Of a stretch of DNA of 64,000 bases, positions 1 to 64,000 are shown one piece after another (position 1 is the stretch's first letter; the number at the start of each line of letters is the position of its first letter). The translations under genes and the position numbers were made by a program. The stretch spans positions 682,001 to 746,000 of the forward strand of contig NZ_QZEZ01000001.1 of NCBI RefSeq assembly GCF_003594885.1, given 5' to 3'. This DNA is from Vallicoccus soli (GTDB taxonomy: Bacteria > Actinomycetota > Actinomycetes > Motilibacterales > Motilibacteraceae). The notes beneath the pieces were generated by a model. That model saw only the letters and a list, made by a program, of their open reading frames with translations. It had not been told where the DNA came from and ran no database searches.

Positions 1-905
1 AGCTGCACGGCGCGCCGGTCTACGTGCGCAAGCAGATCGTCCACAACCGCCACGTCGTCGAGACGCTCGAGGCGCGCGGCGCGGTGTTCGTCGACGAGAC
101 CGACGAGGTGCCCGAGGGCGCGCTCGTCATCTTCTCGGCGCACGGCGTGGCCCCGGTGGTGCACGACGAGGCGCGCAGCCGCGGCCTGCGCACCATCGAC
201 GCGACCTGCCCGCTGGTGACGAAGGTGCACCACGAGGCGCGGCGCTTCGCCGCCGAGGACGTCGACATCCTGCTCATCGGCCACGAGGGCCACGAGGAGG
301 TCATCGGCACCAGCGGCGAGGCGCCCGAGCACATCCACCTCGTCGACGGCCCCGACGACGTGCCGAACGTGCAGGTGCGCGACCCCGAGCGCGTCGCCTG
401 GCTGTCGCAGACCACCCTCAGCGTCGACGAGACGATGGAGACGGTGCGCCGGCTGCGCGAGCGCTTCCCCGCGCTGCAGGACCCGCCCAGCGACGACATC
501 TGCTACGCGACCCAGAACCGGCAGGTCGCCGTCAAGGACATCGCCGCGCAGAGCGACCTCGTCATCGTCGTCGGCTCGGGCAACTCCTCGAACTCCGTGC
601 GGCTCGTCGAGGTCGCCCTCGAGGCGGGCGCCGGGGCGTCGTACCGGGTGGACAAGGCCTCGGAGATCGACCCGGCCACGCTCGAGGGCGTGCGGACCGT
701 GGGCGTCACGAGCGGCGCCTCGGTGCCGGAGGTCCTCGTGCGCGGCGTGCTCGAGCTGCTCGCCGAGCACGGCTTCGGCCAGGTCGAGGAGGTCGTGTCG
801 GCGAAGGAGAGCCTGCTCTTCGCCCTGCCCCCGGAGCTGCGCCGCGACCTGCGCGCCGCCGGCGCCGCGTCCGGGCGCGCCGCCGAGCCCGCCCCCACCG
901 CCTGA
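1..905 (+). CDS. ispH: 4-hydroxy-3-methylbut-2-enyl diphosphate reductase (partial, 5' end missing)
   Basis: IspH performs the last step of the MEP isoprenoid pathway, reducing HMBPP to IPP and DMAPP with a [4Fe-4S] cluster in the cytosol. The frame is open from base 3 ([15 protein letters not shown]) and the family signatures [51 protein letters not shown] and the C-terminal [10 protein letters not shown] are all visible, including Cys in DATCPLV and in ICYATQ. The first cluster cysteine lies upstream of the window, so about 30 or more residues are missing. The C-terminus carries an Ala/Gly/Arg-rich tail after the conserved core. Family assignment is certain; the start lies outside the window. 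Confidence 0.97.
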
Positions 906-960
906 GCGCACGCCGTGCCGCCGCGGCCGGTGCCGTGGCGAGCGGCCCCTGGCCCCCGCG

Positions 961-966
961 TACCCT
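961..966 (+). promoter_or_regulatory. -10 box TACCCT (leaderless type)
   Basis: TANNNT hexamer ending 8 nt before the ATG at 975. It belongs to a set of eight such boxes in this window placed 6-8 nt before a start codon. No convincing -35 is visible. Confidence 0.5.
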
Positions 967-974
967 GCACGAGC

Positions 975-1280
975 ATGACCCACTGGGGCGGGACGGGGCG
1001 GTACGTCGAGGGCGAGCGCGTCTTCGCGCCGCCGGCGGGCACGTTCGACGCGGACTGGGCCGCGGCGCTGGCCCGCGAGCGCCTCGGCGCCGCGGCGCCC
1101 CCGCAGGAGGACCTCGTCGCCGCGGCGGGCACGGCCTGGCGGGCGCTGCGCGCGGGTGCCGACGAGGGCTCGCTCGCCCCGCTCCTGCAGCGCGAGCACC
1201 GGCTCACCGCCGAGGCGGCGTCCGCGGTCCTGCGCAGCGTCCGGGACTACGTCGCGGCCTACGGCGCCGCCCCCGCCTGA
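975..1280 (+). CDS. hypothetical protein, 101 aa
   Basis: I do not recognise this family. The ATG at 975 (MTHWGGTGRYVEGER) is preferred over an upstream GTG at 915 because a TACCCT box lies 8 nt before it and residues encoded before it are Pro/Arg-rich noise. The product is small, soluble and mostly helical in appearance (Ala/Arg/Glu-rich from residue 25 on), without membrane segments or cysteines. It sits alone between ispH and the convergent rmuC. The high GC3 and the absence of any better frame support it as a real gene. Confidence 0.65.
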   Translation: MTHWGGTGRYVEGERVFAPPAGTFDADWAAALARERLGAAAPPQEDLVAAAGTAWRALRAGADEGSLAPLLQREHRLTAEAASAVLRSVRDYVAAYGAAPA

Positions 1281-1332
1281 CCGGGCGCCCCCCGCCCGCG
1301 CGTGGCCGCCCGGGCCCGGCCCCCGGTGGCCC

Positions 1333-2505
1333 TCACGGCTCGCCGACCACCCGCAGGCGCGCCTGCTCCGCCCCGTCGAGCAGCTCCGGCGCGGTGAGCG
1401 GGCGGGGCACCTCCTCCACCGGCGCCGGCTCGGCGAGGTCGCGGTCGGTGACCCGCAGCTCGGCCAGGCGCCGCGCCGGGCGCAGGACGCTGCGCTCGAG
1501 CGAGCCGACCGCCGCGTTGTAGTCCTCGACGGAGCGGCGCAGCGAGCGCCCGAGCTTGTCGACGTGCCCGCCGAGGGTGCCGAGCCGCTGGTAGAGCTCC
1601 TGCCCCAGCTCGAACACCTCCCGCGCGTTGTCGGTGAGCGCCTGCTGCTGCCACGCGTACGCCACCGTGCGCAGCATCGCGACGAGCGTCGTCGGGGTCG
1701 CGATGACGACCCGGCGGGCCATCGCGTGCTCGAGCAGGGCCGGGTCCTGCTCGAGGGCCGGGGCCAGGAACGCCTCTCCGGGGACGAAGAGGACGACGAG
1801 CTCGGGGGTCGGTCGGAAGGCCGCCCAGTACTCCTTGTCGGCGAGCCCGTCGACGTGCGCGCGCAGGTGCCGCGCGTGGGCGGCGAGCCGCTCGGCCCGC
1901 AGCGCGTCGTCGCGGGCCTCGGCCGCCTGCAGGAAGGCGGCCAGCGAGACCTTCGCGTCGACGACGACGCTGCGCCCGCCGGCGAGCCGTACGACGAGGT
2001 CGGGGCGCTGCACGCGCCCGTCGACGACGACCGACGGCTGCTCGTCGAAGTCGCACCGCTCGAGCATCCCGGCGAGCTCGACGACCCGCCGCAGCTGCAC
2101 CTCGCCCCAGCGCCCGCGGGCCTGCGGCGCGCTGAGCGCCGAGACGAGGGACGCGGTCTGCTCGCGCAGCGCCTCGCTCGTCTCGCGCGCGAGCCCGACC
2201 TGCTGGGTCAGGGCGTGGTAGGCGCCGACCCGCGCGCGCTCGAGCTCGTGCAGGTGGCCCTCGACGCGGGCGAGGGTCTCGCGCAGCGGGGCGACGACGC
2301 CCTCCACCTCGGCCCGCCGCGCGGCGAGCTCCCCGCCCGCGGCGGCGCCCGCCTCGCGGAACCGGGCGTCGGCGAGCTCGAGCAGCCGGCGGTCGCGGGC
2401 CTCCATCGCGGCCGGGTCGAGGGCCCGGCGCTGGGCGAGCAGGAGCCCCAGGGCCAGGCCGGCGGCGAGGCCGAGCAGCAGCAGGAGGACGGGCGTCGGG
2501 TCCAT
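1333..2505 (-). CDS. rmuC: DNA recombination protein RmuC
   Basis: RmuC is a predicted nuclease-like protein that limits DNA inversions at short inverted repeats. The 390-aa product starts MDPTPVLLLLLGLAAG with one N-terminal membrane anchor (about residues 4-24), continues with an Arg/Glu-rich coiled coil (about 30-110), then the RmuC core with QARGRWGEVQLRRVVELAGM, RPDLVVRLAGGRSVVVDAK and VLFVPGEAFLAPAL. The ATG at 2505 is the only start giving the normal membrane-anchored form. It diverges from ychF across 144 nt that contain a palindromic dispersed element. Length is normal for the family. Confidence 0.93.
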   Translation of the reverse strand: MDPTPVLLLLLGLAAGLALGLLLAQRRALDPAAMEARDRRLLELADARFREAGAAAGGELAARRAEVEGVVAPLRETLARVEGHLHELERARVGAYHALTQQVGLARETSEALREQTASLVSALSAPQARGRWGEVQLRRVVELAGMLERCDFDEQPSVVVDGRVQRPDLVVRLAGGRSVVVDAKVSLAAFLQAAEARDDALRAERLAAHARHLRAHVDGLADKEYWAAFRPTPELVVLFVPGEAFLAPALEQDPALLEHAMARRVVIATPTTLVAMLRTVAYAWQQQALTDNAREVFELGQELYQRLGTLGGHVDKLGRSLRRSVEDYNAAVGSLERSVLRPARRLAELRVTDRDLAEPAPVEEVPRPLTAPELLDGAEQARLRVVGEP

Positions 2506-2540
2506 GGCGCGGATGCTCCCGGGGGCGTCCGACAGGTTCG

Positions 2541-2620
2541 CCGTGCGAGGCGTACGGGTGCCGGACGAGGCCAGGACGCCTCGCGGGGCACCCGTACGGG
2601 TGCCTCGCGTGGTCAACGAG
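2541..2620. repeat. dispersed palindromic element, copy 1
   Basis: An intergenic element between rmuC and ychF. It holds a perfect 18-bp palindrome GGCACCCGTACGGGTGCC at 2587-2604 and a half copy CGTACGGGTGCCGG at 2551-2564; the two CGTACG cores are exactly 42 bp apart. The reverse complement of 2587-2614 matches 27100-27127 at 27 of 28 positions, and the 42-bp core spacing is the same in both copies, so they share an origin or a binding partner. Confidence 0.75.
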
Positions 2621-2635
2621 GGGGAGGTCGCGCCG

Positions 2636-2641
2636 TAGGAT
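2636..2641 (+). promoter_or_regulatory. -10 box TAGGAT before ychF
   Basis: TANNNT hexamer ending 8 nt before the GTG start of ychF, consistent with a leaderless or near-leaderless transcript. Confidence 0.5.
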
Positions 2642-2649
2642 CGAACCCC

Positions 2650-3741
<1,092 letters not shown>

Positions 3742-3745
3742 CCCC

Positions 3746-3952
3746 TCACGCGCGGTGCACCGCGCGCTCGTGCCGGGTCAGGTCCAGCGTGCGCGGCACG
3801 GCGACCCGGTGGTCGTCCGCCAGCCGTTGCAGCGCCGCGAGGTCACCCTCCAGCACCGACTGCCCGTACTCGTCCCCCTGCACCCTCGCCTGCAGCAGGG
3901 CGTGCTCCGCCGCCACCACCCGACGACGCAGCTCCGACGCGAACTCACCCAT
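3746..3952 (-). CDS. hypothetical protein, 68 aa
   Basis: A small, probably all-helical charged protein starting MGEFASELRRRVVAAEH, with ARVQGDEYGQSVLEGDLAALQRLADDH in the middle. A clear Shine-Dalgarno (AGGAGGC on the minus strand, about 3956-3962) precedes the ATG at 3952. There are no membrane segments or metal motifs. It resembles small uncharacterised actinobacterial proteins, but I cannot assign a function. It stands alone, convergent with ychF and divergent from the diguanylate cyclase gene. Confidence 0.72.
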   Translation of the reverse strand: MGEFASELRRRVVAAEHALLQARVQGDEYGQSVLEGDLAALQRLADDHRVAVPRTLDLTRHERAVHRA

Positions 3953-4145
3953 GGCGTGCCTCCTGCGCCGCCCCGCGGCCCCGCGGCCCTCGTGCTGAAG
4001 CCCGACCACGTCGAGCGGCGCGGCACGGATCCCCGGTGGTGCGCCGGGGCAAACACCGGTGCGACGAGCGGGTGCGCGCCGCGGCGCCCCGGTGCCGCAC
4101 GGGCCGGGCCTCAAGCGGCGCGGCGCGGCTGCCGACGGGTCCACG

Positions 4146-6536
4146 GTGAGCCAGGACCGACCCTCCGCCGCGGCGCTCGTGCGCAGCGGCGCGTTCGCCC
4201 TCGCCCACCTCGCCGCCGTCCTGCTGGGCCGGCTCACGGTCGAGGAGGGCGCGAGCCTCAGCCTCGTGTGGCCGGCCGGCGGCGTGGCCGCGGTGTGGTT
4301 CGCCGCCCAGCGCCGCGCCGGGACGCGGGGGCCGGACCTGGCCGCGCTCGCGCTGACGACCGGCGGGGCCAACCTCGTGACCGGCGCCGAGCCGGTCCTC
4401 GCCGCCTGCTCCGCCGCGGCGGGGCTGCTGCAGGTGCTCGTCCTGCACGCCCTGCTCGCCCGCTGGTGCCCCTCGCTGTGGGGGGCCGGCGGCGAGGAGC
4501 CGCTGCGCCGGCCCCGCCAGCTCGGGGCGCTGGTCCTCGCCGCGGTGAGCGCCACCGCGGCGGGCGCCGCCCTGGGCCCGGGCGCGGTGGGGGTGCTCGA
4601 GGGCACCTGGTCGCTCGTCACGCTGGGGGTCTGGGTGACCCGCGGCACGGTGAGCGTCGTGGTGCTCGGGACCGTCGGCCTGCTGCTGGGGGCCCGGCTC
4701 GCCCAGCACCGCCGCCGCCGGGCGGGCGCGCCCGCGCGGGCGGACGACCTGCCGCCGCTGCTGCCCCCGGGCCGCTGGGCGCGCGTCGAGCTCGCGCTCG
4801 CGGTGGTCGCCACGGCCGCCGGCTACGTCCTCGTCTTCACCGTCCTCGACGGCCTGCCCATCGCGTTCCCCCTGCTCGCGCTCACGGTCTGGGTGGCGCT
4901 GCGCGCGGGCACGACGGTCGTCGCGCTGCACGGCCTCGCCGCCGCCGTCACGGCGGTCGCGTTCACGCTGCACGGCGAGGGCCCCTTCGCCGCGGTCGCC
5001 GACCACCCCGCGCGCGCGCTCGTGGTGCAGCTCTTCGGCGGGCTCGTCGCGGTGCTCGGGACGCTGCTGGCGCTCGGCCGTGACGAGCGCGACGACCTGC
5101 TGCGCGCCGTGCGCGCCGTCGCGCGCGAGGCCGAGCGCCGCGAGCGCCTGACGCAGACCGTGCTCGACACGGTGGACGTCGGGATCGTGGTCGCGGACCC
5201 CCAGGGCCGGCTGGTCCTGCTCAACGACGCGGCGCGCGGCTGGCACGGCCTCGACGCGCGGGCCGCCCTCGACCCCGGCGAGCACGCGCAGGCGTACGGG
5301 CTCCTCGCCCCCGACGGGCGCCCCCTCGACGCCGACGAGGTGCCGCTGCGCCGCGCCCTGGCGGAGGGGGCGGTGGACGGCGTGCCCATGCTCATCCGCG
5401 CGCAGGGGCGGGCCGACCGCAGCGTCGTGTGCACCGGCCGCACGATGGCGGCGGCGGACGGCAGCCCCCTCGGTGCGGTCGTGGCCATGCACGACGTGAC
5501 GCAGGCGCTCGCCCGCGAGGGCGAGCTGCGCACCGCGCACGACCGGCTCACCGAGCACATCGAGCACGCCGAGGTGCTGGCGCGGGCGTCGCGCTCCCTC
5601 GCCACGAGCGACGACCCCCGCGGGGCCATCTGCCGCGCCGTCTGCGAGCTCACCGGCGCGGAGGGGGCGTACCTGCTGCAGCCCGACGAGCACGGGGTCC
5701 TCGTCTCGACGGCGCTCGTCGGGCTCGACGACGTGCCGGTGCGGCTCGACCCGTCGTCGGACGTCTCGCTGGCGCTCGTCGCGTACGGGTCGGCGCGCCC
5801 GCTCTTCGTCGCCGACGTGCGCAGCCACCCGGAGAACAGCGACGCGCTGCGGCGCGCCTTCGACATCGCCTCGGGCGCCTGGCAGCCCCTCGTGCTGCCC
5901 GGGGACCGGGTCGTCGGCGTGATCGGCGCGCTGTGGCACCGCCCGGTGGCCGGGCTCCCCGCGCACGTCCCGGCGATGCTCGAGACGCTGGCCGCGGAGG
6001 CCGCGCACGTCGTGGAGCGCGCCGACCTGCTCTCCCGCCTCGAGCGCGCCGCGCAGCGCGACCCGCTGACCGGGCTGGCCAACCGGCGGCGCTGGGACGA
6101 GGTCGCCGCCCAGGAGACCGCGCGGGCCGCCCGCTCGGGGGCGCCGCTGACCTTCGCCCTCGTCGACCTCGACCGGTTCAAGGCGTACAACGACGGCCTC
6201 GGGCACCTCGCCGGCGACGCGCTGCTGCGCGACTTCGCCGTGGCGGCCGAGGCGTGCCTGCGCCGCGAGGACGTCCTCGCGCGCTGGGGCGGCGAGGAGT
6301 TCGCGCTCGCCCTGCCCGGCTGCGCGGGGGCCGACGCCGTCGCCGTCGCGGACCGGGTGCGGGCCGCGGTCCCGCACGGGCAGACCTGCACGGTCGGGCT
6401 GGCCACGTGGTGGCCGGGGGAGACGGCGGCCGAGGCCCTCGCGCGCGCGGACGCGGCGCTCTACCGCGGCAAGCAGGCCGGGCGCGACGCCACCGTCGTC
6501 GCCGACCCGCCCGGCGCCGTGCCGGCGCTGCGCTGA
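4146..6536 (+). CDS. membrane-bound sensor diguanylate cyclase (MASE1-like, PAS, GAF, GGDEF)
   Basis: Predicted to make the second messenger c-di-GMP from two GTP in response to a membrane or ligand signal. The 796-aa chain has an N-terminal MASE1-like array of about eight hydrophobic segments (residues 10-310, including LVWPAGGVAAVWFA), a PAS domain (about 335-450, VDVGIVVADPQGRLVLLN), a GAF domain (about 475-620) and a GGDEF domain (about 635-785). The active site is GGEEF at 715-719, and an inhibitory I-site RxxD (706-709) lies five residues before it, so product inhibition is likely. The GTG at 4146 is preferred because the upstream codons encode no membrane helix. No phosphodiesterase (EAL) domain is present. 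Confidence 0.9.
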   Translation: MSQDRPSAAALVRSGAFALAHLAAVLLGRLTVEEGASLSLVWPAGGVAAVWFAAQRRAGTRGPDLAALALTTGGANLVTGAEPVLAACSAAAGLLQVLVLHALLARWCPSLWGAGGEEPLRRPRQLGALVLAAVSATAAGAALGPGAVGVLEGTWSLVTLGVWVTRGTVSVVVLGTVGLLLGARLAQHRRRRAGAPARADDLPPLLPPGRWARVELALAVVATAAGYVLVFTVLDGLPIAFPLLALTVWVALRAGTTVVALHGLAAAVTAVAFTLHGEGPFAAVADHPARALVVQLFGGLVAVLGTLLALGRDERDDLLRAVRAVAREAERRERLTQTVLDTVDVGIVVADPQGRLVLLNDAARGWHGLDARAALDPGEHAQAYGLLAPDGRPLDADEVPLRRALAEGAVDGVPMLIRAQGRADRSVVCTGRTMAAADGSPLGAVVAMHDVTQALAREGELRTAHDRLTEHIEHAEVLARASRSLATSDDPRGAICRAVCELTGAEGAYLLQPDEHGVLVSTALVGLDDVPVRLDPSSDVSLALVAYGSARPLFVADVRSHPENSDALRRAFDIASGAWQPLVLPGDRVVGVIGALWHRPVAGLPAHVPAMLETLAAEAAHVVERADLLSRLERAAQRDPLTGLANRRRWDEVAAQETARAARSGAPLTFALVDLDRFKAYNDGLGHLAGDALLRDFAVAAEACLRREDVLARWGGEEFALALPGCAGADAVAVADRVRAAVPHGQTCTVGLATWWPGETAAEALARADAALYRGKQAGRDATVVADPPGAVPALR

Positions 6537-6550
6537 GGGGCCGGCCCGGC

Positions 6551-6967
6551 TCAGGACCCGGCGACGTTGACCATCCAGTCGATGCCGTAGCGGTCCGAGC
6601 ACATCCCGAACCAGTCGCCCCAGGGCGCCTTCTCCAGCGGCACCGTGACCTGGCCGCCGTCGGTGAGGCGCTCCCAGACCCCGCGCAGGCGCTCCTCGTC
6701 CTCCGGCCCGCCGCTGAGCGAGACCGCGTGCCGCGACTGCTCCGGGGTCGGCATCCCGGCCGGGGTGTCGGCGGCCATGAGGACCATGCCGTCCTCGGTG
6801 CGCAGCTGGGAGTGCATGACCTTGTCGGCGTCGGCCGGGTCCTGGGCCATCCCGAACTCGGCGAAGGTGCTGCGCTCGAGCGTGCCGCCCAGCACGGACC
6901 GGTAGAAGTCCATGGCCTGGCGGGCCTCGTCGCGGAAGTTGAGGTACGGGTTCAGCTGGACGCTCAC
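6551..6967 (-). CDS. VOC/PhnB-like glyoxalase-fold protein
   Basis: A 138-aa vicinal-oxygen-chelate fold protein of the PhnB-like type (NPYLNFRDEARQAMDFYRSVLGG ... PWGDWFGMCSDRYGIDWMVNV). These proteins are usually annotated as VOC family; substrates are mostly unknown. The GTG at 6967 is preceded by a strong Shine-Dalgarno (GAGGAGGAA on the minus strand). It is monocistronic and converges on the diguanylate cyclase gene 14 nt away. A perfect inverted repeat at 6985-7005 lies directly upstream. Confidence 0.88.
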   Translation of the reverse strand: MSVQLNPYLNFRDEARQAMDFYRSVLGGTLERSTFAEFGMAQDPADADKVMHSQLRTEDGMVLMAADTPAGMPTPEQSRHAVSLSGGPEDEERLRGVWERLTDGGQVTVPLEKAPWGDWFGMCSDRYGIDWMVNVAGS

Positions 6968-6984
6968 GGGTTCCTCCTCGGCTC

Positions 6985-7005
6985 CGTCGACCCGGTCGGT
7001 CGACG
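6985..7005. promoter_or_regulatory. inverted repeat upstream of the VOC gene
   Basis: Perfect 7-bp arms CGTCGAC and GTCGACG with a 7-nt spacer, 18 nt upstream of the VOC start codon. Placement suits an operator; no regulator is encoded next to it. Confidence 0.4.
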
Positions 7006-7146
7006 TGCTGGCAGACCGGTGCCGGGGACGCTACTCATCGGCCGGCCCGCGCGGGGGCTGCTGCCGGGGGACTAGTCACGACGGGCTAGCCCGGACGGTG
7101 CCGACGGGCCATGCGGCGCCCGCGCCCGCGCGCCGAGGGACACCGG

Positions 7147-7323
7147 GTGACGACAGCGACCACCCGTACGAGGGCCCGCGCGGCCGGCCGGCGCGAGCGC
7201 CTGCTCCGCCACCGCTGCGGCGCCTGCCGCTCCCTGTGGACGCTGCAGGTGGACCTGCGGGGCGGCGTCCCGCTCGTGCGCTGCACGGCCTGCGGCGCCC
7301 AGCGGGGGCGCGGGGCGGCCTGA
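7147..7323 (+). CDS. small zinc-ribbon protein, 58 aa
   Basis: A basic N-terminus (TRTRARAAGRRERLLRHR) is followed by CGAC, a 17-residue spacer and CTAC, a two-CxxC zinc ribbon ending GAQRGRGAA. Such mini-proteins bind zinc and often nucleic acid or a partner protein; the role here is unknown. The GTG at 7147 follows GAGGGA with about 7 nt spacing, better than the ATG at 7111, which has no ribosome-binding site. It lies upstream of and on the same strand as the oxidoreductase. Confidence 0.6.
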   Translation: MTTATTRTRARAAGRRERLLRHRCGACRSLWTLQVDLRGGVPLVRCTACGAQRGRGAA

Positions 7324-7395
7324 GCACGGGGGGCTCGAGCACGGGGCGTGGGAGCGCTCTCGCCCCCGGCTGCGCGGGTGGGGCAGACTGCCCCC

Positions 7396-8406
7396 GTGCC
7401 CACCACCGAGCCCCTGCGCATCGGCGTCCTCGGCGCCGCCCGCATCGCCCCGCGCGCCCTCGTCGCGCCCGCCCACGAGACCGGCGCGCGGCTGGTCGCC
7501 GTCGCCGCGCGGGACCGGTCCCGCGCCGAGGCCTTCGCCGCCGAGCACGGGTTCGAGCGCGTCGTCGGGTCGTACGAGGAGGTCCTCGCCGACCCCGAGG
7601 TCGAGCTGGTCTACGTCCCGCTCGCCAACGGCCTGCACGGGCCGTGGAACCTGCGCGCGGTGCGCGCGGGCAAGCACGTCCTCAGCGAGAAGCCGTTCGC
7701 GAGCGACGCCGTCGAGGCCGAGGAGGTCGTCGCGGCGGCGCGCGGCGCCGGCGTGCGGGTGGTCGAGGGCTTCCACTACGCCCACCACCCGCTCGTGCGC
7801 CGGGTGCTCGAGCTCGTGGGCTCCGGCGAGATCGGGGCGCTGCGCCACGTCGAGGCGCACGTCGACATCCCGGCGCCGGCCGACGACGACCCCCGCTGGT
7901 CGCTGGAGCTCGCGGGCGGCGCCTTCATGGACCTCGGCTGCTACGCCCTGCACGTCGTGCGGCTGCTCGCGGCGGCGGCCGGCGGCGCTCCGCGCGTCGT
8001 CGCGGCCACCGCCCGCGAGCGGGACGGGCACCCCGGCGTGGACGAGCGCCTCGCGGTCGACCTCGAGCTCCCCGGCGGCGCCACGGCGCTCGCCTCCTGC
8101 GACATGGCCGCGGCGGGCGTGCGGATGTCGCTGCGCGTCGAGGGCACCGCGGGCGAGCTCTCCGCCCCGGACTTCGTGCTGCCGCACGGCGACGACCGGC
8201 TCGTCGTGCGCAGCGCGCGCGAGGAGCGCGTCGAGCGCCTGGGCACGCGCTCGACCTTCACCTACCAGCTCGAGGCCGTCGCCGCGCACGTGCGCGACGG
8301 CGCCCCGATCGTCACCGACGCGGACGACGCCGTCGCGCAGGCCCGCCTCGTCGACGCCTGCTACGCCGCGGCGGGGCTGCCGCCCCGCCCCCGCACCGCG
8401 CTCTGA
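7396..8406 (+). CDS. Gfo/Idh/MocA family NAD(P)-dependent oxidoreductase
   Basis: A 336-aa cytosolic dehydrogenase of the glucose-fructose oxidoreductase/inositol dehydrogenase family. The Rossmann motif IGVLGAARIAP is at residues 8-18, followed by VPLANGLHGPWNLRAVRAGKHVLSEKPFA with the conserved EKP lysine, and the C-terminal domain with GGAFMDLGCYALH (conserved D and H). The substrate is probably a sugar, polyol or trans-dihydrodiol and cannot be fixed from sequence. The GTG at 7396 follows a CAGACT box 6 nt upstream, a near match to the leaderless pattern. Confidence 0.92.
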   Translation: MPTTEPLRIGVLGAARIAPRALVAPAHETGARLVAVAARDRSRAEAFAAEHGFERVVGSYEEVLADPEVELVYVPLANGLHGPWNLRAVRAGKHVLSEKPFASDAVEAEEVVAAARGAGVRVVEGFHYAHHPLVRRVLELVGSGEIGALRHVEAHVDIPAPADDDPRWSLELAGGAFMDLGCYALHVVRLLAAAAGGAPRVVAATARERDGHPGVDERLAVDLELPGGATALASCDMAAAGVRMSLRVEGTAGELSAPDFVLPHGDDRLVVRSAREERVERLGTRSTFTYQLEAVAAHVRDGAPIVTDADDAVAQARLVDACYAAAGLPPRPRTAL

Positions 8407-8436
8407 GCCGGGCGCCGGGGGCCGGGGGCCGGGGCC

Positions 8437-9348
8437 TCAGCCGACGGCCCCCGGCGTCGCCGGGCCCGTCGGCTGCACGGCCGCCCCGGGCAGGATCCAC
8501 TTCTCCGCGGGCGCGGGGTAGCAGGCCGTCGGGCCCCCCTCGTAGCCGTCGCCGAAGGCGCGGATGCGCTGGAAGCCGGTGCCGTGCGCCTGCGGCTCGG
8601 TCCACGGCGTCCCCGGCACGTCGCGCGCGGAGATGACGGCGACCGTCGCCTCGTCGAGGTCGCCGGCCTCGAGCAGGCGCTGGTCGGCCGCCGAGCGCGA
8701 CCAGGCGCCGGCGAAGCAGTCCGCCTGCAGCTCGCGCAGGATGCCGAGCCGCTCCTGGCGCGGCAGGCGCACCTGCACGGCGTGGCCGAACTCGTGGGCG
8801 AGGACGAAGGCGGCGGCGAAGTCCCCGGCCTGCACGTAGTAGGGGATGATGAGGCCGGTCTCGTCCCAGGCGATGAAGTCGCCCCGCGAGCAGTAGAACG
8901 CGTTGCGCGCGGGCGCCGGCTCGCCGCCGCACGAGGGGCCGGGCTCCTCCTCGGGGCGGTAGTACGTGTAGCCGCCCTGCAGCGGCGTGAACCGCACGCC
9001 GAACTCGTCCGGGAGCGTCTCGCCCCAGTAGTCCTCGAGCGACCCGAGCACCGTGCGCAGCGTCGTCTGGAAGGTGGGGTAGTCGAACTCGGTGCGGGTG
9101 TCCGAGCGGATCACCACGCCCTCGCGCGCCGCCTGCCCGGGCTCGGCGCGCTCGACCCGGCCGGTCTGCTCGCCCGCGCGCTCCTTGGCCTCCTCGACGG
9201 CGCCGCGCACCACCTCGACGATGCGCTGGCCCACGCGGTCGGCGTCGACGGAGTTGCTCTCGCCGGTGCTGCACCCCGCCACGAGCAGGGACAGGGCGGC
9301 GGCGGTCGCGGCGGCGGCCGTACGGGCGGTGCGGTGCGGGCTGCGCAC
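8437..9348 (-). CDS. neutral zinc metallopeptidase, lipoprotein (YpfJ-like)
   Basis: A 303-aa predicted lipoprotein of the putative neutral zinc metallopeptidase family. The signal peptide ends in the lipobox LVAGC (Cys26), so it should be anchored to the outer face of the membrane. The zinc motif HEFGH is at 185-189, followed by the conserved ELQADCFAGAW, whose glutamate is a likely third ligand, and by TPLQGGYTYYRPEEEPGPSCGG and AFYCSRGDFIAWDE upstream. The GTG at 9348 follows an AGGAG. Its physiological substrate is unknown. The gene converges on the Gfo/Idh/MocA gene and shares strand with the sirtuin upstream. Confidence 0.9.
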   Translation of the reverse strand: MRSPHRTARTAAAATAAALSLLVAGCSTGESNSVDADRVGQRIVEVVRGAVEEAKERAGEQTGRVERAEPGQAAREGVVIRSDTRTEFDYPTFQTTLRTVLGSLEDYWGETLPDEFGVRFTPLQGGYTYYRPEEEPGPSCGGEPAPARNAFYCSRGDFIAWDETGLIIPYYVQAGDFAAAFVLAHEFGHAVQVRLPRQERLGILRELQADCFAGAWSRSAADQRLLEAGDLDEATVAVISARDVPGTPWTEPQAHGTGFQRIRAFGDGYEGGPTACYPAPAEKWILPGAAVQPTGPATPGAVG

Positions 9349-9440
9349 GGGGCGGCTCCTCGGGGGTCGGGCTCGGCGGGGCGCTACCCGTCCGCGGGCC
9401 CGGGACACCACGGGGGCGCGGCGTCCTCGGCCGCGACCGC

Positions 9441-10292
9441 TCAGGTGCGCGCCGGGACGAGCCGCGCGGCCAGCGCGGGCAGCACCCGGCCCAGCGGCGC
9501 GTCGAGGCGCACCTCCGCGTGCGCGTCGCCCCGGGTGGGTCCCTGGTTGACCACGGCGACCGGGATGCCGCGGTCGGCCGCGCGCAGGACGAAGCGGTAC
9601 CCCGACATCACCGTGAGGGAGCTGCCGAGGACGAGCAGGCACGAGGCGCCCTCGACGAGGGCGTAGCTGCGCTCGACGCGCTCGCGGGGGACGGTCTCGC
9701 CGAAGTACACGACGTCGGGCTTGAGCGGGCCCTGCCCGCACACCCCGCACCCGACGACGTGGAACCCGTCGAGGTCGGTCTCGTCGATCTCGGCGTCGCC
9801 GTCGGCGTTGACCACGCGGGCGCGGGCCCCGAAGCCGGGGTTGGCCTCGGTGAGGCGCCGCTCGACCTCCTCGCGGGAGACGTGCGCCCCGCAGCGCAGG
9901 CAGACGACCCGGTCGAGCCGCCCGTGCAGGTCGACGACGTCGCGGGCGCCGGCGGCCTGGTGCAGCCCGTCGACGTTCTGCGTGACGATGCCGCGCAGCA
10001 GCCCGGCGCGCTCGAGCTCCGCGACCGCGCGGTGCCCGTCGTTGGGCCGCGCGGAGGAGAAGTACGGCCACCCGACGTGGCTGCGCGCCCAGTAGCGCCG
10101 GCGGGCGACGGGGTCGCCCACGAACACCTGGAAGCGCATCGGTGCGGTCGTGCGCCGCGAGCCGCTCGGGCCGCGGTAGTCGGGGATGCCGGACTCCGTC
10201 GACAGCCCGGCGCCGCTGAGCACGACGGCGCCGCCGTCCGCGACGAGCCCGGCCAGCGCCTCCAGGTCGCCCCGCGGGCCCGCCTCGCTCAC
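9441..10292 (-). CDS. Sir2-family NAD-dependent protein deacylase
   Basis: A sirtuin removing acetyl or other acyl groups from lysines with NAD+. Visible are GAGLSTESGIPDYRG, TQNVDGLH with the catalytic His in DLHGR, a zinc site of two CxxC pairs (CLRCG and CGVC), LKPDVVYFGE, LVLGSSLTV and VAVVNQGPT. The 283-aa length is typical. Between the two zinc pairs there is an insertion (EVERRLTEANPGFGARARVVNADGDAEID) longer than in compact bacterial CobB. The GTG at 10292 overlaps the stop of the 70-aa gene upstream by 4 nt, so the two are translationally coupled. Confidence 0.93.
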   Translation of the reverse strand: MSEAGPRGDLEALAGLVADGGAVVLSGAGLSTESGIPDYRGPSGSRRTTAPMRFQVFVGDPVARRRYWARSHVGWPYFSSARPNDGHRAVAELERAGLLRGIVTQNVDGLHQAAGARDVVDLHGRLDRVVCLRCGAHVSREEVERRLTEANPGFGARARVVNADGDAEIDETDLDGFHVVGCGVCGQGPLKPDVVYFGETVPRERVERSYALVEGASCLLVLGSSLTVMSGYRFVLRAADRGIPVAVVNQGPTRGDAHAEVRLDAPLGRVLPALAARLVPART

Positions 10293-10501
10293 CCCTCCAT
10301 GGTGCCCCGCTCCCCGGGCACCCGCCGCACGGCGGCGACCTCGCGGGCCGGCACGCGCAGCGCGACGACGGCGCGCGGCGCGCCGACGACCAGCCGGTAG
10401 TCGGTGAACTCCAGGTGCGGGCCGGCGCGGACCACGTCGAGCGCCTCGACGCGCTCGGGCGCCCGGCCGGTCCAGGGGACGTACTCCACGACGAAGGGCA
10501 C
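10289..10501 (-). CDS. hypothetical protein, 70 aa, coupled to the sirtuin
   Basis: A small protein beginning VPFVVEYVPWTGRAPERVEALDVV and ending VPGERGTMEG. A good Shine-Dalgarno (CAGGAGC on the minus strand) precedes the GTG at 10501. Beta-strand-rich appearance, no cysteines or membrane segments. It overlaps the sirtuin start by 4 nt and is therefore likely co-translated. I do not recognise the family; a sirtuin substrate or partner is a guess based only on position. Confidence 0.6.
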   Translation of the reverse strand: MPFVVEYVPWTGRAPERVEALDVVRAGPHLEFTDYRLVVGAPRAVVALRVPAREVAAVRRVPGERGTMEG

Positions 10502-10573
10502 GGGTCGGCTCCTGCTCCTGCAGCGGCTCGACCCGTCGCGCATCCTGCCCGCGGGGTCCGACGCCCACGCGGC

Positions 10574-10579
10574 TAGGGT
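10574..10579 (+). promoter_or_regulatory. -10 box TAGGGT before the aldo/keto reductase
   Basis: TANNNT hexamer ending 7 nt before the ATG at 10587, as in the other leaderless-type genes here. Confidence 0.5.
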
Positions 10580-10586
10580 CCGGCGC

Positions 10587-11573
10587 ATGGAGATGAGGAC
10601 CTTCGGCCGGCTCGGCCGGGACGCGTCGGTGGTCGGCCTCGGGGCGTGGCAGATCGGCGCCGACTGGGGCCGGGTCGACGAGGACGACGCCCTGGCGACG
10701 CTCACCGCGGCCGTGGACGCCGGGGTGACCTTCGTCGACACGGCGGACGTGTACGGCGACGGTCGCAGCGAGCGGCTCGTCGGCCGGCTGCTGCGCGAGC
10801 GCCCGGACGCCGGCCTGCTCGTGGCGACGAAGATGGGCCGGCGCGCCGACCCGCACGTGGCGGCCGGCTACACCCCGGACGCCTTCCGCGCCTGGAACGA
10901 CCGCAGCCGCGAGAACCTCGGCGTCGACACGCTCGACCTCGTGCAGCTGCACTGCCCGCCGAGCGAGGTGTACGGCCGCGACGACCTCTTCGACGCGCTC
11001 GACGCGATGGTGGGCGAGGGGCGCGTGCGCGCGTACGGCGTCAGCGTCGAGACCGTCGACGAGGCCCTGTCCGCGATCGCCCGCCCGCACGTGGCGAGCG
11101 TGCAGATCATCGTCAACGCCTTCCGGCAGAAGCCGCTGGAGCAGGTGCTCCCGGCCGCCGCCGAGGCGGGGGTCGGGATCATCGCGCGGGTCCCGCTGGC
11201 CAGCGGGCTGCTGACCGGCAAGTACGACGAGACGACCACCTTCGCGCCGGACGACCACCGCACGTACAACCGCAACGGGGAGGCCTTCGACGTCGGCGAG
11301 ACCTTCGCCGGCGTGGACTTCACCACCGGGGTGCGGGCGGCCCGCGAGGTGGCGGCGCTCGCGCCCGAGGGCGTCACCACGGCGCAGCTCGCCCTGCGCT
11401 GGGTCGTCGACCAGCCGGGCGTCACCACGGTCATCCCCGGCGCGCGCAACGCCGAGCAGGCGCGCGCCAACGCCGCGGCCGCCGGCGTCCCGCCGCTGGC
11501 CCCGGAGGTGCTCGAGGGCGTGCGCCGCGTCTACGACGAGCACGTGCGCCCGCTCGTCCACGACCGGTGGTGA
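10587..11573 (+). CDS. aldo/keto reductase
   Basis: A 328-aa NADPH-dependent oxidoreductase with a TIM-barrel fold. The tetrad is recognisable in TFVDTADVYGDGRSE (Asp, Tyr), LVATKMG (Lys) and LDLVQLHCPP (His); GVSVETVDEAL, VPLASGLLTGKY and the NADP-binding TVIPGARNAEQARAN follow. It resembles YccK/IolS-like reductases. The start MEMRTFGRLG at 10587 sits 7 nt after a TAGGGT box. The Nudix gene follows after 4 nt, forming a two-gene unit. Confidence 0.93.
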   Translation: MEMRTFGRLGRDASVVGLGAWQIGADWGRVDEDDALATLTAAVDAGVTFVDTADVYGDGRSERLVGRLLRERPDAGLLVATKMGRRADPHVAAGYTPDAFRAWNDRSRENLGVDTLDLVQLHCPPSEVYGRDDLFDALDAMVGEGRVRAYGVSVETVDEALSAIARPHVASVQIIVNAFRQKPLEQVLPAAAEAGVGIIARVPLASGLLTGKYDETTTFAPDDHRTYNRNGEAFDVGETFAGVDFTTGVRAAREVAALAPEGVTTAQLALRWVVDQPGVTTVIPGARNAEQARANAAAAGVPPLAPEVLEGVRRVYDEHVRPLVHDRW

Positions 11574-11577
11574 CGCG

Positions 11578-11982
11578 CTGAGCGGCGGGCCGCTGGTCGT
11601 CGTCGGGGCCGCCCTGCTCGACGGCGGCCGGCTGCTCGCGGCCCGGCGCACCGGCCCGCCCGCGCTCGCCGGCGGTTGGGAGCTGCCCGGCGGCAAGGTG
11701 GACCCCGGCGAGGGCGAGCGCGCGGCGCTCGTGCGCGAGTGCCGGGAGGAGCTCGGCGTGGAGGTCGAGCTGCTGCAGCGCGTCGGCGGCGACTGGCCGC
11801 TGCCGCCGTCGGCGGTCCTGCGGGTCTGGACCGCGCGGGTCGTGGCCGGGGTCCCGGCGGCCGGGCCCGACCACAGCGAGCTGCGCTGGCTCGACCCGGG
11901 CGACTGGTACGGCGTGGCGTGGCTCGACGCGGACCTGCCGGTCGTCCGGGCGGTGCAGGCCCTCGCCGGGCCGGCCGCGTGA
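11578..11982 (+). CDS. Nudix hydrolase (MutT-like), probable CTG start
   Basis: A MutT-like nucleotide pyrophosphohydrolase, probably clearing 8-oxo-dGTP. The Nudix box GKVDPGEGERAALVRECREELGV fits GX5EX7REUXEEXGU (residues 39-61). The nearest in-frame GTG (11698) lies inside the box and would remove the first strands, and no ATG/GTG/TTG exists upstream in frame after the aldo/keto reductase. The CTG at 11578 gives the normal N-terminus (SGGPLVVVGAALLDGGRLLAARR) and lies 4 nt after the previous stop, with a weak GGTGGT upstream. Either CTG is used or a base is wrong in the sequence. Length 134 aa is typical. Confidence 0.8.
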   Translation: MSGGPLVVVGAALLDGGRLLAARRTGPPALAGGWELPGGKVDPGEGERAALVRECREELGVEVELLQRVGGDWPLPPSAVLRVWTARVVAGVPAAGPDHSELRWLDPGDWYGVAWLDADLPVVRAVQALAGPAA

Positions 11983-12052
11983 GCCCCGCGCGGGGCCGGT
12001 CGGCCCCGCGCCGGGCGGCATGGGCGGACCCGCGCAGGGGAGGACCGCCCTC

Positions 12053-14017
12053 GTGAGCGGAGCGGGCGGTGGCGCGGCGGACGGCGGTGCGCCGGTCGGG
12101 GGTGCGCCGGCACCGGGCCGCGACGCGCTCCTCGCCGCGGCGCTGGACCGGCTGCCCGTCGGGGTCGTCGTGCTCGACGCCGACCTGCGGGTGCTCGCGG
12201 CGAGCGCCGGGGTCCCGGCGCCGGGCGCCGCGCCGCCGTGGCTCGAGGGGCAGCGCGGACGGCTGCTCGAGGTGCTGCGCACGGGGGAGCCGCTGGAGCC
12301 GGGCGGGGCGGCCCCGCTGCGCGCGCGGCGGCTGCGGGCGGCGGACGGCCGCGCGCTCGTGGGCGTGCTCGTCGACCCGCCCGGCGGCCCCCGGGAGCGG
12401 CCCGGGCGGGGGCGCCCCGACGTGCTCGCCCTGCTCGACGAGGCCGCGCGGCGCGTGGGCAGCACCCTCGACGTGGCGACGACCGCCCGCGAGGTCGTGC
12501 AGGTCGCGGTCCCGGCCTTCGCCGACCTGGCGGCCGTGGACCTGCTCGAGGAGCAGGGTCCGCCCGGCGCGCGCCCGCGGCTGCGCCGGGTCGCCCGGGC
12601 CGCGGCGGACCCGGCGCCCGCGGGGCCGTACGCGGCCGCCGGGGCGCCGCCCGTCGATGACGGCGGCCTGGTCGCGCGGGTGCTCGAGGGGCGCGAGCCG
12701 GTGCTCGTGGCCGACCCCGGCGCCCCCGCGCCCGGCCCGCCGGGCGGGCCGCCGGGGGAGGGGCCGGGCCCGCTCGTGCTCGCCCCGCTCGTCGCCCGCG
12801 GCGCCGTGCTCGGCCTCGTCACCCTCGGGCGCGGCGCCGGAGCCTCCGCGTTCGACGCGCAGGACCTGCGCCTGGCCGGGGAGCTGGCGCGCCGCGCCGC
12901 GCTCGCCGTGGACAACGCCCGCCTCTACTCCCGGGAGCGGGCGACGGCGGTGGAGCTGCAGCGCTCGCTGCTGCCCCGCGAGGACCCCGAGCTGGGGCGG
13001 GTCGCCGTCGCCCACCGCTACCTCCCCGGCGGCACGACCCAGGTGGGGGGCGACTGGTTCGACGTCATCGCCCTCGCCGGCGGGCGCGTGGCGCTCGTCG
13101 TGGGGGACGTCATGGGGCGCGGGCTGCGCGCCGCCGCGGCCATGGGCCAGCTGCGCACCGCCGTGCGCACGCTCGCCGTGCTCGACCTCATGCCCGAGGA
13201 CGTGCTCGCGCACCTCGACGACCTCGCCCAGTCCCTCGACGAGGTGCAGCTCGCGACGTGCGCCTACGCCGTGTACGACCCGGTGGACCGCGCCCTGCGC
13301 TACGCGACGGCCGGGCACCTCCCGCCGGTCCTGCTCGACCCGTCCGGCGCGCCGCGGGTGCTGGCGCCGGCCTCGGGCGCCCCGCTGGGGGTGGGCGGGG
13401 TCCCCTTCGGCAGCGTCGTGGTGGACGTGCCCGACGGCTGCCGGCTGGTGCTGTGCACCGACGGGCTCGTCGAGTCGCGCGGCGCCGACGTGGACGACGG
13501 CACGGCCCGGCTCCTGGAGGCGCTGCGTCGGGGCCCGGACGACCTCGAGGCGCTCTGCGACGCGGTGCTCGCCGAGACCGGCCGCGACCGCGGCCACGAC
13601 GACGACGTCGCGCTGCTCGTCGCCCGCCTCGAGGGGGTCGACCCGGCCTCCTGCACCGCGGTCGCCGTACGGGCCGACCTCGCCGCCGTCGGCCGCGCCC
13701 GCCGGCTGGCCCGCCGCCGCCTCGAGGAGTGGGGCCTGCACCGCCTCGTCGACACCGCCGAGCTGCTCGTGAGCGAGCTGGTCACCAACGCCGTGCGCTA
13801 CGCCCGCGAGCCGGTCGTGCTGCGGCTGCTGCTGCTCGACGACCGGGTCGAGGTCTCCGTGGCCGACAGCGACGCCCGCCTGCCCCGCCTGCGCCGGGCC
13901 GCGCCCGACGACGAGGGCGGGCGGGGCCTGCACCTCGTCGGCAGCCTCGCCCGGCGCTGGGGCGCCCGCTCGACGCCCGGCGGCAAGGTGGTCTGGTTCG
14001 ACCTGCCGCTGCGCTGA
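12053..14017 (+). CDS. PAS-GAF-PP2C (SpoIIE-type) phosphatase fused to an anti-sigma-type ATPase domain
   Basis: A predicted cytosolic partner-switching regulator that both dephosphorylates an anti-anti-sigma factor and carries an RsbW-like kinase domain. In 654 aa: a PAS-like segment (about 25-105), a GAF domain (about 125-295, interrupted by a Pro/Gly-rich stretch near 225-245), a PP2C_SIG domain (about 310-510; GGDWFDVIAL, VGDVMGRG, LCTDGLVESR, GHDDDVALLV with metal-binding Asp) and a C-terminal HATPase (about 530-654; SELVTNAVRYA, GRGLHLVGSLARRWG). The GTG at 12053 has GGGGAGGA 8 nt upstream; the ATG at 12020 has none. No sigma factor or STAS protein is encoded nearby. Confidence 0.88.
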   Translation: MSGAGGGAADGGAPVGGAPAPGRDALLAAALDRLPVGVVVLDADLRVLAASAGVPAPGAAPPWLEGQRGRLLEVLRTGEPLEPGGAAPLRARRLRAADGRALVGVLVDPPGGPRERPGRGRPDVLALLDEAARRVGSTLDVATTAREVVQVAVPAFADLAAVDLLEEQGPPGARPRLRRVARAAADPAPAGPYAAAGAPPVDDGGLVARVLEGREPVLVADPGAPAPGPPGGPPGEGPGPLVLAPLVARGAVLGLVTLGRGAGASAFDAQDLRLAGELARRAALAVDNARLYSRERATAVELQRSLLPREDPELGRVAVAHRYLPGGTTQVGGDWFDVIALAGGRVALVVGDVMGRGLRAAAAMGQLRTAVRTLAVLDLMPEDVLAHLDDLAQSLDEVQLATCAYAVYDPVDRALRYATAGHLPPVLLDPSGAPRVLAPASGAPLGVGGVPFGSVVVDVPDGCRLVLCTDGLVESRGADVDDGTARLLEALRRGPDDLEALCDAVLAETGRDRGHDDDVALLVARLEGVDPASCTAVAVRADLAAVGRARRLARRRLEEWGLHRLVDTAELLVSELVTNAVRYAREPVVLRLLLLDDRVEVSVADSDARLPRLRRAAPDDEGGRGLHLVGSLARRWGARSTPGGKVVWFDLPLR

Positions 14018-14026
14018 GGCCGGTCC

Positions 14027-15565
14027 TCAGGAGGGCGTCCCCGTGCCCGCCAGCGGCAGCGCGACCGTGAACCGCGTGCACCCGGGCGCGCTCGCGACCT
14101 CGACGGTGCCGCCGTGGGCCGCGACCACGGCCCGCACGATGGCCAGCCCGAGCCCGGTGCTGCCCGTGGTGCCCTGCCCGCTGCCGCCGGCGCGGGCCCG
14201 CCCCTCGTCGCCGCGCGCGAAGCGCTCGAAGACCGTCGGCAGCAGCGCGGGCGCGATGCCGGGCCCCTCGTCCTGCACCGTGAGCACCGCCCGGCCGCGC
14301 GCGGTCGCGAGGCCCGCCACGACCCGGGTGCCGGGCGGCGTGTGCACGCGGGCGTTCGCCAGCAGGTTGGCGACGACCTGGTGCAGGCGCGCGGCGTCGC
14401 CGTCGACGACGACGGGCTCCTCGGGGAGGTCGAGGTCCCAGCGGTGCCCGGGCCCCGCTGCGTGCGCGTCCCCGACGGCGTCGACGAGCAGGGCCGTGAG
14501 GTCGACCGGGCCGTGCGCCACGGGACGGCCGGCGTCGAGGCGGGCGAGGAGCAGCAGGTCCTCGACGAGCGCGCTCATGCGCACCGCCTCGGACTCCACC
14601 CGCCGCAGCGCGTGGGCCACGTCGGGGGGAGCGGCCTCGCGGCTGCGCCGGGTCAGCTCCGCGTAGCCGCGGATCGAGGCGAGGGGCGTGCGCAGCTCGT
14701 GGCTGGCGTCGGCGACGAAGCGCCGGACGCGGGTCTCGCTCTCCTGGCGGGCCGCCAGCGCGGCGGCGACGTGCTCGAGGAGCCGGTTGAGGGCGGCACC
14801 GACCTGCCCGACCTCCGTACGGGGGTCGGTGCCGGCCTCGGGCACGCGCTGGGCCAGCGCCACCTCGCCCGTGCCCAGGGGGAGCCGCGCCACCTCGGTG
14901 GCGGTGGCCGCCACCCGCCGCAGCGGGCGCAGGCCGAGCCGGACGATCGCCGCGCCGGCCAGGGCGGCGAGCCCGAGGCCGGCGAGGCCGACCGCCGTGA
15001 TCGTCCACGCCAGGGTCCGCACCGTGCTCTGCACGGGGGCGAGCGGGAGGCCGACGACGCGCTGCAGGCCGCCGGGCGCGCGGGCGAGCAGCACCCGGTA
15101 CGCCCCCACCTCGCCGAGGTCCGCCGTCCTCGGCCGGTCCGCGCCGCGCAGGGTGGCGGCGGCTCCGGGGGGCACCTCGACGCCCAGCCGCGAGCCGTCC
15201 TCCTGGTCCACCCACGCGGCGCTCACCTCCCCCTCGTCGAGGACCACCGTGAGCCGCCCGGCGCCCTCGGGGGACGGGTCGTCGCCGCGCTCGAAGGCCC
15301 CGCCCGGCCCGCCGGCCCCGCCGGGCCCGCCGAGCCCGCCGGGTGCGCCGAGCCCGGGCGGCGCCTGCGCGGCCGCGCGCACCTGGTCGTCGAGGCGGTC
15401 CTGCAGCGACCGGCGCAGCAGGGCGGTGCTCACGACGCCGACGACGAGCACCACCACGGCCATGAGCGCCACCAGCGCGACGAGCAGGCGGGCGCGCAGC
15501 GTCCACCGCCGCGGGTGGAGCAGCAGGCGGCGCCCGCGCGCCGAGCGCAGGTGGGCGGGGGCCAC
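14027..15565 (-). CDS. sensor histidine kinase (HAMP, HisKA, HATPase)
   Basis: A 512-aa membrane sensor kinase paired with the OmpR-type regulator upstream, 3 nt away. TM1 spans about residues 26-50, an extracytoplasmic domain follows with a collagen-like Gly/Pro stretch (near 70-85), TM2 is about 186-208, then HAMP, HisKA with phosphoacceptor His289 in [12 protein letters not shown], and HATPase with N box [13 protein letters not shown]1 VQDEGPGI and G2 [10 protein letters not shown]. The signal is unknown; the organisation resembles TcrY/MprB-type kinases. The GTG start directly follows the regulator stop, so co-expression is certain from layout. Confidence 0.92.
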
Positions 15566-15568
15566 GCG

Positions 15569-16333
15569 TCAGCCGGCCGGGTCCGCGGGCTTGAGCACGT
15601 ACCCCGCGCCGCGCCGGGTGTGGATCATCGGGGCGCGGCCGGCGTCCACCTTCTTGCGCAGGTAGGACACGTAGAGCTCCACCACGTTGGCCTGCCCGCC
15701 GAAGTCGTAGTCCCAGACCCGGTCGAGGATCTGCGCCTTGCTCAGCACGCGCCGGGGGTTGCGCATGAGGAAGCGCAGCAGCTCGAACTCGGTCGCCGTG
15801 AGGTGCACGGCGTCCCCGCCGCGGTGCACCTCGCGGCTGTCCTCGTCCATGACGAGGTCGCCGACGACGAGCCGCCCGCCCTCGCGCTGGGCGAGCGAGC
15901 CGCTGCGGCGCACGAGCCCGCGCAGGCGCGCGACGACCTCCTCCAGGCTGAACGGCTTGGTCACGTAGTCGTCGCCACCGGCGGTCAGCCCCGCGACGCG
16001 GTCCTCGACGGCGTCCCTCGCGGTGAGGAAGAGCACGGGCACGTCGGTCGCGTCGGCGCGCAGGCGGCGCAGCACCTCCAGGCCGTCCATGTCCGGCAGC
16101 ATCATGTCGAGGACGACCGCGTCCGGCCGGAAGCCGCGCGCGGCCCGGGTCGCCGCGCCGCCGTCGCCCGCCGTGCGCACGTCCCAGCCCTCGTAGCGCA
16201 GCGCCATGGACAGCAGCTCGGTGAGCGCCGGCTCGTCGTCGACGACGAGGACCCGCACCGGGGTGCCGTCGGGGCGGCGCAGGCGGGGCGGGCCGGGGGC
16301 CGCTGCGGGCCCGGGGTGCGGGGCGTCCGTCAT
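15569..16333 (-). CDS. OmpR/PhoB-family response regulator
   Basis: A 254-aa DNA-binding regulator and first gene of the two-component operon. The receiver domain (residues 27-140) has acidic pair Asp32-Asp33, phosphoacceptor Asp76 in [12 protein letters not shown] and Lys in YVTKPFS. The winged-helix domain (about 155-250) shows [53 protein letters not shown] Pro-rich 25-residue extension precedes the receiver. The second of two close ATGs (16333) is preferred, as GGGGAG lies 7 nt before it but only 1 nt before the first (16339). It diverges from typA. Confidence 0.93.
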
Positions 16334-16492
16334 CTGCATGCTCCCCACGGTCGGAGGCGTCGCTGTGCGGTCCCGGTGCGCTCCCTGTGGACCCGCTGTG
16401 AGCGTACGGACGGGCGCCCGGGCCGGCGCCGTAGACTCCAGGAGCGCCGGTCCGTCGGTGCCCCGCCACCGAGCCAGGAGTCGTACCCCCGC

Positions 16493-18343
<1,851 letters not shown>

Positions 18344-18388
18344 GCCCGGTCCCGTCGCCGTGCTGGGGCTGCTCACGGTCGGTGGGCC

Positions 18389-18419
18389 CGGCGGTGCGGG
18401 GCGTGCTCCCGTACCGCCG
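18389..18419. terminator. hairpin downstream of typA
   Basis: 12-bp stem (one G-U) between 18389-18400 and 18408-18419 with a 7-nt loop, 45 nt past the typA stop. No U-tract follows, as is usual for actinobacterial terminators. Confidence 0.55.
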
Positions 18420-18596
18420 AGCGTTACCTGATCGGTACGCGTCCGAGCCCGTCGCGAGAGCGATCCGGGCAGATGCGTCGGTTAGCGTCGACGGGTGCCG
18501 ATCGCGGCGCCGGCCGGAGGATCTCCCGCCGGGGCACGATCCGGTAACGGACCTTGCGGTGCGCCGCGCCCCTCGGGTTGGGTCCTGACGGCCAGA

Positions 18597-18613
18597 GCTC
18601 GAACCTTTCGAGC
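18597..18613. promoter_or_regulatory. inverted repeat 21 nt before the importer start
   Basis: Perfect 7-bp arms GCTCGAA and TTCGAGC around CCT, ending 8 nt before the Shine-Dalgarno AGGAGG (18622-18627). It may be an operator or an RNA hairpin limiting translation initiation. Confidence 0.4.
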
Positions 18614-18633
18614 GTCCACACAGGAGGATCTCT

Positions 18634-20286
18634 ATGCGCGGTCTCGAGCGCGCCCGCTGGGCTGTGGGGGTGGCGTCGATCGCCCTCCTCGCCACGGCCT
18701 GCGGCGGCGGGGACGACGACAACGCGGGCGGCAGCGGCGGCGACTCCGCCGGCGGCCCCAGCGGCACGGTCACCATCCAGAACGGTGAGCCGCAGAACCC
18801 GCTCGTCGGCTTCAACACCAACGAGACCGAGGGCGGCCTCGTGGTCGACTCGATCACCACGGGCCTCGTGGAGTACGACGTCGAGGACGGCTCGCCGGTG
18901 ATGGCGGTCGCCGAGTCCATCGAGACCGACGACAACACCACCTACACGGTGACGCTCAAGGACTGGACGTTCCACGACGGCAGCCCGGTGACGGCGAACA
19001 GCTTCGTCGACGCCTGGAACTACGGCGCCTACGGCCCGAACGCCCAGCTCAACTCGTACTTCTTCGAGCCCATCCAGGGCTACACCGAGGTGCAGGGCGA
19101 GGACGCCAACGGCGACGAGACCATCACGGCCGACGAGGCCCCGGTCACGGAGATGTCCGGCCTCAAGGTCGTCGACGACAAGACCTTCACCATCACGCTG
19201 ACCGCCCCGGCGTCCTCGTTCATCAACCGCCTCGGCTACTCGGCGTTCGTGCCGCTGCCGGAGTCCTTCTTCGAGGACCCGGAGGCCTACGGCGAGGAGC
19301 CGGTCGGCAACGGCCCGTTCCGCTTCGTCAGCTGGGACCACGACGTGCAGATCGACGTCGAGGCCTGGGAGGACTACCCGGGCGAGCGCCCGGCGCAGGT
19401 CCAGGCCGTGCAGTTCAAGGTCTACACCGACTCCGACGCGGCGTACGCCGACCTGACGAGCGGCAACCTCGACATCGTCGACACGCTGCCGACGTCGGCG
19501 CTGGCCGGCGAGCAGTTCAAGTCCGACCTCGGCGAGGGCCGCTACGTCGAGCAGCCCGAGGGCGTGTTCCAGTCCTTCACGCTGCCGCAGTACCTGCCGG
19601 AGTACGCCGACCCGAACCTCGGCAAGGCGCTGTCGCTGGCGATCGACCGCGAGTCGATCACCCAGACCATCTTCAACGGCGGCCGCACCCCGGCCACCGG
19701 CTGGGTCGCCCCGGTCGTCGAGGGCTACGTCGAGGGCCAGTGCGGCGAGTTCTGCACCTACGACCCGGCCAAGGCGAAGGAGTACTTCGCCCAGACCGAC
19801 TTCCAGGGCCCGCTGACCATCGGCTACAACGCCGACGGCGACCACAAGGCCTGGGTCGACGCGACCTGCAACAGCATCAAGAACGCCATCGGCCTGGACT
19901 GCCAGGGCCAGCCGACGCCGGACTTCGCCACCTTCCGCGAGGCGATCACGAACCGCGAGGAGGACGGCGCCTTCCGCACCGGCTGGCAGATGGACTACCC
20001 GTCGATCGAGAACTTCCTCGCCCCGCTCTACGCGACCGGCGCCTCCTCGAACGACGGCGAGTACAGCAACCCGCAGTTCGACCAGCTCCTGCAGCAGGCC
20101 GCCTCGGCCGAGGGCGAGGAGTCGCTCGAGCTCTACCAGCAGGCCGAGCGCCTGCTGGCCGAGGACATGACGGTCATCCCGCTCTGGTACAGCACCCTCC
20201 AGGCCGGTTGGTCCGAGCGCCTCGAGAACGTCCGGTTCACGCCCTTCGGCACCCCGGACCTGCAGGGCATCACCGTCAGCGAGTGA
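18634..20286 (+). CDS. oligopeptide-type ABC transporter substrate-binding lipoprotein (family 5)
   Basis: A 550-aa extracellular solute-binding protein (SBP_bac_5) presumably binding peptides for the permeases and ATPases downstream. The signal peptide ends in lipobox LLATAC (Cys23), followed by a Gly/Asp/Asn linker. Family features include QNGEPQNPLVGFNTNETEGG, the fold-defining KDWTFHDGSPVTANSFVDAWNYGAYGPNA, VGNGPFRFVSWDHD and ALSLAIDRESITQTIFNG. A very strong AGGAGG is 6 nt before the ATG. A stem-loop directly after the stop (20299-20335) separates it from the permease gene. The ligand could be peptides, nickel complexes or another family-5 substrate. Confidence 0.93.
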   Translation: MRGLERARWAVGVASIALLATACGGGDDDNAGGSGGDSAGGPSGTVTIQNGEPQNPLVGFNTNETEGGLVVDSITTGLVEYDVEDGSPVMAVAESIETDDNTTYTVTLKDWTFHDGSPVTANSFVDAWNYGAYGPNAQLNSYFFEPIQGYTEVQGEDANGDETITADEAPVTEMSGLKVVDDKTFTITLTAPASSFINRLGYSAFVPLPESFFEDPEAYGEEPVGNGPFRFVSWDHDVQIDVEAWEDYPGERPAQVQAVQFKVYTDSDAAYADLTSGNLDIVDTLPTSALAGEQFKSDLGEGRYVEQPEGVFQSFTLPQYLPEYADPNLGKALSLAIDRESITQTIFNGGRTPATGWVAPVVEGYVEGQCGEFCTYDPAKAKEYFAQTDFQGPLTIGYNADGDHKAWVDATCNSIKNAIGLDCQGQPTPDFATFREAITNREEDGAFRTGWQMDYPSIENFLAPLYATGASSNDGEYSNPQFDQLLQQAASAEGEESLELYQQAERLLAEDMTVIPLWYSTLQAGWSERLENVRFTPFGTPDLQGITVSE

Positions 20287-20298
20287 TCGACCCACGGG

Positions 20299-20335
20299 CG
20301 GCCCGCCGCACCCCCCACCGGGGGGCGGCGGGCCG
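20299..20335. terminator. intercistronic stem-loop after the binding-protein gene
   Basis: An 11-bp perfect outer stem (20299-20309 with 20325-20335) and a 5-bp C/G inner stem around a 4-nt loop. It lies 12 nt after the stop inside the operon. It could be a partial terminator or an mRNA-stabilising element that keeps the binding protein in excess. Confidence 0.6.
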
Positions 20336-20468
20336 TCCGCCGTCACGACCCCGTCGCGCGCCCCGTGCGGAGACCCCGCGCGGACGACGTACCCTCGTCG
20401 TCGCGCCGGACGACGGGCCGGCCGGCGGGATCCCCACGGACGGGACCCGCCGCTCCTAGGAGGTGTGG

Positions 20469-21395
20469 ATGGGCCGCTACGTGCTGCGGCGCCTGTTGCA
20501 GATGATCCCGGTGGTCATCGGTACGACGCTGCTGATCTTCCTCGTCGTCTACGCGCTGCCGGGCGACCCGTTCGCCGGCAAGTGCGGGGACCGCCCGTGC
20601 CCCGAGGCCTACGTGCAGGCCGAGCGGGCCCGGCTGAACCTCGACGACCCGGTGTTCGTCCAGTACGGCAAGTACATGCTGAACCTGCTGCAGGGCGACT
20701 TCGGGACGACGTCGGCGCAGCGGCCCGTGCTCGAGCTCGTGACGAGCGCGTACCAGGTGACCCTGAAGCTGGCGTTCGTCGCGATCGTCTTCGAGCTCGT
20801 CATCGGCATCCTGGCCGGCGTGCTCGCCGGCCTGCGCCGCGGCAGCTTCCTGGACAACCTCGTGCTCGTCTCGACGCTGTTCGTCGTGTCGATCCCGGTC
20901 TTCGTCATCGGCTTCGTGCTGCAGCTCGTCCTCGGCGTCCAGCTGGGGTGGTTCCCCGCGACGGTCGGGGCGGGGGCGCCGTGGGGCGACCTGCTCATGC
21001 CGGGCTTCGTCCTCGGCTCGCTGTCGCTGGCGTACGTCGCCCGCCTCACCCGCGGGAGCATCGCGGAGAACCTGCGCTCGGACTACGTGCGCACCGCCGT
21101 GGCCAAGGGCCTGCCGCGCTCGCGCGTCGTCGGGGTCCACACCCTGCGCAACTCGCTCATCCCCGTCATCACCTTCATCGGCGCCGACTTCGGCACCCTG
21201 CTCGGCGGCGCGATCATCACCGAGGGCATCTTCAACATCAACGGCGTCGGCGGCCTGACCTTCCGGGCCATCACGACCCGCGAGAACGCCACCGTCGTGG
21301 CCGTGGTGACCCTCCTCGTGCTGGTCTTCCTCCTCGTCAACCTGCTCGTCGACCTGCTCTACGGCGTGCTCGACCCCCGGATCCGCCATGAGTGA
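20469..21395 (+). CDS. ABC transporter permease (DppB/OppB-like)
   Basis: A 308-aa inner-membrane permease of the peptide importer, with six hydrophobic segments. MGRYVLRRLLQMIPVVIGTTLLIFLVVYALPGDP is the family N-terminus, YVARLTRGSIAENLRSDYVRTAVAKGLPRSRVVGVHTLRNSLIPV is the EAA loop that contacts the ATPase, and VLDPRIRHE is the usual end. The region CGDRPCPEAYVQ in the first external loop has two cysteines. The ATG at 20469 is chosen because the GTG at 20463 lies inside the AGGAGG ribosome-binding site. It overlaps the next gene by 8 nt. Confidence 0.94.
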   Translation: MGRYVLRRLLQMIPVVIGTTLLIFLVVYALPGDPFAGKCGDRPCPEAYVQAERARLNLDDPVFVQYGKYMLNLLQGDFGTTSAQRPVLELVTSAYQVTLKLAFVAIVFELVIGILAGVLAGLRRGSFLDNLVLVSTLFVVSIPVFVIGFVLQLVLGVQLGWFPATVGAGAPWGDLLMPGFVLGSLSLAYVARLTRGSIAENLRSDYVRTAVAKGLPRSRVVGVHTLRNSLIPVITFIGADFGTLLGGAIITEGIFNINGVGGLTFRAITTRENATVVAVVTLLVLVFLLVNLLVDLLYGVLDPRIRHE

Positions 21396-22365
21396 CCCGC
21401 GCACCGCCGGTGCCGCCACCGACCCCGTCGACAACCAGCACTCCGCGCCCGACGTCGACCCGGTCACGCCGGCGACGTACGACGCGGCGGAGCACAGGCC
21501 GCGCTCGCTCGCGGGCGACGCGGTGCGCGACCTGGTCCGCAACCCGCTGTTCGCCGTCTCGGCGGTGCTCATCGCGATCCTCGTCGTGATGGCGGCGTTC
21601 CCGCAGCTGTTCACCGACCAGCGCCCCGGCACGGCGGGCTTCTGCAACCTCGCCAACAGCCGGCAGGGCCCGTCCTCCCAGGCGTGGTTCGGCTACGACC
21701 TGCAGGGCTGCGACGTCTACACGCTGACGATCTACGGCGCGCGCGCCTCGATCCTCGTGGGCATCCTCGGCACCGGCTTCGCGCTGCTGCTCGGCCTGCT
21801 CGCGGGCGTCGCGTCCGGCTTCTACGGCGGCTGGGTCGACACGCTCATCTCGCGGATCACCGACATCTTCTTCGGCATCCCGAGCCTGCTGGGCGCGCTG
21901 CTCGTCCTGGTCTCCTTCCCGCCGGGGGACAGCGCTCTCAGCTCGATCCTCACGGTCACGGTGGCGCTCGGCATCCTCGGCTGGACGTCGATGGCCCGCA
22001 TCATGCGCGCGACCGTCATCCAGGTGAAGCAGGCGGACTACGTGCAGGCGGCGCGCGCGCTCGGCGCCCGGGGCGGGCGCATCATCCTGCGCCACGTCCT
22101 GCCGAACGGCCTGGCCCCCGTGCTCGTCTACGCGACGATCGCGCTCGGCGTCTTCATCGCCGCCGAGGCGAGCCTGTCGTTCCTCGGCGTCGGCCTGCAG
22201 CCGCCGACGGTGTCGTGGGGGATCGCGCTGTCCGACGCGCGCAACTTCATCCGCCAGTCGCCGCACATGCTGCTGTTCCCCGGCGCGTTCCTGTCCGTCA
22301 CGGTGCTCGCGTTCATCATGCTCGGCGAGGCCGTGCGCGACGCGTTCGACCCGAAGCTGCGCTGA
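21388..22365 (+). CDS. ABC transporter permease (DppC/OppC-like)
   Basis: A 325-aa permease partner of the previous gene. About 55 polar N-terminal residues precede the first membrane segment (LFAVSAVLIAILVVMAAFPQLF). The EAA loop MARIMRATVIQVKQADYVQAARALGARGGRIILRHVLPNGLAPVLV and the C-terminal LGEAVRDAFDPKLR are diagnostic. External loop segments carry FCNLANSRQGPS and GCDVYTLTIYGARAS. Translation is probably coupled to the upstream gene through the 8-nt overlap. Confidence 0.94.
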   Translation: MSDPRTAGAATDPVDNQHSAPDVDPVTPATYDAAEHRPRSLAGDAVRDLVRNPLFAVSAVLIAILVVMAAFPQLFTDQRPGTAGFCNLANSRQGPSSQAWFGYDLQGCDVYTLTIYGARASILVGILGTGFALLLGLLAGVASGFYGGWVDTLISRITDIFFGIPSLLGALLVLVSFPPGDSALSSILTVTVALGILGWTSMARIMRATVIQVKQADYVQAARALGARGGRIILRHVLPNGLAPVLVYATIALGVFIAAEASLSFLGVGLQPPTVSWGIALSDARNFIRQSPHMLLFPGAFLSVTVLAFIMLGEAVRDAFDPKLR

Positions 22366-22376
22366 GAGGCACCCGC

Positions 22377-23411
22377 GTGACCACCACCCAGTCCACGCCG
22401 GCGCCGGGCACCCCCGCCGGCGCCGGAGCCCCCCTGCTCGAGGTGGACGACCTCCACGTCGAGTTCCGCACCCGCGACGGCGTCGCGCGCGCCGTCAACG
22501 GCGTGAGCTACACGGTGCGCGAGGGCGAGACCCTCGCGGTCCTCGGCGAGTCCGGCTCGGGCAAGTCCGTCACCGCCCAGGCGATCATGGGCATCCTCGA
22601 CACCCCGCCCGGCTTCATCACCCAGGGCCAGGTGCGCTTCCGCGGCGAGGACCTGCTGGCCCTGCCCGAGGACCGGCGCCGCCAGTTCCGCGGCAAGAAG
22701 ATCAGCATGATCTTCCAGGACGCGCTGTCCTCGCTGAACCCCGTCTTCACCGTCGGCGACCAGATCGCGGAGATGTTCCGGGTGCACGAGGGCATGAGCA
22801 AGAAGGACGCGCGCAAGCGGGCCCTGGACCTCATGGAGCTCGTGCGCATCCCCGCGGCGGCCCAGCGGCTGCGCGACTACCCGCACCAGTTCTCCGGCGG
22901 CATGCGCCAGCGCATCATGATCGCGATGGCGATCGCGCTCGACCCCGACCTGCTCATCGCCGACGAGCCCACCACGGCCCTCGACGTGACGGTGCAGGCC
23001 CAGGTCATGGACCTGCTCAAGGACCTGCAGCGCGAGCGCCGCATGGGGCTCATCCTCATCACCCACGACCTGGGGGTCGTCGCCGACGTCGCGGACCAGA
23101 TCGCGGTGATGTACGCCGGGCGGATCGTCGAGCGCGCGCCGGTCCACGACATCTACGCGCGGGCGGCGCACCCCTACACCAAGGGCCTGCTCGCCTCGAT
23201 CCCGCGCGTGGACATGAAGGGCCAGGAGCTCTACGCCATCAAGGGCATCCCGCCGAACCTCACGAGGATCCCGAGCGGCTGCCCGTTCAACCCGCGCTGC
23301 CCGCACGTGCGCGACGTGTGCACCAAGGAGGTGCCGCCGAACTACCAGGTCGACGGCACCCACGACAGCGCCTGCCACTTCTGGGAAGAGGTCCAGCATG
23401 CCCGTGTCTAG
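22377..23411 (+). CDS. ABC transporter ATP-binding protein (DppD/OppD-like)
   Basis: A 344-aa nucleotide-binding subunit. Walker [11 protein letters not shown]-loop [13 protein letters not shown], signature FSGGMRQR, Walker [19 protein letters not shown] and H-loop LITHDLGVV are present, followed by the oligopeptide-specific C-terminal extension [17 protein letters not shown]...CHFWEE, whose cysteines fit the 4Fe-4S site seen in Dpp/Opp ATPases. The GTG at 22377 follows GAGAGG and sits 11 nt after the permease stop. It overlaps the partner ATPase gene by 14 nt. Confidence 0.95.
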
Positions 23412-24417
23412 CGAGCCCGTCCTGCAGGTGCGGGACCTCGTCAAGCACTTCCCGCTCACCCGGGGCATCGTCCTCAAGCGCCAGGTCGGCGCGGTCCAGG
23501 CCGTCGACGGCGTGAGCTTCGACCTGCTCAAGGGCGAGACGCTCGGCGTCGTCGGCGAGTCCGGCTGCGGCAAGTCGACCCTGGCGAAGCTGCTCATGGT
23601 GCTCGAGCGCCCCACGAGCGGGCAGGTGCTCTACAAGGGCCAGGACATCTACGCCCTCAAGGGCAAGGCGTTCCAGGAGATGCGCCGGAACATCCAGATC
23701 GTGTTCCAGGACCCGTACTCCTCGCTGAACCCGCGCATGACGGTCGGCGACATCGTCGGCGAGCCGTACGAGATCCACCCCGAGGTCGCCCCGAAGGGCG
23801 ACCGGCGCCGGCGGGTGCAGGAGCTGCTCGACCTCGTCGGGCTCAACCCGGAGCACATCAACCGCTACCCGCACCAGTTCTCCGGCGGGCAGCGCCAGCG
23901 CATCGGCATCGCCCGCGGCCTCGCGCTGCGCCCCGAGGTCATCATCTGCGACGAGCCGGTGTCCGCCCTCGACGTGTCGGTGCAGGCGCAGGTCGTCAAC
24001 CTGCTCGGCGACCTGCAGCGCGACCTGGGGCTGTCGTACATCTTCATCGCCCACGACCTCTCCGTCGTGCGGCACATCTCCGACCGCGTCGGGGTCATGT
24101 ACCTCGGGCGCATGGTGGAGCTGGGCGACGACGAGCAGATCTACGAGCGCCCGTCGCACCCCTACACCCAGGCGCTGCTCTCGGCGGTGCCGGTGCCCGA
24201 CCCGGCCGCGCGCGAGCACAAGGCCCGCATCGTGCTCGAGGGCGACGTGCCGAGCCCGGCCGACCCGCCGTCGGGCTGCCGGTTCCGCACCCGCTGCTGG
24301 AAGGCGCAGGACGTGTGCGCGGTCGAGGACCCGGCGCTCGTCGTCCGGCCGGGCTCGGACCACCCGAGCGCGTGCCACTTCGCGGAGGGCCGCGAGGTCG
24401 TGGAGCAGGTGGGCTGA
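23398..24417 (+). CDS. ABC transporter ATP-binding protein (DppF/OppF-like)
   Basis: The second nucleotide-binding subunit, 339 aa. Walker [11 protein letters not shown]-loop [13 protein letters not shown], signature FSGGQRQR, Walker [20 protein letters not shown]-loop FIAHDLSVV, and the same C-terminal cysteine cluster ([15 protein letters not shown]...CHF). Expected to form a heterodimer with the preceding protein. It ends exactly where the PPOX gene begins, so that gene is probably in the same transcript. Confidence 0.95.
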
Positions 24418-24879
24418 GTGGCCCGCCGCATCGCCACGAGCACGACGGTCGACCGCGACGCACTGCTGGAGTTCCTGCGCCCGCGGCACCGCGCCGTGCT
24501 CATGACCACCCGGCGCGACGGCCGGCCGCAGGCCTCGCCGGTGACCTGCGGGGTGGACGCCGAGGGGCGCGTGGTCGTGTCGACGTACCCGCAGCGGGCC
24601 AAGGCGGTCAACGCGCGCCGCGACCCGCGGGTGTCGCTGTGCGTGCTCTCCGACGACTTCGACGGCCCGTGGGTGCAGGTCGAGGGCAGCGCCGAGGTGC
24701 TCGACCTGCCCGACGCCGTCGAGCCCCTCGTCGACTACTACCGCGCGATCAGCGGCGAGCACCCGGACTGGGACGAGTACCGCGAGGCGATGCGGACCCA
24801 GGGCAAGTCCCTCATCCGCGTGACCCTCGAGCGCTGGGGCCCCGTCGCCACCGGCGGCTTCCCGGAGCACCTGGCCTGA
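24418..24879 (+). CDS. PPOX-class (F420-dependent type) flavin/deazaflavin-binding protein
   Basis: A 153-aa split-barrel protein of the pyridoxamine-5'-phosphate-oxidase-like superfamily, with AVLMTTRRDGRPQASPVTCGVDAEGRVVVSTYPQRAKAVNARRDPRVSLCVL matching the PPOX-class F420-dependent oxidoreductases. The cofactor (F420, FMN or heme) cannot be fixed from sequence. The GTG directly follows the importer stop with no gap. It ends before a 72-nt spacer facing the S9 peptidase. A link to peptide uptake is not evident. Confidence 0.88.
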   Translation: MARRIATSTTVDRDALLEFLRPRHRAVLMTTRRDGRPQASPVTCGVDAEGRVVVSTYPQRAKAVNARRDPRVSLCVLSDDFDGPWVQVEGSAEVLDLPDAVEPLVDYYRAISGEHPDWDEYREAMRTQGKSLIRVTLERWGPVATGGFPEHLA

Positions 24880-24951
24880 GCCCCGCCCCCGCGGCGACCT
24901 GCGGGGAGGCCGCCACCCCGCCGTGATCATGCGGGGATGGCGGCCGACCGC

Positions 24952-27069
24952 TCACCCCTCGCGTCGGGCAAGCGCTTCCTCGAGGAAGCGCACCTGGAGC
25001 AGGAGGAGGTTCTCCGCGACGACCTCCTGCGGGGTCATGTGCGTGACCCCGGACAGCGGGAGCACGGTGTGCGGGCGCCCGGCCGCGAGCAGCGCGGAGG
25101 ACAGCCGCAGCGAGTGCGCGGCCACGACGTTGTCGTCCGCCAGGCCGTGGATGACCATGAGCGGGCGCTCGAGGCGGTGCGCCTCGTCGACGATCGAGCT
25201 GCCCGCGTACGCCGCCGGGTGCGACGCCGGGGTGCCGAGGTAGCGCTCGGTGTAGTGGGTGTCGTAGAGCGCCCAGTCCGTGACCGGGGCCCCGGCCACG
25301 GCGGCGTGGAAGACGTCGGGGCGGCGCAGCACCGCGAGCGCGGCGAGGTAGCCGCCGAACGACCAGCCGCGCACGCCCACCCGCGACAGGTCGAGCTCGG
25401 GGTGGTCCTCGGCGAGGGAGTGCAGCGCGTCGACCTGGTCCTCGAGGACGGGACCGGCGAGGTCGTACGCGATCTCGCGCTCCCAGGCCGGGCCGCGCCC
25501 CGGTGTGCCGCGCCCGTCGACGACGACGACCGCGAAGCCCTGGTCCGCGAACCACTGCGACGACAGGTACGCCGAGCGCGCCGCGAGGACGCGCTGGGCG
25601 CCCGGCCCGCCGTACGGGTCCATGAGCACCGGCAGCGGCCCCTGCGCCGGGTCGTAGCCCGTCGGCAGGACCAGCGCGGTGCGCAGGTCGCGCTCCGCGG
25701 CCCGCAGCAGGGTGACGCGCGGGACGAGGTCGGGGACGGCGGCGTACGAGGGGATCTCGGTGCCGGGGCCGTCCACCCCGTCGAGCGTGTGCACCACCGT
25801 GCGGGTGCCCGCGCGCTCGAGCGAGGACGCCGCGACGACGAGCAGCCCGCCGCCGAGCCGCCCGCCGTGCAGGCCGCTGCCGGAGGTGAGCCGGCTCAGC
25901 GACCCGTCCCAGCCGGCGAGCCAGAGGTGGCGCTCGGTCGGCTCGTCGGACGCGGCCACGAGGACGCCCTGCTCGTCGACGTCGAGGACGGCCTGCACCT
26001 GCAGGTCGGCGGGGGTGAGCACGTCGTCGCCGGCGACGAGGCGCCGGGCGCCGTCGCGGTCCACCGTGCGCACCAGCCGGCCGTCGGGCGACCAGGCGGG
26101 GACGCCGGCGACGAGCTCGAGCCAGGCGTCGTCCGCGTCCTCCGCGACGACGCGGGTGGCCCCGGTGCCGGCGTCGACGGCGAGCACCTGCACCCGCCGC
26201 TGGTCGCGCGACTGCACCTGCACGAGCGGGTCGCCGTGGGACGACCAGTGCGCCGTCGTGAGGTACTCGTGCGCCGCCCGGTCCCAGGCCACCTCGGTGC
26301 GGGCGCCGTCCAGGTCGACGAGGAAGAGCCGCACGTCGGCGTTGGGGGTGCCGGCCGCCGGGTACGCGACCTCGGCCGGGCGCCGCTCGGGGTGCTCGGG
26401 GTCGGCGATGTGCCAGCGCTGCACGGGGCTCTCGTCGACGCGGGCGACGAGCAGGCGCTCCCCGTCCGGGGCCCACCAGGTGCCGCGGTAGCGGCCCATC
26501 TCCTCCGAGGCCACGAACTCGGCGAGCCCCCAGGTGACGTCGTCCCCGTCGGGCTCGACCAGCACGCGCGGGTCGGAGCCGTCGACGCCCGCGACGTGCA
26601 GCGCGCCGCGGGCGACCCAGGCGACGCGCCGGCCGGTGGGGTCCGGGCGCGGGTCGATGACCGGGCCGGCGGCCTCGAGCTCGCGCGTGGTGCCCGCGAC
26701 GAGGTCGCTGACGAAGAGGCGGCTGGACAGCGCGAACGCCGCGGTGCGCACCTCGCGGTCGGTCGCGTAGCCGACCACCCCGCCGGCGCCCTCCCGGGTC
26801 CGCTCGCGCCGGGCCCGCTCCTCGGCCGAGAGCTCCTCCTCGCCGCTCGCCAGCAGCGCCGACGGGTCCGCGACGAGCACCTCCGCGCCCGTCGCCGGGT
26901 CGACCGTCCACAGGCAGGTCACGCGGTCGGTGCCGCCGCGCGAGCGCAGGAACGCCACCCTGCTCCCGTCGGGCGCCGGCGTCGCCGCCCGCGGTGCTCC
27001 GAGGGTGAAGCGCTGCGTCCGCGCGCTCTGGCGGGGGTACGAGGTCTGGCCCTGGGGCGTCGTCGTCAC
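24952..27069 (-). CDS. S9-family serine peptidase (dipeptidyl peptidase IV-like)
   Basis: A 705-aa cytosolic prolyl-type peptidase. The N-terminal half is a DPP-IV-like beta-propeller (ELVAGVPAWSPDGRLVRTVDRDG), and the C-terminal hydrolase domain has the nucleophile Ser570 in GWSFGGYLA, Asp in HGLADDNV and His in SGVTHMTP. DGRGTPGRGPAWEREIAYDL and the EE pair in LAEFVASEEMGRYRG, typical of DPP-IV N-terminus recognition, are present. No signal peptide. The GTG at 27069 (VTTTPQGQTSYPRQ) is chosen because upstream codons lie in the palindromic element. It may process peptides brought in by the adjacent importer, which is an inference from position. Confidence 0.93.
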   Translation of the reverse strand: MTTTPQGQTSYPRQSARTQRFTLGAPRAATPAPDGSRVAFLRSRGGTDRVTCLWTVDPATGAEVLVADPSALLASGEEELSAEERARRERTREGAGGVVGYATDREVRTAAFALSSRLFVSDLVAGTTRELEAAGPVIDPRPDPTGRRVAWVARGALHVAGVDGSDPRVLVEPDGDDVTWGLAEFVASEEMGRYRGTWWAPDGERLLVARVDESPVQRWHIADPEHPERRPAEVAYPAAGTPNADVRLFLVDLDGARTEVAWDRAAHEYLTTAHWSSHGDPLVQVQSRDQRRVQVLAVDAGTGATRVVAEDADDAWLELVAGVPAWSPDGRLVRTVDRDGARRLVAGDDVLTPADLQVQAVLDVDEQGVLVAASDEPTERHLWLAGWDGSLSRLTSGSGLHGGRLGGGLLVVAASSLERAGTRTVVHTLDGVDGPGTEIPSYAAVPDLVPRVTLLRAAERDLRTALVLPTGYDPAQGPLPVLMDPYGGPGAQRVLAARSAYLSSQWFADQGFAVVVVDGRGTPGRGPAWEREIAYDLAGPVLEDQVDALHSLAEDHPELDLSRVGVRGWSFGGYLAALAVLRRPDVFHAAVAGAPVTDWALYDTHYTERYLGTPASHPAAYAGSSIVDEAHRLERPLMVIHGLADDNVVAAHSLRLSSALLAAGRPHTVLPLSGVTHMTPQEVVAENLLLLQVRFLEEALARREG

Positions 27070-27096
27070 GCCCGCGATCGTGCCAGGTCCGGCCGC

Positions 27097-27182
27097 GTCG
27101 ACCACGTGAGGCACCCGTACGGGTGCCGGGGCAGGCTCGTTGGCCTTGGCCGGCACCCGTACGCCTGCTCCACGTGGTCGAC
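27097..27182. repeat. dispersed palindromic element, copy 2
   Basis: An 86-bp imperfect inverted repeat with 12-bp ends GTCGACCACGTG and CACGTGGTCGAC. Inside are the same 18-bp palindrome as copy 1 (27110-27127) and a half copy CCGGCACCCGTACG (27150-27163), with CGTACG cores 42 bp apart as in copy 1. It fills the space between the divergent S9 peptidase and methyltransferase genes. Confidence 0.75.
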
Positions 27183-27207
27183 GAGGTGGGGGTCCGCCGC
27201 GCTCCGC

Positions 27208-27213
27208 TAGCGT
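27208..27213 (+). promoter_or_regulatory. -10 box TAGCGT before the methyltransferase
   Basis: TANNNT hexamer ending 7 nt before the GTG at 27221, 25 nt downstream of the palindromic element. Confidence 0.5.
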
Positions 27214-27220
27214 CGCGGAC

Positions 27221-27832
27221 GTGCCCGACACCCCGCAGAACCGCTGGATCGCCGAGACCGGCGGGACCCGAGGCCCGGACTACGCGCAGCGGTTCCGCGA
27301 GCTCGCCGCGGCGGGGGAGGACGTGCACGGGGAGGCGGCGCTCGTCGACGCCCTCGTCGCCCCGCGCAGCCGGGTCCTCGACGCCGGGTGCGGCACCGGG
27401 CGGGTCGGCATCGAGCTGGCCCGGCGCGGCCACGAGGTCACCGGCGTCGACCTCGACGCGTCGATGCTCGCGGAGGCGCGCGCCGACGCGCCGGACCTCG
27501 CGTGGGTCGAGGCCGACCTCGCGGCGCTGGAGCTGCCCGGGCCGCCGTACGACGCGGTCGTCCTCGCGGGCAACGTCGTCGTCTACCTGACCCCGGCGAC
27601 CGAGCGGCAGGTCGTACGGCGCCTCGCCGCGCACCTGCGCCCCGGCGGCCTGCTCGTCGCCGGGTTCCGGGTCGAGCACGAGCCGGGGGTCGCGACGCCC
27701 GCGGACTACGACGCGGCGTGCGCCGCCGCCGGGCTGGAGGACCTGCACCGCTGGGCGTCCTGGGACCGGGCGCCGTGGGACGGCGGGGGCTACGTGGTCC
27801 GGGTGCACCGGCTCCCCGACCCGCGCGCCTGA
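27221..27832 (+). CDS. class I SAM-dependent methyltransferase
   Basis: A 203-aa methyltransferase with motif I VLDAGCGTGRVGIELA, acidic end of strand 2 in VTGVDLDASML, motif IV YDAVVLAGNVVVYL and LRPGGLLVAGFRV. The substrate is unknown; the size and lack of added domains suggest a small molecule. The GTG at 27221 follows a TAGCGT box by 7 nt and starts VPDTPQNRWIAETGG. It is transcribed divergently from the S9 peptidase and separately from GH84. Confidence 0.92.
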   Translation: MPDTPQNRWIAETGGTRGPDYAQRFRELAAAGEDVHGEAALVDALVAPRSRVLDAGCGTGRVGIELARRGHEVTGVDLDASMLAEARADAPDLAWVEADLAALELPGPPYDAVVLAGNVVVYLTPATERQVVRRLAAHLRPGGLLVAGFRVEHEPGVATPADYDAACAAAGLEDLHRWASWDRAPWDGGGYVVRVHRLPDPRA

Positions 27833-27870
27833 ACCCGGGCGAACGGGGGCTTCCTGGGCGCACGGGACTG

Positions 27871-27885
27871 TGCTCCGATGGAGCA
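27871..27885. promoter_or_regulatory. inverted repeat overlapping the GH84 start
   Basis: TGCTCC and GGAGCA arms around GAT; the last base is the A of the GH84 ATG. Could be an operator or a small hairpin hiding the GGAG before the start. Confidence 0.35.
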
Positions 27886-30686
27886 TGCGCTCCTCGGCCC
27901 CCCGCACGCGCGTCCCCCTCCTGCCCGCACTGCTCGTCGGCCTGCTGGCGCTCCTGGCGCCGCTGCTCGGGGCCGCGCCCGCCCCGCCGGCCGCGGCCGC
28001 GGTCGCCGCCGACCGGGCGGGCCTGCCGCCGGTGGCGCCCGTGCCGCAGGAGGCGCGCCGTACCGGCCCCGACCTGCGCCTGGGCGCCGCCGCGCGGCTC
28101 GTCGCGGGGCCGGGGGCCGACCGCGCGGCCGTGCGGCTGGTCCGCTCGGTCCTGCGCGGCGCGGGGGTCCGCCCGGTCACCGGGGACGCTCCCGTGGTCG
28201 TCCGCGTGGCCGGGCCCCGCGGCGGCGCCGGCGCTGCCGCCGCCCTGCGCTCGCTGCGCGTCCAGGGCCCGGGCGGCCTGCCGGAGGAGGGGTACGTCCT
28301 CGCCGCCGGCCGGGTCCGCGGCACCACGCAGGTCGTGCTCGCCGGCGTCGACGGCGCGGGCCAGCTGCACGCCGCGCACACCCTGCGCCAGCTCGTGCGG
28401 CTGGACGCCCGGGGCGCGACGCTGCCGCGGGTCGCGGTGCGGGACTGGCCGGAGCTGCAGTGGCGCGGCACCATCGAGGGCTTCTACGGCGACCCCTGGT
28501 CGCACGAGGACCGGCTGCGCCAGCTCGACGAGTACGCCGCGGACAAGATGGACACCTACGTCTACGCGCCGAAGGACGACCCCTTCCACCGCGAGCGCTG
28601 GCGCGAGCCGTACCCCGCCGCGGAGCGGGCCCTGCTCGCCGAGCTCGTCGCGCGGGGCCGTGGCCAGCACGTCGACGTCGTCTTCACCGTCTCACCCGGC
28701 CTCGACGTCTGCTACTCCTCGCCGGCGGACCAGCGCGCCCTGCTCGCCAAGGCGCAGGACGTGTGGGACCTGGGCGTGCGGACGTACGGGATCCTGCTCG
28801 ACGACATCGGCAGCGGCCTGCACTGCGCCGAGGACGAAGCCCGCTTCGGCGCCGACGCGAGCCCGCTCGCCGCGGCGCAGGCGCACCTGCTCAACGCGTT
28901 CCAGCGGGACTTCCTCGACACGCACCCCGGCGCAGGGCGGCTGCTCACCGTGCCCACCGAGTACTCCGGCAACGGCACGTCGCCGTACCGCGAGCGCTTC
29001 GCCGTGCTGCTCGAGGAGCGGGCCGTCGTGATGTGGACCGGCGCCGAGGTCGTGCCGCCCACGGTCACCGACGAGGACGCCGACGCGGCGTCGGCGGTCT
29101 TCCGGCACGACCTGCTGCTGTGGGACAACTACCCGGTCAACGACTACCTGCCGCGCCAGCTCTTCCTCGGCCCGCTCACCGGGCGCTCGCCGTCGCTCGG
29201 CGAGCACGGCGTCGTGGGCATCACCGCGAACCCGATGCCCCAGGCCGCGCCGTCGCTGCTCGCGCTGCAGACGGTCGCGGACTACGCCTGGAACCCCGAC
29301 GCGTACGACCCCGAGCGCTCCTGGCAGCGCGCCGTGCACGACCTCGGCGGCGACGCGGCGGCGGCGCTGCGGGTGTTCGCGGAGAACAGCCGCTCGTCCG
29401 ACCTGGACCGCACCGAGTCGCCGCGCCTCGTCGCGCTGCTCGCGGCGTACGAGGCGTCGGGCAGCCGCGCCGACGCCCTGCGGCTGCAGGACCACTTCGA
29501 GGCCATGGCCGCCGCGCCCGGGCGGCTGCGCGAGCGCATGGGCGACCCGGACTTCGTCGAGCAGGCCGCTCCGTGGCTGACCAAGCTGCGCTGGTACGGC
29601 GTCGCCGGTGCGGCCTCGGTCCGCTCGCTGCTCGCCGAGCAGGACGGCGACGGCACCCGCGCCTGGCGCCAGCGCGTGCTCGCCGACCGGGCGGCGCAGG
29701 CGGCTCGGCAGACGTACGAGACCGTCGCCACCGGCGTCGTCCCGCCGTTCCTCGAGCGCGCGGCGGCGGCGAGCCGCGTCGTCGAGCTCTCGGCGCCGGC
29801 GGCCGCCGCGCCCGGGGACGACGTGCGGCTCGCCGCGGACGTCGACGCCGGCGCGGTGCGGGTGAGCGCTGTCCGCTTCTACGCCGGCACCACGGAGGTC
29901 GGGGTGGACCGGACGGCGCCGTACGAGCTCGTGCTCCCCGACGCGCCCGAGGGCCTGCACCTGGTGACGGCGCGGGCCGAGTCGGCGGTGGGGGCGGAGG
30001 TCCCCTCGGCGCCCGTGCGGCTGACCGTCGGTGCCCCGGACCCGGTGCTGCTCCTCGTCGGCGACGACGCACCGGTGCCGGCCGGGGCGGCGCTGAGCAG
30101 CGGCGACGAGGCGGTGCGGCAGCGGCTCGAGCTGCTCGGGCACCCGGTGCAGGTGGTGCAGGGCGCGGAGGCGACGACGCAGGACGCGCAGGGCAAGGCC
30201 GCCGTCGTCATCACCTCCACCCTGGCCTCCAGCGAGGCAGGGACGAAGTTCCGGGACAGCCCTGTCCCCGTGCTGACGTACGAGGCGTTCGTCCTCGACG
30301 ACATGGGCATGGCGACGGCACCGGGCGAGGCGTTCCGCTCCTCGCAGCTGGAGGTCGTCGACCCCGCGTCGCCGCTCGCGGCGGGGCTGAGCGGCGTGGT
30401 CGACGTCTACCGCGGCGCGGACCGCGTCCGCTTCGGCACGCCGGCCGCGTCGGCCGAGGTCGGTGCCGTGGTGCCCGGGCAGCCGCAGCAGGGCGCGCTC
30501 TTCGGGTACGCGGCCGGGGACGCGATGGTCGACCTCGTCGCCCCGGCAGCCCGGGTGGCGCTGCCCTTCGGCGACGAGGGCGTCGACCCCGACGTCGTCA
30601 CCGACGAGGGCCTCGCCCTCTTCGACGCCGCCGTGCGCTGGGCCGTCCCGTCGCCGCTCGCCGCGCCGGCGCCCGGGGCCCCCTGA
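27885..30686 (+). CDS. secreted GH84 beta-N-acetylglucosaminidase (NagJ/hyaluronidase-like)
   Basis: A 933-aa exported glycosidase cleaving terminal beta-GlcNAc by substrate assistance. After a signal peptide (MRSSAPRTRVPLLPALLVGLL ... AAAAVAA) comes a GH20b/GH84-type N-terminal domain (about 50-195), the GH84 barrel (about 205-480: WRGTIEGFYGDPWS, catalytic Asp306-Asp307 in ILLDDIGSG, WDNYPVND), a helical domain (about 490-620), an Ig-like domain (about 630-715) and a C-terminal ThuA/GATase-like domain (about 720-925: LLLVGDDAPVP). The ATG at 27885 gives the cleanest signal peptide; a GTG at 27870 adds five residues. Targets may be chitin, peptidoglycan or host glycans. Confidence 0.9.
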   Translation: MRSSAPRTRVPLLPALLVGLLALLAPLLGAAPAPPAAAAVAADRAGLPPVAPVPQEARRTGPDLRLGAAARLVAGPGADRAAVRLVRSVLRGAGVRPVTGDAPVVVRVAGPRGGAGAAAALRSLRVQGPGGLPEEGYVLAAGRVRGTTQVVLAGVDGAGQLHAAHTLRQLVRLDARGATLPRVAVRDWPELQWRGTIEGFYGDPWSHEDRLRQLDEYAADKMDTYVYAPKDDPFHRERWREPYPAAERALLAELVARGRGQHVDVVFTVSPGLDVCYSSPADQRALLAKAQDVWDLGVRTYGILLDDIGSGLHCAEDEARFGADASPLAAAQAHLLNAFQRDFLDTHPGAGRLLTVPTEYSGNGTSPYRERFAVLLEERAVVMWTGAEVVPPTVTDEDADAASAVFRHDLLLWDNYPVNDYLPRQLFLGPLTGRSPSLGEHGVVGITANPMPQAAPSLLALQTVADYAWNPDAYDPERSWQRAVHDLGGDAAAALRVFAENSRSSDLDRTESPRLVALLAAYEASGSRADALRLQDHFEAMAAAPGRLRERMGDPDFVEQAAPWLTKLRWYGVAGAASVRSLLAEQDGDGTRAWRQRVLADRAAQAARQTYETVATGVVPPFLERAAAASRVVELSAPAAAAPGDDVRLAADVDAGAVRVSAVRFYAGTTEVGVDRTAPYELVLPDAPEGLHLVTARAESAVGAEVPSAPVRLTVGAPDPVLLLVGDDAPVPAGAALSSGDEAVRQRLELLGHPVQVVQGAEATTQDAQGKAAVVITSTLASSEAGTKFRDSPVPVLTYEAFVLDDMGMATAPGEAFRSSQLEVVDPASPLAAGLSGVVDVYRGADRVRFGTPAASAEVGAVVPGQPQQGALFGYAAGDAMVDLVAPAARVALPFGDEGVDPDVVTDEGLALFDAAVRWAVPSPLAAPAPGAP

Positions 30687-30689
30687 GGC

Positions 30690-30840
30690 GCATGGTCGCG
30701 GCCGGGGGCTGCATGATCGGCGCCGGGGGCCGCATGATCGGCGCCGGGGGGCCGCATGATCGGTGCCGGGGGAGCGCATGATCGCGGCCGGGGCGTTGCA
30801 TGATCGCGGCCGGGGAGGCGCATGGTCGCGGCCGGGGCTG
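30690..30840. repeat. seven tandem 21-23 bp repeats between convergent genes
   Basis: Units resembling GCATGATCGCGGCCGGGG, with CATG at 30691, 30712, 30733, 30755, 30778, 30799 and 30821 (spacing 21, 21, 22, 23, 21, 22). First and last units read CATGGTCG, the others CATGATCG. They fill almost the whole gap between the ends of the GH84 and EamA genes. Reading frames through them encode only Pro/Arg-rich repeats and are not counted as genes. Confidence 0.9.
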
Positions 30841-30847
30841 GGCGGGG

Positions 30848-31798
30848 TCAGGGGCGGGGGGCGGCGAGCTCCTGGGCCGGCGCGGCGGCGACGGCGGGGG
30901 CGCCGCGGAGCTCGTCGAGCCGCACGAGCGCGATGCCGCCGAGCACGAGCAGGCCGCCAGCGAGCTGCACCGGGGCGGGGACCTGCCCGAGGAGCAGCCA
31001 GGCGAAGAGGACCGCGAAGAGCACCTCGGTGAGGCCGACGAAGGAGGCGACCTTGGCGCCGAGGCGGCGGGCGCCGGCGATGCCGGCGACGTACGCGACG
31101 ACGGCCGCGAGCAGCGCCAGGCCGAGCACGGGCAGCCACCACGGGACGCCGGCGCCGGCGAGCTCGACCTGGGCCCGCGGGGCGGCGAGGGGGAGCGCGC
31201 CGACCGCGCCGGCGAGCAGCAGCACGCCGCCGCCGACGAGCAGCCCGCCCCACGCGACCACGATGGGCGGCAGCGCGTCCTCGGTGCCCGCGGACAGCAC
31301 GAAGTAGACGGCGAGCCCCACGGCCGCCCCGAGCCCCCACAGCACGCCGACCGGGTCGACCTCCTGGTCGCCGAGCACGTCGAGCACGAGCACCAGCCCC
31401 GCGACGGCCAGCGCGGCGCCGGCGACCGTCAGCCCGCGCGGGCGCTGCCCGCGGCGCAGCCACAGCCACAGCACGACGAGCAGCGCGCCGGAGTACTCCA
31501 GCAGCAGCGCGACCGCGACCGACAGGTGCTGCACCGCGTTGAAGTACGCGAGCTGGCAGCCCGCGACCGCGACCAGGCCGTACGCCGTCACGGTGCCGGC
31601 GCCGCGGCGCAGGGACGCGCCGCTGCGGCGCAGCGCGAGCAGCGCGGGCACCGCGAGCACGAGCGCGGCGAGCACCACGCGCGCGGTCACCGCGGCGCCC
31701 GGGGTCCACCCCGCGGCGAGCAGGCTGGCCGCGAAGGCGCCCGAGGTGCCGAAGGTGGCGGCGGAGAGCACCGCCAGGCCGAGTCCCGTACCGCCCAC
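30848..31798 (-). CDS. EamA-family (DMT superfamily) transporter
   Basis: A 316-aa inner-membrane protein with ten predicted helices in two EamA repeats (GLGLAVLSAATFGTSGAFAASLLAAG ... and GVLWGLGAAVGLAVYFVLSAG ...). The family exports amino acids, metabolites or drugs; the substrate is unknown. The GTG at 31798 has AGGGAGG 5 nt upstream. It diverges from a CGNR-type regulator with a perfect inverted repeat in between, a pairing that suggests regulation of the exporter by that protein. Confidence 0.92.
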   Translation of the reverse strand: MGGTGLGLAVLSAATFGTSGAFAASLLAAGWTPGAAVTARVVLAALVLAVPALLALRRSGASLRRGAGTVTAYGLVAVAGCQLAYFNAVQHLSVAVALLLEYSGALLVVLWLWLRRGQRPRGLTVAGAALAVAGLVLVLDVLGDQEVDPVGVLWGLGAAVGLAVYFVLSAGTEDALPPIVVAWGGLLVGGGVLLLAGAVGALPLAAPRAQVELAGAGVPWWLPVLGLALLAAVVAYVAGIAGARRLGAKVASFVGLTEVLFAVLFAWLLLGQVPAPVQLAGGLLVLGGIALVRLDELRGAPAVAAAPAQELAAPRP

Positions 31799-31826
31799 GA
31801 CGCCTCCCTGTCACGACCGTCCCGCG

Positions 31827-31844
31827 CTACGGTGCTGACCGTAG
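31827..31844. promoter_or_regulatory. operator-like inverted repeat between EamA and CGNR genes
   Basis: Perfect 7-bp arms CTACGGT and ACCGTAG around GCTG, 28 nt from the EamA start and 23 nt from the regulator start. Best candidate binding site for the CGNR-type regulator. Confidence 0.55.
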
Positions 31845-31867
31845 GGCCATCGCGTGAAAGGGGTCAA

Positions 31868-32416
31868 GTGCTCTTCGCCCATGACACCGAGGTCGCGCTC
31901 GCGGCGGCCGCGGACCTCGTCAACACCGCGCAGGACGGCGGCGACGCGCTCGGCGACGTCGTCGGGCTCCACGGCTTCGTCGCCCGGTGGTCGTACACCG
32001 GGTCCCGCGGCGACGCGGAGGAGGAGCTGGCGGCGGTGCGCGCCCTGCGGGACCGGCTGCGCCGGCTGTGGGAGCTGGACGAGGACGGCGTCGCCGCGGA
32101 GGTCAACGCGATGCTGCGCGAGTCCCGGGCGCTGCCGCAGCTCGTGGCGCACGACGACTGGGGCTACCACCTGCACGCGACCGCCCCGGACGCCCCGCTG
32201 GCGGACCGGATGGCCGTGGAGGCCGCCATGGCCCTCGTCGACGTCGTGCGCTCGGGCGAGCTCGCCCGGCTCCGCGTCTGCCCCGCCCCCGGCTGCGGCG
32301 ACGTGATCGTCGACCTGTCGCGGAACCGCTCGCGCCGCTACTGCAGCACCTCGTGCGCCAACCGGGTCAACGTGGCGGCCTTCCGCGCGCGGCGCGCCGG
32401 GGAGGGGCCCGCCTAG
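31868..32416 (+). CDS. CGNR-type zinc-finger regulator (ABATE domain)
   Basis: A 182-aa predicted transcription regulator. The N-terminal ABATE domain begins [20 protein letters not shown], and the C-terminal zinc finger reads [40 protein letters not shown]. The family hallmark CGNR is CANR here and the final cysteine pair is spaced by three residues (CSTSC) rather than four, a variant form. The GTG at 31868 follows AAAGGGG. It is divergent from the EamA transporter and ends 10 nt before mshB. Confidence 0.88.
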
Positions 32417-32419
32417 GCT
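32414..32419 (+). promoter_or_regulatory. -10 box TAGGCT before mshB
   Basis: TANNNT hexamer ending 7 nt before the ATG at 32427; it overlaps the stop codon region of the CGNR gene. Suggests a leaderless mshB transcript. Confidence 0.5.
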
Positions 32420-32426
32420 CGGGGCC

Positions 32427-33446
32427 ATGACCACCACCCCGGAACCCGTCGCCGGCGGCGGCCCCGACGAGCCGCAGGGCGGCGTCGACGACGCCGTGCT
32501 CGCGGAGGCCGCCCGCGTCGTCGAGGGCGAGCTCGACCCCCAGGAGGAGGCGAGCATGGACGCCCTGGACAACCCGCGGCGGCTGCTGCTCGTCCACGCC
32601 CACCCCGACGACGAGACCATCGGGACCGGCGCGACCATGGCGACGTACGCCGCCCGGGGCGCCCACGTCACCCTCGTCACCTGCACCCTCGGCGAGGAGG
32701 GGGAGGTGCTCGTCCCCGAGCTCGCCCACCTCGCCGCCGACCGCGAGGACGGCCTCGGGCAGCACCGCATCGGCGAGCTGGCCGCCGCGATGGAGGCCCT
32801 CGGCGTCACCGACCACCGCTTCCTCGGCGGCCCCGGGCGCTACCGCGACAGCGGGATGATGGGCCTGCCCACGAACGAGCGGCCCGACTGCTTCTGGCAG
32901 GCCGACCTCGACGAGGCCGCGATGCTGCTCGTCGCCGTGGTCCGCGAGGTCCGGCCGCAGGTGCTCGTGACGTACGACGAGGACGGCGGCTACGGCCACC
33001 CGGACCACATCCAGGCCCACCGCGTCGCGATGCGCGCCGTGGAGCTCGCGGCGCAGGAGGGGGTCGGCGAGGGCGAGCCGTGGCAGGTGGAGAAGGTCTA
33101 CTGGAGCGCCCAGCCGGAGTCGCAGGTGCGCGACTCGCTGCGCCGGCTGGCCGAGGCGGGCACGCCGTTCGAGGGCATGGACCCCGACGGCGAGCTGCCG
33201 TCGTTCGTCGTCCCGGACGAGGCCGTCACGACCGTCGTGGACGGCAGCGCCCAGGTGGACGCCAAGGTCGCCGCGATGCGCGCGCACGCGACGCAGATCG
33301 CCGTCGACGGCCCGTTCTTCGCGCTGTCGAACAACCTCGGCAACGGCGTGTGGGGCATCGAGCACTACCGCATCGTCCGCGGGCACGCGGTGCCCGGCCC
33401 CGGCCCGCACGGCTGGGAGGAGGACCTCTTCGCCGGCGTCCTCTGA
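32427..33446 (+). CDS. mshB: N-acetyl-1-D-myo-inosityl-2-amino-2-deoxy-alpha-D-glucopyranoside deacetylase MshB
   Basis: A zinc deacetylase of mycothiol biosynthesis (GlcNAc-Ins to GlcN-Ins). The 339-aa frame has the zinc motif [48 protein letters not shown] and [11 protein letters not shown], all typical of MshB rather than Mca. Two starts are credible: the ATG at 32427 with a TAGGCT box, and the ATG at 32556 with a very strong CAGGAGGAGG 5 nt before it, which gives a 296-aa protein beginning at the usual family N-terminus. I give the longer frame because bases 32427-32555 keep strong coding periodicity. It is followed by the FtsH-like gene after 128 nt. Confidence 0.95.
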
Positions 33447-33574
33447 GGCCCGCGCTGGGCCGTACGGGTGGTCCTGGCGCTGCAGGGCCGCCCGTCCGGC
33501 CGCGCAGCGCCCCCGCGCGGGGGATGCTGGGCCGGCGGCGCCGCGCGGGCGCCGCGAGGACCCGGGAGGCGCGC

Positions 33575-35467
33575 GTGACGGCGACGGACGGGGTGGCGCC
33601 GCTCTGGGGCGCCGCGGACGTGCGGGTGGACCGCGAGCGGCTGCGCCGCCGGCGCCTGCGGCGGGTCGCCGCGGTGCTCGGCCCCGTCGCCGCCTGGCTC
33701 TGGTACCGCCTGCTCACCGGCGACCCCGTCGACTGGGGCCTGCCGCAGGTCGACTGGCTGCTCGTCGCGCCGCTGCTCTTCTTCGTCCTGCTCACCGCGC
33801 TGCTGGTCGGCGTGCAGGTGGGCACCGGCCGCAGCCCGCACGTGCTGCTGCGCCCCGAGCAGCTCGACGTCCGGCTCGACGACGTGGTGGGCATCGACGT
33901 GGTCAAGGACGAGGTCGTGCGCTCGCTGCAGCTGTTCCTCTCCTCGACCACGTTCCGCGAGCAGATGGGCGGGCGGGCCCGGCGCGGCATGCTCTTCGAG
34001 GGCGGCCCCGGCACCGGCAAGACCCACACGGCGAAGGCCCTCGCCGCCGAGGCTGGCGTCCCCTTCCTCGTCGCGACCGCGACGTCGTTCCACTCCAGCT
34101 ACCAGGGAGCGACCGCCCGCAAGGTCCGCCGCTACTTCAAGGCCCTGCGCGCGGCCGCGCGCAGCGAGGGCGGCGCCGTCGGCTTCATCGACGAGTTCGA
34201 CGCCATCGCGCTGAGCCGCAGCGGCGTCAGCCGTACGGTCCCGGCCCCCGCCGGCGCCCCGCCGCTCGGCTGCGGCGGGCTCGAGGGCCTGCCGGCCCCG
34301 GCGGGGGCGCCGGCCACCGGCGCGCCGCCGGCCGGCACCGTGGTCGCGCCGTGGAGCGGCGACCTGGGCATGGCCGTCAACGAGCTGCTCGTGCAGATGC
34401 AGTCGATCGACGAGCCGACCGGCGCGGCGAAGGCGCTCGCCCGGGCGGTCGGCGCGGTCAACCTGCTCCTGCCCGGGCACCGGCAGCTGCCCGTGCCGCG
34501 CACGGTGCCGGCCAACGTCCTGCTCATCGCCTCCACCAACCGCGCGGACGCGCTCGACCCCGCCCTGGTGCGCCCCGGCCGCTTCGACCAGCGCCTCACC
34601 TTCGAGCTGCCGACGAAGGCCGGGCGGCGCCTGCTCGTCGACCACTTCCTCGCCCGCAAGGCGCACACCGCCGAGCTCGACGACCCGGAGCGCCGCGACG
34701 CGCTGGCGGCGGTCACCCAGGCGTACAGCCCGGCGATGCTCGAGGGCCTGCTCGACGAAGCCCTCGTGCAGGCGGTCGGGCGGGGCGCGACCGCGATGAC
34801 GTGGCGCGACGTCGAGCGGGCCCGGATGGTGCTCGAGGTGGGCCTGGCCCAGCCGGTCGACTACACCGAGCACGAGCGCCGGCTCATCGCGACGCACGAG
34901 GCGGGGCACGCCGTCACCGCCTGGCTCGTCGCGCCGCAGCGCCGGCTCGAGGTGCTGACCATCGTCAAGCGCCGCGACGCCCTCGGCCTGCTCGCGCACG
35001 GCGACCGCGAGGACGTCTACACCCGCTCGCGCGCGGAGATGGCCGCGCTCGTGCAGATCGCGCTGGGCGGGCAGGTCGCGGAGGAGCTGTTCCTCGGCGA
35101 CGTCTCCACGGGCCCCGGCGGCGACCTGCAGTACGCCACCGGCGTCGCCGCCCAGATGGTCGGCGCGGTCGGGATGGCCGGCTCCCTCGTCTCCTACGCC
35201 GCCGTCCCCGGCGGGGAGGGCCTCGTCGCCCGCGTGCTCGGCGACGCGCAGGGCCGCGCCGCCGTCGAGGCGCTGCTGGGCGAGCAGAAGGAGGCCGTGC
35301 GGGAGCTGCTCGGCGCCCGCCGGCACCTCGTCGCCGCCCTGCGCGACGCGCTCCTCGCGCGCCACGAGCTCGTCGGGCACGAGATCACCGACGTGCTCGA
35401 GGCCGCGGCCGCGCACCCGGTCCTCGACCTGACCGCCGTCGAGCAGCGCGGGCCCGCCCGCCCCTGA
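33575..35467 (+). CDS. FtsH-like membrane AAA+ metalloprotease, divergent
   Basis: A 630-aa protein with two membrane helices (about 31-47 and 61-82) separated by only about 13 residues, whereas FtsH has a folded external domain there. The AAA+ module has Walker A GGPGTGKT (143-150), Walker B GFIDEFDA, and STNRADALDPALVRPGRFDQR. It is interrupted by a Pro/Ala/Gly-rich loop (about 222-258) and a second insertion after LLVQMQSIDEP. The peptidase domain has HEAGH at 441-445 and a downstream GGDLQYAT Asp as third zinc ligand. The pore loop reads YQG instead of FVG. GGGAGG precedes the GTG at 33575. Probably a paralogue of the housekeeping FtsH. Confidence 0.88.
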   Translation: MTATDGVAPLWGAADVRVDRERLRRRRLRRVAAVLGPVAAWLWYRLLTGDPVDWGLPQVDWLLVAPLLFFVLLTALLVGVQVGTGRSPHVLLRPEQLDVRLDDVVGIDVVKDEVVRSLQLFLSSTTFREQMGGRARRGMLFEGGPGTGKTHTAKALAAEAGVPFLVATATSFHSSYQGATARKVRRYFKALRAAARSEGGAVGFIDEFDAIALSRSGVSRTVPAPAGAPPLGCGGLEGLPAPAGAPATGAPPAGTVVAPWSGDLGMAVNELLVQMQSIDEPTGAAKALARAVGAVNLLLPGHRQLPVPRTVPANVLLIASTNRADALDPALVRPGRFDQRLTFELPTKAGRRLLVDHFLARKAHTAELDDPERRDALAAVTQAYSPAMLEGLLDEALVQAVGRGATAMTWRDVERARMVLEVGLAQPVDYTEHERRLIATHEAGHAVTAWLVAPQRRLEVLTIVKRRDALGLLAHGDREDVYTRSRAEMAALVQIALGGQVAEELFLGDVSTGPGGDLQYATGVAAQMVGAVGMAGSLVSYAAVPGGEGLVARVLGDAQGRAAVEALLGEQKEAVRELLGARRHLVAALRDALLARHELVGHEITDVLEAAAAHPVLDLTAVEQRGPARP

Positions 35468-35495
35468 GCAGGGCCCGCGGTGGGGGCGCGCCGCC

Positions 35496-36038
35496 TCAGC
35501 CGCGCGCCTCGGCCCGCAGGAACGCCCCGACCTGCCCCACGACGAACGCGTGGTCCTCGGCCTGCGGCAGCCCGGAGACCCCCACGGTCCCGACCGGGCC
35601 GACGCCCTCGACGACGACCGGCACGACGCCGCCGTGCGCGGCGTACCGGTCGGGGTCCAGGCGCGAGGAGGCCTCGAACGTCGTGCCCTTGGCCCGGGCC
35701 CGCGTGCCCACGAGGTAGGACGCCTCGCCGAAGCGGTCCACGACGGCGGACTTGCGCTCGATCCAGGCGTCGTTGTCGGCGGCCGTGCCCGGCAGGGCGG
35801 CGTGGAACAGCCGCTGCTGGCCGCGCCGGACCGAGACGACGACCGGCAGGCCCTGCGCCCGCGCGGCCTCGACGAGGTGCACGCCGAGCCGCCAGGCCGT
35901 GTCGTGGTCGAAGCGGGTGAAGACCAGCCCCTCCTGCTGGCGCTGCAGCTGCCCCACCAGCTCGCGCGCCGCGGCCCGCTCGTCCGCCCCGCCGTCCGCG
36001 CCGCCCGCCCCGTCCGCCCCGCCGACCCTGCCCGCCAC
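35496..36038 (-). CDS. UPF0303 / haem-degrading-domain family protein
   Basis: A 180-aa protein of the UPF0303 group (haem-degrading domain, GlcG/HbpS-like fold), with FTRFDHDTAWRLGVHLVEAARAQGLPVVVSVRRGQQRLFHAALPGTAADNDAWIERK and RYAAHGGVVPVVVEGVGPVGTVGVSGLPQAEDHAFVV. The function is not established; haem or cofactor binding is a family guess. The GTG at 36038 follows GAGGGGA and adds a Gly/Ala/Asp-rich leader of about 25 residues. It converges on the FtsH-like gene and diverges from the membrane gene at 36102. Confidence 0.86.
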   Translation of the reverse strand: MAGRVGGADGAGGADGGADERAAARELVGQLQRQQEGLVFTRFDHDTAWRLGVHLVEAARAQGLPVVVSVRRGQQRLFHAALPGTAADNDAWIERKSAVVDRFGEASYLVGTRARAKGTTFEASSRLDPDRYAAHGGVVPVVVEGVGPVGTVGVSGLPQAEDHAFVVGQVGAFLRAEARG

Positions 36039-36089
36039 CCGACGTCCCCTCGCTCCGCGCCCGCCCGTCGCGGGGCGCCCGGGGCAGCC

Positions 36090-36095
36090 TAGGCT
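36090..36095 (+). promoter_or_regulatory. -10 box TAGGCT before the DUF6113-like gene
   Basis: TANNNT hexamer ending 6 nt before the GTG at 36102. Confidence 0.5.
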
Positions 36096-36101
36096 CGCGG
36101 G

Positions 36102-36467
36102 GTGCGGCGCGCAGTGGACCTCCTGGTGCTCGTGGGCGCCGTCGTCGCCGGGGCGCTCGCCGCGCTCGTCGGCTCCTTCCTGCACGCCGCGACCGTCGCG
36201 GGCCTGCCCACGGGGCTGCTGCTCGCGCTCGCGCTCAGCGGGGCCGCGGTCGTGGCCCCCGCGCTCGCCCTGGGCTCGAGCGCCGCGGCCCTGCTCGCGG
36301 TCGGGGGCTGGGTCGCCACCGCCCTCTACGCCTCGGTGCGCCGCCCGGAGGGGGACCTGCTCGTGCAGGCCGACGGTGTCGGCTACGCCTGGCTCTACGG
36401 CGGCACCGTCCTGCTCGCGGCCCTCGCGGCGGCGGTGCACCGGCTGCGGCCCCGGTGGGAGCCGTGA
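36102..36467 (+). CDS. small membrane protein (DUF6113-like), 121 aa
   Basis: Four hydrophobic segments (LLVLVGAVVAGALAALVGSF, GLLLALALSGAAVVAPALAL, AALLAVGGWVATALYA, GYAWLYGGTVLLAALAAAV) with short loops and a C-terminal RPRWEP. It resembles DUF6113 proteins found near mshB in actinobacteria; no function is known. It overlaps the flavin reductase by 4 nt (GTGA), so the two are co-translated. The leaderless-type box at 36090 supports the GTG start. Confidence 0.8.
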   Translation: MRRAVDLLVLVGAVVAGALAALVGSFLHAATVAGLPTGLLLALALSGAAVVAPALALGSSAAALLAVGGWVATALYASVRRPEGDLLVQADGVGYAWLYGGTVLLAALAAAVHRLRPRWEP

Positions 36468-36958
36468 GCGGCGTCGACCCCGACGCGTACCGGCGGGCGG
36501 TCGGGCGCTTCGCCACCGGCGTGACGGTCGTGACGACCGTGGCCGGGGGGACCGACCAGGCGATGACGGCGAACGCGTTCACCTCGGTGTCCCTCGAGCC
36601 GGTGCTCGTGCTGGTCTGCCTCGACAAGGACGCGCGGGTGCACGACGCGGTCCTCGCGTCCGGCACCTGGGGGGTCAGCGTGCTCACCGAGGGGGCCCGG
36701 CCGGCGGCGCAGTGGTTCGCCAGCGTCGGGCGCCCGGTGCACGGCCAGCTGGCCCGCGTGCCGCACCACCGCGGCCCCGCCACCGGCGTCGCGCTGCTCG
36801 ACGACGCGCTCGCCACGCTCGAGGTGGCGACGCGCGCGGTGCACGACGGCGGCGACCACAGCATCGTCGTCGGGGAGGTCCTCGCCGTGGCGACGCCGGT
36901 CGCCGAGGCCGGCCCGCTGCTGTGGCACCGGGGCCGCTACCGCGGCCTCGCCCGCTGA
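36464..36958 (+). CDS. flavin reductase family protein (FMN-binding split barrel)
   Basis: A 164-aa NAD(P)H:flavin oxidoreductase-like protein, the reductase component type of two-component monooxygenases. YRRAVGRFATGVTVVTT, QAMTANAFTSVSLEPVLVLVCL and GQWGVSVL-like GTWGVSVLTEGARPAAQWFAS are family signatures, with GDHSIVVGEVLAV near the end. No partner monooxygenase is adjacent. The GTG overlaps the stop of the upstream membrane gene by 4 nt. Confidence 0.9.
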   Translation: MSGVDPDAYRRAVGRFATGVTVVTTVAGGTDQAMTANAFTSVSLEPVLVLVCLDKDARVHDAVLASGTWGVSVLTEGARPAAQWFASVGRPVHGQLARVPHHRGPATGVALLDDALATLEVATRAVHDGGDHSIVVGEVLAVATPVAEAGPLLWHRGRYRGLAR

Positions 36959-37046
36959 CAGCGCCTACCATGACCGCGCGGGGGCGCGTCCAGGGGTGCC
37001 CCGCGCCAGCCCGCGCACGCGCCGCACCCGGAGGTCGTACCCCCTC

Positions 37047-38771
37047 GTGACCAGCACGGACACCACCACCGAGCCGTCCCCGACCCCGCCGCCCGCGCGC
37101 CGCGGCCGCCGCCGGCTGCTGCTCGCGCTGGCCGGCCTCGTGGTCCTGCTCGGCGCCCTCTGGGTGGCCGGGTACGCCCTCGCGGGCGGGCGCACGCCCT
37201 CGGAGGCGAGCGTGGCCGGCGTCGACATCGGCGGGCTGGCGCCGGAGGAGGCCGAGCGGCGGGTCGCCGAGGGCCTGTCCGCCCGCGCCACCGCGCCGCT
37301 GCAGGTCGTGGTCGGCGGGCGCGAGGACAGCCTCGACCCTGCCGCCGCGGGGCTGTCGGTCGACGCGGCCGCGACGGTGCGCGCGACGGGCACCCGCTCG
37401 TGGGACCCCGTCGGCATCGTGCGGCACCTCACCGGCGGCGAGGAGGTCGAGCCGGTCGTCCGGGTCGACGACGCCGCGCTCACCGCGGCCCTCGAGGAGC
37501 TGGCCGGGCGGGTCGCCCGCGAGCCCCGCGACGGCGGGGTCGCCTTCGACGGGGCGCGCCCCGTGGCGGTCGAGCCCGTGACCGGGGTCGCCCTCGACGT
37601 GGAGCGCTCCGCGGAGGTCGTGGAGCGGACGTACCTGCGCACCGACGGCCCCGTCGAGCTTCCGGCCCGCGAGACCCAGCCGGCGATCGACGCGGCCGAC
37701 GTGGAGGAGGCGCTGCGGACCAGGGCCCAGCCCGCGGTGAGCGCCCCCGTCGTCCTCGTCAGCGCCGGCGAGCGCTTCCCCGTGGAGCCCGACGTCATCG
37801 CGGCCGCCACGACGCTCGTGCCGCGCGACGGCGAGCTCGTGCTGTCCGTCGACGGGCGCCGGCTCAAGGAGGCCGTCCACGACGACCTCGACGCGCTCGA
37901 GGAGGAGCCGCAGGACGCGTCGTTCCGGCTCGAGGACGGCCGCCCGGTCGTCGTCCCGGCCGTGGAGGGCCGTGCCTTCAGCGGCCGCGACCTGGCCCGC
38001 GCCGTCACCCCGGCGCTCACCCGCACGGGCGACGAGCGCGTGGCCGAGGTCCGCACGAGCGTCACGCAGCCCGACCTCACCACGGCCGAGGCCCGGGCCC
38101 TCGGGGTCACCGACGAGCTGTCCAGCTTCACCCAGGACTTCCCCTACGCCGCGTACCGCGTGACGAACATCGGGCAGGCCGCCCGCACCATCGACGGCAC
38201 GCTGCTCGAGCCGGGCGAGACGTTCAGCATGAACGGGACGCTGGGGGAGCGCACCGAGGCCAACGGCTACACCACCGGCACCGTGATCTCGGGCGGGCGC
38301 TACCGGCAGGAGCTCGGCGGCGGCGTCTCGACGATCACCACCGCGATGTGGACCGCGGCCTTCTACGCCGGGCTCGAGCGCGTCGAGTCCAAGGCGCACA
38401 GCCTCTACATCAGCCGCTACGAGGCGGGACTCGAGGCGACCGTGAGCTGGCCGTCGCTCGACCTGAAGTTCCGCAACGACACCGGCAAGGGCGTCTACAT
38501 CCAGGCCGAGTCCGGCGACGACTACGTGACGATCACGATGTTCGGCACGAAGCGCTACGACGTGACCGCCGAGAGCGGGCCGCGCGCGAACGTCCGGACG
38601 CCGGACACCGTCTACGACACGGCCGCCGACTGCACCCCGCAGTCCGGGGTCGACGGCTTCGACATCACCGTGACCCGCGTCTTCCGCCAGGGCGGCGAGG
38701 TCGTGCGGCGCGAGCCGATCACGACGTCGTACAACGCGACCGACCGGATCATCTGCGGCCCGCGCCCCTGA
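37047..38771 (+). CDS. VanW-family protein with peptidoglycan-binding-like domains
   Basis: A 574-aa membrane-anchored extracytoplasmic protein: short basic N-terminus, one TM (about 25-47), two PG_binding_4/YoaR-like domains (about 50-330) and a C-terminal VanW domain (about 355-500: FPYAAYRVTNIGQAARTIDGTLLEPGETFSMNGTLGERT, ISGGRYRQELGGGVSTITTAMWTAAFYAGLE, NDTGKGVYIQ). VanW occurs in some vancomycin-resistance clusters but its role is unknown; no other resistance genes are present here. The GTG at 37047 has CGGAGGT 10 nt upstream; a possible -10 TACCAT lies at 36966-36971. Confidence 0.92.
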   Translation: MTSTDTTTEPSPTPPPARRGRRRLLLALAGLVVLLGALWVAGYALAGGRTPSEASVAGVDIGGLAPEEAERRVAEGLSARATAPLQVVVGGREDSLDPAAAGLSVDAAATVRATGTRSWDPVGIVRHLTGGEEVEPVVRVDDAALTAALEELAGRVAREPRDGGVAFDGARPVAVEPVTGVALDVERSAEVVERTYLRTDGPVELPARETQPAIDAADVEEALRTRAQPAVSAPVVLVSAGERFPVEPDVIAAATTLVPRDGELVLSVDGRRLKEAVHDDLDALEEEPQDASFRLEDGRPVVVPAVEGRAFSGRDLARAVTPALTRTGDERVAEVRTSVTQPDLTTAEARALGVTDELSSFTQDFPYAAYRVTNIGQAARTIDGTLLEPGETFSMNGTLGERTEANGYTTGTVISGGRYRQELGGGVSTITTAMWTAAFYAGLERVESKAHSLYISRYEAGLEATVSWPSLDLKFRNDTGKGVYIQAESGDDYVTITMFGTKRYDVTAESGPRANVRTPDTVYDTAADCTPQSGVDGFDITVTRVFRQGGEVVRREPITTSYNATDRIICGPRP

Positions 38772-38801
38772 CCGGCCGGCACGCGCGCACGGCCGTCCGC
38801 G

Positions 38802-39566
38802 TCAGTTGAGGCCGGCCAGCGCCGAGCGGGCCTCGCGCCGCGCGCGCTCGGCCCCCTGCGGGTCGACCGCCGCGACGGCCTCGGCGTAGTCCCGCAGCCG
38901 CTGCGCGCCGCGGACCGGGTCGCCCGTCGCGACGAGGAGGCGTCCGTGCTCGCGGCGCAGCGCCAGCGGGTGCCGCGGCAGCTGCAGGCGCAGCTCGACC
39001 GCGGTGAGCAGGGCCCGGGTGCGGTCGACCCGCCCGGACGCCCAGGCGGTGACGTTGGCGAGCACCCGCTCCAGCACCTCGACCGGCTCCCAGGCGCGCA
39101 CGTCGGCGGCGTCGCCGGGGCGCAGCCGCCACGGGCGGCCCCCGCTCGCGGGGTCGACGAGGCGGTGCGCGCCCGCGGGGTCGCCGAGGCCGACGACGAA
39201 GTGCCCGCGCAGCCCGACGCCGAACGCCGGCACCCCGCTGCGCGCGGCCACGTCGAGCCACAGCACGGACAGCAGGATCGGCAGGCCGTGCCCGCGGCGG
39301 CGCACCTGCGGCAGCAGCGACGTGCGCAGGTCGCCGTAGTCGCCGGGCAGGGTGCGGTGCCCGCCCAGCGCGGCGGCGAGCCGGCGCTCGGGCGCACCGC
39401 TCGCGGGCACCCGCGCGGCCAGGTCGGCCAGCGCCGTCCGCTCGGCGTCCTGCGCGGCCGGGTCGTCCAGGGCCGGGTCGTACGCCGCGGCGAGCAGCAG
39501 GCACGCCCCGGTCAGGTCGACCGGGGCGGCCCGCACGGCCGCGCCGAAGCGCTCCACCGCGCTCAC
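38802..39566 (-). CDS. SirB1-like transglutaminase-family protein
   Basis: A 254-aa protein with a SirB1 N-terminal transglutaminase-like domain (LPQVRRRGHGLPILLSVLWLDVAARSGVPAFGVGLRGHFVVGLGD) and C-terminal helices resembling TPR repeats (LLVATGDPVRGAQRLRDYAEAVAAVDPQGAERARREARSAL). The Cys of a working transglutaminase triad is not seen at the expected site, so it may be non-catalytic. The GTG at 39566 overlaps the GNAT stop by 4 nt. The role is unknown. Confidence 0.85.
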   Translation of the reverse strand: MSAVERFGAAVRAAPVDLTGACLLLAAAYDPALDDPAAQDAERTALADLAARVPASGAPERRLAAALGGHRTLPGDYGDLRTSLLPQVRRRGHGLPILLSVLWLDVAARSGVPAFGVGLRGHFVVGLGDPAGAHRLVDPASGGRPWRLRPGDAADVRAWEPVEVLERVLANVTAWASGRVDRTRALLTAVELRLQLPRHPLALRREHGRLLVATGDPVRGAQRLRDYAEAVAAVDPQGAERARREARSALAGLN

Positions 39567-40636
39567 GGCGCCACCGGCACGGGGTCGCCGGGGCGCAGGT
39601 AGCGGTAGCGGTGGTGCACCGCGAAGCCCGCGCCGGCGTAGAGCGCCAGCGCGGGACCGTTGTCCTCGGCGACCTGCAGGTAGGTGCCGGACGCCCCGCG
39701 CGCGGCGCCCCAGGCGCAGCCGGCGCGCAGCAGGGCGCGGGCCAGGCCCCGCCCGCGGGCCCGCTCGGCCACCTCGACCGCGGTGAGCCCTGCCCAGCCG
39801 TCCGCGACGGCCACCCGGGCGATCCCGAGCGGCGGGCCGCCGTCGGGGTCGGGCACCTGCAGGAACGCGCGCTGCTCCCCGCCCTCGAGCACGGCCCGCG
39901 CCGCCGGCGGCAGCGGCGCGCCCCGGTAGTGGTACGCCGCCAGCCACCCCTCGGCGGGCCGCCCGGCGGCCTCCACCGCGACGCCCGGGTCGGGGACCTG
40001 CGCGAGCACGTCCGCGGTCGCGGCGGTGAGCACCAGCGTGGGGTGGTACGCCTGCCACCCGCGCGCCAGGAGGTCCGCGTCCAGGCCCCGGGCGGCCGGC
40101 AGCGGCACCTGGAAGCGGGGGACGAGGCCGCGGGCGGCGTACCAGGCGACGACGCGCTCCAGCGCCGCGTCGAGGGGGAGGCCGGGGTCGCCGAGGGGCA
40201 GCACCGCGTTGCCCCGGCCGGTGAAGCCGGCGCTCGCGCGCAGCAGCCAGCCGCCGAGCTCCTCGCGCTCGAGCGGCGGCCAGCCCTGCGCCGCGGCGCG
40301 CTCGAGGGCGAGGTCGGCGCGGACCCGTCCCGGGTCGGGCTCCGGCGCGCCGCGGCGGGCGGGCGGGGGCGGCACCGGCTTGCCGGCGAGGACGGCCCCG
40401 TGCTCGACGAGCACGTCGCGCCCGTCGCGGGCGCGCACGGCCAGGCGGTCCGGGCCCCAGGCGACGAGCTCGCCGAGCACGTCGCCGGCCGAGCCGTCCG
40501 CGAGCGCGCGGCGCACGACGACCCGCCGGCCCAGGTGCTGCGGCCCGAGGTCGCGGGCGAGGCGCACCCCGGCCCGTGCTCCGCCGGCGACGGCCCCGGG
40601 CCGCCCGCCGTCCCCGCCGTCCCCGCCGTGGACCAC
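39563..40636 (-). CDS. GNAT-family N-acetyltransferase (Rv0428c-like)
   Basis: A 357-aa protein with an N-terminal SH3-like domain (LGRRVVVRRALADGSAGDVLGELVAWGPDRLAVRARDGRDVLVEHGAVLAGKPVPP) and a C-terminal GNAT domain (AGLTAVEVAERARGRGLARALLRAGCAWGAARGASGTYLQVAEDNGPALALYAGAGF, with the acetyl-CoA loop RARGRGLA). The middle part resembles a degenerate second GNAT. The architecture matches the mycobacterial Rv0428c type. The GTG at 40636 is the most upstream start; a shorter form is possible. It is divergent from fdxA and coupled to the SirB1-like gene. Confidence 0.85.
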   Translation of the reverse strand: MVHGGDGGDGGRPGAVAGGARAGVRLARDLGPQHLGRRVVVRRALADGSAGDVLGELVAWGPDRLAVRARDGRDVLVEHGAVLAGKPVPPPPARRGAPEPDPGRVRADLALERAAAQGWPPLEREELGGWLLRASAGFTGRGNAVLPLGDPGLPLDAALERVVAWYAARGLVPRFQVPLPAARGLDADLLARGWQAYHPTLVLTAATADVLAQVPDPGVAVEAAGRPAEGWLAAYHYRGAPLPPAARAVLEGGEQRAFLQVPDPDGGPPLGIARVAVADGWAGLTAVEVAERARGRGLARALLRAGCAWGAARGASGTYLQVAEDNGPALALYAGAGFAVHHRYRYLRPGDPVPVAP

Positions 40637-40760
40637 CGAGCGCCTCCCGCCGTGCGCGACCCCTCGTGCGCCGCGGCGGCGCCGCCCGCGATACTAGGCC
40701 GGTGCGTGCGCCCGCAGGCGGGGCGCTGCGCGGCCCAGGACAGCTCAGGAGGATCTCCCC

Positions 40761-41087
40761 GTGACCTACGTCATCGCGCAGCCCTGCGTGGACCTCAAGG
40801 ACAAGGCCTGCATCGAGGAGTGCCCTGTCGACTGCATCTACGAGGGCCAGCGCTCGCTCTACATCCACCCCGACGAGTGCGTGGACTGCGGCGCCTGCGA
40901 GCCGGTGTGCCCGGTGGAGGCCATCTACTACGAGGACGACGTCCCCGAGCAGTGGAAGGACTTCTACAAGGCCAACGTCGAGTTCTTCGACGACCTGGGC
41001 TCGCCGGGCGGCGCCTCCAAGATGGGCCTCATCCCCAAGGACCACCCGGTGATCAGCGCGCTGCCGCCGCAGGAGGCGGAGCACTGA
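40761..41087 (+). CDS. fdxA: 7Fe ferredoxin FdxA
   Basis: A 108-aa cytosolic electron carrier with one [3Fe-4S] and one [4Fe-4S] cluster. Cys9, Cys17 and Cys50 fit the 3Fe site, and Cys21, Cys40, Cys43 and Cys46 the 4Fe site (PCVDLKDKACIEECPVDC ... ECVDCGACEPVCPVEAI), as in mycobacterial FdxA/FdxC. The C-terminal extension VEFFDDLGSPGGASKMGLIPKDHP is typical. A very strong AGGAGG (40747-40752) lies 8 nt before the GTG. It overlaps dapC by 4 nt, a pairing also known in Mycobacterium (Rv1177-Rv1178). Confidence 0.97.
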   Translation: MTYVIAQPCVDLKDKACIEECPVDCIYEGQRSLYIHPDECVDCGACEPVCPVEAIYYEDDVPEQWKDFYKANVEFFDDLGSPGGASKMGLIPKDHPVISALPPQEAEH

Positions 41088-42178
41088 CGCTCGCCGCGTC
41101 CCTCCCGGACTTCCCCTGGGACCGGCTCGCGCCCGCGGCGGCGCGGGCCCGGTCCCACCCCGAGGGCGTCGTCGACCTCTCGGTCGGCACCCCGGTCGAC
41201 CCCACGCCGGCGCTCGTGCAGCGGGCGCTGGCGGGGGCGGCCGACGCGCCGGGCTACCCGCAGACGTGGGGCACGCCGGCGCTGCGCTCGGCCGTCGCCG
41301 CCTGGTTCGCGCGCCGCCGCGGCGTGCCCGGGCTCGACCCCGACGGCGTCCTGCCGACGGTCGGCTCCAAGGAGCTCGTCGCCTGGCTGCCGACCCTGCT
41401 CGGCGCCGGTCCCGGGGACGTCGTGGTGCACCCCGAGGTCGCCTACCCGACGTACGACGTCGGGGCGCGGATCGCCCGGGCGACCCCCCTGGCCTCGGAC
41501 GCCCTCACGGCGGCCGGGCCGGCGCGGGTGCCGCTGGTGTGGGTCAACTCGCCGTCCAACCCGACGGGGCGCGTGCTGCCCGTCGAGCACCTGCGCGAGG
41601 TCGTCGCGTGGGCGCGCGAGCGCGGCGCCGTCGTGGCCAGCGACGAGTGCTACGCCGAGCTCGTCTGGTCCGGCCGCGCGCCCTCCGTGCTCGACCCGGA
41701 GGTCTGCGGCGGGTCGCACGAGGGCCTGCTCGCGGTCTACTCGCTGTCCAAGCAGTCCAACCTCGCGGGCTACCGGGCGGCCTTCGTCGCGGGCGACCCC
41801 GCGCTGGTGCGGCGCCTGCTCGAGGTCCGCAAGCACGCGGGCATGATCGTCCCCTGGCCGGTGCAGGCGGCGCTCACCGCCGCCCTGGGCGACGACGAGC
41901 ACGTGCAGGAGCAGCGCGAGCGCTACCGCCGCCGCCGCGAGGTCCTGCTCGGCGCCCTGACGGGCGCGGGGTTCCGCGTCGACCACTCCGAGGCCGGGCT
42001 CTACCTCTGGGCGACGCGCGACGAGCCGTGCTGGGACACCGTCGGGTGGCTCGCCGAGCGCGGCGTCCTCGTGGCCCCCGGCGAGTTCTACGGCGCGGCC
42101 GGCGCCCGGCACGTGCGGGTCGCGCTCACCGCGACCGACGAGCGGGTCGGCGCGGTCGCCGCGCGGCTCACCGGCTGA
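41084..42178 (+). CDS. dapC: N-succinyldiaminopimelate aminotransferase DapC, probable CTG start
   Basis: A PLP-dependent class I/II aminotransferase of lysine/meso-diaminopimelate synthesis. The 364-aa frame shows LSVGTPVDPTP, GYPQTWGTPALRSAVAAWF, PTVGSKELVAWLP, WVNSPSNPTGRV, SDECYAELVW and the PLP lysine in SLSKQSNLAGYR. No ATG, GTG or TTG in frame keeps the N-terminus; the first GTG (at LVQRAL) would delete about 44 conserved residues. The CTG at 41084 overlaps the fdxA stop (CTGA) and has AGGAGG (41071-41076) exactly 7 nt upstream, so it is the likely start. Confidence 0.93.
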   Translation: MTLAASLPDFPWDRLAPAAARARSHPEGVVDLSVGTPVDPTPALVQRALAGAADAPGYPQTWGTPALRSAVAAWFARRRGVPGLDPDGVLPTVGSKELVAWLPTLLGAGPGDVVVHPEVAYPTYDVGARIARATPLASDALTAAGPARVPLVWVNSPSNPTGRVLPVEHLREVVAWARERGAVVASDECYAELVWSGRAPSVLDPEVCGGSHEGLLAVYSLSKQSNLAGYRAAFVAGDPALVRRLLEVRKHAGMIVPWPVQAALTAALGDDEHVQEQRERYRRRREVLLGALTGAGFRVDHSEAGLYLWATRDEPCWDTVGWLAERGVLVAPGEFYGAAGARHVRVALTATDERVGAVAARLTG

Positions 42179-42199
42179 CCGGCCGCGCCCGGCGGGGCG

Positions 42200-42790
42200 T
42201 CACACGGCGCCGACGATCTCCCCGCAGGTCCAGGGCCGCCAGCCCCGCTCGCGCACGTACGCCCGCGCGGCGCGGGCCGACGCGTCGGGGTCGAGGGCCC
42301 GCGCCGTGCTGCCCACGTAGTGCTGCAGCGTCCCGCCGTCGTTGAACTGGAAGAGCCCGACGTCGGAGGTCCCGTCGCGGTTGCGCCCGACCGCCGCGGG
42401 GTCCAGCCGCGACTCGCACCAGGCGACGCGCACCGCGTCGCGCCGCTGCGCGCGCGGGAAGTGCGCGAGCACCGCGCTCAGCCCGGCGCGCTGCGCCCGC
42501 GTGGAGCGGCCCTCCGGCTCGAGCCCGTAGGACGTGAGGACCGCGGCGAAGCGCGCGTCGTCGAGCGGCGCCGGCGCGGGGCGGGCGGGAGCGGCCACCG
42601 CGGCGGCGGCCGGTGCGGGAGTGGCACCGGAGGGCGCGAGGTGCGCCGCGGCCACGGCGAGCAGCGCCGCCGCGGCGGCCCGACGGCGCAGCGCGGCCGC
42701 GGAGCGGGCGTCGACGGCGTACCAGGGCTGCGGCCCGCTCCACCCGCGGGCGCTGCGCCGCAGCGGCGGCAGGAGGTCGCGGGGGTCCAT
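42200..42790 (-). CDS. secreted or membrane-anchored lytic-transglycosylase-like (SLT) protein
   Basis: A 196-aa protein with an N-terminal basic stretch, a hydrophobic segment (about 37-55), an Ala/Pro-rich linker (about 55-75) and a C-terminal lysozyme-like domain: VAWCESRLDPAAVGRNRDGTSDVGLFQFNDGG with the probable catalytic Glu in CES. The domain is shorter than full SLT enzymes and resembles small actinobacterial transglycosylase/resuscitation-like proteins. The ATG at 42790 starts MDPRDLLPPLRRS. It converges on dapC and diverges from the Pr6Pr gene. Confidence 0.82.
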   Translation of the reverse strand: MDPRDLLPPLRRSARGWSGPQPWYAVDARSAAALRRRAAAAALLAVAAAHLAPSGATPAPAAAAVAAPARPAPAPLDDARFAAVLTSYGLEPEGRSTRAQRAGLSAVLAHFPRAQRRDAVRVAWCESRLDPAAVGRNRDGTSDVGLFQFNDGGTLQHYVGSTARALDPDASARAARAYVRERGWRPWTCGEIVGAV

Positions 42791-42821
42791 GCCCAGGACG
42801 TCGGCAGCGGGGTGCCCCGCC

Positions 42822-42849
42822 TTGACGGGTGGCGCCCGCCACCTACGCT
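42822..42849 (+). promoter_or_regulatory. promoter TTGACG-16-TACGCT for the Pr6Pr gene
   Basis: A -35 TTGACG (42822-42827) and -10 TACGCT (42844-42849) separated by 16 nt; the -10 ends 6 nt before the GTG at 42856. This is the most complete promoter seen in the window and supports leaderless start. Confidence 0.65.
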
Positions 42850-42855
42850 GCCCGG

Positions 42856-43551
42856 GTGGACGCAGCGGAAGGGCGCCCGGGCGGGCTGCCGGTGGTGGCG
42901 CGGGCGTGGTCCGCCGCGGTGGCGCTCGTCGCGGGGGGCACGTTCCTCGTACGGCTCGTCCTCGTCGTCGCGCGCGACGCCGACGAGCCGCTGCCCACCC
43001 GGCTGCTGCGCTTCGTCAGCTACTTCACGGTGCAGAGCAACCTGCTCGTCGCCGTCGCCCTGGGCGGCCTCGCGCTCGGCTGGTCGATGCGCTCGCGGCT
43101 GGCCGAGGTGGTGCGGCTCGACGCGCTGCTCGGCATCGCCGTCACCGGCCTCGTCTTCCAGACCGTCCTCGCCGACGACGAGGTGCTCACCGGCATCGAC
43201 GTCTGGACCGACGCGGGCTTCCACGCGGTGTCGCCCGCGGGGGCGGTGCTCGGGTGGCTGCTCCTCGGGCCGCGGCGGCGGTGGTGGCCCGGCGCGCTCG
43301 CCCTGGCCATGGTCTGGGCGTTCGGCTGGCTCGGCTGGACGATGCTGCACGGCGCGCTCACCGGCTGGTACCCGTACCCGTTCCTCGACGTGGGCGAGCT
43401 CGGCTACGCCCGGGCGCTGCTGCACTGCGGGTACGTCGTCGCCCTCGGCCTCGTCGTGGGGGCCCTGCTGCTCCTCGGCGACCGGCACCTGCCGGCGTAC
43501 GGGCACCGGACCGCCCCCGCCGAGGCCGACGACCCCGCCCTGCGCGCCTGA
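42856..43551 (+). CDS. Pr6Pr-family membrane protein
   Basis: A 231-aa integral membrane protein with about six helices. The motif RFVSYFTVQSNLLVAVALG and the later AMVWAFGWLGWTMLHGALTGWYPYPFLDVGELGYARALLHCG are typical of the Pr6Pr (FAR-17a/AIG1-like) family. Function is not known. The GTG start is set by the TACGCT box 6 nt upstream. The stop codon lies inside a 12-bp tandem repeat. Confidence 0.87.
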   Translation: MDAAEGRPGGLPVVARAWSAAVALVAGGTFLVRLVLVVARDADEPLPTRLLRFVSYFTVQSNLLVAVALGGLALGWSMRSRLAEVVRLDALLGIAVTGLVFQTVLADDEVLTGIDVWTDAGFHAVSPAGAVLGWLLLGPRRRWWPGALALAMVWAFGWLGWTMLHGALTGWYPYPFLDVGELGYARALLHCGYVVALGLVVGALLLLGDRHLPAYGHRTAPAEADDPALRA

Positions 43552-43591
43552 CCCGGCGCCTGACCCGGCGCCTGACCCGGCGCCTGACCCG
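43544..43591. repeat. four perfect 12-bp tandem repeats
   Basis: Unit GCGCCTGACCCG repeated four times without mismatch. The first unit contains the TGA of the Pr6Pr gene, so the 3-divisible unit places four TGA codons in the same frame. Confidence 0.9.
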
Positions 43592-43640
43592 CGCGCCCGA
43601 CCCCCCTCCCCCCGCGGCGACCGTGCGCCGGTGGCGGCCG

Positions 43641-44972
43641 TCAGGCGAGGGCGCCCCGCTCGGCGTACCCCTCGACGAGCCGGCGCGCGACCGCCACGGA
43701 GTCGACGAGCGGGTGCGAGGCGAACGCCGCCAGCGCGTCGCGGCGCGAGCCGCTGAGCGCCGCGGCGATCGTGAGCCGCTCGACGTGCTTGACCTGCTGC
43801 ACGAGGCCCAGCTGGTGCCCGGTCAGTGGAGCGGTGGCGACCGGCCGCACGCCGGAGCCGTCGACGACGCAGGGGACCTCGACGACCGCGTCGGCCGGCA
43901 GGCCCGGCACCGCGCCGCCGCCGCGCACGTCGAGCACGAGCGCGTCGCGCTCGCCGCGCACGAGCGCGCGCATGAGGCTCAGGGCGACGCCCTCGTAGCC
44001 GCCGGCCTCGGCCGGGTCGCGCTCCTCGGCCTCGCCCGACGCGGGGTCGCGGCGGGACTCGGCCATGTACGTCGCCTCGCGCTCGTCGCGCGTGCGGTGC
44101 CAGAGCTCCAGCGCGCGGGAGGGCTCGGCGGCGACCTGCTCGTAGAAGCGCGCCTGCTGCTGCAGGAGGAACTCGCCGCGGGTCTGCGCGCCCCCGCGCA
44201 GCGCCGCGAGGGCCTCGCGGGCGCAGTAGTAGTAGTAGAGGTACTCGTTGGGCAGGGCGCCGAGCGCGCGCACCCAGTCGGTCCCGACGAGGCGGGCCTC
44301 CTCGATGCCCCCGAGCAGCGCGTCGTCGGCGAGCACCCGCGGCAGCACGTCCTCGCCGCCGGCGTGCAGGCCGCGCAGCCAGCCCAGGTGGTTGAGCCCG
44401 ACGTAGTCCGGCCACGCCGTCGCCGGGTCGACGCCCGCGGCGACGGCGGCCCGGCGCGCGAGGCCGACGGGGGAGTCGCAGATGCCGACGACCCGGTCGC
44501 CGAGCACCTGCTGCATGGCCTCGGTGACCATCCCCGCAGGGTTGGTGAAGTTGATGACCCAGGCGCGCGGGGCGACCCGGGCGACCCGCTCGGCGACGTC
44601 GAGCGCGACGGGGACCGTCCGCAGGCCGTACGCGACCCCGCCCGGCCCGGTCGTCTCCTGCCCCAGCACCCCGAGGTCGAGCGCGACCCGCTCGTCGCGC
44701 ACCCGTCCCTCGAGCCCGCCGACGCGGATCGCCGAGAAGACGACGTCGGCGCCCGCGAGCGCCGCGTCGAGGTCCGTCGTCGTGCGCACCGCGGGGGCGT
44801 CCGGCGCGTGCGCGGCCTGCTGCTCGAGGACCGCCGCGACGGCGGCGAGCCGCGGGGCCGCCACGTCGTGCAGCACGAGCTCGGACACCCGCCCCGGCCC
44901 GGTGTCGGCGAGCAGGGCCCGGTGCACGAGGGGGACGCGGAAGCCGCCCCCGCCCAGGATCGTCAGCCGCAC
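43641..44972 (-). CDS. GH4-family 6-phospho-glycosidase-like enzyme
   Basis: A 443-aa NAD- and metal-dependent glycosidase of family GH4 (6-phospho-beta-glucosidase type). Seen: NAD site LTILGGGGFRVPLVHRALL, DVVFSAIRVGG, the NINFTNPAGM-like WVINFTNPAGM, the metal cysteine in VGICDSPVG, LNHLGWLRGL, NEYLYYYY and the C-terminal GHQLGLVQQVKHVERLTIAAALSG. The GTG at 44972 has GGAGGG 10 nt upstream. It is divergent from the PfkB-ABC operon and probably hydrolyses the imported, phosphorylated sugar. Confidence 0.92.
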   Translation of the reverse strand: MRLTILGGGGFRVPLVHRALLADTGPGRVSELVLHDVAAPRLAAVAAVLEQQAAHAPDAPAVRTTTDLDAALAGADVVFSAIRVGGLEGRVRDERVALDLGVLGQETTGPGGVAYGLRTVPVALDVAERVARVAPRAWVINFTNPAGMVTEAMQQVLGDRVVGICDSPVGLARRAAVAAGVDPATAWPDYVGLNHLGWLRGLHAGGEDVLPRVLADDALLGGIEEARLVGTDWVRALGALPNEYLYYYYCAREALAALRGGAQTRGEFLLQQQARFYEQVAAEPSRALELWHRTRDEREATYMAESRRDPASGEAEERDPAEAGGYEGVALSLMRALVRGERDALVLDVRGGGAVPGLPADAVVEVPCVVDGSGVRPVATAPLTGHQLGLVQQVKHVERLTIAAALSGSRRDALAAFASHPLVDSVAVARRLVEGYAERGALA

Positions 44973-45016
44973 GGCCCGCACCCCCTCCGGCGCGCCCCGA
45001 GGGCGCGCCTCGTTGT

Positions 45017-45033
45017 CCTCGGCGTGGCCGAGG
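45017..45033. promoter_or_regulatory. operator-like inverted repeat in the GH4/PfkB divergent promoter
   Basis: Perfect 7-bp arms CCTCGGC and GCCGAGG around GTG, between a possible -35 TTGTCC (45013-45018) and -10 TCAGAT (45037-45042) for the PfkB operon. It would suit a regulator encoded elsewhere, as no regulator gene is local. Confidence 0.5.
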
Positions 45034-45102
45034 GTGTCAGATGGCGGGGCAGGGGCACACGGGCGCCCGGCGGGACGGTCCGGACGAGCCGCGGGAGGTC
45101 GG

Positions 45103-46320
45103 GTGGCGGGCACGGGGGTCGGTGCGGGCGCGGTGCCCAGCGCGCGCGGTGCGGCCCCGGCCCACGCCGTGGACCCGCTGCGCGCGGTGCGCGAGCGCGA
45201 CGCGGCCGCGGGCCGCCCGGAGCCGCAGCACGACGTCTTCCTCGCCGGCACGGTCTTCCTCGACATCGTCTTCACCGGGCTCGAGCACATGCCCGCGGCC
45301 GGCACCGAGGTGTGGGCGCCCGGCATGGGCTCGAGCCCGGGCGGAGTGGCGAACCTCGCCATCGCCTGCAGCCGGCTGGGCCTGCGCACCAGCCTCGCGG
45401 CGGCCTTCGGCGACGACTACTACGCGGAGTTCTGCTACCGCACGCTGCAGGAGCAGGAGGGCGTCGACCTCTCCCGCTCGCGCCGCTTCGGCCGCTGGCA
45501 CACCCCGGTGACGGTCTCGATGGCCGTCGAGCGCGACCGCAGCATGGTCACCCACGAGCACGAGCCGCCGCTGTGCGCGGGGCACATGATCGGCGACCCG
45601 CCCACGAGCCGCGCCGGCTTCGTCGACCTCGGTGCCCCCGACCCCTGCGGCAGCGCGCCGGACTGGGTCCCGCAGGCCGCGGCGCGCGGCACGCTGCTCT
45701 TCGCCGACGTCGGCTGGGACCCGACCGGCGCCTGGTCGCCGGCCGTGCTCGACCACCTCGCCGGCTGCCACGCCTTCATGCCCAACGCGGTCGAGGCGAT
45801 GTCGTACACCCGCACGGGCACCCCGCGGGCGGCCGTCGAGGCGCTCGCCGGGCGCACGCCGCTCGTGGTCGTCACCGACGGGGCCCGGGGCGCGCTCGCG
45901 GTGGACGCGACCACCGGCGAGCGCGCTCAGGTGCCGGCGCTGCAGGTCGACGCGCTCGACCCCACCGGCGCGGGCGACGTGTTCGGCGCCGGCGTGGTCC
46001 TCGGCACGCTCGCCGGGTGGCCGCTGGCCGACCGCCTGGCCTTCGCCGCGCTCTGCTCCGGCCTGGCCGTGCAGCAGTTCGGCGGCAGCCTCGCCGCGCC
46101 GGGCTGGGGCGACATCGCGGACTGGTGGCACGCGGTGCGCGACGGCGACGACCGCGCCCTGCGCGAGCGCTACGCCTTCCTCGACCGGGTCGTGCCGCCG
46201 GGGCCGGTGCGCGCGGTCCGGCGGGCGGAGGCGACGATCGCCCAGCGCGCGGACCTCGCCGAGCCGGACGACCTCAGCGAGCCCGACCCGTCCCGTCCCG
46301 ACCTCGGAGGAGCCCCGTGA
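45103..46320 (+). CDS. PfkB-family carbohydrate kinase
   Basis: A 405-aa ribokinase-like sugar kinase. HDVFLAGTVFLDIVFTGLEHMPAAGTEVWAPGMGSSPGGVANLAIACSRLGL is the N-terminal family signature and DPTGAGDVFGAGVVLGTL carries the catalytic Asp with the anion hole GAGD. About 40 residues precede the domain and a Pro/Asp-rich tail of 35 residues follows it. The GTG at 45103 has GGGAGG 4 nt upstream. First gene of the operon; it overlaps the binding-protein gene by 4 nt. Substrate probably the sugar imported by the transporter. Confidence 0.9.
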   Translation: MAGTGVGAGAVPSARGAAPAHAVDPLRAVRERDAAAGRPEPQHDVFLAGTVFLDIVFTGLEHMPAAGTEVWAPGMGSSPGGVANLAIACSRLGLRTSLAAAFGDDYYAEFCYRTLQEQEGVDLSRSRRFGRWHTPVTVSMAVERDRSMVTHEHEPPLCAGHMIGDPPTSRAGFVDLGAPDPCGSAPDWVPQAAARGTLLFADVGWDPTGAWSPAVLDHLAGCHAFMPNAVEAMSYTRTGTPRAAVEALAGRTPLVVVTDGARGALAVDATTGERAQVPALQVDALDPTGAGDVFGAGVVLGTLAGWPLADRLAFAALCSGLAVQQFGGSLAAPGWGDIADWWHAVRDGDDRALRERYAFLDRVVPPGPVRAVRRAEATIAQRADLAEPDDLSEPDPSRPDLGGAP

Positions 46321-47687
46321 ACCGACCCCGCCCCGCAGCCCTGCTCGCGGCGCTCGCCTCCGCGGCCCTGCTCGCCACGGCCTGCACGCCGGGGTCCGGC
46401 TCCGAGGACGAGGGCGCGCCGGCGCCGCGCTCGACCGGCGACGTGCAGACCGACGTCTCGGCGCTCGGCGACGTCGAGCTCGTGCTGTGGGACCAGGAGG
46501 TCCGCGGCGGGCAGGCGGCGCAGATGGAGCGGCTGGTGGCCTCGTTCCAGGACGAGCACCCGAACGTGCGCATCGAGCGGGTCTCGCGCTCGTTCGACGA
46601 CCTCAAGACGACCCTGCGCCTGGCGCTGTCCAGCGAGGACGCCCCCGACGTCGTGCAGGCCAACAACGGCCGCAGCGACATGGGCGCCTTCGTCGAGGCG
46701 GGGCAGCTGCTGCCGCTCGACGCCTACGCCGACGCGTACGGCTGGACCGACCGCTACCCGGACTCGGTGCTGCAGTACAGCCGCTACAGCGAGGACGGCG
46801 CGACGTTCGGCGAGGGCGACCTCTACGGCCTGCCGCAGGTCGGCGAGGTCGTCGGCGTCTTCTACAACGAGGCCAAGCTCGCCGCGCTGGGCCTGGAGCC
46901 GCCGAGGACGTTCCAGGAGCTCGAGGACGCGATGGCGACGGCGAAGGAGGCCGGCGAGCTGCCGATGCAGCTGGGCAACCTCGACGGCTGGCCGGCGATC
47001 CACGTCTTCGGCACCGTCCTCGGCGCCCACGTGCCGGCGGAGCAGGTCACCGAGCTCGCCTTCGGCCGGCCCGGCCAGTCGTGGACGACCCCCGAGGCGC
47101 AGCAGGCCGCCGAGCAGCTGCGCGGCTGGGTCGACGCGGGCTACTTCCCGGAGGGCTTCAACGGCGTCGGCTACGACCCCGCCTGGCAGGCCTTCGCCGA
47201 GGGCGAGGGGGTCTTCCTCGTCGGGGGGACGTGGCTCACCGCGGACCTCAACCGCGCGATGGGCGCGCAGGTCGGGTTCATGCTGCCGCCGCCGGCCGAG
47301 GCCGGGCGCGAGGCGACGGTCACGGGCGGCACCGGGCTGCCGTTCGCCGTCACGGCGCAGAGCCCCGACGCCGACGCGGCGGCGGCGTTCATCGACCACA
47401 TCACCAGCGAGCAGGCGATGGGCGTGCTCGCCGAGACCGGCAACCTGCCGATCGTCGACACGGCCGGGCAGGACGCGGACTCGCCGCTGTCGGACCAGGT
47501 GTTCGGCGCGTTCCAGGAGGCCACCGAGGGCGGCGGCCTCGTGCCCTACCTCGACTACGCCACGCCCACGATGTACGACACCCTCACGCAGTCGCTGCAG
47601 GACCTGCTCGGCGGGCAGGCGTCGCCGGACGAGGTGCTCCAGCGCATCGACGAGGACTACCAGCAGTTCGCCGAGGGCGAGGGGTGA
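46317..47687 (+). CDS. sugar ABC transporter substrate-binding lipoprotein (family 1)
   Basis: A 456-aa extracellular binding lipoprotein (lipobox LLATAC, Cys23) followed by a Ser/Gly/Glu linker. VELVLWDQEVRGGQAAQMERLVASFQDEHPNVRIERV, DAPDVVQANNGRSDMGAFVEAGQLLPLD and GEVVGVFYNEAKLAALGLEPPRTFQELEDA match SBP_bac_1 proteins for di- and oligosaccharides. CGGAGG precedes the GTG. It overlaps neighbours on both sides by 4 nt, and unlike the peptide-binding gene at 18634 has no stem-loop after its stop. Confidence 0.93.
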   Translation: MNRPRPAALLAALASAALLATACTPGSGSEDEGAPAPRSTGDVQTDVSALGDVELVLWDQEVRGGQAAQMERLVASFQDEHPNVRIERVSRSFDDLKTTLRLALSSEDAPDVVQANNGRSDMGAFVEAGQLLPLDAYADAYGWTDRYPDSVLQYSRYSEDGATFGEGDLYGLPQVGEVVGVFYNEAKLAALGLEPPRTFQELEDAMATAKEAGELPMQLGNLDGWPAIHVFGTVLGAHVPAEQVTELAFGRPGQSWTTPEAQQAAEQLRGWVDAGYFPEGFNGVGYDPAWQAFAEGEGVFLVGGTWLTADLNRAMGAQVGFMLPPPAEAGREATVTGGTGLPFAVTAQSPDADAAAAFIDHITSEQAMGVLAETGNLPIVDTAGQDADSPLSDQVFGAFQEATEGGGLVPYLDYATPTMYDTLTQSLQDLLGGQASPDEVLQRIDEDYQQFAEGEG

Positions 47688-48586
47688 GGGGCGGCCGGAG
47701 CCGCCGGAGCGGCCCGCCCGGGGAGCCCCGCCTCGTCGCGTACCTCTACCTGGCGCCCGCGCTCCTCGTCTTCGGCGCGTTCGCGCTCTACCCGCTGGGC
47801 CGCACGGTCCAGATCTCGCTGTTCGACTGGGACGGGCTGACGCTCGCCACCTGGGTCGGGCTCGGCAACTACGCCGACGTCCTGCAGGACGAGCAGCTGC
47901 GCGGCGCGTTCGGCCACGCGGCGGTCCTCGTCGTCTTCTGGTCGCTGCTGCCGCTGCTCATCGGGATGGTCCTGGCCTCGGTGCTGCACCGCGCGCGCGT
48001 ACGGGGCCTCGGCTTCTTCCGCACCGTGGTGTTCCTGCCGCAGGTGGTGGCGATGGTCGTCATCGCGGTGGCGTGGCGCCGGCTCTACGCGCCCGAGGGG
48101 CTCGTCAACGACGTGCTGCGCGCCGTGGGCCTCGACGGCCTGGCGCGGGGCTGGCTGGGCGACTACACCTTCGCGCTGCCGGCGGTCGGGCTGGTGGGCA
48201 CCTGGTTCGAGACGGGCCTGGTGACGATCCTGCTGCTCGCCGGCATGGGGAAGGTGCCGCAGGAGCTGTACGAGGCGGCGCGGCTGGACGGCGCGGGCCG
48301 CGTGCGCGAGTTCCTCGCGGTGACGCTGCCGAGCCTGCGCGGCGAGATCGCCGTCGCGCTCGTGCTGACGATCGTCGCCGCGCTCAAGACGTTCGACCTC
48401 GTCTACGTGACGACGAGCGGCGGGCCGGGCGGGTCGACCACCGTCCCCTCGTACGAGGTCTACCGCCGCGCCTTCGAGCTCGGCGAGGTCGGCTCCGCCG
48501 CGGCCGTCGGCGTGACGCTGACCGCCGCGATCTTCGTCGTCACCGTGCTGGTCACCCGGCTCGTCGAGCAGCGGGACGAGCGGTGA
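47684..48586 (+). CDS. sugar ABC transporter permease (MalF-like)
   Basis: A 300-aa inner-membrane permease with six predicted helices. LVAYLYLAPALLVFGAFALYPLGRTVQISLFDWDG is the common N-terminal part, and VPQELYEAARLDGAGRVREFLAVTLPSLRGEI is the EAA loop for ATPase contact. Overlaps the upstream stop and downstream start by 4 nt (GTGA both times). No ATPase gene is in the operon, so a shared MsiK-type ATPase is probable. Confidence 0.94.
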   Translation: MRGGRSRRSGPPGEPRLVAYLYLAPALLVFGAFALYPLGRTVQISLFDWDGLTLATWVGLGNYADVLQDEQLRGAFGHAAVLVVFWSLLPLLIGMVLASVLHRARVRGLGFFRTVVFLPQVVAMVVIAVAWRRLYAPEGLVNDVLRAVGLDGLARGWLGDYTFALPAVGLVGTWFETGLVTILLLAGMGKVPQELYEAARLDGAGRVREFLAVTLPSLRGEIAVALVLTIVAALKTFDLVYVTTSGGPGGSTTVPSYEVYRRAFELGEVGSAAAVGVTLTAAIFVVTVLVTRLVEQRDER

Positions 48587-49416
48587 CCGGCCGAGTCTCG
48601 CGCTTCGAGCGCACGACGAACTACCTCGTCCTCGGCGTCTTCGCGGTGCTGGCGCTGACCCCGGTGCTCTCGGTCCTCGTCGCGGCCCTGGGGCCCGACG
48701 ACAGCGCGACCGCCGGCCCGGTGACGACGGTGGCGGGGCTGCACGTCGGCAACTTCGCCGAGGCGTGGGACGTGGGGCAGTTCGGGACGTACCTGCGCAC
48801 GAGCCTGCTGGTGTCGGTCCTCGTGGTCGCGGCGGCGCTCGTGCTGAGCCTGCTGAGCGGCTACGCCTTCGGCGTCATGCGCTTCCCCGGCCAGCGCGCG
48901 CTCTTCGCGCTGTTCCTGCTCGGGATCATGCTGCCGACGGAGGCGGTCGTGGTGCCGCTCTACTTCGACCTGCGCACGCTCGGGCTCACCGACACCCTCT
49001 GGGCGCTGGTGCTGCCGCAGGTCGCGCAGTCCGTCGCGTTCGGCACCTTCTGGATGCGGGCGTACTTCCGCTCGAGCAGCCGCGCGGTCGTCGAGGCCGC
49101 GCGGCTCGACGGCGCCTCGCACTGGCAGGTGCTCTGGCTCGTCCTCGCCCCGCTGGCGCGCCCGGCGCTCGTGACGCTCACCGTGCTCGTCTTCATGTGG
49201 ACCTGGAACGAGTTCCTCATCCCGCTGGTCATGGTCACCTCGGAGTCGCTGCGCACCGCCCCGCTGGGGCTCGCGTTCTTCCAGGGGCAGTACACCTCGG
49301 GCTTCACGCTGCTCGCGGCCGGGGCGGTGATCGTCGCGACCCCGGTCGTGCTGGTCTACCTGGTCCTGCAGCGCCACTTCATCGCCGGGATGCTGGAAGG
49401 ATCCGTGCGCGAGTAG
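48583..49416 (+). CDS. sugar ABC transporter permease (MalG-like)
   Basis: A 277-aa partner permease. YLRTSLLVSVLVVAAALVLSLLSGYAFGVMRFPGQRALFALFLLGIMLPTEAVVVPLY and the EAA loop SSSRAVVEAARLDGASHWQVLWLVLAPLARPALVTL are diagnostic; the end FIAGMLEGSVRE is the usual FIRGLTAGAVKG-like tail. The second permease of a heterodimer with the preceding protein. The PIG-L gene follows after 27 nt. Confidence 0.94.
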   Translation: MTGRVSRFERTTNYLVLGVFAVLALTPVLSVLVAALGPDDSATAGPVTTVAGLHVGNFAEAWDVGQFGTYLRTSLLVSVLVVAAALVLSLLSGYAFGVMRFPGQRALFALFLLGIMLPTEAVVVPLYFDLRTLGLTDTLWALVLPQVAQSVAFGTFWMRAYFRSSSRAVVEAARLDGASHWQVLWLVLAPLARPALVTLTVLVFMWTWNEFLIPLVMVTSESLRTAPLGLAFFQGQYTSGFTLLAAGAVIVATPVVLVYLVLQRHFIAGMLEGSVRE

Positions 49417-49443
49417 TCGGACCGTCACGAAGGGGTGCGGGTC

Positions 49444-52188
49444 ATGGGTGCAGGGCACGTGGTACGCGGTCTGGTCGCCGCCGTGGGCGGCGCGGCGCTG
49501 CTGGCCGGGGGGCTCGCGGCCCCGGCGACGGCGGCGCCGCCGGGACCGCCCGGGCCGCCGGAGCGCACGACGTCGGCGGGGGACCCGGTGGACCTGGGCG
49601 CCCTCTTCGTCGGGGCGCACCCGGACGACGAGGCCGGGACGCTGTCGACGTTCGGGCAGTGGGGGCAGGACCACGGCCTGCGCACCGGCGTCGTCACGAT
49701 CACCCGCGGCGAGGGCGGCGGCAACGCGGTCGGCCCGGAGGAGGGCCCGGCGCTGGGGCTGCTGCGCGAGGCGGAGGAGCGCGCGGCCGTCGGCCGGGCC
49801 GGCATCACCGAGGTCTTCAACCTCGACGAGGTCGACTTCTACTACACGGTGAGCGCCCCGCTCACCCAGCAGGTGTGGGGCGAGGATGACACGCTGGCCG
49901 AGGTGGTGCGCCTGGTGCGCCAGACCCGCCCCGAGGTGCTCGTGACCATGGACCCGGCGCCCTCGCCGGGCAACCACGGCAACCACCAGGAGGCGGCGCG
50001 GCTCGCGCTCGAGGCGTTCTACGCCGCCGCGGACCCGCTCGCCTTCCCCGAGCAGCTCGCCCGCGAGGGCCTGCGCCCCTGGGCGGCCTCGCGCGTGCTG
50101 CTCAACCGCTCGCGCGGCACCGGCACCCCCGGCCCGGCGTGCGCGACCTCGTTCGTCCCGGTCGACCCCAGCCAGACCGTGTACGGCGTCTGGTCCGGCC
50201 GCGACGCCGGCGGCGGGCGGACGTGGGCGCAGGTCGAGCGCGACGCCCAGCGGGTGTACGCCTCCCAGGGCTGGGCGGTCTTCCCCGACGTCCCGACCGA
50301 CCCGGCCCAGCTCGGCTGCGACTACCTCACCCAGGTCGACAGCCGGGTGCCCTCGGCGCGCCCCGGCTCCGCCGCCGCCGCCGACCCGGCGGCGGCCCTC
50401 TACGGCGCGACCGTGCGGGCCCCCGGCGGCACGCCGCTCGGCACGGGGCTGGCGGTGCGGACCTCGCAGTTCGACGTGCAGCCGGGCGAGCGCCTCGCGG
50501 TGACCGTCACGGCGCAGGCCCCGGACCGGACCGGCCTCGGCCGCGCGCAGGTGCGCCTGCAGGTCCCCGCGGGCTGGCGGGTGCGCGGCGACGGCGACCT
50601 CGGGGCGCTGCGCCCGGGCCGCTCGGCGACCGCCACGTTCACGGTGACCGCCCCGGCCGACGCCGCCCCCGGGACCCGGGTCCGGGTCGGCGCCTCGCTG
50701 CGCACCGACCGCGGCACGGGCTGGGCCGACCGCCCGGTGCAGGTGGCCGCGGAGGTGACGGCGCACCAGCAGCCGCTGCCGCAGGTGGCCGAGTTCGAGG
50801 AGGCCGTGACCGCTCTCGGCCTGCCGCAGCTGCAGGGGTTCGTCCAGCCGGTCCTGACCCTGCCGTCCGGCGGCAGCCGCGAGGTGCGGGTCGACCTGCG
50901 CAGCGCGAGCGACGAGCCCGAGCAGGGCACGGTCGCCATGGAGCTGCCGGCCGGGTTCGCCGCCGAGCCGGTCGAGCAGCCGTACGAGGTCGCCGCCGGC
51001 GGCACGGCCTCCGTCACGTTCACCGTGACGAACACCGACGCCTCCCTGCCGACGAGCAACCAGGGCGGGACGGCCGGGGACTACCTCTACGCGCTGCGCA
51101 CGACGACCGGGGACGGCTCCACGTCCACGACGACGCCGGCCCTCGAGCTCGTCCCGTCGACGACCGTGCCCGCCGCCGCGACGGCGCCGGTGGTCGACGG
51201 GGTGGCGTCCCCCGGCGAGTACGCCGGGGAGGAGCTCGACCTGTCCCGGCTCTGGGAGGGCACCGCGTGCACCTCCCCGGCCGACTGCTCCGCCACCGGG
51301 CACGTCACGCACCACGACGGCGACCTCTACGTGCACGTCGACGTCACCGACGACGTCGCCGGGACGGCGCTGGCGCAGGCGGACTGCAAGCGCCACTGGC
51401 GCACCGACTCCGTCGAGGTGGCGGTCGACCCGACGGGGACGTCGGAGAACACCTCGACGACCTTCAAGGCCTTCGTCCTGCCCCGCACCGCGCAGGGCGG
51501 GCCGTGCGCCGGGCGCGACGCCGACAACCGGCAGGGGCCGGCCGCGGAGACGGCGCCCGGGCTGGGGTTCGCGTCGGTCGAGCGGGCGGGCGGCTGGTCC
51601 GTGGAGCTCAAGATCGACGCCGCTGACCTGCCCGCGGCGGTCGACCCGCAGCGCATGGGCTTCGACGCCTTCGTCTACGACAGCGACACCCAGGACCGCA
51701 CCGGGCAGACCCGCATCGGCTGGTCCACCTGGCAGGGCGTGCAGGGCGACCCCTACCGCTGGGGCCGGGCCGTCCTCGAGGGCTACGAGGTCCCGGACGA
51801 CGCCCCGGACGCCCCCGTCGCGCCGGTCGTGCCGAGCGAGGCGCTGGACTCGCTGGACTCCCCGCAGTCGCTGGAGCAGGCGGTGCGGGTCGACGTGCCG
51901 CTGGCCGGCGGGCCGCAGGCCCCGGCGCGGCGCAGCGGCTGGGTGGCCGCCGCCGAGGAGCGGGGCTCCGCGGTCGCGGTGCGGGTGCGCGCCACCGGCG
52001 CGGGCCGGATGACGCTCTTCGTCCGCGACGCGGGCGGCACGGCCGGGCAGCGGGCCGTCCGGGTCCCGGGCGCCGGCACGCTCACCGTGCGCGTCCCGCT
52101 CGACCGGGCCCTCGACGGCCCCTCGGCGGTCGTCGCCGGCTGGCGCGTGCCCGCCGGGACGCTGGCGTCGAGGACGCCCGTGCGGTAG
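49444..52188 (+). CDS. large secreted PIG-L deacetylase with NEW3-like and CBM9-like domains
   Basis: A 914-aa exported enzyme. The signal peptide (VVRGLVAAVGGAALLAGGLAAPATAA) is followed by a PIG-L domain (about 50-310) with zinc motif HPDDE at 59-63 and His178/His181 in GNHGNHQE. Then come two NPCBM/NEW3-like beta domains (about 340-580), a CBM9-like domain (about 585-775; ATAPVVDGVASPGEYAGEELDLSRLWEG, DLYVHVDVTDDV, GFDAFVYDSDTQDRTG) and a beta-rich tail. PIG-L enzymes remove acetyl groups from GlcNAc-type sugars. The ATG at 49444 has AAGGGG 8 nt upstream; the GTG at 49435 lies within it. Last gene of the sugar operon; a strong hairpin follows. Confidence 0.9.
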   Translation: MGAGHVVRGLVAAVGGAALLAGGLAAPATAAPPGPPGPPERTTSAGDPVDLGALFVGAHPDDEAGTLSTFGQWGQDHGLRTGVVTITRGEGGGNAVGPEEGPALGLLREAEERAAVGRAGITEVFNLDEVDFYYTVSAPLTQQVWGEDDTLAEVVRLVRQTRPEVLVTMDPAPSPGNHGNHQEAARLALEAFYAAADPLAFPEQLAREGLRPWAASRVLLNRSRGTGTPGPACATSFVPVDPSQTVYGVWSGRDAGGGRTWAQVERDAQRVYASQGWAVFPDVPTDPAQLGCDYLTQVDSRVPSARPGSAAAADPAAALYGATVRAPGGTPLGTGLAVRTSQFDVQPGERLAVTVTAQAPDRTGLGRAQVRLQVPAGWRVRGDGDLGALRPGRSATATFTVTAPADAAPGTRVRVGASLRTDRGTGWADRPVQVAAEVTAHQQPLPQVAEFEEAVTALGLPQLQGFVQPVLTLPSGGSREVRVDLRSASDEPEQGTVAMELPAGFAAEPVEQPYEVAAGGTASVTFTVTNTDASLPTSNQGGTAGDYLYALRTTTGDGSTSTTTPALELVPSTTVPAAATAPVVDGVASPGEYAGEELDLSRLWEGTACTSPADCSATGHVTHHDGDLYVHVDVTDDVAGTALAQADCKRHWRTDSVEVAVDPTGTSENTSTTFKAFVLPRTAQGGPCAGRDADNRQGPAAETAPGLGFASVERAGGWSVELKIDAADLPAAVDPQRMGFDAFVYDSDTQDRTGQTRIGWSTWQGVQGDPYRWGRAVLEGYEVPDDAPDAPVAPVVPSEALDSLDSPQSLEQAVRVDVPLAGGPQAPARRSGWVAAAEERGSAVAVRVRATGAGRMTLFVRDAGGTAGQRAVRVPGAGTLTVRVPLDRALDGPSAVVAGWRVPAGTLASRTPVR

Positions 52189-52211
52189 CCGCGCTGACCG
52201 CGCGAGGGGCA

Positions 52212-52259
52212 CGACGGGGTGCTCCGCGGGGCCGCGAGGCCCCGCGGGGCACCCCGTCG
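52212..52259. terminator. 21-bp-stem hairpin after the sugar operon
   Basis: Arms 52212-52232 and 52239-52259 pair along 21 bp with one G-U wobble and a 6-nt loop. It lies between convergent genes and can act in both directions. No U-tract. Confidence 0.75.
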
Positions 52260-52273
52260 CCCCGTACGGCGTG

Positions 52274-52299
52274 GGCGCGCGCCCGGGCGGGCGCGCGCC
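52274..52299. terminator. second hairpin between convergent genes
   Basis: Perfect 11-bp arms GGCGCGCGCCC and GGGCGCGCGCC with a 4-nt loop, just before the azoreductase stop; probably terminates the opposite transcript. Confidence 0.55.
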
Positions 52300-52314
52300 G
52301 TCGGTGCGCGCCGG

Positions 52315-52956
52315 TCAGGCGGCGTGGCGCGCCGCGAGCGTGGCGCCCGCCTCGACCGCCGCCTCCTCGGCCGCCTTGCGCATGAGGGCCGCGGTCTCGG
52401 TGAACTCGTCGAGGGCCGGGTTGACGCCGACGAGGGTGAACTCGCGCTCGACGAGGGTGAGGTCGGCGCCCCAGACGTCGGCGAGGATCCGCTGCAGGAA
52501 CGCGGTGCTGTGGTCCCAGCCCTCGCGGGGCGTGCCCGGCCCGTAGGCGCCGCCGCGGGTGGTGACCAGGACGGTCGGCGTGCCCTCGAGCAGGCGGGTG
52601 CCGAGGGGGGCCCCGGCCATGGCGAGGTCGATCCAGGCCTTCGCGTGCTGGGACACCCCGAAGTTGTAGAGCGGCAGGGCGAGCACGGCGCTCGTGGCGT
52701 GGCGGAGCTCGTCGGCGAGCCGGCCGGCCAGGGCGAGCGCGTCGCGCTGGGCCTCGGTGCGCTCGGCCTCGGGGACGTAGCTGGCCGCGATCGCGGTCTG
52801 CCAGGCGTGCGCGGGCAAGGGGTCCTGGCCGAGGTGGCGGTGGACGACGGGCAGGCCGGGGTGGGCGCCGGCGACGTGCTCGACCACGAGGTCGGCGAGG
52901 GCGCTGCTGGCCGAGCGCTCGCCCTGGATGCTGGCGTCGACGCGGAGCAGGGTCAT
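52315..52956 (-). CDS. FMN-dependent NADH-azoreductase-like flavodoxin-fold protein
   Basis: A 213-aa flavodoxin-fold quinone/azo reductase of the AzoR type: LLRVDASIQGERSASSALADLVVEHV, VLALPLYNFGVSQHAKAWIDLAMAG and VLVTTRGGAYGPGTPREGWDHSTAFLQRIL. Probably reduces quinones or electrophiles with NAD(P)H. The ATG at 52956 starts at the family N-terminus; an upstream ATG at 52989 lies inside an operator-like repeat. Divergent from a MarR regulator that likely controls it. Confidence 0.93.
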   Translation of the reverse strand: MTLLRVDASIQGERSASSALADLVVEHVAGAHPGLPVVHRHLGQDPLPAHAWQTAIAASYVPEAERTEAQRDALALAGRLADELRHATSAVLALPLYNFGVSQHAKAWIDLAMAGAPLGTRLLEGTPTVLVTTRGGAYGPGTPREGWDHSTAFLQRILADVWGADLTLVEREFTLVGVNPALDEFTETAALMRKAAEEAAVEAGATLAARHAA

Positions 52957-52977
52957 GGAGGTCTCCCGGGGTGCGAC

Positions 52978-52990
52978 GTGAATGTTCAAG
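52978..52990. promoter_or_regulatory. MarR operator-like site 1
   Basis: GTGAATGTTCAAG, a near match to the palindrome of site 2 (TGAATGTTCAA shared), 22 nt upstream of the azoreductase start. Confidence 0.6.
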
Positions 52991-53012
52991 TCGCGACGCT
53001 ACGACGCCGGGC

Positions 53013-53024
53013 TTGAATGTTCAA
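53013..53024. promoter_or_regulatory. MarR operator-like site 2
   Basis: TTGAATGTTCAA, perfect 5-bp arms around TG. It overlaps a possible -35 (TTGAAT) for marR and lies 10 nt before its -10. Its centre is 34-35 bp from that of site 1. Confidence 0.65.
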
Positions 53025-53033
53025 CCCCGGGCG

Positions 53034-53039
53034 TAGGAT
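53034..53039 (+). promoter_or_regulatory. -10 box TAGGAT before the MarR gene
   Basis: TANNNT hexamer ending 7 nt before the GTG at 53047. Confidence 0.5.
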
Positions 53040-53046
53040 GAGGCCC

Positions 53047-53607
53047 GTGACCGCCGACACCCAGCCCGAGGTCGCCCAGCGCGGGGTCGCCCAGCACGGG
53101 GTCGCCCGGCCCGGGGCTCCCGACGTCCCCTGGCTCACCGACGAGCAGCAGGAGCACTGGCGCGCGCTCATGGCCCTGCTCATGACGCTGCCGCCGGCCC
53201 TGGACGCGCAGATCCGGCGCGACGGCGGCCTCAACACGTTCGAGTACCACGTCCTCGCGGCCCTGTCGGAGGCCCGCGCGCGGACCCTGGTGCTGAGCGA
53301 CCTCGCCGAGCTCGCACGGGGCTCGCTGTCGAGGCTGTCCCACGCGGTCACCCGGCTCGAGCGCGCGGGGTGGGTGGAGCGGCGCAGCTGCACCGAGGGC
53401 GGGGGGCGGCGCACCGAGGCGCGCCTGACGCCCGCCGGGCTGGAGAAGCTCGAGCAGGTGGCGCCGGGGCACGTCCGCGAGGTCCGCCGGCTCGTCGTCG
53501 ACGTGCTGGCGCCGGAGCAGCTCGCCGCCCTCGCCGACGCGGCCCGGGCCGTCCGGGCCGGCCCGCTGGCCGGCGCCGGGGAGGGCTGCCGCGCCGTCGA
53601 CTGCTGA
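53047..53607 (+). CDS. MarR-family transcriptional regulator
   Basis: A 186-aa winged-helix regulator: GGLNTFEYHVLAALSEAR, LSDLAELARGSLSRLSHAVTRLERAGWVERRSC and RRTEARLTPAGLEKLEQVAPGHVREVRRLVVD are typical. The GTG at 53047 is preferred because it follows TAGGAT by 7 nt, while the ATG at 53017 is inside operator site 2. The N-terminus has a triple repeat GVAQRGVAQHGVARPG coded by a 15-bp tandem repeat. It probably represses the divergent azoreductase and itself, with relief by an electrophile or quinone. Confidence 0.92.
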   Translation: MTADTQPEVAQRGVAQHGVARPGAPDVPWLTDEQQEHWRALMALLMTLPPALDAQIRRDGGLNTFEYHVLAALSEARARTLVLSDLAELARGSLSRLSHAVTRLERAGWVERRSCTEGGGRRTEARLTPAGLEKLEQVAPGHVREVRRLVVDVLAPEQLAALADAARAVRAGPLAGAGEGCRAVDC

Positions 53608-53624
53608 GCGCGGGCGCCGGGTCG

Positions 53625-53798
53625 TCAGGCGGCGTCGCGCACCGCGCGCTGCAGCGCCGCGGCGAGCTGCGGCGAGGACTCGCGGCGGTGCACGTCGCGC
53701 AGGTGCGCGGCCACCACGGCCCACAGCGCGTGGACGCCGTCGGCGCGGAAGACGCGGTGGCACCCCGGCTCGACGTCGGCGCACGTGAACCGCTGCAT
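53625..53798 (-). CDS. DUF1059-family small protein, 57 aa
   Basis: Starts MQRFTCADVEPGCHRVFRADG, matching the small DUF1059 proteins with the pattern FxCxDVxPGC; two cysteines and two histidines (Cys6, Cys13, His14 and a later HLRDVHRRE) could bind metal. Function unknown. The ATG at 53798 follows a weak GGAG. It converges on marR 17 nt away. Confidence 0.75.
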   Translation of the reverse strand: MQRFTCADVEPGCHRVFRADGVHALWAVVAAHLRDVHRRESSPQLAAALQRAVRDAA

Positions 53799-53919
53799 GC
53801 CGCCACTCCCGCCGCCCGCCCGTCCCGTCACCAGGAGCATCGGCCGCACGGGCGCCCCCTGCAGCGGGGACGCCCCCGCACCACCCGCCCGGAGCAGCGG
53901 CGGCGGGCGAGGGCCGCCC

Positions 53920-54615
53920 TCACCCGAGCGGCCGCGCGTCCGCCGGCGGCGTGCCGACGACCTGGGCGAGGTCGCGCTCCGGGCAGCGCTCGGTCGTCGC
54001 CACCGCACCGGCGACCCGGTCGAGGCGGAACCACCGCCCGGCCCGGCGCCGGCGGCACCAGGCGACCAGGTACCAGTGCCCGCCCGTGCGGGCGAGCAGG
54101 AGCGGCTCCACCGGGCGGCGCTGCGTGCTCGTCCCCGCCGCGTCGACGTAGTCGAGCACCACGACCACCCGGTCGCGCAGCGCCTCGTCGAGCACCCGCG
54201 CCGCGGGTCCGCGCCCGGGGGCGCCCTCGGTGCGGAGCCACACCCGCGACCCGAGGTCGTCGGCCGCGGCCCGGGCCGCCGGCGGCATGGCGGCGCGCAG
54301 CTTGGCGAGCGCGGACCTGCCGTCGGCGGCGAACGGCAGGTCCGGCTGCACGGACAGCGCGACCGCTACGGCGGTCGCCTCGGCGTCGGTGAACGCCAGC
54401 GGGGGCAGCGAGGCGGCCGCGTCGAGCACGTACCCGCCGCCCGGGCCGCCGGTGCCGGTGACCGGCACCCCGGCCTGCTGCAGCGCGCTGACGTCGCGCT
54501 TCACGGTGCGCAGGTGCACCTCGAAGCGGGCCGCGAGCCAGGACGCCGTACGGCCGCGCGGCCCGGCCGCGCGCAGCTCCTCGGCGAGCGCGTAGAGCCG
54601 GTCGGTCCGGTTCAC
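53920..54615 (-). CDS. WYL-domain transcriptional regulator (DeoR-like HTH)
   Basis: A 231-aa regulator with an N-terminal HTH_11 (NRTDRLYALAEELRAAGPRGRTASWLAARFEVHLRTVKRDVSALQQAGVPV) and a WYL domain (YVDAAGTSTQRRPVEPLLLARTGGHWYLVAWCRRRRAGRWFRLDRVAG), where WYL is present as such. WYL regulators sense nucleic-acid ligands or small molecules. The GTG at 54615 sits inside an inverted repeat (54605-54620), suggesting autoregulation. Divergent from the alpha/beta hydrolase gene across 72 nt. Confidence 0.92.
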   Translation of the reverse strand: MNRTDRLYALAEELRAAGPRGRTASWLAARFEVHLRTVKRDVSALQQAGVPVTGTGGPGGGYVLDAAASLPPLAFTDAEATAVAVALSVQPDLPFAADGRSALAKLRAAMPPAARAAADDLGSRVWLRTEGAPGRGPAARVLDEALRDRVVVVLDYVDAAGTSTQRRPVEPLLLARTGGHWYLVAWCRRRRAGRWFRLDRVAGAVATTERCPERDLAQVVGTPPADARPLG

Positions 54616-54620
54616 CGGAC
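54605..54620. promoter_or_regulatory. inverted repeat across the WYL regulator start
   Basis: GTCCGG and CCGGAC arms around TTCA; the start codon lies at its edge. Candidate autoregulatory site or start-codon hairpin. Confidence 0.4.
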
Positions 54621-54687
54621 GAGCATCCCAGGAGGCAGGGGAGACGGTGGCAGGACGGTGCCACCCGGGCGGGTCGAGGCTGGGGCC

Positions 54688-55554
54688 ATGACGCGCACCG
54701 ACGCCCCCACCGAGCTCTCCGCCACCCTCCCCGACGGCCGCCGCGTGGCCGTGGCCGCGTACGGCGACCCCGCCGGCCCCGCCGTCGTCCTCCTGCCGAG
54801 CGGCCCGGGCTCGCGGCGGATCGACCCCGACCCGGCGGCGACGGCCGCCGCCGGCGTGCGCCTGCTCGTCGTCGACCGCCCCGGGTACGGCGGCTCGGAC
54901 CCGCTGCCCGCGGGCGCGGTGCCGACCCTGCCCGCGGTCGCGGACGTCGTCGCGGCCGCGCTGGCGGACCTCGGGGTCCGCGACGCCGGCGTCGTCGGGT
55001 GGTCCAGCGGCGGCTGGGTCGCCGCGGCCCTCGCCGCGCGGCACCCCGACCTCGTGCGGGCCCTGGCCGTCGTCGGCAGCCCCGCCCCCGACGACGAGGT
55101 GCCGTGGGTGGGGGAGGAGCACCGGGCGGCGCTGCGCACGATGCGCCGGGACCCCGCCGGCGCGCTGGCGGCGCTGGCCGCGCAGCTGGCCCCGCTGGCC
55201 GGCACCGGCGGGGACGCCGCGCTCGTCGGCGCCGGGCCCGCGGACGAGCGGCTGCTGGCGGACCCGCAGGTGCGCGAGCGCGTCGAGGCGATGCTGCGCG
55301 AGGCCGTGCGCCCCGGCGTGCTGGGCATGGCGACGGACGTCGTCGCGGTCAACGTCTCCCCGCCCGGCTTCGACCTCGGCGCGGTCGGCGCGCGGACCAC
55401 CCTCTTCTACGCGGAGCAGGACGCGGTCGTGCCGCTGGAGGCCGGCGGGTGGTGGGCGGCGCGCGTCCCCGGCGCCCGGCTCGAGACCGTCGCCGGCGTC
55501 GGGCACCTGCTGCTGCTGCCCGCCTGGGGCCGGGTCCTCGCCGCGGTGCGCTGA
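54688..55554 (+). CDS. alpha/beta hydrolase
   Basis: A 288-aa hydrolase: oxyanion region VVLLPSGPGSRRIDP, VVDRPGYGGSDPLPAG, nucleophile Ser in [22 protein letters not shown] (GxSxG), acid Asp near YAEQDAVVPLEAG and His in VAGVGHLLLL. The substrate is unknown. The ATG at 54688 is preceded by a GAGGCT hexamer, an imperfect version of the TAGGCT box, 7 nt upstream. It converges on the siderophore operon end with 7 nt between stops, and is the likely target of the WYL regulator. Confidence 0.91.
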   Translation: MTRTDAPTELSATLPDGRRVAVAAYGDPAGPAVVLLPSGPGSRRIDPDPAATAAAGVRLLVVDRPGYGGSDPLPAGAVPTLPAVADVVAAALADLGVRDAGVVGWSSGGWVAAALAARHPDLVRALAVVGSPAPDDEVPWVGEEHRAALRTMRRDPAGALAALAAQLAPLAGTGGDAALVGAGPADERLLADPQVRERVEAMLREAVRPGVLGMATDVVAVNVSPPGFDLGAVGARTTLFYAEQDAVVPLEAGGWWAARVPGARLETVAGVGHLLLLPAWGRVLAAVR

Positions 55555-55561
55555 CCGGTCC

Positions 55562-56155
55562 TCAGCGCGGCGCCACCGCGGTCGCCGCGGCCAGCGCCGC
55601 GCCGACCACCTCGCGGCGCAGGAACGCCAGGCGGGCCCGCTTGGTCGGCAGGTCGACCTCCGGCCCGAGCTCGAACCCCGTCGCCACGAGCCGGCGCAGC
55701 GCCCGCTCGTTGCGGGCGTCCGGCTCGACGACGACCCGGCGCACCTCGGGCTCGGCGAGGACGACCGCGCCGAGGGCCAGGGCGAGCCGCCCGGTGAAAC
55801 CGCTCTCCGGCGCCTGCGCCGGCGCCAGGAGCAGGTGCACGCCCAGGTCCCCGGGCTCGACGTCGTACGTCTCCCCGACGGGGTCGGCAGCCGGCTGGTA
55901 CGTCTGCAGCAGCCCGACCGGCGCACCGTCGAGCGAGAGGAGGTACGCGTGGTGGGTGTCCAGGCCGTCGACGAAGGCGTAGACCTCACGGACCTGCTCC
56001 ACGGTGCGGTCGGTCATGCCCCAGAAGCGCGCGCGCTCCTCGCGGACCCACGCGTGCACGAGCGCCGCGTCGCGGGCGGGGTCGAGCCGGCGCACCCCGA
56101 GGGTGCGCCCGTCGCCGAACGGGTGGTCGCCCTCGGTGAGCCGGGCGTCGGTCAT
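55562..56155 (-). CDS. second siderophore-type GNAT acyltransferase (DesH-like)
   Basis: A 197-aa acyltransferase of the IucB/RhbD type (LVHAWVREERARFWGMTDRTVEQVREVYAF, DLGVHLLLAPAQAPESGFTGRLALAL, RRVVVEPDARNERALRRLVATGFELG). It is clearly related to DesC of the same operon, sharing the HAWV and VVVEPD-RN motifs, and is of identical length. AGGAGG precedes the ATG, which overlaps the stop of the acylase by 4 nt. Last gene of the operon. It probably acylates an N-hydroxylated amine with a different acyl-CoA than DesC; substrate not determinable here. Confidence 0.88.
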   Translation of the reverse strand: MTDARLTEGDHPFGDGRTLGVRRLDPARDAALVHAWVREERARFWGMTDRTVEQVREVYAFVDGLDTHHAYLLSLDGAPVGLLQTYQPAADPVGETYDVEPGDLGVHLLLAPAQAPESGFTGRLALALGAVVLAEPEVRRVVVEPDARNERALRRLVATGFELGPEVDLPTKRARLAFLRREVVGAALAAATAVAPR

Positions 56156-58248
56156 CGGTCCTCCTGGTGCTCGGGTGCGTCGGTCGGTACGGGGACGAGC
56201 TCGCCGCGGGCCCACAGCGGCGCCTGGTCCTCGGCGTGCGGTCCGGGGGCGCCGTCGGCGCCCAGGGGGACGACCCACCGGCTGGCGTCGCGGTCGGCGA
56301 GGTCCCAGACGTAGCGGGCGACCGGGCCGCGCAGGCAGAGGTCGGTGAGGCCGGGCACGCTCGCGGTGGCCAGGACGCAGTCGACGTCGCCGTGCAGGGG
56401 GGTGCCGTCGGCGGGGCGGTCGACGGCCGCCTCCCACGCCGTCCCGTCGAGCCCGTGCACGGTGCGGAGCCGGTGCGCCGCCCCCCACGGCGCGGCCGGC
56501 GCCCGGGCCGCGTCCGCGAGGGCGTCGCGCACGAGCGCGCCGGCGTCCACGCCGTGGGCCGGGAGCACGGCGAGGAGCCGCTCCAGCGCGGTCCCGATCC
56601 GCTCGAGCGGGGACAGCCACGGCGCGAGCACGTCGGGGGCGCCGGTCGGGCGGTGCAGCGGCGCGAGGAGCGGCAGGGCCGCGACCCGCTGCACCAGGGC
56701 GGCGCGCCAGGCGGCGAAGGCCCCGGCACCGGGGCTGCCCGCGTCCATCCGCCCGTCCCAGGCGAGGAGCCGGTCCCGCAGCCCGGCCGCGGGCGTGCCG
56801 GGCGCGACCGGTGCCCCGCGCAGGTGCGCGAGCAGCGCCGTCGCCGGCCCGGACGCGGTGTCGACGAGCGCGGCGGCCAGGTCGTCCACCCCGAGGCCGG
56901 TCCGCCCGGCGAGCAGCCCGTGCAGCCGCGCCGCCCGGTGGGGCGGGGCGAAGACGGTCCCGAGGTCCGCGACGTCGGGCCGCTCGTCGTTGGCGGTGAC
57001 GGCCAGCCCGTCCACCGGGAGCCCCGGCGGCACGCCGAGCGTGCCGCGCCAGGCGAGGTCGGGCTCCCAGGCCGGCACCGGCGCCCAGGCGCAGCGGGCG
57101 TCGCGGTCCGGCACCCGCCCCGCGACGAGCAGGCGCACGTCGCCCGCGGTGTCGGCGACGAGGACGCTGTTGACGGGCTCGACCCAGGCGGCGAGCGCCG
57201 CCTCGACGTCGGAGCAGGTGCGCGCGCGCAGCAGCGCCGGCAAGGCGGCGAAGCCCAGCGCGGCGTCGACCCGGGTCGGCGTGCGCAGGCTCAGCGCCTC
57301 GGCGCCGCCCCCGTCCGGACCGTCCCCCGCGGGCACCACGACCGGCCCGCGTGCGGTCTCCACGACCTCGACCTCGACCGGGTCGCCGTCGCGCACCGCG
57401 AGCACCGCCGTGCCCACCTCGGCGGGCTCCCAGCCCTCGGGGCCGAGCGCGAGCACGCGCCCGCCCTCGCGGCGCAGCCGCTCCCGGTAGAGGTCCTGGT
57501 AGTCGGCCATCGCGTTGGTGACGGCCCACGCGACCGTCCCCGTGTGCCCGAAGTGCGCGACGCCCGGCACGCCCGGGAACGCCAGGCCCACGACGTCGAC
57601 GCCCTCGTCCTCCGCGACGAGGTGGACCTGCTGGTACACCCCGGGCCGCTCGAGCACCCGGTGCGGGTCGCCCGCGAGGAGCGGGAGCCCGGAGGCCGTG
57701 CGCGCGCCGGTGACCGCGACGGCGTTGCTGCCGTCGGGCGGGCCGAGCCCGAGCGCCACCGCGAGCTCGGCGCCGAGCGCCGGGCCGTACGCGCGGAGCA
57801 CGTGCCCGCGCCACACCTTCGTCCCCACCGACCCGAAGAGCACGTGCTGGACGAGGAACACCCCGAGCGGCGTCCACGGGCGCCACGCACCGCTCCCGCC
57901 CCGGGGCAGGCCGAGGGCGCGCAGCTCCGGCGAGCGCGCGGCGCCGGCGGGGAGCCCCTCGCGGACGCCCTCGGCGTACGCGGCGACCCACCGCTGCGTG
58001 GCCGCGTCGAGGGCGGCCCAGCAGCGCCGCGCGGTGTCGTCGAGGCGCGCCCGCACCGCGAAGGCGTCCCAGGCGAGGCCGGGGGCGCCGACGTGCGCGG
58101 CGAGCACCGCCTCGCTGCGCCAGCGCTCCACCTCCAGCTGCCACGCCCGGTCCAGCGCGGTCGCCCGGCCCTGGGCGCGGGCCAGGTCGTCGAGCGACCC
58201 GGCCCGCACCGTCGGCACCCCCCACGCGTCGCGCGCGATCCCGTCCAC
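56152..58248 (-). CDS. penicillin-acylase family Ntn-hydrolase in the siderophore operon (DesG-like)
   Basis: A 698-aa N-terminal-nucleophile hydrolase. The autoprocessing site is Gly173-Ser174 in PPDGSNAVAVTGARTASGLPLLAGDPHR, giving a 173-residue alpha and about 525-residue beta subunit. WAVTNAMADYQDLYRERLR, TANDERPD and the C-terminal ATASVPGLTDLCLRGPVARYVWDL fit the family. Unlike most members it has no signal peptide: it starts VDGIARDAWGVPTVRAGSLDDLARAQGRATALDRAWQLEVERWR, directly at the mature fold. Four nucleotides follow the desD stop. A role in supplying, adding or removing an acyl group during siderophore assembly is inferred; PvdQ of pyoverdine maturation is a functional precedent in the same fold. 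Confidence 0.92.
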   Translation of the reverse strand: MDGIARDAWGVPTVRAGSLDDLARAQGRATALDRAWQLEVERWRSEAVLAAHVGAPGLAWDAFAVRARLDDTARRCWAALDAATQRWVAAYAEGVREGLPAGAARSPELRALGLPRGGSGAWRPWTPLGVFLVQHVLFGSVGTKVWRGHVLRAYGPALGAELAVALGLGPPDGSNAVAVTGARTASGLPLLAGDPHRVLERPGVYQQVHLVAEDEGVDVVGLAFPGVPGVAHFGHTGTVAWAVTNAMADYQDLYRERLRREGGRVLALGPEGWEPAEVGTAVLAVRDGDPVEVEVVETARGPVVVPAGDGPDGGGAEALSLRTPTRVDAALGFAALPALLRARTCSDVEAALAAWVEPVNSVLVADTAGDVRLLVAGRVPDRDARCAWAPVPAWEPDLAWRGTLGVPPGLPVDGLAVTANDERPDVADLGTVFAPPHRAARLHGLLAGRTGLGVDDLAAALVDTASGPATALLAHLRGAPVAPGTPAAGLRDRLLAWDGRMDAGSPGAGAFAAWRAALVQRVAALPLLAPLHRPTGAPDVLAPWLSPLERIGTALERLLAVLPAHGVDAGALVRDALADAARAPAAPWGAAHRLRTVHGLDGTAWEAAVDRPADGTPLHGDVDCVLATASVPGLTDLCLRGPVARYVWDLADRDASRWVVPLGADGAPGPHAEDQAPLWARGELVPVPTDAPEHQEDR

Positions 58249-58252
58249 GGCC

Positions 58253-60112
58253 TCAGGCCCCGTCCGGGCGGTGGGGCGCCACCGGGTTCGCCAGGGTGCC
58301 GGCGAACTGCAGCGAGGAGGCCTGGTCGGCCAGGTCCACCATCTGCAGCGTGTCGCGCAGCTGCAGCCGGTTGAGGCACGAGTGCCGGAAGCGCGGCGTG
58401 AACAGGTCGAAGCGCCGGTGCAGGGCGGGGTGCAGGTCGCGGTGCGCGGCCAGGCACGCGGCGACCGTGCGCCAGGCCGCCCCGGCGTCGAGCAGGCCGT
58501 CGCCGTCGAGCACGGCGACGAGGTGGCGCAGGAAGCCGTCGAACACGTCGGTGAACACCGACAGCAGGCGCACCTCGTCGTCGTAGTCGACGCGGACCCG
58601 CTCGACCCCGCCGGGCAGCGGGCGGTCGCCGAACACGGCCACCTCCTCGCCCACGTCCTTCATGAGCGCCCGGGACGGGACGTCGCCGCGCAGCACCAGG
58701 ATCACGTTCTCCCCGTGCGGCATGAACGCCAGGTCGTGCGCGAGCAGGCAGTGCACGACGGGTCGCAGGTACGCGTCGAGGTAGCGCTCGAACCAGGCCC
58801 GCGCCGGCAGGCCCGACCCCGCGACGAGGGCGCCGACGAGCGAGCGCCCCTCGGCGTCCCGGTGCAGCAGCGCGGCCATGGTCATGGCGCGCTCGTCGGG
58901 TGCCAGCCGCGGGACAGGGCTTTCCCGCCAGAGCGCGGCGACCATCCGCTGGTACGGCGAGCGGGTGCCCCGCCCGGCCGTGCGGTGGTACGCGTCGCCG
59001 GTGTAGCCGACCGACGCCAGCTCGCGCAGGACCGCGAAACCGCTGCCGCCGAGCTCCGGGTCGCCCGCGACGACCCCGGCCACCCAGTCGTTGATGGCGG
59101 GCGTCGCGCGCATGTACGCGGGCGACAGGCCGCGCAGGAAGCCCATGTTCTGCACCGCCAGCGCGGTCTTGACGTAGTGCCGGTCGGGCCGGTCGAGGTC
59201 GAAGAACGTCCGGATCGACTGCTGCGCCTGGTAGCGGTCCTCGCCGGTGCCCACGGGCACGAGGTCGCGGCGGCCGAGGTCGGCGGCGAACGTCACCGCG
59301 ACCCGGTGCTCCCACTGCCACGGGTGCACGGGGACGTACAGGTAGTCCGCGGGGTCGAGGCCGAGGCCGCGCAGCCGGTCCGCGAAGCGCCCGAGCTGGC
59401 CGGGGCCGAGCTGGGAGGCGTACAGGGAGCGTTCGTCGACGCCGGCACCGCACGCGAGGTGCGTGTGCTCGCGCCGCGCCGCGACCCAGACCAGGCGGAC
59501 CGGGGCGCCGGCCTCGGGCGCGTACGCCGCGGCGTCGGACACCCCGAACCCGATGCGCCCGTTGTTCGCGACGAACGCCGGGTGCCCCTCGGTCATCGAG
59601 CGCTCGACGGTCTGCAGGTCGGCCCGCGCCAGCGCCCGCGCGTCGGCGCGCCGGTGGTGCAGCTTCCAGGCCGCTCCGGCAAGGGTCGCGCTGAGCTCCT
59701 CGAGGTACGTCCCCAGCAGCCGGTCGGGCAGGCCCAGCAGGGGCTGCAGCTCGTCGACGAGGGCGAGGACGTCGAGCGGGGCGGGGAGCCCGTCGACGGT
59801 GCGCGACACCGTCGCCGGGTCGACGTCCCAGTGCTCGAGGGGCAGCACCCGCGCGGCGAACCGGTAGCGGCTCCCCGCCGGGGTGCCCAGCTCCCACCAG
59901 GTCCGCCCGAGCGCGTCCGCGGGGCCGGGGGCCGGCCCAGGGGCCGGCTCGGGCGTCAGGAGCCGCTCGTGGCTGAACTCCGCGAGCGCCTTGGTGACGA
60001 GGTGGCGGTGCGCCCGACCGACGGCCACCGGCTCGAGGTGCCCGGCGCCGAGGTCGGGGTCGGCCGCCAGGGGACCCGTCCCCGCGGCGCGGCCCAGCAC
60101 GGGCGCGCTCAT
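58253..60112 (-). CDS. desD: NRPS-independent siderophore synthetase DesD (IucA/IucC family)
   Basis: A 619-aa ATP-dependent synthetase that oligomerises and cyclises N-hydroxy-N-succinyl-cadaverine units into desferrioxamines in the cytosol. Typical motifs: EGHPAFVANNGRIGFG, YVPVHPWQWEH, QQSIRTFFDLDRPDRHYVKTALAVQNMGFLRGLSP, LLAHDLAFMPHGENVILVL and the C-terminal FerI region LFTPRFRHSCLNRLQLRDTLQMVDLAD. The ATG at 60112 overlaps the desC stop by 4 nt. Order desA-B-C-D is the same as in Streptomyces. Confidence 0.96.
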   Translation of the reverse strand: MSAPVLGRAAGTGPLAADPDLGAGHLEPVAVGRAHRHLVTKALAEFSHERLLTPEPAPGPAPGPADALGRTWWELGTPAGSRYRFAARVLPLEHWDVDPATVSRTVDGLPAPLDVLALVDELQPLLGLPDRLLGTYLEELSATLAGAAWKLHHRRADARALARADLQTVERSMTEGHPAFVANNGRIGFGVSDAAAYAPEAGAPVRLVWVAARREHTHLACGAGVDERSLYASQLGPGQLGRFADRLRGLGLDPADYLYVPVHPWQWEHRVAVTFAADLGRRDLVPVGTGEDRYQAQQSIRTFFDLDRPDRHYVKTALAVQNMGFLRGLSPAYMRATPAINDWVAGVVAGDPELGGSGFAVLRELASVGYTGDAYHRTAGRGTRSPYQRMVAALWRESPVPRLAPDERAMTMAALLHRDAEGRSLVGALVAGSGLPARAWFERYLDAYLRPVVHCLLAHDLAFMPHGENVILVLRGDVPSRALMKDVGEEVAVFGDRPLPGGVERVRVDYDDEVRLLSVFTDVFDGFLRHLVAVLDGDGLLDAGAAWRTVAACLAAHRDLHPALHRRFDLFTPRFRHSCLNRLQLRDTLQMVDLADQASSLQFAGTLANPVAPHRPDGA

Positions 60113-60702
60113 GCGAGCACCCCCGCCAGGGCGCTCGCCGCGAAGCCCTCGGGCGTGCAGGTGCTGACGACGGCGGTCTTGCACCCCAGGTCGAGCGGGC
60201 CGTGCTCCACGAACCCGGCGGCGCGGTTCTTCGCCCGTACGGCCGTGTTGCGCTCGTCGGGCTCGACCACCACGCGGCGCGCCCCCGGCCGGTCGAGGCA
60301 GAAGCGCACGACCGCCGCCATGACCGCGGACGTCAGCCCGTGGAGCGGGGCGGTGCCCTGCGCCGGCGGCGCCACGAGCAGGTGCATGCCGACGTCGCCG
60401 GGGGAGGCGTCCCAGTGCCCGACGAGCTCGCGGTGGCGCGGGTCGTACGTCTCGGCGAGGAAGGCCGGCGCCCCGTCCACGCGGCCGAGCCACGCGTCGT
60501 GGTGCGGGTCCGCGGCGATCGCGGCGTAGGCGGTCCGGACGTCCTCGCGGGACGCGCCCTGCATGAGCCAGGACGCGCAGCGCGGGTGGGTGACCCACGC
60601 GTGCAGCAGGTCGGCGTCGCGGTCCACGACCACCGGCTCCAGCGCGAGGACGCCGACGGGGGTGCGCGCCGACCAGGTGGGCGCGAGCGGGACAGCGCTC
60701 AC
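60109..60702 (-). CDS. desC: N-hydroxycadaverine acyltransferase DesC (GNAT)
   Basis: A 197-aa GNAT acyltransferase adding succinyl or acetyl to N-hydroxycadaverine. LLHAWVTHPRCASWLMQGASREDVRTAYAAIAADPHHDAWLG, SPGDVGMHLLVAPPAQGTAPLHGLTSAVMAAVVRFCLDRPGARRVVVEPDERNTAVRAKNRAAGFVEHG is the family core. The GTG at 60702 overlaps the desB stop by 4 nt. An upstream in-frame ATG would add a 49-residue Gly/Arg-rich shadow of the desB 3' end and is rejected. Confidence 0.95.
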   Translation of the reverse strand: MSAVPLAPTWSARTPVGVLALEPVVVDRDADLLHAWVTHPRCASWLMQGASREDVRTAYAAIAADPHHDAWLGRVDGAPAFLAETYDPRHRELVGHWDASPGDVGMHLLVAPPAQGTAPLHGLTSAVMAAVVRFCLDRPGARRVVVEPDERNTAVRAKNRAAGFVEHGPLDLGCKTAVVSTCTPEGFAASALAGVLA

Positions 60703-62075
60703 CGGAGCGCCCCCGCCCCGGCCAGGCCGCCCCCGGTGACGGCGGCCCCGACGCCATCGCCGTCCCCGGCCGCACCGTCGTCCTCGGCCTCGACCCCGAA
60801 GTCCTGGTACGCGATGCGCCGCTCCACCGGGTAGACCTCCCGGCCGCACATCGCGTTGATGATCACCGAGCTGCGGTGGGCGCCCATGCCGAGGTCGGGC
60901 GCGGTGAGGCTGTGCGTGTGCTCCTCGGCGTTCTGCACGTAGACCTCGCGGCCGGTGACGTCGACGGCGTAGTCGAGCGCCACGTCATAGCGCCCCCGCG
61001 CGTCCCAGCGGATGCGGTGCCGCACGGGGTCGAGGAAGGACGGGACCCCGGCGCGGTAGCCGGTGGCCAGCACGAGCGCCGACGTCGTGCGGGTGACCGT
61101 GCGGCCCTGCTCCGCGTGGTGCAGGCGCAGCGCGTAGCGGCGGCGCTCGGCGTCCCAGGACGCATCGACGAGCTCGACGCCGGTGAGCAGCGACGTGGGG
61201 ACCTCGCCGCGCACGCCCTTGCGGTAGAGGGTGTCGTACACGGCGTCGACGAGGTCGCCGCTGATGCCCTTGTAGAGGTGGCGCTGCTCGCGGGCGAGCG
61301 CGTCGCGGCGCGCCGCCGGCAGCGCGTGGTGGTAGCGCACGTAGTCCGGCGAGGTCATCTCGAGGGTGAGCTTGGTGTACTCCATCGGGAAGAAGCGCGG
61401 GGAGCGGGTCACCCAGTCCACGCGGTAGCCGAGGCGGTCGGCGTCCTCGAGCAGGTCGAGGTAGACCTCAGCCGCGCTCTGCCCGCTGCCGACGACGGTG
61501 ACGTGCCCGAGCGCCTGCAGCTCCTCCTTGTGCTGCAGGTACGACGCCGTGTGCCAGGCGGGGCCGGGCAGGCCCCGCGCCGGCTCCGGCACCCACGGCG
61601 CCGTGCCGACACCGAGGACGAGGCGCCGCCCGAGGTGCACCTCGGACGCGCCGGAGCGCACGTCGCGGGCGTGGACCCGGTACGCGCCGAGCGCGGCGTC
61701 GTGCTCGACCCGCTCGACCCGCCGGCCCCAGCGCAGCCCCGGCACCCGCCCCGCGACCCAGCGGCAGTACGCGTCGTACTCCGCCCGCAGCGGGTAGAAG
61801 CTCTCCCGGATGTAGAAGGGGTAGAGCCGCCCGGTCGCCTTGAGGTACGCCAGGAACGAGTACGGCGACGTCGGGTCGGCCATCGTCACCAGGTCCGCGA
61901 GGAAGGGGACCTGGATCGTCGCGCCCTCGATCATCATCCCGTGGTGCCACGCGAACTCCTCGCGCGCGTCGAGGAAGACGCCGGACAGGTCGGGCACCGG
62001 GGCGCTCAGCGCGGCGAGGCCCAGGTTGAAGGGGCCGATCCCGACGGCGACGAAGTCGTGCACGGGGGCGCTCAC
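60699..62075 (-). CDS. desB: cadaverine/lysine N-hydroxylase DesB (FAD- and NADPH-dependent)
   Basis: A 458-aa flavin monooxygenase of the IucD/PvdA family that hydroxylates the terminal amine of cadaverine. FAD site FVAVGIGPFNLGLAAL, substrate region MMIEGATIQVPFLADLVTMADPTSPYSFLAYLKATGRLYPFYIRESFYPLRAEYDAYC, NADPH site VTVVGSGQSAAEVYLDLL, ATGY motif LVLATGYRAGVP and MGAHRSSVIINAMCGREVYPVE. A Gly/Asp/Ala-rich tail of about 25 residues ends the protein. The GTG at 62075 overlaps the desA stop by 4 nt. Confidence 0.96.
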   Translation of the reverse strand: MSAPVHDFVAVGIGPFNLGLAALSAPVPDLSGVFLDAREEFAWHHGMMIEGATIQVPFLADLVTMADPTSPYSFLAYLKATGRLYPFYIRESFYPLRAEYDAYCRWVAGRVPGLRWGRRVERVEHDAALGAYRVHARDVRSGASEVHLGRRLVLGVGTAPWVPEPARGLPGPAWHTASYLQHKEELQALGHVTVVGSGQSAAEVYLDLLEDADRLGYRVDWVTRSPRFFPMEYTKLTLEMTSPDYVRYHHALPAARRDALAREQRHLYKGISGDLVDAVYDTLYRKGVRGEVPTSLLTGVELVDASWDAERRRYALRLHHAEQGRTVTRTTSALVLATGYRAGVPSFLDPVRHRIRWDARGRYDVALDYAVDVTGREVYVQNAEEHTHSLTAPDLGMGAHRSSVIINAMCGREVYPVERRIAYQDFGVEAEDDGAAGDGDGVGAAVTGGGLAGAGALR

Positions 62076-63586
62076 GCCGGCACCCCCTCGCGCTCGGCGC
62101 GCGCCGGGCCCGCCGGGTGCGGCACGGCCCCGCGCAGCAGGTCCTGCCCGGCCTCGCGCACCAGCGCGAGCACGGCGCGCACGTCCTCGCGCGTCGTCGC
62201 CGGGTTGAGCAGCGTGAGCTTCAGCCACGGGCGCCCGCCGACGACCGTGCGGGCCACCACGGCCTCGCCCTCGTCGAAGAGGCGGTCGCGGACCGCGCCG
62301 ACGAGCAGGTCCGCCGTCGCCGCGGGCACCCGCCCGCCCGGCCCGGCGGGGCGGTAGCGGAACAGGACGGTGCTCAGCACGGGGGCGCTGTGGACCTCGA
62401 CGTCGGGGTCGGCGAGGAGGTCCTCGTGGACCTGCGCCGCGAGGTCGATGCACGCGTCGAAGGCGTCGCCGACGGCGTCCGCGCCCATCGTCCGCAGGGT
62501 GAGCCACAGCTTGAGCGCGTCGAAGCGGCGGGTGGTCTGCAGGCTGCGGTCCACCTGGTTCGGCACCCGCTCGCCGCGCGGGTTGAGGTACGCGGCGTGG
62601 TGGGTCGCGTGACGCAGCGCGGCGCCGTCGCGCACGAGCAGCGCCGAGGACGCCACCGGCTGGAAGAAGCTCTTGTGGAAGTCCACGGTGAGGGAGTCCG
62701 CGCGCTCCACGCCGTCGAGCAGGTGCCGGCGCCGGCGCGAGACGAGCAGGCCGCAGCCGTACGCCGCGTCGACGTGCAGCCGCACGCCGAGCTCGCCGCA
62801 GACGTCGGCCAGCGCGGCGAGCGGGTCGACCGCCCCGAGGTCGGTCGTCCCGGCGGTGGCGACGACGGCGGCGACGACGTCGCCGGCCGCCCGCGTGCGC
62901 AGCACGGCCGCGCGCAGCGCGGCGGGGTCCATCCGGTGCCGCGCGTCCGTCCCGACGGTGACGACCGCGCCGTCGCCGAGCCCGAGCAGCCGGGCGCCCT
63001 TGGCGACGCTGAAGTGCCCCTGGTCCGTTGCGAGGACCCGCAGGCGCGCCCCGGGCGGCAGCGCGCCCCCGGGCAGGGCCGCGAGGGCCTCCTCGCGGGC
63101 GAGCAGCAGGGCCTGCAGGTTGGACTGGGTGCCGCCGCTGGTGAAGACCCCGTCGGCGGCGGGCCCGAGACCGGCCCGCTGCGCGGTCCAGGCGACGAGC
63201 CGGCGCTCCATCAGCGTCGCCGTCGTCGACTGGTCCCAGGTGTCGACCGAGGTGTTGACCGCGGAGGCCAGCAGGTCGGCCGCGAGCGCCGGGACGGCGA
63301 CCGGGCAGTTGAGGTGGGCGACGTACCCCGGCTCGTGGAACCACACCGCGTGCTCCAGGTAGAGGCGGGACGCCTCGCGCAGCGCCGCGGTCGTGTCGCC
63401 GAGCGGGGCGTCGAGGTCGACGCCGGCGACGAGGTCCTCGAGGTCCTCGAGCGCCGCGCCCGAGCGCGGTCGCTGCACGACGCGCACCCGGTCGGTGAGG
63501 ACGTCGAGCGCGGTCGTCATGGCCGCGGCGTAGTGGTCCACCGTCGCCCCCGAGAACAGGTGCGCGGCAGGCGTGTGCTCCGTCAC
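62072..63586 (-). CDS. desA: PLP-dependent lysine decarboxylase DesA
   Basis: A 504-aa group II pyridoxal-dependent decarboxylase supplying cadaverine for desferrioxamine. YVAHLNCPVAVPALAADLLASAVNTSVDTWDQSTTATLMERRL, GVFTSGGTQSNLQALLLAREEA, VVATAGTTDLGAVDPL, LHVDAAYGCG, and the PLP lysine Lys305 in VDFHKSFFQPV identify it. The GTG at 63586 has GGAGGGA 6 nt upstream. First gene of the six-gene operon; an IdeR/DmdR-like iron box at 63602-63620 lies over its -10 region, so repression by Fe2+-bound regulator is expected. Confidence 0.96.
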   Translation of the reverse strand: MTEHTPAAHLFSGATVDHYAAAMTTALDVLTDRVRVVQRPRSGAALEDLEDLVAGVDLDAPLGDTTAALREASRLYLEHAVWFHEPGYVAHLNCPVAVPALAADLLASAVNTSVDTWDQSTTATLMERRLVAWTAQRAGLGPAADGVFTSGGTQSNLQALLLAREEALAALPGGALPPGARLRVLATDQGHFSVAKGARLLGLGDGAVVTVGTDARHRMDPAALRAAVLRTRAAGDVVAAVVATAGTTDLGAVDPLAALADVCGELGVRLHVDAAYGCGLLVSRRRRHLLDGVERADSLTVDFHKSFFQPVASSALLVRDGAALRHATHHAAYLNPRGERVPNQVDRSLQTTRRFDALKLWLTLRTMGADAVGDAFDACIDLAAQVHEDLLADPDVEVHSAPVLSTVLFRYRPAGPGGRVPAATADLLVGAVRDRLFDEGEAVVARTVVGGRPWLKLTLLNPATTREDVRAVLALVREAGQDLLRGAVPHPAGPARAEREGVPA

Positions 63587-63601
63587 AGAGCGTCCCTCCG
63601 G

Positions 63602-63620
63602 CTAGCATAGGCTCACCTAA
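63602..63620. promoter_or_regulatory. IdeR/DmdR-type iron box between desA and the SIP gene
   Basis: On the minus strand TTAGGTGAGCCTATGCTAG, matching the consensus TTAGGTTAGSCTAACCTAA at 15 of 19 positions. It contains TATGCT (minus, 63604-63609) and TAGGCT (plus, 63608-63613), plausible -10 hexamers for desA and for the reductase gene, so one bound repressor would block both. Confidence 0.8.
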
Positions 63621-63688
63621 GTCGGAGCGAGACACTACACAGATGGCGGCGCCGCGGTCACCCCGGGCGACGCGAGGAGGGACGCGGC

Positions 63689-64000
63689 GTGCAGCACGGC
63701 TGGGAGGGGGTCGTCCTCAAGGCCCTGCGGGGCAAGGACTTCGTGCTGACGGTCCGGGGGACCGAGCGGGTGTCCGAGCGCTACCAGCGGGTCCGCGTCG
63801 AGGACGGCGGGCTGCTCGCGGCCTGCGGCGCGCACCCGGCCATGTGGGTGCGCCTCTGGTTCGACGACGGCGGCAGGCCGCACCAGCGGGCGTACACCGT
63901 GGTCGACCCCGACCCGGCCGCGGGGACCTTCGACCTCGAGTTCGCCCTCCACGAGGGCCCCGCCGCGCGCTGGTCGCTCGCGGCGGCCCCGGGCACGACG
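63689..64000 (+). CDS. siderophore-interacting protein (ferric-siderophore reductase), partial 3' end missing
   Basis: An open frame from the GTG at 63689 to the window edge, 104 codons, with AGGAGG 8 nt upstream. The sequence VLKALRGKDFVLTVRGTERVSERYQRVRVEDGG, HPAMWVRLWFDDGGRPHQRAYTVVDPDPAAGTFDLEFALHEGPAARWSLAAAPG matches the FAD-binding N-terminal domain of SIP (ViuB/FscN-like) proteins, with RAYTVVD as the flavin motif. It should release iron from the imported siderophore. The NAD(P)H-binding half is beyond the window. Divergent from desA and probably under the same iron box. Confidence 0.87.
   Translation, partial: MQHGWEGVVLKALRGKDFVLTVRGTERVSERYQRVRVEDGGLLAACGAHPAMWVRLWFDDGGRPHQRAYTVVDPDPAAGTFDLEFALHEGPAARWSLAAAPGTT

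Follow-up and report, generated by a model that had tools for sequence, protein, structure and literature searches.

DesG and DesH homologues form the tail of a compact desferrioxamine operon in Vallicoccus soli

The last two genes of a desferrioxamine-type operon of Vallicoccus soli are desG and desH, which encode a pair of already described enzymes; both are ordinary members of their families, and they are located here in a single compact operon. Together they very probably constitute an accessory module for the production of acetyl-capped desferrioxamine (DFO) B via a swap of succinyl for acetyl. The genes were found in a 64,000 nt stretch of contig NZ_QZEZ01000001.1 (the window), in the minus-strand order desA-desB-desC-desD-desG-desH (63586 down to 55562), and the features of the region are as follows:

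63689..64000, running past the window end, plus strand: start of a divergent siderophore-interacting-protein (SIP/FAD) gene, desJ-like (PF04954, E 4e-24; PF08021)
63602..63620, minus strand: iron box of the DmdR1/IdeR type, TTAGGTGAGCCTATGCTAG, 15/19 to consensus, 15 nt upstream of the desA start
62072..63586, minus strand: desA, PLP-dependent lysine decarboxylase, 504 aa, GTG start (PF00282, E 7e-60)
60699..62075, minus strand: desB, cadaverine N-hydroxylase, 458 aa (PF13434, E 3e-116)
60109..60702, minus strand: desC, GNAT N-acyltransferase, 197 aa (PF13523, E 1e-46; DesC half of the tree)
58253..60112, minus strand: desD, NIS synthetase, 619 aa (PF04183, E 7e-80; PF06276, E 1e-34)
56152..58248, minus strand: desG, penicillin-amidase-family enzyme, 698 aa, GTG start (PF01804, E 6.8e-136, residues 4-693)
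55562..56155, minus strand: desH, GNAT acyltransferase, 197 aa, ATG start (Acetyltransf_8, PF13523, E 5.5e-48)

All products of the operon gave the Pfam matches typical of desferrioxamine biosynthesis, with Penicil_amidase and Acetyltransf_8 in addition; the matches of the SIP gene come from the extended locus (L135:611-1426). This confirms the coordinates and the view, taken in an earlier sequence-only reading, of a desferrioxamine-type operon with desA, desB, desC and desD upstream that is extended by two further genes. The desC product is expected, by analogy, to succinylate N-hydroxycadaverine. The genes overlap by 4 nt at desA/desB, desB/desC and desC/desD, the GTG of desG lies a few bases past the desD stop, and the TGA of desG and the ATG of desH share 4 nt (ATGA). 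The iron box is the only match of at least 14/19 in the 64-kb window, and nearly every related locus has an iron box in front of desG or desA; desABCDGH looks like one iron-controlled operon. No Rfam elements were detected in the window, and a promoter/terminator scan, which is uninformative on such GC-rich DNA, gave no match in the region. Elsewhere in the window, a 917-aa protein (49435-52185, plus strand) combines a PIG-L deacetylase domain with an NPCBM-associated and a CBM9-like domain, and a flavodoxin-fold quinone/azo reductase-like gene is divergent to a MarR-type regulator (52318-53604).

The function of the two genes has been studied in Streptomyces coelicolor, where desG (SCO4049) and desH (SCO4050) were inactivated in a PLoS Biology study of 2025 (PMC12161575). 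DFO B went down about 1000-fold in the desG mutant and 16-fold in the desH mutant while DFO E went up, complementation brought back DFO B, and for strains without desGH only uncapped DFOs were reported (PMC12161575). S. coelicolor depends on both genes for normal amounts of DFO B, and the pair in the window can be expected to yield DFO B (plus E) rather than an exotic siderophore. The S. coelicolor pair and the window pair belong to the same families and share their pairing, iron-box control and a neighbouring SIP-type gene; however, the former lies in a separate locus far from desABCD, whereas the latter forms the tail of desABCDGH, as in Geodermatophilaceae. In the model proposed by the authors, N-hydroxy-N-succinylcadaverine is desuccinylated by DesG, and DesH acetylates what results (PMC12161575). 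Applied to V. soli, DesG would cleave itself at Gly173/Ser174 in the cytosol to give an N-terminal-nucleophile amidohydrolase and would then strip succinyl from the N-hydroxy-N-succinyl-cadaverine unit, the freed hydroxylamine would be acetylated by DesH, and DesD would be able to assemble capped DFO B in addition to cyclic DFO E.

The DesG protein carries the conserved catalytic residues of its family, and no other PF01804 protein is encoded in the genome. Its PF01804 domain is full-length, the autoprocessing site Gly173-Ser174-Asn175 is intact, as the sequence-only reading had noted for Gly-Ser, and this site with its nucleophile Ser174 after Gly173, as well as the oxyanion residue Asn420, is invariant in 40 aligned DesG proteins; its gene adjoins desH, and is linked to desABCD and the iron box at 63602-63620. 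The AlphaFold2 model (pLDDT 84.7, pTM 0.89) retrieved cephalosporin/glutaryl acylases and a D-succinylase as the first-ranked folds. A structure of a DesG homologue is present in the PDB as 'Penicillin acylase family protein' (35sz); this protein is 46% identical to DesG of the window, has a longer spacer between the chains, and is identical to the protein of a related locus (L003) in which its gene adjoins a DesD homologue. As the beta chain of 35sz begins at the nucleophile Ser, self-processing does occur in a DesG-type protein. A shortened DesG of 599 aa (L007:1456-3252, genome G030) is missing the first conserved motif, RDxWGxPH, together with a portion of the alpha chain, retains Gly-Ser-Asn, and may be degenerate or differently started.

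The cytosolic location claimed earlier was likewise supported, as judged from start position and hydrophobicity in the window and in 80 related loci. DesG starts approximately 4 residues ahead of the mature-fold motif and thus has no signal peptide, and none of the 80 loci showed a convincing signal peptide either (0/80); in nearly all of them the start codon precedes the first conserved motif by 0–18 residues, and this interval contains no hydrophobic stretch. Export via an upstream extension, which would have overturned the earlier claim, was rejected, since the 60 in-frame codons upstream sit inside desD and represent an Arg/Pro-rich shadow frame.

After 35sz, the closest solved relatives of DesG are a class III cephalosporin/glutaryl acylase and a D-succinylase, and the comparison with these gives clues to the substrate. 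The class III cephalosporin/glutaryl-7-ACA acylase N176 (4hsr), which acts on cephalosporin side chains, is 36% identical to DesG over the beta chain. Molecular dynamics of N176 showed that its substrate is stabilised by R24β, Y32β, H57β, H70β, H178β, N242β and Y467β (PMC6712217). Among the positions compared by alignment, DesG shares β24, β32, β57 and β242 with N176 as Arg197, Tyr205, His232 and Asn420, all four invariant in the 40 aligned DesG proteins, but has Asn245 rather than His at β70. The D-succinylase of Cupriavidus (7eby), which by its name removes succinyl groups, has the same fold (Z 34.4, rmsd 3.3, 655 residues aligned) and Arg at β24 like DesG, but is only 27% identical, does not conserve β57 and has an N-terminal extension before the first common motif. 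In contrast, β24 is Leu in 13 locus hits to penicillin-amidase paralogues encoded by other genomes of the class. Penicillin G acylase, with its hydrophobic acyl pocket, has Phe at β24, where DesG has Arg (40/40 aligned proteins). These residues favour a pocket that would suit a dicarboxylic acyl group, for instance succinyl, rather than phenylacetyl or a fatty acyl group, and the succinyl-hydroxamate is the likely substrate. The argument is one of alignment, however, and against a succinyl pocket may count that β57 is His and not Arg, and β70 Asn and not His; in the Pseudomonas glutaryl acylase it is the Arg at β57 that binds glutarate.

Another possibility, which we consider rather unlikely, is that DesG acts late by cutting the terminal N-succinyl off the linear trimer desferrioxamine G1, a product of DesD, upon which DesH acetylates the end to give DFO B; this would be a cytosolic end-group exchange after assembly, not a balancing of monomer pools. 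The terminal group is all that distinguishes DFO G1 from DFO B, which fits such an exchange, and the cephalosporin acylases, which are among the closest folds to DesG, accept bulky amine leaving groups. It would also account for the stronger phenotype of the desG mutant relative to the desH mutant in S. coelicolor, as the 1000-fold versus 16-fold decrease is not obviously predicted by a model in which DesG feeds DesH. On the other hand, the authors of the S. coelicolor study favour the monomer, and the DesD studies cited by them suggest control by the HSC/HAC ratio (PMC12161575).

It is considerably less probable that the two enzymes add or swap aryl or fatty acyl groups of the phenylacetyl type, resulting in arylated or lipidated desferrioxamines. 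Aryl-capping was the original hypothesis for desG, and capped DFOs, including those with aryl and fatty-acyl groups, have been reported only from strains with desGH, save for one desG-only Gordonia (PMC12161575); however, S. coelicolor has desGH yet makes no arylated DFOs, and its mutants lose DFO B (PMC12161575). Furthermore, the invariant Arg at β24 of DesG is replaced by Phe in PvdQ (title of 4bth), and the nearest solved relatives of DesG are dicarboxylate acylases. Of the function suggested by the sequence-only reading, the identity as DesG-DesH stands while the aryl-modified role has been superseded by the S. coelicolor knockouts (PMC12161575); similarly, the swapping or trimming of acyl groups is retained, but not the modified siderophore, given the ordinary acetyl-capped DFO B in S. 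coelicolor and a pocket that argues against phenylacetyl. That DesG is a catabolic or resistance enzyme (a beta-lactam or acyl-homoserine-lactone acylase) in the operon by chance is hardly credible. The penicillin and AHL acylases do belong to the same Pfam family, but DesG is constantly linked to DesH, iron boxes and desABCD across families, lacks an export signal where several PF01804 paralogues bear an N-terminal hydrophobic stretch, and scores 29 bits against the NCBIfam equivalog cut-off of 950 for PvdQ, whose periplasmic signal it does not have.

The last gene of the operon encodes a 197-aa paralogue of DesC that overlaps the acylase gene by 4 nt, as claimed earlier, with 40% identity over 179 aa. 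In a tree of 112 sequences, 26 DesC and 72 DesH proteins were separated with a support of 1.0 and without exception (98/98 labelled sequences), with DesH of the window placed among the DesH proteins. The tree puts the DesC/DesH split before these lineages diverged, and a recent duplication of desC as the origin of desH was rejected. The gene also passes the published rule for DesH, a PF13523 GNAT gene within 1 kb of a PF01804 gene (PMC12161575). DesH belongs to the same GNAT N-acyltransferase family as DesC and the DfoC acyl domain (5o7o), but DesC forms a separate clade with Glu84, His67 and Asp69 where DesH has Gln84, Thr67 and His69. The sharpest of the fixed differences is that at position 84, with Glu in 26/26 DesC and Gln in 72/72 DesH proteins, and the DfoC acyl domain and NcdE have Glu as in DesC; further fixed differences (DesC/DesH) are His67/Thr67, Asp69/His69, Leu93/Val93, Gly95/Glu95 and Cys182/Leu179. 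The fixed residues are candidates for determining the choice of acyl-CoA, and the specificity of DesH is probably for acetyl, as was proposed for S. coelicolor (PMC12161575).

We compared the best 80 named loci among >560 related stretches in one genome collection. The desH gene is located directly downstream of desG in 72 of these 80 loci, and in 13 of the 72 the two are fused in one frame with no stop between (L034, L041, L050, L058, L068, L073, L074, L078, L081, L085, L092, L099 and L105). One Modestobacter has such a fusion while its sisters have two genes, and the fusions probably arose repeatedly. The remaining 8/80 loci do not represent a DesG-without-DesH state, as a DesH-type gene is present elsewhere in each genome; six of the loci with desG but no adjacent downstream desH (L040, L042, L048, L059, L093 and L109) are from Micromonosporaceae. 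In 25/80 loci desD is located within 10 kb of desG, in 11 of these 25 on the same strand ahead of it, and the six-gene order is kept in Modestobacter, Blastococcus and Trujillonella (DesG identity 74-77%). The Streptomyces homologues match the neighbourhood described for SCO4047-4052, with a SIP-type gene, HhH-GPD and SDR (PMC12161575). A DesG-type protein was found in approximately 40 of 297 sampled genomes of the class, as called from a gap in the listed scores (~465 bits, versus ~400 or less for other relatives), and tblastn found no relatives on viral contigs.

The operon itself was probably transferred between this lineage and a Geodermatophilaceae-like one, as a whole block. From position 55583 of the window to ~430 bases past its end (55583-64000 together with L135:1-1430), the DNA is 78–80.5% identical to Modestobacter and Blastococcus, and the shared block of about 9 kb, which consists of the SIP gene and desABCDGH, has sharp ends, with similarity ceasing at the end of desH. 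DesD is 81–84% identical to its Modestobacter and Blastococcus counterparts, whereas RpoB, which served as lineage marker, is only 77–80% identical to these genera versus 86–88% to four genomes from the family to which V. soli belongs. DesD and DesG are both absent from all four own-family genomes compared. The sequence similarity of the block (~80%) even though RpoB points elsewhere makes transfer the simplest explanation.

Desferrioxamine B is used as an iron-overload drug, and how cells choose between DFO B and DFO E was explained just recently by the work on DesGH. In the published model, the step with the succinyl substrate rests on genetics and family resemblance, and the shared Arg at β24 provides independent grounds, open to testing, for regarding a succinyl compound as the substrate of DesG. 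With the V. soli locus there is now a compact version of the pathway in a single operon, one that apparently moved by horizontal transfer, and the organism is predicted to make DFO B (plus E).
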